DNA of 21,099 nt from positions 1 through 21,099 of IMG/VR virus record IMGVR_UViG_3300035698_011133; one strand, given 5' to 3'. Position 1 is the first letter of the stretch; each line of letters begins with the position of its first letter. Of this stretch, positions 1 through 21,099 are shown piece after piece. Position numbers and translations under genes: made by a program. The stretch comes from a virus. Under the pieces are notes generated by a model, which did no database searches, had not been told where the DNA came from, and saw nothing but the letters and a program-made list of their open reading frames with translations.

Positions 1-1292
1 CATTTGTGCCCCACAATAGCGTGATGTAACATATCTTCGTAAATAGTAAAATTCGTACCCTTTGGCGTAGTATCTGCATCTATCTTCACCCAGTAAGGTG
101 TCTCGACTTCATTGGGAGCTTGCACAACAAATGCTGAAAGGATTTTCTCTCTTACCGATTTATATTCTACGAGTTGTTTACGTGGAACCAATCTAAAGTT
201 ATCAGGCAACTCTCTTAGATCATCTTCAGATACCGTATCGTCATAGATAACAACAAAGTTTCTTTCCATTAATCCAGCCGTGTGCATCCATAGCTTCGCA
301 TTAGCTAATAGCCTATCTAGATATTTATCATTGACTGCCGTAACAAATGTCAATAGCTTATTATCATTATTTACTTCTTTCATGTAACCCTTATACGATT
401 TATCCCCACCATGCTCTAGCAATAACTTATCAAAATATTTACTTCTCCTTAACTCCCAATAAGCCTTCTTCCAATAAACATTTGATTCCCTATCACCACA
501 GTGCTTTCTACCATGATAGTGGATTACCTTTGTAGCTTCAAGAGAAATGGGAGTAAACTTTACACTAGCATTCCATTGTTGATCTAGCATTATGTGTGGA
601 TACCGGGGTAACAAAATTTGACAAGCTAATTCATCTGGGATATTGCTAACACCCACTGCGGCCCCATCTGCCGCTAATGTTTCCCATTCTTCCAACATCT
701 CTGCATCTTTGCAAAATGCGTAGACCCCCGTATTTACAGCCCCTCCATAGTTTTTATCATTACCATATTTAATAGCCTCTTCTATATATTTATCAAAATC
801 TGTTTCAGGGACAACTTCTTTCCAAGCCTGTATCCTCGATTTTATGATATTACCAGTTGTTTTCCATTCTGAAAAATTAACAACGACGATTGGATATTCT
901 TCCAGATACCCGAACAATTTATCAATACTGTTGAGAACTATTGTATCCGCATCTAGAAACACAGTTTTGTCATATGGGCTATACCGCCACACCGTAGCCT
1001 TGCGTACTAATGCTCTTTTGGAATCATCTAGTTCTATGTGTTTCCAGTCAACTTTTATTTTCGCAAAATAATCCTCAATTGCCGACGGTGTCGGCCCCTC
1101 CAGCAATACGCACACTGGCCCGTCATAGACTCTTCTGAGAGAATATAGCGAGACACAGAGCCGGACTAAACACTTGGCACCCCTGTTGTAATAAATGACT
1201 CCAGCCGGGGCGGGCGTACAAGAATCTGTGGATTCCACAACATTGGAGATTTCCACTGTCTCTGGTTTTGGTGGGTCTGTTCGTATTTTCAT
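1..1292 (-). CDS. Tandem-domain GT8-like glycosyltransferase, 3' end beyond window
   Basis: Open reading frame with ATG at 1292 and no stop before the left edge; 430 residues are visible. Domain 1 (about 30-290) looks like a GT-A, GT8-type glycosyltransferase. FLDADTIVL at 112-120 holds a DxD metal/nucleotide-sugar motif, AVNTGVYAF lies at 185-193, and HYHG at 258-261 resembles the GT8 C-terminal metal-binding His. A second GT-like domain starts near 312 (LLTFVTAVNDKYLDRL) and has its own KIDADT DxD at 404-408, so the protein has two catalytic-type domains. The start lies 7 bases after the epimerase stop; its Shine-Dalgarno site is weak, so translation may be coupled. It is the last visible gene of a sugar cassette behind the capsid operon. 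A role in glycosylating virions or host surface is inference; the sugar and acceptor cannot be told. GT family placement is moderately sure. Confidence 0.82.
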   Translation of the reverse strand, partial: MKIRTDPPKPETVEISNVVESTDSCTPAPAGVIYYNRGAKCLVRLCVSLYSLRRVYDGPVCVLLEGPTPSAIEDYFAKIKVDWKHIELDDSKRALVRKATVWRYSPYDKTVFLDADTIVLNSIDKLFGYLEEYPIVVVNFSEWKTTGNIIKSRIQAWKEVVPETDFDKYIEEAIKYGNDKNYGGAVNTGVYAFCKDAEMLEEWETLAADGAAVGVSNIPDELACQILLPRYPHIMLDQQWNASVKFTPISLEATKVIHYHGRKHCGDRESNVYWKKAYWELRRSKYFDKLLLEHGGDKSYKGYMKEVNNDNKLLTFVTAVNDKYLDRLLANAKLWMHTAGLMERNFVVIYDDTVSEDDLRELPDNFRLVPRKQLVEYKSVREKILSAFVVQAPNEVETPYWVKIDADTTPKGTNFTIYEDMLHHAIVGHK

Positions 1293-1299
1293 TCTCAGA

Positions 1300-2214
1300 T
1301 CACAACGCCTTTAGTTTCATTGCAGCTTTTGCAGCCGACAACATAGCTTCATTACTATAACTCATATCCGTTAGATCTTTCATAGTAAAACTATTATTCT
1401 CTATACCTTTGACTAAGATATTAACGAACATATTGATATTCGTTTTAATAGCACTGATATTTGTTTCTGTTTCCAGAATATCTTGAATCGAATCACCACC
1501 AGTAAATCTCACCACAAAATCACGATCTTTATCTACACTATTCAATGTGGCAGCAATAATAGCTGTGATCAGTGCTACACTAGCGGTCTGGATCTCTAAT
1601 CTTCTTTCTTCCTCTGATTGTGATAATGCGATTGCAGAAACATATCTAGCAAAATCATCAACTAAGCAAAAATCTACAACCTGATCATAATCTTCACATT
1701 CAATAGCATTGTATATGAACATCTCCAATACAAGTTTGTTTATCTTAGTGTCTATCCGTAGTTTTGGCGAAAACCCATATAAGACTGGGCATAAACAGAT
1801 CTCTATCCATTCCATCTTTTCTATCGCAAGAATATGTGCAAATTTAAGCGGATTCTGTCTAACTTTATCTACAACACAAATAGTTCTAGCTAAAGTTGAG
1901 AGACGTTTTAGTGTTGCTCTATTTTTTGCTAATATCTCTTCAGCTTCATTCAGATCGTAAAAATTTTCTGCATCAAATTCACAACACCAGATATATACAG
2001 TCTCTTCATTTATATCTGGGATATCATTCGTTATGTATTCATCGATTGAAATCTTATGGGATTCCGTATACACCTGATTAAATCCAGGATAGTCATACGC
2101 ACCACACCCATATATATCTGGATCAATACAGACTAGTTCTTTGAATCTGCCTTGAAGCTGAGATCCGATCTTGAAGCCTAGATATCCAGCCCCACCTATT
2201 ACTGCTGCTCTCAT
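1300..2214 (-). CDS. NAD-dependent epimerase/dehydratase-like protein (extended SDR fold)
   Basis: 304 residues, close to the usual ~300 for extended SDRs. The N-terminus MRAAVIGGAGYLGFKIG carries the GxxGxxG Rossmann motif (G7, G10, G13), and an acidic residue at the end of strand 2 (CIDPD, D31) favours NAD(H). The segment CPVLYGFSP (142-150) and FCLVDDFARYV (182-192) match the RxxNVYGP and V.DVA positions of nucleotide-sugar epimerases. The catalytic residues are missing where expected: the Ser/Thr strand reads CVVDK and the YxxxK position reads FAHIL (125-129). It may therefore bind NAD-sugar without classical chemistry, or use other residues. The start is fixed by the Rossmann strand and a GGAAG Shine-Dalgarno site. 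It overlaps the GT2 gene by 92 bases and sits between two glycosyltransferases, so activated-sugar supply or sensing is the likely context. Confidence 0.8.
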   Translation of the reverse strand: MRAAVIGGAGYLGFKIGSQLQGRFKELVCIDPDIYGCGAYDYPGFNQVYTESHKISIDEYITNDIPDINEETVYIWCCEFDAENFYDLNEAEEILAKNRATLKRLSTLARTICVVDKVRQNPLKFAHILAIEKMEWIEICLCPVLYGFSPKLRIDTKINKLVLEMFIYNAIECEDYDQVVDFCLVDDFARYVSAIALSQSEEERRLEIQTASVALITAIIAATLNSVDKDRDFVVRFTGGDSIQDILETETNISAIKTNINMFVNILVKGIENNSFTMKDLTDMSYSNEAMLSAAKAAMKLKAL

Positions 2215-3490
2215 TGTGAGCTTCCTTCTCGTATTTTTTTAGTAACCTAGTTCCAGCCTCGCTGTCATAATCACCTTCTATTCGGCGTGTAGCCGATTCT
2301 TCATGTATAGCGTACACATTTGGATTGTAAATTACACTACCACCATTCAGCCAAACACGTATACAGTATTCCACATCAGAACAATCTGTAGGAAAATCTT
2401 CATCTAACAATCCACATTCATCAAAAGTCGTACGTGGGATATAGACCAGTGCAAAAGTTACGAACAATGCTAACATAACCCAGTTATTTTCAACATCACT
2501 TGAAATGTTGCTAGATATGTTTGACATCCCCCGCATTTTTCGATCATAACACCCGCCACCATGCTGTAACCTGTGATTGTGCTCCCACCATAGAGGAGAT
2601 ACATTCTCACCACCAATAGACTTTTTCGGATACATCAATTTTGCACCAACAACACTAGCATTTTTCATTACCTGAATATGTACAAAGCTGTGTAACCACT
2701 GATCATGCAATATAATAACATCGTCATTCATTAGAACCACATCTTCATATTTACCAGTTTTTTTCAGTAACTTATTATTGAATCTAGAATAATTATATTC
2801 CTTATAACTTAATGTGTGTAATTCTACATCCAATTTTCTTATTGTTTTTAACCATTTCTTTTCACCATTCCACCCAACTACTATTCTGTAATTAGGATAA
2901 TCTGTGTGTTTTATTATACTTTCTACTGCCTTTTCTAGCAACACTATATTTTTAGAAAGTATAATTATCCTTACCGGCCTATTATCTGAATAAGCAAGTT
3001 CCCTTGTAAAAAATGGAACATTATCAGTACAGTGAATGACTTCTTTATCTCTAATCCTACCTGAATACATCGCCGCAGTTTGCAATGAATCTTTCCAATT
3101 ATCTGCAACTAGTATTTTAGTATCTACTGGAAAACCAGCGATTTTTAATCCACGATTTAGAGCAGCACATACGATACCGTGTAAGAGTGCTCTGCGACAA
3201 TTACACGCCGCTACTAAACTGATATACATTGTTCTCCGAACTATCAGGTATCCATCCATGTAAAACATCTTGCAGAATATTTCTTCTACTTCTTCAGATT
3301 CCAAAAAAATCGCATTTGTAAGTTTTATTCTCTTGTTCAATATTTCATATGTTGGAAAACCAACATATACATCATAAGCCTTCTTGAGATAATCAAAGGC
3401 TTGCAATATGCCTAACTGATCTACTGTAACCTCTTTAGTCTTTATAATTACGTATTCAGTTGTAAATTCATTAACTTCAAAAAATTCCAT
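2123..3490 (-). CDS. Family 2 glycosyltransferase (GT-A fold)
   Basis: 455 residues from ATG 3490, chosen because an AGGTG Shine-Dalgarno site precedes it; the longer frame to 3535 would begin inside the terminator hairpin. The first ~165 residues match no domain I recognise. The GT2 domain starts near 172 (PVRIIILSKN) and runs through VGWNGEK, MNDDV (255-259, the DxD-type site), and SDVEYCIRVW (371-380, the ED.-E.C.R acceptor/catalytic region typical of rhamnosyl/mycofactocin-like GT2s), then AIHEES with the conserved His. It would transfer a sugar from a nucleotide-sugar donor in the cytoplasm. The last 30 residues are read out of frame over the start of the epimerase gene, which is long for a natural overlap. 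Family assignment is confident; substrate unknown. Base composition is clearly AT-richer than the upstream capsid gene. Confidence 0.88.
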   Translation of the reverse strand: MEFFEVNEFTTEYVIIKTKEVTVDQLGILQAFDYLKKAYDVYVGFPTYEILNKRIKLTNAIFLESEEVEEIFCKMFYMDGYLIVRRTMYISLVAACNCRRALLHGIVCAALNRGLKIAGFPVDTKILVADNWKDSLQTAAMYSGRIRDKEVIHCTDNVPFFTRELAYSDNRPVRIIILSKNIVLLEKAVESIIKHTDYPNYRIVVGWNGEKKWLKTIRKLDVELHTLSYKEYNYSRFNNKLLKKTGKYEDVVLMNDDVIILHDQWLHSFVHIQVMKNASVVGAKLMYPKKSIGGENVSPLWWEHNHRLQHGGGCYDRKMRGMSNISSNISSDVENNWVMLALFVTFALVYIPRTTFDECGLLDEDFPTDCSDVEYCIRVWLNGGSVIYNPNVYAIHEESATRRIEGDYDSEAGTRLLKKYEKEAHNESSSNRWGWISRLQDRISASRQIQRTSLY

Positions 3491-3520
3491 TACACACCTA
3501 TTAATTGTACCTATAATAAC

Positions 3521-3550
3521 AAAAGGGAAGGCCAACCGGCCTTCCCTTTT
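3521..3550 (-). terminator. Rho-independent terminator after the capsid gene
   Basis: Perfect 13-bp inverted repeat (AAAAGGGAAGGCC at 3521-3533 with its complement at 3538-3550) and an AACC loop. A-tract and T-tract flank the GC core, so it could work in both directions. It lies 20 bases beyond the capsid stop, ending the packaging/head operon and separating it from the glycosylation cassette. Confidence 0.9.
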
Positions 3551-3570
3551 GTCGTTGCTAACGAGTTAGT

Positions 3571-4562
3571 TTATGTCACTGTACTCTTTAGGTCATCAAT
3601 CAAGCAAAGAGCGTCTCTCCAGTTGAAGTTGAACGCTAGGCGTTCGCTCACAACATATTTCCGCTGGTCAGATTCTATAATCTCACCTTGCTTGAACTTG
3701 ATCATCCGCCGATCACCAATCTCGGGTGAAGACGTGTGCAACAGCACGATCTTACCTGCCGGTGCCAGTGGAACTTCATAGACAGGAATGCCGTACAGCA
3801 TGGAAACAATCCCAGCACCTTCACCTGCCGAACCAAGTCCGGTCAGGAACGACGCAAGCGCCTGTCCTGAGATTGAAGCATCTTTGAAGCTGCTATCCAT
3901 CCGTAGGTTAGCAGCTTGATCATTCGGAGCAAGCGCAACAATCTTATTACGGTTACGCGCATACTTCCCAAGGTTGTATAACGCGATATTGACTTGATCC
4001 AGATCAATAACGGCACTACCAGCATCTACTGATGTTGCCGCGTCTGATGACCCTGCCACTGTGAAGATACCATCAAACATGGTACGGGCATCCCGCACAT
4101 ACCAGTTATCGGCGGTGGCCGAATCAGGTGTCGGTGCTGTGGCCGTATGGGTCGTGTTCCCCAGAAAGTAGTGTCAGATTCTTCCGCTTCTGCGAGAGCT
4201 TCCTGCACTTCTTCCATAACCTGTGAAATCACATCTGGCTGTGAATCCTCTACAGCTTCTTCATCCACAAGCACGTATGCCATGAGTTTTTTTGCCACCC
4301 ATTGCACCGTAGTCGCCGACATTCCACTTAGCGTAGCAGTCACACCATCTGGAATATGGTACGCGCTCACATGGTTACCGCGCTTCGGTTTTGTCCATGT
4401 ACGAGACGCCATGCGGAAGGTCTTGAGCAGACGCCGCATGATATTCTGTTCACGGATGTTCGAGATCACTTCCCGCGCCAATGGGTCAGGGAGATAACCT
4501 GTAATCGTCCCACCCACGTCCACCGAGAGTGCTTCTTTTACGATTGTTCTTGTAGTTGCCAT
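3571..4562 (-). CDS. HK97-fold major capsid protein, frame-broken
   Basis: Two adjoining frames make one protein. The ATG at 4562 (AAGGAG, 8-base spacing) reads 135 residues to DTTFWG. One extra base at 4159-4162 (a GGGG run on the coding strand) would continue it as NTTHTATAPTPDSATADNWY and on to the stop at 3571, about 330 residues in all. Capsid-type features are an N-arm/E-loop-like stretch (FRMASRTWTKPKRGNHVSAY), the KLMAYVLVDEEAVEDSQ spine-helix region followed by an acidic helix, and a C-terminal part with GIPVYEVPLAP, IKFKQGEIIE and a final LAFNFNWRDALCLI. As written, frame 0 ends at 4026 after 43 unrelated residues, and the downstream frame has an internal ATG at 4098 without a good ribosome site. 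A sequencing or assembly indel in the homopolymer is the simplest reading. Position after protease and before a terminator fits. GC is higher than neighbours (31 of 60 in 3841-3900). Confidence 0.85.
4158..4163 (-). other. Frame-break site in the major capsid gene
   Basis: Coding-strand TGGGGA. Frame 0 reads TGG GGA ACA and leads into unrelated residues ending at 4026; a reading with one more G (TGG GGG AAC) joins the two capsid halves. The site is not an X XXY YYZ slippery heptamer. Confidence 0.75.
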
Positions 4563-4598
4563 TATTTTAACTCCTTCTTCCTTTTCCTTGTTTTTAGA

Positions 4599-5111
4599 TT
4601 AGTCGCTGTCTTTATCAGCAAACGACAACATTGAGAAGAACACACCCTTAGCGATAGCCTTTTCGCTTTCGTTAAGGTCATCGTATTCTGCCGGATTGTT
4701 CAACCACATGTTCACACAGTATTTCACCGTGACTTCATCTTTCACGCTCTTGAACTTGGGTTTAGCGCCATCAGTTTCTTCTTCTTCCTCGGTCCCAGCT
4801 TCTTTCCCTTTACGCGCACCAGCCACATTACCCTTTTGAATAATTTCGGTTAGTCCTTTAATTGCATCGCGCAATTCACCGAAATCATTGCCTTCTTCTT
4901 CCTCTTTCTCTTCCTCTTCGCCCTTGCCCTTGGTCTCTTCCTCTTCTTCCTTGCCCTTGCCCTTGGTCTCTTCTTCTTCCTTGGGTTTCAGGCTCGCAAG
5001 GATTTCAGGTAGAGCCGCTTTAAGCGCATCACCTACCATTGTGGGCAATAGTTCTTTAATGATATCGCGTGTCGTCTCGGTCTTTTCTTCTGTCTTCTTT
5101 TTGTTAGCCAT
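4599..5111 (-). CDS. Nested scaffold protein (internal start in protease gene)
   Basis: In-frame ATG at 5111 (MANKKKTEEK) is preceded by AAAAGGAG with a 7-base gap to the start codon, as strong as any ribosome site in the window, and it falls exactly at the junction of the protease and scaffold parts. It would make a 170-residue acidic helical protein with the C-terminus of the full product. The arrangement parallels lambda C/Nu3, where the scaffold is nested in frame in the protease gene. The site is seen directly; its use is inferred. Confidence 0.68.
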   Translation of the reverse strand: MANKKKTEEKTETTRDIIKELLPTMVGDALKAALPEILASLKPKEEEETKGKGKEEEEETKGKGEEEEKEEEEGNDFGELRDAIKGLTEIIQKGNVAGARKGKEAGTEEEEETDGAKPKFKSVKDEVTVKYCVNMWLNNPAEYDDLNESEKAIAKGVFFSMLSFADKDSD

Positions 5112-5693
5112 CTTAGTGCTCCTTTTAGCATTTGTTTTAATTACGCTTAACGACTTTTCAACAACTCGTGTTATTGATGCTTCAGGGTTAGCGGGTAGCC
5201 CTACCACACTTACCTCAAAAATTTCCAGATCCTTAACTATAAAGGCATTTATCTCTCCTGTATTCCTATCCCTATCCACTTCTATGTCTAAATATTTAAG
5301 TCTAATCGAAAATGATGATAATACACCCTCCTTGATTTGTGTCCGTATATCTTCTAAACCTTTTGCCTTACTGATCTTAACGCTGACGAATAAACCTTTG
5401 TCATCAACCTTCGATTTAACCACAACACCAACGGGAACATCAGTATCGTGGTTAAAGAAAGCCGTTTTGAAGCCGGGCTTGGTAAGATTCTTTGCAATAC
5501 GTTTAAGAGCACTAAGTTGGAGAATGTCTCTATCTCGATCCAGATCAGGTGTTGACGCATATCCTTCTATGTAAAGAGTCTTATCTTTAGCTTTACTGAC
5601 GCTTTTTACCTTGAATCCAAAATTGACTTCAATCTCAGGATTTACACCGTATTTCTTGAACTGACTATCAGTTCTAAGATTTATGATTGACAT
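4599..5693 (-). CDS. Prohead protease fused to an acidic scaffold domain
   Basis: 364 residues. Residues 25-175 are an HK97-type (S78/U35) prohead maturation protease: EGYAST at 43-48, catalytic-type His82 in FFNHD, the Ser region GVLSSFSIRL (123-132, likely nucleophile S129) and the downstream EVSVVGLPANPEA. Residues 195-364 are a separate scaffold-like part: a helical segment (DIIKELLPTMVGDALKAALP), a Glu/Lys-rich stretch (238-268) with a duplicated EEEETKGKG unit, and a helical C-terminus. The protease would cleave scaffold and capsid precursor inside the procapsid. The start has AGGAG at 8 bases, and that site overlaps the portal stop. Free scaffold could also be made from an internal start at 5111. 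Order portal-protease-capsid is classical. Confidence 0.9.
   Translation of the reverse strand: MSIINLRTDSQFKKYGVNPEIEVNFGFKVKSVSKAKDKTLYIEGYASTPDLDRDRDILQLSALKRIAKNLTKPGFKTAFFNHDTDVPVGVVVKSKVDDKGLFVSVKISKAKGLEDIRTQIKEGVLSSFSIRLKYLDIEVDRDRNTGEINAFIVKDLEIFEVSVVGLPANPEASITRVVEKSLSVIKTNAKRSTKMANKKKTEEKTETTRDIIKELLPTMVGDALKAALPEILASLKPKEEEETKGKGKEEEEETKGKGEEEEKEEEEGNDFGELRDAIKGLTEIIQKGNVAGARKGKEAGTEEEEETDGAKPKFKSVKDEVTVKYCVNMWLNNPAEYDDLNESEKAIAKGVFFSMLSFADKDSD
4921..4973. repeat. Short direct repeat in the scaffold domain
   Basis: The 20-mer CCCTTGCCCTTGGTCTCTTC (plus strand) occurs at 4921-4940 and 4954-4973, a 33-base period that keeps frame and duplicates the EEEETKGKG unit. It probably arose by slippage in a low-complexity Glu/Lys region; copy number may vary between relatives. 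Confidence 0.8.
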
Positions 5694-5697
5694 TTTC

Positions 5698-7269
5698 TTA
5701 TCTCCTAAAAATATTCCAGTATTTCAACGATCGCTTTGAACCAGAAACAATAGCGTCAACATTATCTACAAACGTTCCATGATCCTCATTCGCATAACTA
5801 TCTGACATTTTTGCATACAAATAGGATAAATAAGACCTATCATGAAACTCTGCCATTTTTCTAACAATCCGCCAATCTGCTACCGTTACATCTTCATCAT
5901 CAATAGCCTTCATAACAAAGAATGCTTTAACCTTAGCTATTTTCAAGTCTAGTTGTTTCTTATCTTCTTCAGCATCCCCACCACCATCTCCGTTACCGCT
6001 TTGACTGGGTGGAACTAACACGCCAGTTTCTGGGTCAACTTGCCCACCACCGGGAAGAATAGTAATTGGCGTATCGCCCCATTTCACAGGGGGTAGGTTT
6101 CTACGTGCACGCACTTCGTTTATTGTAATGATACCACTCTCGATATCTGATCTATCAATTCCAGCCTGTGTTGTGGCATCAGCTAGATCTACTTCACTAA
6201 ACCCAATCTTTATGTCCTCATACCCAAAACCTTCTTGGATAATTTCTTTGGTATAGTAGTATGATTCTTTAGATAAAATAGGTTTTAATGCACCATCCTT
6301 GTAGGCTTGAACTTGTTCCGCTGAATTTAGTTTGCCAGTCCCACTGTCGATTACACCCATTATCATAGGTTGCATATTGTACACAGCAAAAATCTTGTCT
6401 CTTAACTCTTTACCGTATTCGCTAAACTGTAAATCTCTATTGGACAACGCCATTCGTTCAAATTTAACAGGGAAGTTTACAGCCGCTATTTTATGAGAAT
6501 TCTTAGAACCGCGATGCTGTGAAGACCAATATTGCCGGAATTTCTTAAGCTCTGTTTTAGACATACCATCTAGAGCTATAATTCCATTTACTTCAGCACC
6601 ATTGATAAAGAAATTTGAATTATAGTTGGCACGTAATATATCCGCAGCAATAGCATTGGCTAAAGCGTCTAACGGTTTTATTCCAAAAATTGTCTCAGTC
6701 GATGGATACAATACCAAAAAGATCAGTTCATCTTTATCAAAAAATGTAGAATCACCTGCCTGTGGATCCCTTAACTCATAGGCACCGCGCCTTGGCAGAT
6801 TACCGTGCTTATCTGTTTTGGGGTATATGTGCCGCGTCATAGTTGCATAGACTTCGACAATTTCTCTGGAAATTTTTGTAACTACCTTTTCCATCGAACC
6901 CCTGCCGTACACCAGCAGATCTCTTATGACTTTTTCACGGATCTCCCTAAATGATTCTTTATTATTATTGGGATCATCCAAAAATTTCTTAACCTTAGCC
7001 ATACGTTTTGTCATGGCACTGGTCACTTTAGCGGCGGGGTCTTTCGGCATTACAACCGATTCTACCTTGACACAGTCACCGACTATCCGATTTACTACTG
7101 CCTGTGTCCACTCGTTACCCCTATATAGCTTTAGTGCATCCTCATCACTTATTTTGACCAAAGAAGGTTGCAAAAAATTACCACGAACAAAATCGCCAAT
7201 AAATCCTCGACTGGACTTAGTAGCATGATCTTGATAATCTATATTGTATCGTGCGATTTTTACGGCCAC
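5698..7269 (-). CDS. Phage portal protein (HK97-like family)
   Basis: 523 residues, somewhat longer than the ~400-450 of minimal HK97-type portals. Family features include YRGNEWTQAVVNRIVGDCVKV near the N-terminus (start of the wing/clip core), LLVYGRGSMEKV, the DELIFLVLYPSTETIFGIKPLDAL segment, and IFAVYNMQPMIMGVIDSG followed by NSAEQVQAYKDGALKPIL, the classic portal stem region. After a Gly-rich linker (GNGDGGGD) the C-terminus has an extra ~90-residue helical part. It forms the dodecameric vertex through which DNA is packaged. The start is GTG 7269, supported by GAGGTG 5 bases upstream; the ATG at 7271 is out of frame. It lies between terminase and protease, as in most HK97-like head operons. 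Confidence 0.92.
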   Translation of the reverse strand: MAVKIARYNIDYQDHATKSSRGFIGDFVRGNFLQPSLVKISDEDALKLYRGNEWTQAVVNRIVGDCVKVESVVMPKDPAAKVTSAMTKRMAKVKKFLDDPNNNKESFREIREKVIRDLLVYGRGSMEKVVTKISREIVEVYATMTRHIYPKTDKHGNLPRRGAYELRDPQAGDSTFFDKDELIFLVLYPSTETIFGIKPLDALANAIAADILRANYNSNFFINGAEVNGIIALDGMSKTELKKFRQYWSSQHRGSKNSHKIAAVNFPVKFERMALSNRDLQFSEYGKELRDKIFAVYNMQPMIMGVIDSGTGKLNSAEQVQAYKDGALKPILSKESYYYTKEIIQEGFGYEDIKIGFSEVDLADATTQAGIDRSDIESGIITINEVRARRNLPPVKWGDTPITILPGGGQVDPETGVLVPPSQSGNGDGGGDAEEDKKQLDLKIAKVKAFFVMKAIDDEDVTVADWRIVRKMAEFHDRSYLSYLYAKMSDSYANEDHGTFVDNVDAIVSGSKRSLKYWNIFRR

Positions 7270-7314
7270 ATTTTCACCTCATTGTGGAATTATCTTTCCA
7301 AAAAATATATAGAC

Positions 7315-9522
7315 CTAATATTCTTCTAGACCAACAAACGTATTTTGTGAGCCACCAATCTCAGCATTGTACACCGCCCCGAACACTGCATCACAACATG
7401 CTTTGTCGAATCCTCTAGCGTGATCTACCTTTTTACCCTTGATATATTTTAGATGTCGTGCTTCTCTTGCAAACATTCTGTCCCAAGGGTATTGCACCCT
7501 GTTCTCAATAAATGCTTGCTTTGATGCTGCTGGAATGGTATCATCTCTATCTAGCGATATTAAATCCGTCTCAATATCCCAGTCTTCGATGCGTTGTTTT
7601 AGATGGTGGCTTTGGTAACTATCCCAGGTTATCTTTACTATATTAAATCCGTGCTCAATAAGAAACTTAATAATTCTGTTTTCTAACGCTGTATAATATA
7701 TCTCACGCTTACGCATCATGTTTGGATCTCGTCCACCCCTTGGGTCCAGCCATCCAACTACATCTACAACTATAATAGGTTTTTCTTCAAAGAAATCTTC
7801 TCTATCCATAGCCTCTAATTGTAATTTTCTCTTATCTGCAATCTCTTTTACTTGATACCCATCCATCTCTATACGTACCCAGTCTACGACATGTGTCAGC
7901 GCAAACCCCAATACATCCTTATTTTTACTCAAATCAAAGTGCATAAAATATTCTGCATCTAGTTGTGGCCTTAATGTCTCCATATTCCATCTACCGTCTC
8001 CACGATATGGATTTGCTTTACAACCATCATAATCACGACAGCAATAATCCGTAGCTATCACATCCCTATCTTTCCAGACCTTACACTGGCGACATTCTTC
8101 ACAGGGGTTTTGATCTATAAATTCTGGATCTGCCCAGAATGACTCAATTACCCCAGACGGCTCCGCAGCAAAATCCCGCATGGCACGGCGATAGTTTCTT
8201 TCAAAAGCATACTTAAAATCTTCTTTTGACAATCTTGGATTTACTTCCCAGGTTGCAGCTTTTTCAGTATAGCCATCTTCTCTACCTTTTAACTCGTAGT
8301 ATTTACGCATTACAAAATCATCATCATATCGTGGCGTTGTAATGCCTATCATTTTGTAGTGATCGGGAAATCGTGTTTGGCAAGAACCATATGCAGCTTC
8401 CCAACATTCTTCTGCCCGAGATTCTGATTCTTCGTCTGCATCTTTAGATAAAAAGAAAGCTAACTCATCCCCCACCCACTGAATAGTATTGTACCCTAAC
8501 CAAGAAAAAGCCTGACTGTTCGCGCTCAAGGCTACAAGATTATTCTCAAACCTAACACTGGAAACACCGGGATCTTCGTGCATACCTCTAAACCAAGGAC
8601 AGTTTAATAACATCCCCTTAAACTCAGAAAAAAAGACCTTTTTGGCCTGTTCATCATTTCTAGCTGTATTCACAAAATAGATTGGTGACCCCGGAGAGAG
8701 ACCATAATACAACTGTGGGCGATACATACAGAGACACCTATATATTCCATAAAGGTGAATAATACTAGACACATAATCCTTACCACTATTATTCACATAA
8801 ACCCCGTTGGCACAGTAGTTGTGATTCGGATTATCACACAGTATATCGTAGACCCCCTTTATCCCAACATCAACCACCGTTACTAGTCTAATAAATTTTG
8901 TCGATGCCCTTACCTTGATACCATATTTCACATTCCATTCGTAAGAGGCCTCCAACCATTTTTCATTATTGTCCGGTGTCTTCAATAATCTTCTAGGCGC
9001 ATATATAAGATCGTCTTCAGTTAAATGTGAGATCTTTATCTCACCCCGGTTGTACGTTGTTATCCCGTGACCGCTTGTTGCCTCTATCTGCATTCCATTG
9101 TTAAATAGATATTTCTTTACTTCATTCACACCTCTGTAGACACACAATCCATTATTCCACACCATACAATTATCTACCGACCGAGATTGTACTCTTGTAA
9201 CCTTACCTGAAAGATCTTGCATACTTCTTAGACCTCTTTCGGTCCAGATTAAGGTGTTGCCTGAGAGACAGCCTTTTCCCAATAATAGTACTGCTTCCCT
9301 TATCTCATCTCTAGTAAGATTCTTAGCTATCTCCATTATCTTAGGTCTACAGCCACGTTTGTTTTTCTCGTCCCATTTCTGGCCTAGAAATTCTTTGTTT
9401 TCTATAAATGCTTGTATGTCTACCGGCTCTTCACGCCATATTCCTTGATTGTTTGATCCTGTCAATCCATCAGCTAATTCTAAGAACGGATCTATTCGTG
9501 ATCCTTTTTTAACTCTTGGCAT
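7315..9522 (-). CDS. terL: Terminase large subunit interrupted by a mini-intein
   Basis: 735 residues from ATG 9522 (MPRVKKGSRID), chosen for the GGGGA ribosome site; an ATG at 9537 is an alternative. Without the intein it is 574 residues, normal for TerL. ATPase: Walker A would be LLLGKG|SGKDYVSS, split after GKG (82-84) by an intein (85-245) and resuming at S246. Walker B is IQWVGDELAFF with D352/E353, and a GITTP coupling motif lies near 393-397. A Cys-rich linker (C474, C477, C480, C494, C495, C501) suggests bound zinc. The C-terminal RNase-H-like nuclease shows D530 (MHFDLS), D587 (IIVVDVVG) and D706/D711 (VDHARGFDKACCD). It cuts and pumps genome DNA into proheads with the portal. It overlaps the preceding small gene by 14 bases. 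Activity needs intein splicing because the P-loop is broken in the precursor. Confidence 0.94.
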   Translation of the reverse strand: MPRVKKGSRIDPFLELADGLTGSNNQGIWREEPVDIQAFIENKEFLGQKWDEKNKRGCRPKIMEIAKNLTRDEIREAVLLLGKGCLSGNTLIWTERGLRSMQDLSGKVTRVQSRSVDNCMVWNNGLCVYRGVNEVKKYLFNNGMQIEATSGHGITTYNRGEIKISHLTEDDLIYAPRRLLKTPDNNEKWLEASYEWNVKYGIKVRASTKFIRLVTVVDVGIKGVYDILCDNPNHNYCANGVYVNNSGKDYVSSIIHLYGIYRCLCMYRPQLYYGLSPGSPIYFVNTARNDEQAKKVFFSEFKGMLLNCPWFRGMHEDPGVSSVRFENNLVALSANSQAFSWLGYNTIQWVGDELAFFLSKDADEESESRAEECWEAAYGSCQTRFPDHYKMIGITTPRYDDDFVMRKYYELKGREDGYTEKAATWEVNPRLSKEDFKYAFERNYRRAMRDFAAEPSGVIESFWADPEFIDQNPCEECRQCKVWKDRDVIATDYCCRDYDGCKANPYRGDGRWNMETLRPQLDAEYFMHFDLSKNKDVLGFALTHVVDWVRIEMDGYQVKEIADKRKLQLEAMDREDFFEEKPIIVVDVVGWLDPRGGRDPNMMRKREIYYTALENRIIKFLIEHGFNIVKITWDSYQSHHLKQRIEDWDIETDLISLDRDDTIPAASKQAFIENRVQYPWDRMFAREARHLKYIKGKKVDHARGFDKACCDAVFGAVYNAEIGGSQNTFVGLEEY
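8788..9270 (-). other. Mini-intein in the terminase Walker A motif
   Basis: 161 residues between GKG and SGKD. Block A is CLSGNTLIWT, with Cys1 as nucleophile. Block B is IEATSGHGI, with the TxxH pattern. Block F is VYDILCDNPNHNYCANG and block G is GVYVNN followed by extein Ser+1. No LAGLIDADG or HNH domain fits in ~160 residues, so it is a mini-intein that splices but cannot home by itself. The penultimate residue is Asn rather than the usual His; some natural inteins lack this His. The join restores GKGSGKD exactly. Confidence 0.92.
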
Positions 9523-9778
9523 AACGGTTCCCCACATTTCTCACATATAAAAGAAAAAGTGTATAGTGAACAGATTTAGACTTTCGCATCTCTCTATCAA
9601 CATATGTGCGTATTCTCTGATTATGCAACCTTTGTATATGCTCAATCAAATGAGTGCGTATTGCAACATTTTCAATGCTCTCGGAATATTCTGAATAGTA
9701 CAGAGCACGCAAAAGCATAGGCATGGAAAGTTTGCACTTCCCCCGTCTAGTCCTGTGATGTCTGTATGCTTTATCCAT
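9509..9778 (-). CDS. Small basic protein of unknown function between terminase subunits
   Basis: 89 residues, rich in Arg, His and Tyr (RHHRTRRGK near the N-terminus, RIRTYVDREMRKSK later). No family recognised; a helical, basic make-up would suit DNA or RNA binding. ATG 9778 overlaps the stop of the preceding gene in ATGGATAA, and its end overlaps the terminase start, so it is translated as part of the packaging operon. A packaging accessory role is inferred from position only. Confidence 0.7.
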   Translation of the reverse strand: MDKAYRHHRTRRGKCKLSMPMLLRALYYSEYSESIENVAIRTHLIEHIQRLHNQRIRTYVDREMRKSKSVHYTLFLLYVRNVGNRYAKS

Positions 9779-10631
9779 CTACGTCTTGAAACTCTACATC
9801 TATGGTTTCGCCTTTACGCCTATCTTGTTCCATAGCCTCATATTTTCCTATATCGCCTCTGGTAACTACCGACACATTAATTAGATCTTCTCTTATAGAT
9901 TCTAGAAGCTCTTCGTCTAATATTCGCTTCTTCAATATATCTGTAACGGCTCTGAGAATTATCTTTATCCCTTCAGGTGTTAGCATAAATTCGTCTTTAC
10001 TCTGCACCTTGTTTATTCTGTCAATAGTTTTGCCTACAGTGTCCACACAGCGATTTATCCGATCTATAGCCCTGCCGTCGGTAATATACACTTGTTCTTG
10101 GACAAGATCTATTATCATCTGCATCTGCATCCAAGAATTTAAATCATCTGAATTAACTATGTTCTTAATCTTGCTCACAAATGCTTTTGGAGAACTTGGT
10201 TTTGCATTGGCTACCTTTTCTATATATTTTGCCAAGATAGCCCGGACATGGGCTAGCTCTGGTCTAAGGTCTGTAATGTTCGGATCATTCAGGAACGACT
10301 GTATCAATTCACTAAGGTTTGTTGGGTAAGCCCCTTTGTACGTCTGCATGGTGGACGCATATCTTCCGTGAACCAACGCTGAAGCATTACCGCCACCATG
10401 TTTACTGCAATAGAGTGAACCGAGTGCCGCTGGATTGCCACAGCGTTTTTTTGTACCTAAGATCTTTACACCACTCTTATCCCTTCTACACACTTTCTTA
10501 AAACATCTTAATCCACCATTTAATTTACAGCGATGTTTTTCTGGGATATCGACCGATTCAGCACCGATAAGACGACCATACTTTTCGTACAGGGTTTTTC
10601 TTGTCCTTTTTTCTGTACCTTGTTTTCGCAT
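9771..10631 (-). CDS. Putative small terminase subunit, HGG-motif zinc protein
   Basis: 286 residues from ATG 10631, preceded by AAGGAAAG; the longer frame to 10667 has no ribosome site. The N-terminal ~85 residues hold a Cys/His cluster: HRCKLNGGLRCFKKVCRRDK, then RCGNPAALGSLYCSKHGGG. The C-x(n)-C-x2-H-G-G form is common in phage proteins encoded just before TerL. The rest is mostly helical (ILAKYIEKVANA, IDLVQEQVYITDGRAIDRI, VTDILKKRILDEELLESI) and could make an oligomeric TerS-like ring that recognises the genome end. First gene of the packaging operon, downstream of a palindrome-rich region. TerS sequences are poorly conserved, so the call rests on the HGG module, size and place. Confidence 0.66.
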   Translation of the reverse strand: MRKQGTEKRTRKTLYEKYGRLIGAESVDIPEKHRCKLNGGLRCFKKVCRRDKSGVKILGTKKRCGNPAALGSLYCSKHGGGNASALVHGRYASTMQTYKGAYPTNLSELIQSFLNDPNITDLRPELAHVRAILAKYIEKVANAKPSSPKAFVSKIKNIVNSDDLNSWMQMQMIIDLVQEQVYITDGRAIDRINRCVDTVGKTIDRINKVQSKDEFMLTPEGIKIILRAVTDILKKRILDEELLESIREDLINVSVVTRGDIGKYEAMEQDRRKGETIDVEFQDVDG

Positions 10632-10745
10632 TATCTTTCCTTGGGCAGCTTTATAGGGGGGTACCATATAAGAGGGGGGTTAATTTACAGGGTCTTAAGT
10701 TTTAACTAGTATAAATATATAGAAGTAGTACTTAGTACTATACTA

Positions 10746-10792
10746 GTACCTAGATGATTGGTGTTACGTAGTAACACTAATTATCTAGGTAC
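10746..10792 (+). repeat. 22-bp inverted repeat (long hairpin)
   Basis: Arms 10746-10767 and 10771-10792 around GTA. Both deviations from perfect symmetry are G opposite T when read as plus-strand RNA, so that RNA would be fully paired with two G-U wobbles, while the minus-strand RNA would have two A-C mismatches. A neighbouring smaller palindrome, TAGTACTTAGTACTA, lies near 10729-10743. The bias suggests a plus-strand RNA or a DNA protein-binding structure upstream of the small terminase gene. Confidence 0.75.
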
Positions 10793-10814
10793 CTTGTACG
10801 GTTATCTACAGAGA

Positions 10815-10845
10815 CACCTAGCTATGCTAGGTGGTTTTATTCTTT
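10815..10845 (+). terminator. Possible plus-strand terminator hairpin
   Basis: CACCTAGC / GCTAGGTG stem (8 bp, TAT loop) followed by GTTTTATTCTTT on the plus strand; the minus orientation lacks a T-tract. All nearby genes are on the minus strand, so it would end an antisense or short intergenic transcript. The three-base loop and mixed tail make it weaker than the other terminators here. Confidence 0.4.
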
Positions 10846-10919
10846 GAGACAAAATGCAAGATAATATCGGTATCTCTCCAAACAGAAAAATTGTCTAAAA
10901 GCTTCGCCGCCGCCAGCTC

Positions 10920-10937
10920 CGTACTGTATACAGTACG
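10920..10937. promoter_or_regulatory. 18-bp perfect palindrome, candidate operator
   Basis: CGTACTGTATACAGTACG reads the same on both strands. It lies 10 bases past the stop of the hydrolase gene and ~290 bases before the small terminase start. The half-site TACTGT recalls LexA boxes, but the spacing is far too short. A repressor or packaging-protein site is possible; function unknown. Confidence 0.5.
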
Positions 10938-10947
10938 ACAGTACCAA

Positions 10948-11613
10948 TTAGAAGATTACGCTTAGATGATGTGCTAGGGTAATATCTTTTTCTGCTGTAA
11001 CTTCACCAATTATCTTAAGATCCTGCGCGGCACATCGTTTTTCTGTTGTGAAAGGTGTCGGTAATGATTTAGAAGATTTGATAATTGATTTCGGATGACT
11101 CGGTTTAGTCCAAACATCATAAGCGACATTAGAATCCCTATAGTGTTTGGCCACGGCTTCTGTACAATACCACATCCATTCGACATTGTAGCGCAGGTTC
11201 ATCTTAAAAATTATATTAACAAAATGCGTAACAATCGCCAAATAATCGTACTTCGTATGATTGTTGTACATGTTCATAGCCGAATATTCAACCTCTGGTA
11301 AATCATCATAATCTATGTTGGTCGGTGCGAGAAAAGCTACAGATACATCACCAGCGGCGATCTCATTAAAATACTTTTCCCACGAAGTTATTACGAACCC
11401 TCTCATTAGTGCTTCAGCCACACCCCAACCATGCCATTTAAAACCTAGTATCTTTGCCATTGCAGAATCTATATAAACCAATAAAGCATCATGATTACCC
11501 CAAGCGTCAGGTAGGCACTTTCGTATCACTTTGGCATATATGTCACTGCCTCTTTTGTGAACTACCATCCCGGGTTGTACACCGTAATTTTCTAGTGTTT
11601 CTACAGTTTTCAT
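10948..11613 (-). CDS. Permuted papain-fold hydrolase (NlpC/P60, YiiX-like), likely lysis or wall enzyme
   Basis: 221 residues. The order of motifs matches circularly permuted NlpC/P60 enzymes: GVQPGMVVHKRG near the N-terminus, catalytic-type His41 in WGNHDALLVY, a KYDYLAI segment at 121-127, and the nucleophile motif WYCTEAV with C150-T-E152, like CSE in YiiX/DUF830 proteins. Such enzymes cut amide or ester bonds, often in peptidoglycan or lipids. There is no signal peptide. Start ATG 11613 overlaps the stop of the lipoprotein gene by ATGA, with AAGGGG upstream. Sitting beside two small lipoproteins and before the packaging operon, it is the best endolysin candidate in the window, but other hydrolase roles are possible. 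Confidence 0.7.
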   Translation of the reverse strand: MKTVETLENYGVQPGMVVHKRGSDIYAKVIRKCLPDAWGNHDALLVYIDSAMAKILGFKWHGWGVAEALMRGFVITSWEKYFNEIAAGDVSVAFLAPTNIDYDDLPEVEYSAMNMYNNHTKYDYLAIVTHFVNIIFKMNLRYNVEWMWYCTEAVAKHYRDSNVAYDVWTKPSHPKSIIKSSKSLPTPFTTEKRCAAQDLKIIGEVTAEKDITLAHHLSVIF

Positions 11614-11783
11614 TCTAGTGGTACCCCTTTCACATCAGCCTTAAGATCTGATAGGGTTTTAAAATCCATCGGTTGGTCAATACTTGTTTCTGGGTTACAC
11701 TCTTTACACAATATCTGAACAGTCCCTTTGTAGGCACATCCGCTTAGACACCCTAGAACTAAAATTGTTAGTATTTTCTTCAT
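11610..11783 (-). CDS. Small lipoprotein, possible o-spanin-like
   Basis: 57 residues from ATG 11783. MKKILTILVLGCLSGC is a textbook lipoprotein signal with lipobox LSGC and Cys16. The mature part is only ~42 residues and has two more Cys (ILCKEC). Size and position next to a putative wall hydrolase recall Rz1-type outer-membrane spanins, though it is not Pro-rich and no Rz-like partner is obvious. The ribosome site is weak (GTGG); the frame stays open upstream to 11870, but that would bury the signal. It overlaps the hydrolase start by ATGA. Confidence 0.68.
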   Translation of the reverse strand: MKKILTILVLGCLSGCAYKGTVQILCKECNPETSIDQPMDFKTLSDLKADVKGVPLE

Positions 11784-11915
11784 TGTACCACTTTTGTTTA
11801 CAACTACTTTACTAGGATTTGTTTGCGAATGGTTTGCACCTCCCTGAGTAGTTCCCATAACAAAACACACACCTTGGTACCAGTTACTATTCCCAAGCCC
11901 TTAAAAGCCTTTATT

Positions 11916-12164
11916 TTAATCGCTTTGTACGCCTTTTCCAGTGAAGATACCATTGACAAAATCTTTCACAAACTGTGGAGACATTTTAAGCATATCCCAC
12001 CAGTTTGTTTTGGTAGTGTCTATTGTACCAAAATCGCCTTTGGCCTTTACTCTACCTACTACGGTAATCCTACCATGTTGTTTGTCTGGCATATCGTATT
12101 TCACTTCTGCCGTCATACAACCCGAAAGTGAAAATATCAAGCATATCATAATTAGTTTTTTCAT
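11916..12164 (-). CDS. Small lipoprotein of unknown function
   Basis: 82 residues from ATG 12164; MKKLIMICLIFSLSGC carries a lipobox LSGC with Cys16. Starts at 12179 or 12185 would only add a short N-terminal tail. The mature ~67 residues include GRITVVGRVKAKGDFGTID, a beta-like stretch, and NWWDMLKMSPQFVKDFVNGI, an amphipathic helix that could contact membrane. The gene is the first after a strong terminator, so it probably has its own promoter or depends on read-through. A role in lysis is possible from its place near the hydrolase; the family is not recognised. 132 noncoding bases follow before the next lipoprotein gene. Confidence 0.68.
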   Translation of the reverse strand: MKKLIMICLIFSLSGCMTAEVKYDMPDKQHGRITVVGRVKAKGDFGTIDTTKTNWWDMLKMSPQFVKDFVNGIFTGKGVQSD

Positions 12165-12205
12165 ACTACTTATATCCATCTTCATCCAGGAATAAACAGA
12201 TATTC

Positions 12206-12241
12206 AAAAAAAAGACCTCCTTGGGAGAAATCCCAAGGAGG
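12206..12241 (-). terminator. Rho-independent terminator
   Basis: Minus-strand CCTCCTTGGGA, TTTC loop, TCCCAAGGAGG (11 bp perfect stem at 12216-12226/12231-12241) followed by TCTTTTTTTT. It ends transcription of the secreted-protein genes above. A second inverted repeat just upstream (AAGAGTTTT/AAAACTCTT near 12257-12275, enclosed by ACGGTA/TACCGT) may fold too. Confidence 0.9.
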
Positions 12242-12286
12242 CAACGGTATTCCCGTAAGAGTTTTTAAAACTCTTCTCTTCCCCGA

Positions 12287-12433
12287 TTACCGTTTTCTCC
12301 TTGTTGGTTGACGTCGTGTGCCACGATTACCAGTACCACCACCGGAACCATCACGTCGGGGGGTACCACCACATGCACCGTTACTACCACCTCTACTTGT
12401 GCGTCCTAGTTTAACTGCAATTTTTCTTGCCAT
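12287..12433 (-). CDS. Gly/Arg-rich basic mini-protein
   Basis: 48 residues: MARKIAVKLGRTSRGG, then Gly-, Arg- and Thr-rich sequence ending RRQPTRRKR. It has one Cys and is likely disordered and strongly positive. AAGGAG lies 8-9 bases before ATG 12433, which makes translation convincing despite the size. It lies between the TPR-like gene and the terminator. Make-up suggests nucleic acid or envelope binding; function unknown. Confidence 0.66.
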   Translation of the reverse strand: MARKIAVKLGRTSRGGSNGACGGTPRRDGSGGGTGNRGTRRQPTRRKR

Positions 12434-12446
12434 TGTTTCCGACTCC

Positions 12447-13202
12447 TTATTCTTGTTCTGTTACTGGTTGATTCGCAAGTTGTATCATGAGCTGATTTTG
12501 TTTTGCCACCAACTGATCCGTAAACGGTGCCCACTGGTCTACCATGTATTGAACCGTCTGTCCTTCTTTTGGTGGAGGGGGAAAGGCCAATAGAAGTTGG
12601 TTGATAACTTCCAAGAATGCGGTTTTATCGTACAACTGGCTTTTTCGTGCGACAGCATACATTTCCCGCCAACCTCTTACCGCAAGGGTTGGTGTTGGTG
12701 TATTTGTCGCGATAAGTCCAGCAGCCATAGCCTGAATGGCTTCTAGAGGTTTACCCTGTTTGTCCAGTAACGCGCCCTTCAGGCGATAGTTATAGAGACG
12801 GGTTTTCCCCGTCGCAATAGCCTTCTCTACGCAAATCAATGCCAACTCAACATTACCTTCCTGGCTCAGTGCGACAGCACGTTGCGAATAAGCTTGAGTA
12901 CGAACCCAATCTCGTACGCTATCCTGCTCCGCCAACGTGACGGCCAACGCCGACACCCGAAGACTCTCCACTCTGTCATTCGACACAATGAACCCGACTT
13001 TCGTCGCAGCACGAGCAGCCAAATGGGCATCCGGACCTTCCATAGCCGGAGTCAGCAATTCTATAGCTTCAACTTTTCTTCCTGATCGCAAGGCCTTCAA
13101 TCCTGCATCCACAGCGGTTTGCTGTTCTTCTACAGTCATTGCGCGGACTGTAAGAACTAGAAAAACATTCAACAACATAAATGTAACAAGTCTTTTCATC
13201 AT
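12447..13202 (-). CDS. Secreted TPR-like helical repeat protein
   Basis: 251 residues from ATG 13202 (AAGGA ribosome site; one-base TAATG overlap with the preceding stop). The N-terminus MMKRLVTFMLLNVFLVLTVRA is a Sec signal peptide with likely cleavage after VRA. The rest is alpha-helical with TPR-like spacing of small and large residues: AVDAGLKALRSGRKVEAIELL, AYSQRAVALSQEGNVELAL, YRLKGALLDKQGKPLEAIQAM. A Pro-rich FPPPPKEG precedes a final Gln-rich helix. TPR units bind peptides, so a periplasmic scaffold or adaptor is plausible. Base composition stands out: 30/60 and 38/60 G+C in 12841-12900 and 12901-12960, against 19/60 in 13501-13560 of the next gene, which suggests a separate origin, perhaps from a bacterium. 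Confidence 0.75.
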   Translation of the reverse strand: MMKRLVTFMLLNVFLVLTVRAMTVEEQQTAVDAGLKALRSGRKVEAIELLTPAMEGPDAHLAARAATKVGFIVSNDRVESLRVSALAVTLAEQDSVRDWVRTQAYSQRAVALSQEGNVELALICVEKAIATGKTRLYNYRLKGALLDKQGKPLEAIQAMAAGLIATNTPTPTLAVRGWREMYAVARKSQLYDKTAFLEVINQLLLAFPPPPKEGQTVQYMVDQWAPFTDQLVAKQNQLMIQLANQPVTEQE

Positions 13203-14251
13203 TATTTTCCTTTTAACCATTTAATTTCTTTTGTTAGTGAATTGTTCCTTCCATTGCCAACAACAGTAATGGTTCCAGTAAAGCCGCCCTCTAATAATTT
13301 ACTTTCTACTCTTTTCTTTTCCTCCTTTTCTTTGTCTGTTACTATATAATAAGGCTTACGGCCAAGGACACTGCCGTAAACTGATTTCTCTGTTGATTTC
13401 TTTATTAGAGTTAATGCGCCAGAAGCAACAACATTGGTATATCCAAAGTTCGTACCAATAACGCACGAAGTCCACTCGGGTACAATACCACTAAATTTGT
13501 AGGTGTCTTTATGATTTAGATATAATTCTGCCATTAAAGCTATTTGTGGGTTACCTTTACGGGCTATAGAAGCAATATGAGCTATGTAGGCTTCTTGTGC
13601 TATTTCGTTTTGCCAAAAGTAGGCACTAGTTTGTAACCAGCCTAAAAGGCAATTCTCGGAGTACTGTGATAGTAAGAGAATACTGGTCATAAGTTTATTG
13701 TAATCAGTATAAGCCGTGGTATCTTCATCAGATGAAACAGCCATCCAGATATATGGTAGAACACTATGAATAATAGAAACACAATGAAAAATCTCACCTG
13801 CTGTTTCAGTACCGTCTACAAGAACCAGAACACCATTGTAATCTAGCTGCTTGGCATTTTGCAGATTAGAGATAACAACTTCGTCAGAAACAAGGTACTT
13901 AACTGGAAGTTCCGCTATGATTCTTCGATATTGGTAAAAGGGTATATATGTTGGTTCTGGAGTATCTTTCTTAAGCTCTTTATACCATTTTTCAACCCGT
14001 CTTGAAGTAAATTCATCCTCTTGTCTTAAATCTATATAATCAAAATATCCATCTTTTAAGAATAGATCATTAGGTTCTTTTGGGGGCTTGAGAGCTTTTG
14101 ATTCAATTGCATTTTTTCTTTTAGAAGTTATCTTCTTTGATTTTATAGTTTTTGATTTTATAGCCCGACGCTGTATCTTATAAGACTTACCAGATACGGA
14201 AATACTCAGAATAAAAACAAGACTAAAAAGTAGGTGCAGGAGGTTTCTCAT
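13202..14251 (-). CDS. Exported protein of unknown function with Lys-rich N-terminal region
   Basis: 349 residues. MRNLLHLLFSLVFILSISVSG is a signal peptide. It is followed by a ~35-residue Lys/Ser-rich stretch (KSKTIKSKKITSKRKN) that looks disordered. A helical, Tyr-rich domain (about 60-300) includes YNGVLVLVDGTETAGEIFH and LLGWLQTSAYFWQNEIAQEAY, and the C-terminus has a Gly-rich beta-like stretch GGFTGTITVVGNGRNN. No family recognised. It overlaps the preceding lipoprotein gene by 29 bases and is coupled by TAATG to the TPR-like gene, so the three exported products may act together in the periplasm or membrane. AT-rich unlike its downstream partner. Confidence 0.72.
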   Translation of the reverse strand: MRNLLHLLFSLVFILSISVSGKSYKIQRRAIKSKTIKSKKITSKRKNAIESKALKPPKEPNDLFLKDGYFDYIDLRQEDEFTSRRVEKWYKELKKDTPEPTYIPFYQYRRIIAELPVKYLVSDEVVISNLQNAKQLDYNGVLVLVDGTETAGEIFHCVSIIHSVLPYIWMAVSSDEDTTAYTDYNKLMTSILLLSQYSENCLLGWLQTSAYFWQNEIAQEAYIAHIASIARKGNPQIALMAELYLNHKDTYKFSGIVPEWTSCVIGTNFGYTNVVASGALTLIKKSTEKSVYGSVLGRKPYYIVTDKEKEEKKRVESKLLEGGFTGTITVVGNGRNNSLTKEIKWLKGK

Positions 14252-14807
14252 TATCGGCCCTTGTGTTGACTTCTATTACCCATTGATCTTGCCAATTACC
14301 TACAGATCCATCAGCATCTGGATCTTCAGCTTCATCGGCATTTTCAAAAACACCATCTGTAACCCAGATACGTAACAAAGCAGTATCTCCTTTGGAATAA
14401 TGACCCGTAGTAACAACATCGTGACCAAAACCAGCAGCGTGATTATCAAATTGTATGATCCAGACTGGATCATTGTAATCTACTAGAGTTTGCCAAGCAC
14501 CTTCACTATCCCGATATTGTAGTTTTATCCGGGTGATTACATCCTCCACACCTATACGCGGTTGCGCACGTATATAAGGTGTAAGGGGTAGGCTGACTGT
14601 ACCCCCATCTGGAGCCGTATCTGCGGCTGTAGGGGTACAGTCATAGGTGTTTACACCATCAAAATATAACTGGGTCCATTGTTCTACTGAATACCAGCAA
14701 GCCCTAGCGTTACAAGAAGCAAGAAAAACAGCTAACAGCAACAAGATAAGCATTATTGTCATTAATCCGCGGATAGCTTTTGTTATTTGCTCATCATCAA
14801 TAAACAT
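14223..14807 (-). CDS. Putative lipoprotein or membrane-anchored beta-rich protein
   Basis: 194 residues; ATG 14807 with AGAGGAT at 7 bases. A short charged N-terminus is followed by a hydrophobic segment (LMTIMLILLLLAVF, 15-28) and lipobox LASC with Cys32, so it could be a lipoprotein or a one-span membrane protein. The outer part has four further Cys or Trp-rich positions (NARACWYSVEQW) and a beta-rich domain with TALLRIWVTDG and a WQDQWVIEVNTRADNEK ending, reminiscent of Ig/FN3-like strands. First of three consecutive exported-protein genes. No family assigned. Confidence 0.68.
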   Translation of the reverse strand: MFIDDEQITKAIRGLMTIMLILLLLAVFLASCNARACWYSVEQWTQLYFDGVNTYDCTPTAADTAPDGGTVSLPLTPYIRAQPRIGVEDVITRIKLQYRDSEGAWQTLVDYNDPVWIIQFDNHAAGFGHDVVTTGHYSKGDTALLRIWVTDGVFENADEAEDPDADGSVGNWQDQWVIEVNTRADNEKPPAPTF

Positions 14808-14812
14808 GAGTT

Positions 14813-15115
14813 TTATCCTCTCGTCTTGATACCTATTACAGCATCTAGAACACCAGTTGTATCAGCGTAAACAACAAATCTCTTGGGTGTAGCACATTTG
14901 GAATATTCTACATCTAGCGAAATACCATTGGTGGGGAGCTGGATAGCTGTATCATCCGACTTACCGGCAAACATAATTGTACCGGAGCGTGGAATAAGTC
15001 TAATGGAAACAATAAATACACTATCACCAAGAATATCACTAAAGTCTGGTGTAACGTGTACTGTGGTAAGATCCCAAGAATGTGTACGTATAGAAGTAGC
15101 AGGAAATTTAGCCAT
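14813..15115 (-). CDS. Small beta-rich protein of unknown function
   Basis: 100 residues; very strong AAGGAGGT ribosome site before ATG 15115. No signal peptide. The sequence alternates hydrophobic and polar residues (SVFIVSIRLIPRSGTIMFAG, RFVVYADTTGVLDAVIGI), as in small beta-barrel structural or decoration proteins. First gene after the terminator at 15172-15201, and its stop overlaps the ribosome site of the next gene. A virion or head-decoration role is only a guess. Confidence 0.68.
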   Translation of the reverse strand: MAKFPATSIRTHSWDLTTVHVTPDFSDILGDSVFIVSIRLIPRSGTIMFAGKSDDTAIQLPTNGISLDVEYSKCATPKRFVVYADTTGVLDAVIGIKTRG

Positions 15116-15171
15116 AATGAACCTCCTTGTTAAGTTAAAACATCTCTCAAACGATAAAATACAAATAAAGA

Positions 15172-15201
15172 TCCCGCCACCTTGGAGGGAAGGTGGCGGG
15201 A
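15172..15201 (-). terminator. Hairpin terminator with weak T-tract
   Basis: 12-bp perfect stem TCCCGCCACCTT / AAGGTGGCGGGA with a 6-base loop. On the minus strand it is followed by TCTTTATTTGTATTTT, broken but T-rich. It ends the gene run that stops at 15262. Nothing else is seen in 15202-15261. Confidence 0.75.
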
Positions 15202-15261
15202 ATATTTATATATTGGGCAACTACTGTAAACAACGTTCAGTTAAACTCGATTTGCGTTGGG

Positions 15262-15744
15262 TCATTCAACTAGAGTTTTTCTTTTACGTGATTTACGTTT
15301 TCTCTCCCGCGCACCAACCTTCTTTTCTAGCTTCTTGGTTGCAACATCTTCCTCTGTTGGTTTGGGAATTTCTGCTTTCGTGATCCAGAGATCACTATCT
15401 TTATCATATTCTAATTCAAAGACACCTGAGATACCAGACCTGCCAATACTCTTCAACGAAGATCTGACATAAAAATGTATCTGTCCATTAGCGTGTACGC
15501 CTTGTATGAAGTTTGTTAGTGTTTCCGTGTCATCTGCCAGTTGGATAGCAAGTTGTTTAGTTTTCTTATCAAACAAGAGATTAAACCGTACTCTTGTCTG
15601 TTCTCCATCGTCATCCTTAGGGAGAATCTTTGCAGCGTGGGCAAATGGTGCATTGGTGAAAGCCTGTCCACGTTTGGAAATATGGAGGGCTGGTTCACTA
15701 ACTGCTATGCGGTTACTTGATTTTATCAATACTTCAAAAGCCAT
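15262..15744 (-). CDS. Unknown protein with strongly basic C-terminal tail
   Basis: 160 residues; AGGAGG ribosome site and TAATG overlap with the preceding stop. Residues 1-125 look globular, mixed alpha/beta (TRVRFNLLFDKKTKQLAIQL; QIHFYVRSSLKSIGRSGISG). The last ~25 residues are dominated by Lys/Arg (KKLEKKVGARERKRKSRKRK), typical of nucleic-acid or acidic-partner binding. The upstream coupled gene ends in an acidic tail, so the two products may pair. No family recognised. Confidence 0.72.
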   Translation of the reverse strand: MAFEVLIKSSNRIAVSEPALHISKRGQAFTNAPFAHAAKILPKDDDGEQTRVRFNLLFDKKTKQLAIQLADDTETLTNFIQGVHANGQIHFYVRSSLKSIGRSGISGVFELEYDKDSDLWITKAEIPKPTEEDVATKKLEKKVGARERKRKSRKRKTLVE

Positions 15745-16208
15745 TATTCTTCCTCCTTCTCATCACATTCACCACAGTCATTGTCACAACCTTCTTCTTC
15801 ACCGTCTTCATCAATAATAGGTTCACCGTCTTCCTTTGCTTCTGGCAACACCAGCTTAAACGGCATTTTCTTTTCGGGTGTTTGTGTAGACATTTTATCG
15901 TATCTAGGTTGTTGCATAGGGTTCCCGATTGAAGTAAGAAGATCACTAATGGAATCTAGTACTTCATCTTGCATCAATTCATTGGAAAGATCTACGACAT
16001 CATTTGATTCTGCACCATCTCTTGTAGCAAGAAGCATATAACCATAAGTCATTTTCGCTTCTTTTGGTGACATCATCTTTAACTCATGTCGAGAGTTACT
16101 GGTTACCACGATCAAATTTCTGCGGTTACCAGCAATTTCTAGAGAAACAATCTCACGTGTTTCAATCGCTAGAGTTGGAAAGTTGCTGTTGGTCAGAACT
16201 ACTATCAT
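15744..16208 (-). CDS. Unknown protein with acidic, Cys-containing tail
   Basis: 154 residues; GGAG 7 bases before ATG 16208. The N-terminal ~75 residues are beta-like (MIVVLTNSNFPTLAIE, RRNLIVVTSNSRHELKMM), followed by a helix (LMQDEVLDSISDLLTSIG). The tail DEDGEEEGCDNDCGECDE is very acidic with a C-x3-C-x2-C cluster that could bind metal. It overlaps the preceding gene by 47 bases and is coupled to the next one. No family recognised. Confidence 0.7.
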   Translation of the reverse strand: MIVVLTNSNFPTLAIETREIVSLEIAGNRRNLIVVTSNSRHELKMMSPKEAKMTYGYMLLATRDGAESNDVVDLSNELMQDEVLDSISDLLTSIGNPMQQPRYDKMSTQTPEKKMPFKLVLPEAKEDGEPIIDEDGEEEGCDNDCGECDEKEEE

Positions 16209-16635
16209 TTTGTGTCTCCGAAATTGTTATGCCGCTTATGCTTACTGTGTACTCAACATTTTGGATCCTTCTGGCTACTTTGACTGCTACATGTTTTTCG
16301 CCTCCAACTTTTTCCATTATCCAGTTTATAACATCTTGGTGTAGATACTGTAAAGCTATATGTAAAGACTCTTGTACGTATTTTCTGTATGTAAGGGCCG
16401 AATCTGGTATATTGTACTTTTTCACAAACCAGTCTGGTAGTACATGTTTTGCGATCCAGATATTGTTGTTGTATATATTGTACAGTACATTATACACTTC
16501 CTCTATTGTTTTTGCTTCTCTAAAACGCCTTTGCACATCTCTCTGCCAGTTTTCAGGTCTCTTGAGAATACGTTCCGGAATAGGATCTGTGTGGTACAAC
16601 CGGAATATATCTTTCATGGATAAAGATCTTTTCAC
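16162..16635 (-). CDS. Unknown helical protein
   Basis: 157 residues from GTG 16635, which overlaps the preceding stop as GTGA; ATG 16617 is an alternative start. Mostly helical and aromatic-rich (ERILKRPENWQRDVQRRF, VLYNIYNNNIWIAKHVLPDW, YVQESLHIALQYLHQDVINW), with a Ser/Gln-rich C-terminus (NDSSSDQQQLSNSSD) read over the start of the next gene. No signal or membrane segment. Function unknown; member of a compact operon. Confidence 0.68.
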   Translation of the reverse strand: MKRSLSMKDIFRLYHTDPIPERILKRPENWQRDVQRRFREAKTIEEVYNVLYNIYNNNIWIAKHVLPDWFVKKYNIPDSALTYRKYVQESLHIALQYLHQDVINWIMEKVGGEKHVAVKVARRIQNVEYTVSISGITISETQNDSSSDQQQLSNSSD

Positions 16636-16838
16636 AGTGTAGGCTTCATCCTTTTGATAGCATCATGAAAGACAACAACCTTAATACACTTTGTAGTGTT
16701 TTCTTCTACCCGTACAGCAATATTCTGATTCTTGTTTATCAAGACTGCATGTTCACCAGCACTTGTTATATCCTGAAATACTGGACCGTCTTGTGTCCAG
16801 CTACCACCTTTTGATTGTTTGAAAACTTTGTATGTCAT
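16632..16838 (-). CDS. Small unknown protein
   Basis: 68 residues from ATG 16838 (MTYKVFKQSKGGSW), with AGAGG upstream; the frame continues to 16889 but overlaps the previous gene there. Beta-rich make-up (HAVLINKNQNIAVRVEEN, CIKVVVFHDA). Its TGA overlaps the next GTG start, implying coupled translation. No family recognised. Confidence 0.66.
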   Translation of the reverse strand: MTYKVFKQSKGGSWTQDGPVFQDITSAGEHAVLINKNQNIAVRVEENTTKCIKVVVFHDAIKRMKPTL

Positions 16839-16842
16839 TTTC

Positions 16843-17118
16843 TTAACCTCTTGGAAATGTGGGTTTTTCTGCGGGACCGTGTAGATCATAAGCCCTAAAT
16901 CTCGGTTGGCTCATTACTGGAACTGGATCTATAATGATCAATCTTTCCACGTCAAACCACCTACTATCTGAGATCTCACCATCGGGCTTGACAGTACCAG
17001 GATTAACAAGTGCTTGAATACATCCGTATAAATCGTAAGCAACGGTTGTAACAACTCCTTTAAATTCAGTTACTTTATCTTGTGTTTTCAGGCCCAATAA
17101 TTCTTTGTAGTCTTTCAT
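16843..17118 (-). CDS. Conserved phage protein, DLYGCIQ/WFD family
   Basis: 91 residues. GLKTQDKVTEFKGVVTTVAYDLYGCIQALV then SRWFDVERLIII is a pattern I recognise from small proteins in many phage genomes (K-V-T-F-G-V-T, YGC, WFD), probably with an SH3-like beta-barrel. Its biochemical role is not established as far as I know. ATG 17118 overlaps the stop of the DNA-glycosylase-like gene by ATGA. The last residues overlap nothing; the next start follows within 5 bases. Confidence 0.72.
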   Translation of the reverse strand: MKDYKELLGLKTQDKVTEFKGVVTTVAYDLYGCIQALVNPGTVKPDGEISDSRWFDVERLIIIDPVPVMSQPRFRAYDLHGPAEKPTFPRG

Positions 17119-17585
17119 TTTCTTAAATCCCTAAACATACGTGTTTCATTGTCTGGCCACAAGTACCCTTCTCTAGGGACTTCTGTCCAGCCGAAATTAC
17201 CATACCAACTATAATTCTTGTGAAGTAGTGCTGCCCTGTGGGCAGAATGAAATTCTGCGTGTCCCATCCACCAAGGATCTACTATATTTGCTATTGTAAA
17301 CCCCGGGATGTGACGTAGACTCATTCGCAATTCCTGAAACTTTGTAAGCATATTGTCTTTGTATCCACGAGCTTTCCATTCCTTACAGGAAACAATACCG
17401 TATATACATAGTATATATTCTGAACCTTTCCACATCTTAACTACTGGGTGATTTACCCATCCAGAATTTTGTCCTAATAAATTCTGTAATATACTCCAGG
17501 TTTCCACGCGTTGTTTACCAAGACGCTGACGATCAAGACATGTAACTGAAATCTTGATATTTGAATTAGGTAAAAAGGTTTGCAT
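17115..17585 (-). CDS. MSMEG_6728-like / pyrimidine dimer DNA glycosylase-related protein
   Basis: 156 residues, full length for this family. The N-terminus MQTFLPNSNIKISVTCLDRQ with RLGKQRVETWSIL, then GWVNHPVVKMWKGSE, YGIVSCKEWKARGYKDN, AEFHSAHRAALLHKN and a terminal WYGNFGW..P..GYLWPD are the conserved blocks of MSMEG_6728-type proteins, which are related to the T4 endonuclease V / Pyr_excise superfamily. It may act on damaged or modified DNA, perhaps repairing phage DNA. Family match is confident, activity less so. It overlaps the gene above by 20 bases and the one below by ATGA. Confidence 0.82.
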   Translation of the reverse strand: MQTFLPNSNIKISVTCLDRQRLGKQRVETWSILQNLLGQNSGWVNHPVVKMWKGSEYILCIYGIVSCKEWKARGYKDNMLTKFQELRMSLRHIPGFTIANIVDPWWMGHAEFHSAHRAALLHKNYSWYGNFGWTEVPREGYLWPDNETRMFRDLRK

Positions 17586-17760
17586 CTGCTTCTATTATTA
17601 CTTTCACTTTTTGTATTTTAGAAGAATCAAATTCTGGTAGTAACGCACCCTCTTCATTTGTCATTGCTTCTTTGCTCCAGATATGTCCGACATATACGCA
17701 ACCATCTTCATCTGGTACCAAGTTCCCATCTATATATCCAACGATTACTGTTTTCTTCAT
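17566..17760 (-). CDS. Small unknown protein
   Basis: 64 residues, acidic. ATG 17760 follows AGGTAAGGT. MKKTVIVGYIDGNLVPDEDGC is soluble-looking rather than a signal peptide, as Asp and Glu follow quickly. A beta-strand at the end (KVKVIIEADANLFT) runs into the next gene by 20 bases. First gene after the TTGCAA/TATAGT promoter. No family recognised. Confidence 0.66.
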   Translation of the reverse strand: MKKTVIVGYIDGNLVPDEDGCVYVGHIWSKEAMTNEEGALLPEFDSSKIQKVKVIIEADANLFT

Positions 17761-17777
17761 TTACCTTACCTGTTTAT

Positions 17778-17805
17778 ACTATACCATCTAGATAAATCAT
17801 TGCAA
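17778..17805 (-). promoter_or_regulatory. Sigma70-like promoter
   Basis: Minus strand TTGCAA (17805-17800), 16-base spacer, TATAGT (17783-17778, five of six to consensus), then ATAAACAGGTAAGGTAAATG leading to ATG 17760. It fills the only gap (17761-17818) in this gene run and would drive 17760 to 15262. Confidence 0.6.
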
Positions 17806-17818
17806 TATTGTAAGATAA

Positions 17819-18094
17819 TTATTGTATCGCTTTTTCAGCAGAGAATCGTAGTCTCATGCGACGCGGGTGTACATGCCGTTTGAACAGTTGTTCTTTTCCA
17901 ACTTTTTTTGCAACTATTTTTAGAAAAGTTGCCTTTTTCTTTTGATTACTTCCAAGTGTACTACCTTCTCTATATCCCGATTTTGTCATCCGTGAAGGTG
18001 ACATGTAGACAGGCAATCGAGTAACAGGGTTGCCTGTTCTGGCTTTTTCTAGCCTCTTCAAACTGTTGCGTGAATTGTTGTTGGCATCAAACAT
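17819..18094 (-). CDS. Small strongly basic protein of unknown function
   Basis: 91 residues from ATG 18094 (AAGGAG, 7-base gap), beginning MFDANNNSRNSLKRLEKART; the frame continues upstream but overlaps the previous gene. Very rich in Lys/Arg (SNQKKKATFLKIVAKKVGKE, HVHPRRMRLRFSAEK), suggesting nucleic-acid binding. Last gene of the upstream group, just before the internal promoter. No family recognised. Confidence 0.66.
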   Translation of the reverse strand: MFDANNNSRNSLKRLEKARTGNPVTRLPVYMSPSRMTKSGYREGSTLGSNQKKKATFLKIVAKKVGKEQLFKRHVHPRRMRLRFSAEKAIQ

Positions 18095-18096
18095 TT

Positions 18097-18516
18097 TCAA
18101 ACTCCTTGTGCTTCGAAAATTTCCTTGCCTTTTGCCCATTGGGGGCAATAAGATCCATTATACAAGAGACCCTGTATGAAAGCCTTGAGGATAACCATTC
18201 TAATCTTAGGTGTCCAAGCCTCTCTAGGAACGGATACTGGTTCCACAAGACCATAGTTCTTTATGAGATTTACAGCGGCAATGTCTCTTCCTATAATCTT
18301 TACGTGTTGATCTTTTGATGATCTGAATGCCAGTCCATAATAGGTATAGAAAACATGACTTTTTGGATCAAAATCATCCAAATATGCTAGAGTTAGGTTT
18401 ATATCATTTGCCTTTCCAATGATTCCATACAAAAACCTGATGTTTGTGTCTACAGGTTCCTTTCGGAAATCTTTTACAATTTCTGAATTTGTCTTGAATA
18501 GTGTTTTCATTGTCAC
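18097..18516 (-). CDS. Unknown protein
   Basis: 139 residues from GTG 18516, which overlaps the preceding TGA (GTGA); ATG 18510, two codons in, fits the upstream AGAGG about equally. Mixed alpha/beta with FLYGIIGKANDINLTLAYLDDF, HVFYTYYGLAFRSSKDQHVKIIGRD and a helical C-terminal part (RMVILKAFIQGLLYNGSY). No family recognised. Ends 2 bases before the next ATG, whose ribosome site lies inside this gene. Confidence 0.7.
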   Translation of the reverse strand: MTMKTLFKTNSEIVKDFRKEPVDTNIRFLYGIIGKANDINLTLAYLDDFDPKSHVFYTYYGLAFRSSKDQHVKIIGRDIAAVNLIKNYGLVEPVSVPREAWTPKIRMVILKAFIQGLLYNGSYCPQWAKGKEIFEAQGV

Positions 18517-19094
18517 GGTTCCTCTCTTGCTGTGTATTGTATTATTGCCATGTTTTCTTTATCTATAGTTTTTCTTATAGATTCTTCAAGACATTTAAAA
18601 GCCTCCTCTAAGATATAGAAAATATCTGTATATTGTGGATCTTTATCTATAATTTTTCTTTCAGATCTTGCAAGTAATTCTTCAACATTAAAAGTTCTTT
18701 CTACTTTTACTTGAGTAAAGTTATAGGTTATTCCAGCAGTTTCAATAGCCAATTTACAACTCAATTGATTAAAAGAACCACCCCACGGTTCATCCCATAG
18801 TTCATCTTTTACAATTCTAGCATACACGCTAACAGTCTTTTGCATCTCTGGTATGTACATGATACACTCGTCTAAGCCACACTCACCACCAAGGCTTAGG
18901 GCTATGTTGTATATGGTTGAAAACTCCACCAAGGAGAGCACATAATAACCAGAGTCTTCAGGTCGTGGAAATGGTCTATCCATACGTTCTTCTGTCATGA
19001 CCTTGGTATAAGTTTCAATTTTACACTTAACCACTACTGTTCCAGGGTTAAATGGGAACCCCTCTTCATAAAAGTTGCCTAGATATGTGTTCAC
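18513..19094 (-). CDS. Unknown protein, possibly modified-surface or replication accessory
   Basis: 193 residues from GTG 19094, overlapping the preceding TGA. An N-terminal half rich in Gly/Pro/Tyr (EEGFPFNPGTVVVKCKIETY; RPEDSGYYVLSLVEFS) is followed by a helical C-terminus (FYILEEAFKCLEESIRKTID). Spaced Cys (KCKIE, GECGLDEC, LSCK) might bind metal. No signal peptide and no family recognised; the accessory role is a guess from position among small phage genes. Confidence 0.68.
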   Translation of the reverse strand: MNTYLGNFYEEGFPFNPGTVVVKCKIETYTKVMTEERMDRPFPRPEDSGYYVLSLVEFSTIYNIALSLGGECGLDECIMYIPEMQKTVSVYARIVKDELWDEPWGGSFNQLSCKLAIETAGITYNFTQVKVERTFNVEELLARSERKIIDKDPQYTDIFYILEEAFKCLEESIRKTIDKENMAIIQYTAREEP

Positions 19095-19303
19095 GAGAAT
19101 ATTTCCGCTCCTGCTGCTTTTAGTCTGCTTATAATTTCAGCGGAACTTTCATTAAAATTTAGTGTTGCAGGAATATTTTTTAATGTTATCCATCCTGATC
19201 CACCTCTTGATGTGGTAGGGTGTTCCCGAAAATGTACGTAAACAATCTGTTCTATATCTACAAAATCTTGTTGACCATCACGTGTAATTTCAATAAACTT
19301 CAT
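19091..19303 (-). CDS. Small unknown protein
   Basis: 70 residues; GAGG upstream and an ATGA overlap with the preceding stop. MKFIEITRDGQQDFVDIEQI then VYVHFREH and GSGWITLKNIPATL suggest a small beta-sheet, with a final helix AEIISRLKAAGAEI. The pattern resembles short LytTR/PH-like fold proteins that report on hydrophobic-polar alternation (V-D-I-x-x-I-x-Y-V-H), but no family is claimed. Confidence 0.68.
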   Translation of the reverse strand: MKFIEITRDGQQDFVDIEQIVYVHFREHPTTSRGGSGWITLKNIPATLNFNESSAEIISRLKAAGAEIFS

Positions 19304-19473
19304 GTCTCATATCCTCTATACTTGCCATATGTTTCTTCAGGTTCTTCTAGGTCTTTTAATTTCTGTCTTGCGTATATCCTTTCAAGTCTGTTTTTCTTCT
19401 TTTTAAGATACCTGTGGTCTCCGCTTTTGTGACTGCTTCCATCAGCTTGCTCAGTTGTATTGTGTTTAGCCAT
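19300..19473 (-). CDS. Small basic protein
   Basis: 57 residues: MAKHNTTEQADGSSHKSGDH, then a Lys/Arg-rich helix (RYLKKKKNRLERIYARQK) and an acidic-to-Tyr tail. ATG 19473 is one base after the preceding TGA, and its own TGA overlaps the next ATG, so it fits between two supported genes with no gap. Ribosome site weak; coupling is likely. Unknown function. Confidence 0.62.
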   Translation of the reverse strand: MAKHNTTEQADGSSHKSGDHRYLKKKKNRLERIYARQKLKDLEEPEETYGKYRGYET

Positions 19474-19474
19474 T

Positions 19475-20683
19475 TCAAACTTGTTCTTTGATTACCATAC
19501 ATTCGGACAATGGCGAGATATAAGCTACTTCTTCTCCATCAATAAAGAAGAATACCCGTCCATCTTTAAGAAATTTCACTTTTTCGCACTTGATTCTTTT
19601 TATCAACACATTGCTCACTGTGGATATAACCTGAAAAGTTATCATTTCTTTTCCACTCTTTTCCTTTTCTTCTTCATCACAATATGGGTGTTCGTTTTCT
19701 TCTCTTTCATTTTTTCTATGTATTACTGCTTCTATTCCATCTTCATCGTCTCTTAAGAAATTTATAGCATTGTGGACCCAGTCGATAGAAAACTCAAATG
19801 TGTGAGAAGCAAGATACCATTTCAAATACTTACTTACATCTGCTACCGTAAAGCTTGTTTTCTTGATTATTGCTGTTATTCCATTCTCACTGTGATCTAA
19901 TGCACCTAGTATTTCGTTCAGGGTCACATTGTCTGCGGTTATCGGTGCTCCTTCTGCGTCATATAGTCTGAATCCTTCCAGGTAGTATCTTACTTCGTTT
20001 ATTAAAAATAGATCAATATTATTATGTCTTGCTTCCATTCTAGCTTCTATACCGTCTTTTTCATCTTTTATTTCATCTATAACTTCTTGTAATACAAGAT
20101 CCTGTTCTACCGCATTGAGAACTGATAGATACTTGCGCATCTGGTGAGCTGTAAACAATCTTCCAGCTTTACCTTTCCGGTCCATTACGACTTCTATGCC
20201 TTTCTTTCCATCTTCTATTAGGTTTATGGCTCTATTTACTTCACTGTCGTAATTACTAACTAAATACTTTTCTAGATAATATTTTAGGTCTTCTGGTGTG
20301 AAGTATTTCTTCATCTCTTCTGGTCCTTTTTCTTTGTTTGTCCATCCATTACAACTATGATCTATATCTGTTGTTGGATAATCTTTGGGCAGGACTGCTG
20401 TTTTGTTTTCTGTACAGTATCCTAAGCTTTTTGTATTTGGTAATTTATCCCAGTGCTCACAGTTCTGGCATTTTTTATTGATAATTTTCACATTAAGTTG
20501 AGCCATCTTTTCACCTCTTTCCCACCCATTACACCTATCATCAATACTTGTTTTTGGTGCTTCTTTTCTTGGTAAGGCGTCCTTAAGACAAAACCCTCCT
20601 TCTGTGTTTGGTATTCTGCTCCACCAGTAGCAGTTAAAGCAGGTTTCAGATACTGGGTTTGTTGTTGCTTGGTTACTGCTCAC
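19475..20683 (-). CDS. Zinc-module and four-repeat protein of unknown function
   Basis: 402 residues from GTG 20683 (GGAG 8 bases upstream); the frame is open to 20791, but a promoter-like element lies there. Two Cys4 modules open the protein: C15-x2-C18-x13-C32-x18-C51-NGW and C72-x2-C75-x14-C90-x20-C111-NGW. Four degenerate repeats follow, at about 127-170, 175-220, 224-275 and 277-324. Each starts FT-x2-[DEQ]-[VLM] and KYL-like, and ends D-x-x-x-G-I-E-A-x-[IM]-x-[RK]-K. A charged linker and a beta-like C-terminal 56 residues (MITFQVIS, GRVFFFIDGEEVAYI) close it. Internal ATGs at 20506 (AGGTG) and 20314 (AAAGGA) have good ribosome sites, so shorter products are possible. No known family recognised. 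It stands first after the 55-bp repeats. Confidence 0.75.
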   Translation of the reverse strand: MSSNQATTNPVSETCFNCYWWSRIPNTEGGFCLKDALPRKEAPKTSIDDRCNGWERGEKMAQLNVKIINKKCQNCEHWDKLPNTKSLGYCTENKTAVLPKDYPTTDIDHSCNGWTNKEKGPEEMKKYFTPEDLKYYLEKYLVSNYDSEVNRAINLIEDGKKGIEVVMDRKGKAGRLFTAHQMRKYLSVLNAVEQDLVLQEVIDEIKDEKDGIEARMEARHNNIDLFLINEVRYYLEGFRLYDAEGAPITADNVTLNEILGALDHSENGITAIIKKTSFTVADVSKYLKWYLASHTFEFSIDWVHNAINFLRDDEDGIEAVIHRKNEREENEHPYCDEEEKEKSGKEMITFQVISTVSNVLIKRIKCEKVKFLKDGRVFFFIDGEEVAYISPLSECMVIKEQV

Positions 20684-20721
20684 TTTGGGGTCTCCATTGT
20701 TGGGCTTTAAGGTTATAGTAT

Positions 20722-20750
20722 ATAGTAAGGGTTGGATAGGGTTATTGCAA
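20722..20750 (-). promoter_or_regulatory. Possible sigma70-like promoter
   Basis: Minus strand TTGCAA (20750-20745), 17-base spacer, TACTAT (20727-20722, four of six). It would start transcription near 20715, shortly before GTG 20683. The same -35 word occurs in the 17778-17805 promoter. A TATACTAT-rich stretch makes the -10 uncertain. Confidence 0.42.
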
Positions 20751-20892
20751 GCTGTGTGGATATTTATTTTATCTCCTCCTCCAAAGCTCACCGGCGGACA
20801 AGTGTGCCATTATGCTATTATGTTGTGACATAAAGTGCGTATATTTTTGCATGGTATTTTTTTATTGTCATGTTATGACTTGTAATCATGTT

Positions 20893-21042
20893 AGTAATAT
20901 TGTGACATGTTTTTCAATTTTTGTAGTTTGGTTTTTGCATAGTTGTTAGTAATATTGTGACATGTTTTTCAATTTTTGGTTAATGGGTTTTGCATAGTTA
21001 CAAGTAATATTGTGACATGTTTTTCAATTTTTGGTTAATGGG
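20893..21042. repeat. Three direct repeats with exact 55-bp period
   Basis: A 31-bp core beginning AGTAATATTGTGACATG starts at 20893, 20948 and 21003, identical in all three. Copies 2 and 3 stay identical for 9 more bases (GTTAATGGG). TTTTGCATAGTT precedes copies 2 and 3 at the same place. An extra TTGTGACA lies at 20823-20830. Candidate iterons or multiple operator sites. Confidence 0.9.
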
Positions 21043-21099
21043 GAAGTTGGGAGTATAACACACGCCAGCGGCCACAATTTTGTTTTGTTGGTAGGGGGG

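Follow-up and report, generated by a model that had tools for sequence, protein, structure and literature searches.

Inteins that interrupt the P-loop of large terminases and phage inteins without the penultimate histidine have both been published. In mycobacteriophages, the Walker A loop of the large terminase is interrupted by the class 1 inteins TerL1-a and TerL1-b, and the penultimate His (position G:6) of mycobacteriophage inteins is often replaced by Gly, Lys or Ser (PMC5050341). Mycobacteriophage terminase inteins that were tested splice readily, and a change from Gly to His at G:6 of one phage intein impaired or slowed splicing, with accumulation of the precursor (PMC5050341). The Bethlehem RDF intein, a phage class 1 intein with an endonuclease, carries Gly at this position, splices well and is impaired by His (PMC5050341). 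HisG:6 is absent in about 5% of functional inteins, where its restoration may help or harm (PMC4031507), and a block F His is able to assume its role (PMC5050341, PMC4031507). Loss of the His has also been discussed as tuning the splicing rate in phages (PMC5050341).

The insert analyzed here lies in a window of 21,099 nucleotides (the whole stretch of DNA that was analyzed) from a 21-kb viral contig. It resembles TerL1-a and TerL1-b in class, loop and host protein, and mycobacteriophage inteins in the loss of the penultimate His, but its terminase belongs to a different, uncultured phage group. Whereas TerL1-a is inserted between the invariant Lys and Thr, the insertion in the window is located two residues N-terminal to the Lys (GKG|SGK) and is therefore not at the TerL1-a site as PMC5050341 defines it. 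Its penultimate Asn, and the Glu of two relatives (L127 and L108), are outside the residues named for mycobacteriophage inteins in the text of that paper. Unlike the Bethlehem RDF intein, it resides in a terminase and has no endonuclease. L127 and L108, both from IMG/VR contigs, share its insertion point, the block F motif HNYCAN and the lack of a penultimate His (43-44% identity), but L108 keeps an endonuclease-type insert (400 aa). The closest solved fold is the Ssp DnaB mini-intein (PDB 1mi8, 6frh), which is likewise class 1 and endonuclease-free, but is only 18% identical over the structural alignment and interrupts a different host protein.

The insert in the terminase Walker A loop

The terminase frame (Table 1) is open across all 740 codons and reads MPRVKK... 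from the second ATG. It matched phrog_17415 (terminase large subunit; E 6.5e-18), the C-exteins of relatives are 53-58% identical to its own, and it is followed by the portal gene and then by prohead protease and capsid genes. The intein sequence is CLSGNTLIW...ATSGH...VYDILCDNPNHNYCANGVYVNN, flanked by LLLGKG and SGKDYV. In-frame excision of the 161 residues yields LLLGKGSGKD in a 574-aa protein, the junction codons being AAT AAT AGT (Asn-Asn|Ser). The original prediction of a mini-intein at 8788-9270, splitting the P-loop between GKG and SGKD, was confirmed. Its account of the catalytic residues (Cys1, block B TxxH, terminal Asn, and Asn encoded by AAT instead of the penultimate His) and of the missing endonuclease domain was correct, and it had calculated the restored GKGSGKD and the products of 735 and 574 residues correctly. 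That splicing would be needed to rebuild Walker A is supported by the position of the insert. The GC content is 0.40 for both intein and extein, and composition gives no sign of a foreign insert.

Table 1. Features of the terminase gene and of its predicted intein (positions in the window)
Feature	Position	Strand	Remarks
Large terminase (TerL) precursor ORF	7315..9537	-	740 aa; 735 aa from second ATG at 9522
N-extein	9271..9537	-	C-terminus ...LLLGKG
Class 1 mini-intein, 161 residues	8788..9270	-	precursor residues 90-250
C-extein	7318..8787	-	starts SGKDYV...; remainder of ATPase domain and nuclease domain
Block A nucleophile Cys1	9268..9270	-	codon TGT
Block B A-T-S-G-H (TxxH)	9067..9081	-	T65/H68
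Disordered linker, pLDDT <50	8911..8985	-	position of endonuclease insert in same-site relatives
Block F Asp (F:4)	8845..8847	-	D142
Block F His (F:13)	8821..8823	-	H150, retained; candidate stand-in for penultimate His
Penultimate residue G:6 = Asn	8791..8793	-	codon AAT
Terminal Asn G:7	8788..8790	-	codon AAT; N161
+1 Ser nucleophile	8785..8787	-	codon AGT; doubles as Ser of Walker A loop GKG|SGKD

Two further observations were made on the window. The major capsid gene (3571-4562, minus strand) is split into overlapping frames at 4026-4562 and 3571-4098, with the break apparently at a G run near 4162. It is a single ORF in a related contig (L119), and the split reflects either an assembly error or a true frameshift. 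A pyrimidine dimer DNA glycosylase family protein (Pfam PF03013, E 3.3e-21) is encoded at 17115-17585 on the minus strand.

Class 1 inteins are marked by Cys or Ser at position 1, Thr-x-x-His in block B and the HINT fold and, towards the C-terminus, by Asp at F:4, commonly His at F:13, a terminal Asn and a nucleophilic +1 residue; the penultimate His is usual, not obligatory. Class 3 inteins are without a nucleophile at position 1 and have a block F Cys and a WCT triplet, and bacterial intein-like (BIL) domains are without a +1 nucleophile. The insert contains Cys1, ATSGH, D142, H150, N161 and Ser+1, its block F reads VYDI...HNY, and the penultimate residue is Asn rather than His. Class 3 was rejected in view of Cys1 and the Asp at F:4, and a BIL domain in view of Ser+1. 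The length of 161 aa and the disordered linker, located where relatives hold the endonuclease insert, identify a mini-intein.

Curated models placed the insert close to or below their thresholds. TIGR01445 just missed its cut-off (E 4.4e-5, 24.4 versus 24.5 bits), and Pfam Intein_splicing remained sub-threshold (E 8.5e-4, 19.6 versus 35.8). The same-site mini-intein L006 clears the NCBI cut-offs for the N- and C-terminal models (TIGR01445, 58.2 bits; TIGR01443, 19.6 bits). A Pfam PF05203 search of the window's own record gave no match, and the controls likewise matched nowhere. The AlphaFold model, built on a shallow alignment of eight rows of same-site inteins, is all-beta (pLDDT 80, pTM 0.74). 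Compared with the PDB, it matched the Ssp DnaB mini-intein best (TM-score 0.76 by query, 0.81 by target; E 6.7e-11); the listed matches consisted entirely of inteins, intein-like and hedgehog domains. A HINT fold is thus predicted. By sequence and model, 8788-9270 encodes a class 1 mini-intein within the TerL Walker A loop, with predicted splicing activity.

Empty sites and same-site inteins in related terminases

Scanning for the clade-specific Walker B region of the terminase returned 32 viral contigs. The loop is uninterrupted in 19 (GKGSGK in 17, GKGAGK and GKGGGK in one each), nine carry an intein at exactly GKG|SGK, and four are truncated. LGKGSGKD is also unbroken in about 76 more distant terminases. 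Since related terminases, 19 of them close and about 76 more distant, are uninterrupted at the same site, the segment is not a product of chance, and its reading as a normal terminase domain was rejected. The terminase nearest to that of the window (L115, 72% identical over aligned columns) has an uninterrupted loop. L115 and L122, also uninterrupted, carry Ala and Gly, respectively, in place of the +1 Ser (GKGAGKD, GKGGGKD), neither of which could serve as the +1 nucleophile; these two may be resistant to the P-loop intein, or the +1 residue may vary by chance.

No member of the window's terminase clade was detected in 84,980 bacterial and archaeal genomes scanned by two methods. Related terminases of named phages reach at most about 33% identity (255 records), and none of the nine that were read has a same-site intein. 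In Gordonia phage Gmala1 (L134; NC_028972.1, 2022-5141), the terminase is annotated as 'DarB-like antirestriction' and contains an unannotated intein at GVGK|S, with Gln as first residue and SHN at its end. The P-loop of the sister phage GordDuk1 is uninterrupted; an insert is located near Walker B instead.

With the window included and L123 and L124, which are identical, treated as one, the GKG|SGK site has nine distinct inteins. The intein tree separates them into two well-supported groups (100/100): group I, with the window, L127 and L108, and group II, with L006, L113, L118, L123 and L009. The truncated L002 was omitted from the tree but shares its motifs with group II. Mini-inteins occur in the window (161 aa), L127 (153 aa) and L006 (149 aa); L108 (400 aa), L113, L118 and L123/L124 are full-length (400-465 aa), and L002 and L009 are truncated or frame-broken. 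The full-length inteins contain an insert with LAGLIDADG-like motifs, as judged by eye, and match intein-plus-endonuclease models, e.g. PRK07773, along their length. In L123, Gln replaces the block B His.

The catalytic set C1, T65/H68, D142, H150, N161 and S+1 is shared among the window, L127 and L108, and a scan with this subgroup recovered only the latter two. In the terminase tree, group I inteins turn up at three positions that are separate and well supported, pointing to transfer between lineages or repeated loss. Both fit a homing element of which some lines have lost the endonuclease. Because its closest full-length relative keeps an endonuclease-like insert, the window intein looks like a decayed homing intein.

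Penultimate and block F histidines

A penultimate His is found in none of the nine distinct inteins at the P-loop site, full-length endonuclease-type ones included. G:6 is Asn in the window, Glu in L127 and L108, Gly in L006, L113, L118 and L002, and Ser in L123 and L009. At two nuclease-domain sites of the same terminases, by comparison, six of seven inteins have the penultimate His (Fisher p 0.0009, sequences being counted regardless of kinship). One minus-strand ORF, the 1529-aa terminase of L118 (IMGVR_UViG_3300035698_007730), holds three inteins, one in the P-loop (ending GN) and two in the nuclease domain (DQFQ|C...VSHN|S and RG|C...VHN|S); their penultimate residues are Gly, His and His. 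A nuclease-domain intein without penultimate His (VSN|S) was also seen in an unrelated phage terminase, that of Rhodobacteraceae phage LS06-2018-MD07 (L003).

Whether Asn is common in this lineage had been posed as a check: Asn itself is confined to the window among the nine same-site inteins, whereas a residue other than His is universal. AAT had been remarked to be one base from CAT, but a recent one-base loss of His was rejected; the same-site relatives are without His and the nearest have Glu. Since all same-site inteins have a non-His residue at G:6, loss of the His is, from these alignments, an old trait of the P-loop site family and not a lesion in the window phage.

The two histidines occur in four combinations. 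F:13 His is present and G:6 His absent in group I, third-site inteins keep G:6 His without F:13 His, both are present at the second site, and neither is found in group II and L125. Group II inteins (L123/L124, L113, L009, L002, L006) have Arg or Ala at F:13.

Probable splicing without the penultimate histidine

Our overall reading, which we hold to be very likely, is that of a Walker A class 1 mini-intein that rebuilds GKGSGKD without a penultimate His and descends from a homing intein. In the TerL precursor, an intact ATP-binding loop could not form. Cys1 would attack the GKG|C bond, the chain would be transferred to Ser+1, and cyclization of the terminal Asn would be followed by joining of the exteins into GKGSGKD. 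By analogy with described inteins, H150 is most likely used in place of the missing penultimate His to aid this cyclization. The ancestor may have been a homing intein in which the penultimate His was already gone and the endonuclease insert still present; the insert would then have been lost later. Counterpoints are the model scores just under the curated cut-offs and the penultimate Asn, unique among sampled members.

It had been suggested that the missing His may lower splicing efficiency or make it conditional and could time packaging; on a regulatory reading, ATP-driven packaging would be delayed to late infection. The insert position does make ATPase activity dependent on splicing, and tuning of splicing rate by His loss has been discussed for phages (PMC5050341), but we regard such a regulatory role as very improbable. 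A non-His residue, whichever it is, is common to all nine same-site inteins, as descent predicts; the block F His is retained; in many close relatives packaging proceeds with no intein at all; and group I is scattered over separate terminase branches, as a mobile element would be. In addition, ready splicing has been published for terminase inteins, and the Gly-to-His change that was tested slowed splicing (PMC5050341). Neither low efficiency nor timing of packaging is therefore supported.

Decay of the intein towards poor splicing or mere cleavage, leaving a hypomorphic terminase, would agree with the lost endonuclease insert (161 aa versus 400 in L108), the missing His, and the broken capsid frame, by which genome or assembly is not pristine. 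All other catalytic residues are intact, however, Ser+1 is kept, and the frame is open over 740 codons of a protein essential to a tailed phage, making this outcome very improbable. Cyclization of the penultimate Asn in place of the last one, by which the loop would gain a residue, is suggested by the tandem Asn codons directly before Ser, but is extremely improbable given that E, G or S precede the invariant last Asn in relatives and that the loop it would change is conserved in about 95 of them. The window intein is probably an ordinary, efficient class 1 mini-intein, most likely spliced constitutively and with no regulatory role.

For the family as a whole, we tentatively propose, at somewhat less than even confidence, that the P-loop-site inteins have long lacked a His at G:6, that those of the window, L127 and L108 depend on the block F His, and that a six-intein branch uses neither histidine. 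This branch (group II), with Arg/Ala at F:13 and Gly/Ser at G:6, seems to splice without either. Taken alone, the window intein adds one to the known terminase mini-inteins; of greater interest is the comparative set, especially group II. With inteins at three sites of a single terminase family and the two histidines in four combinations (both, F:13 alone, G:6 alone or neither), in some cases within a single polypeptide (L118), the relatives represent a natural experiment in which the interchangeability of F:13 and G:6, and the replacement of both, become directly testable. If the proposal is true, they would offer a naturally occurring group of inteins, probably homing to this day, in which Asn cyclization without either histidine could be studied.
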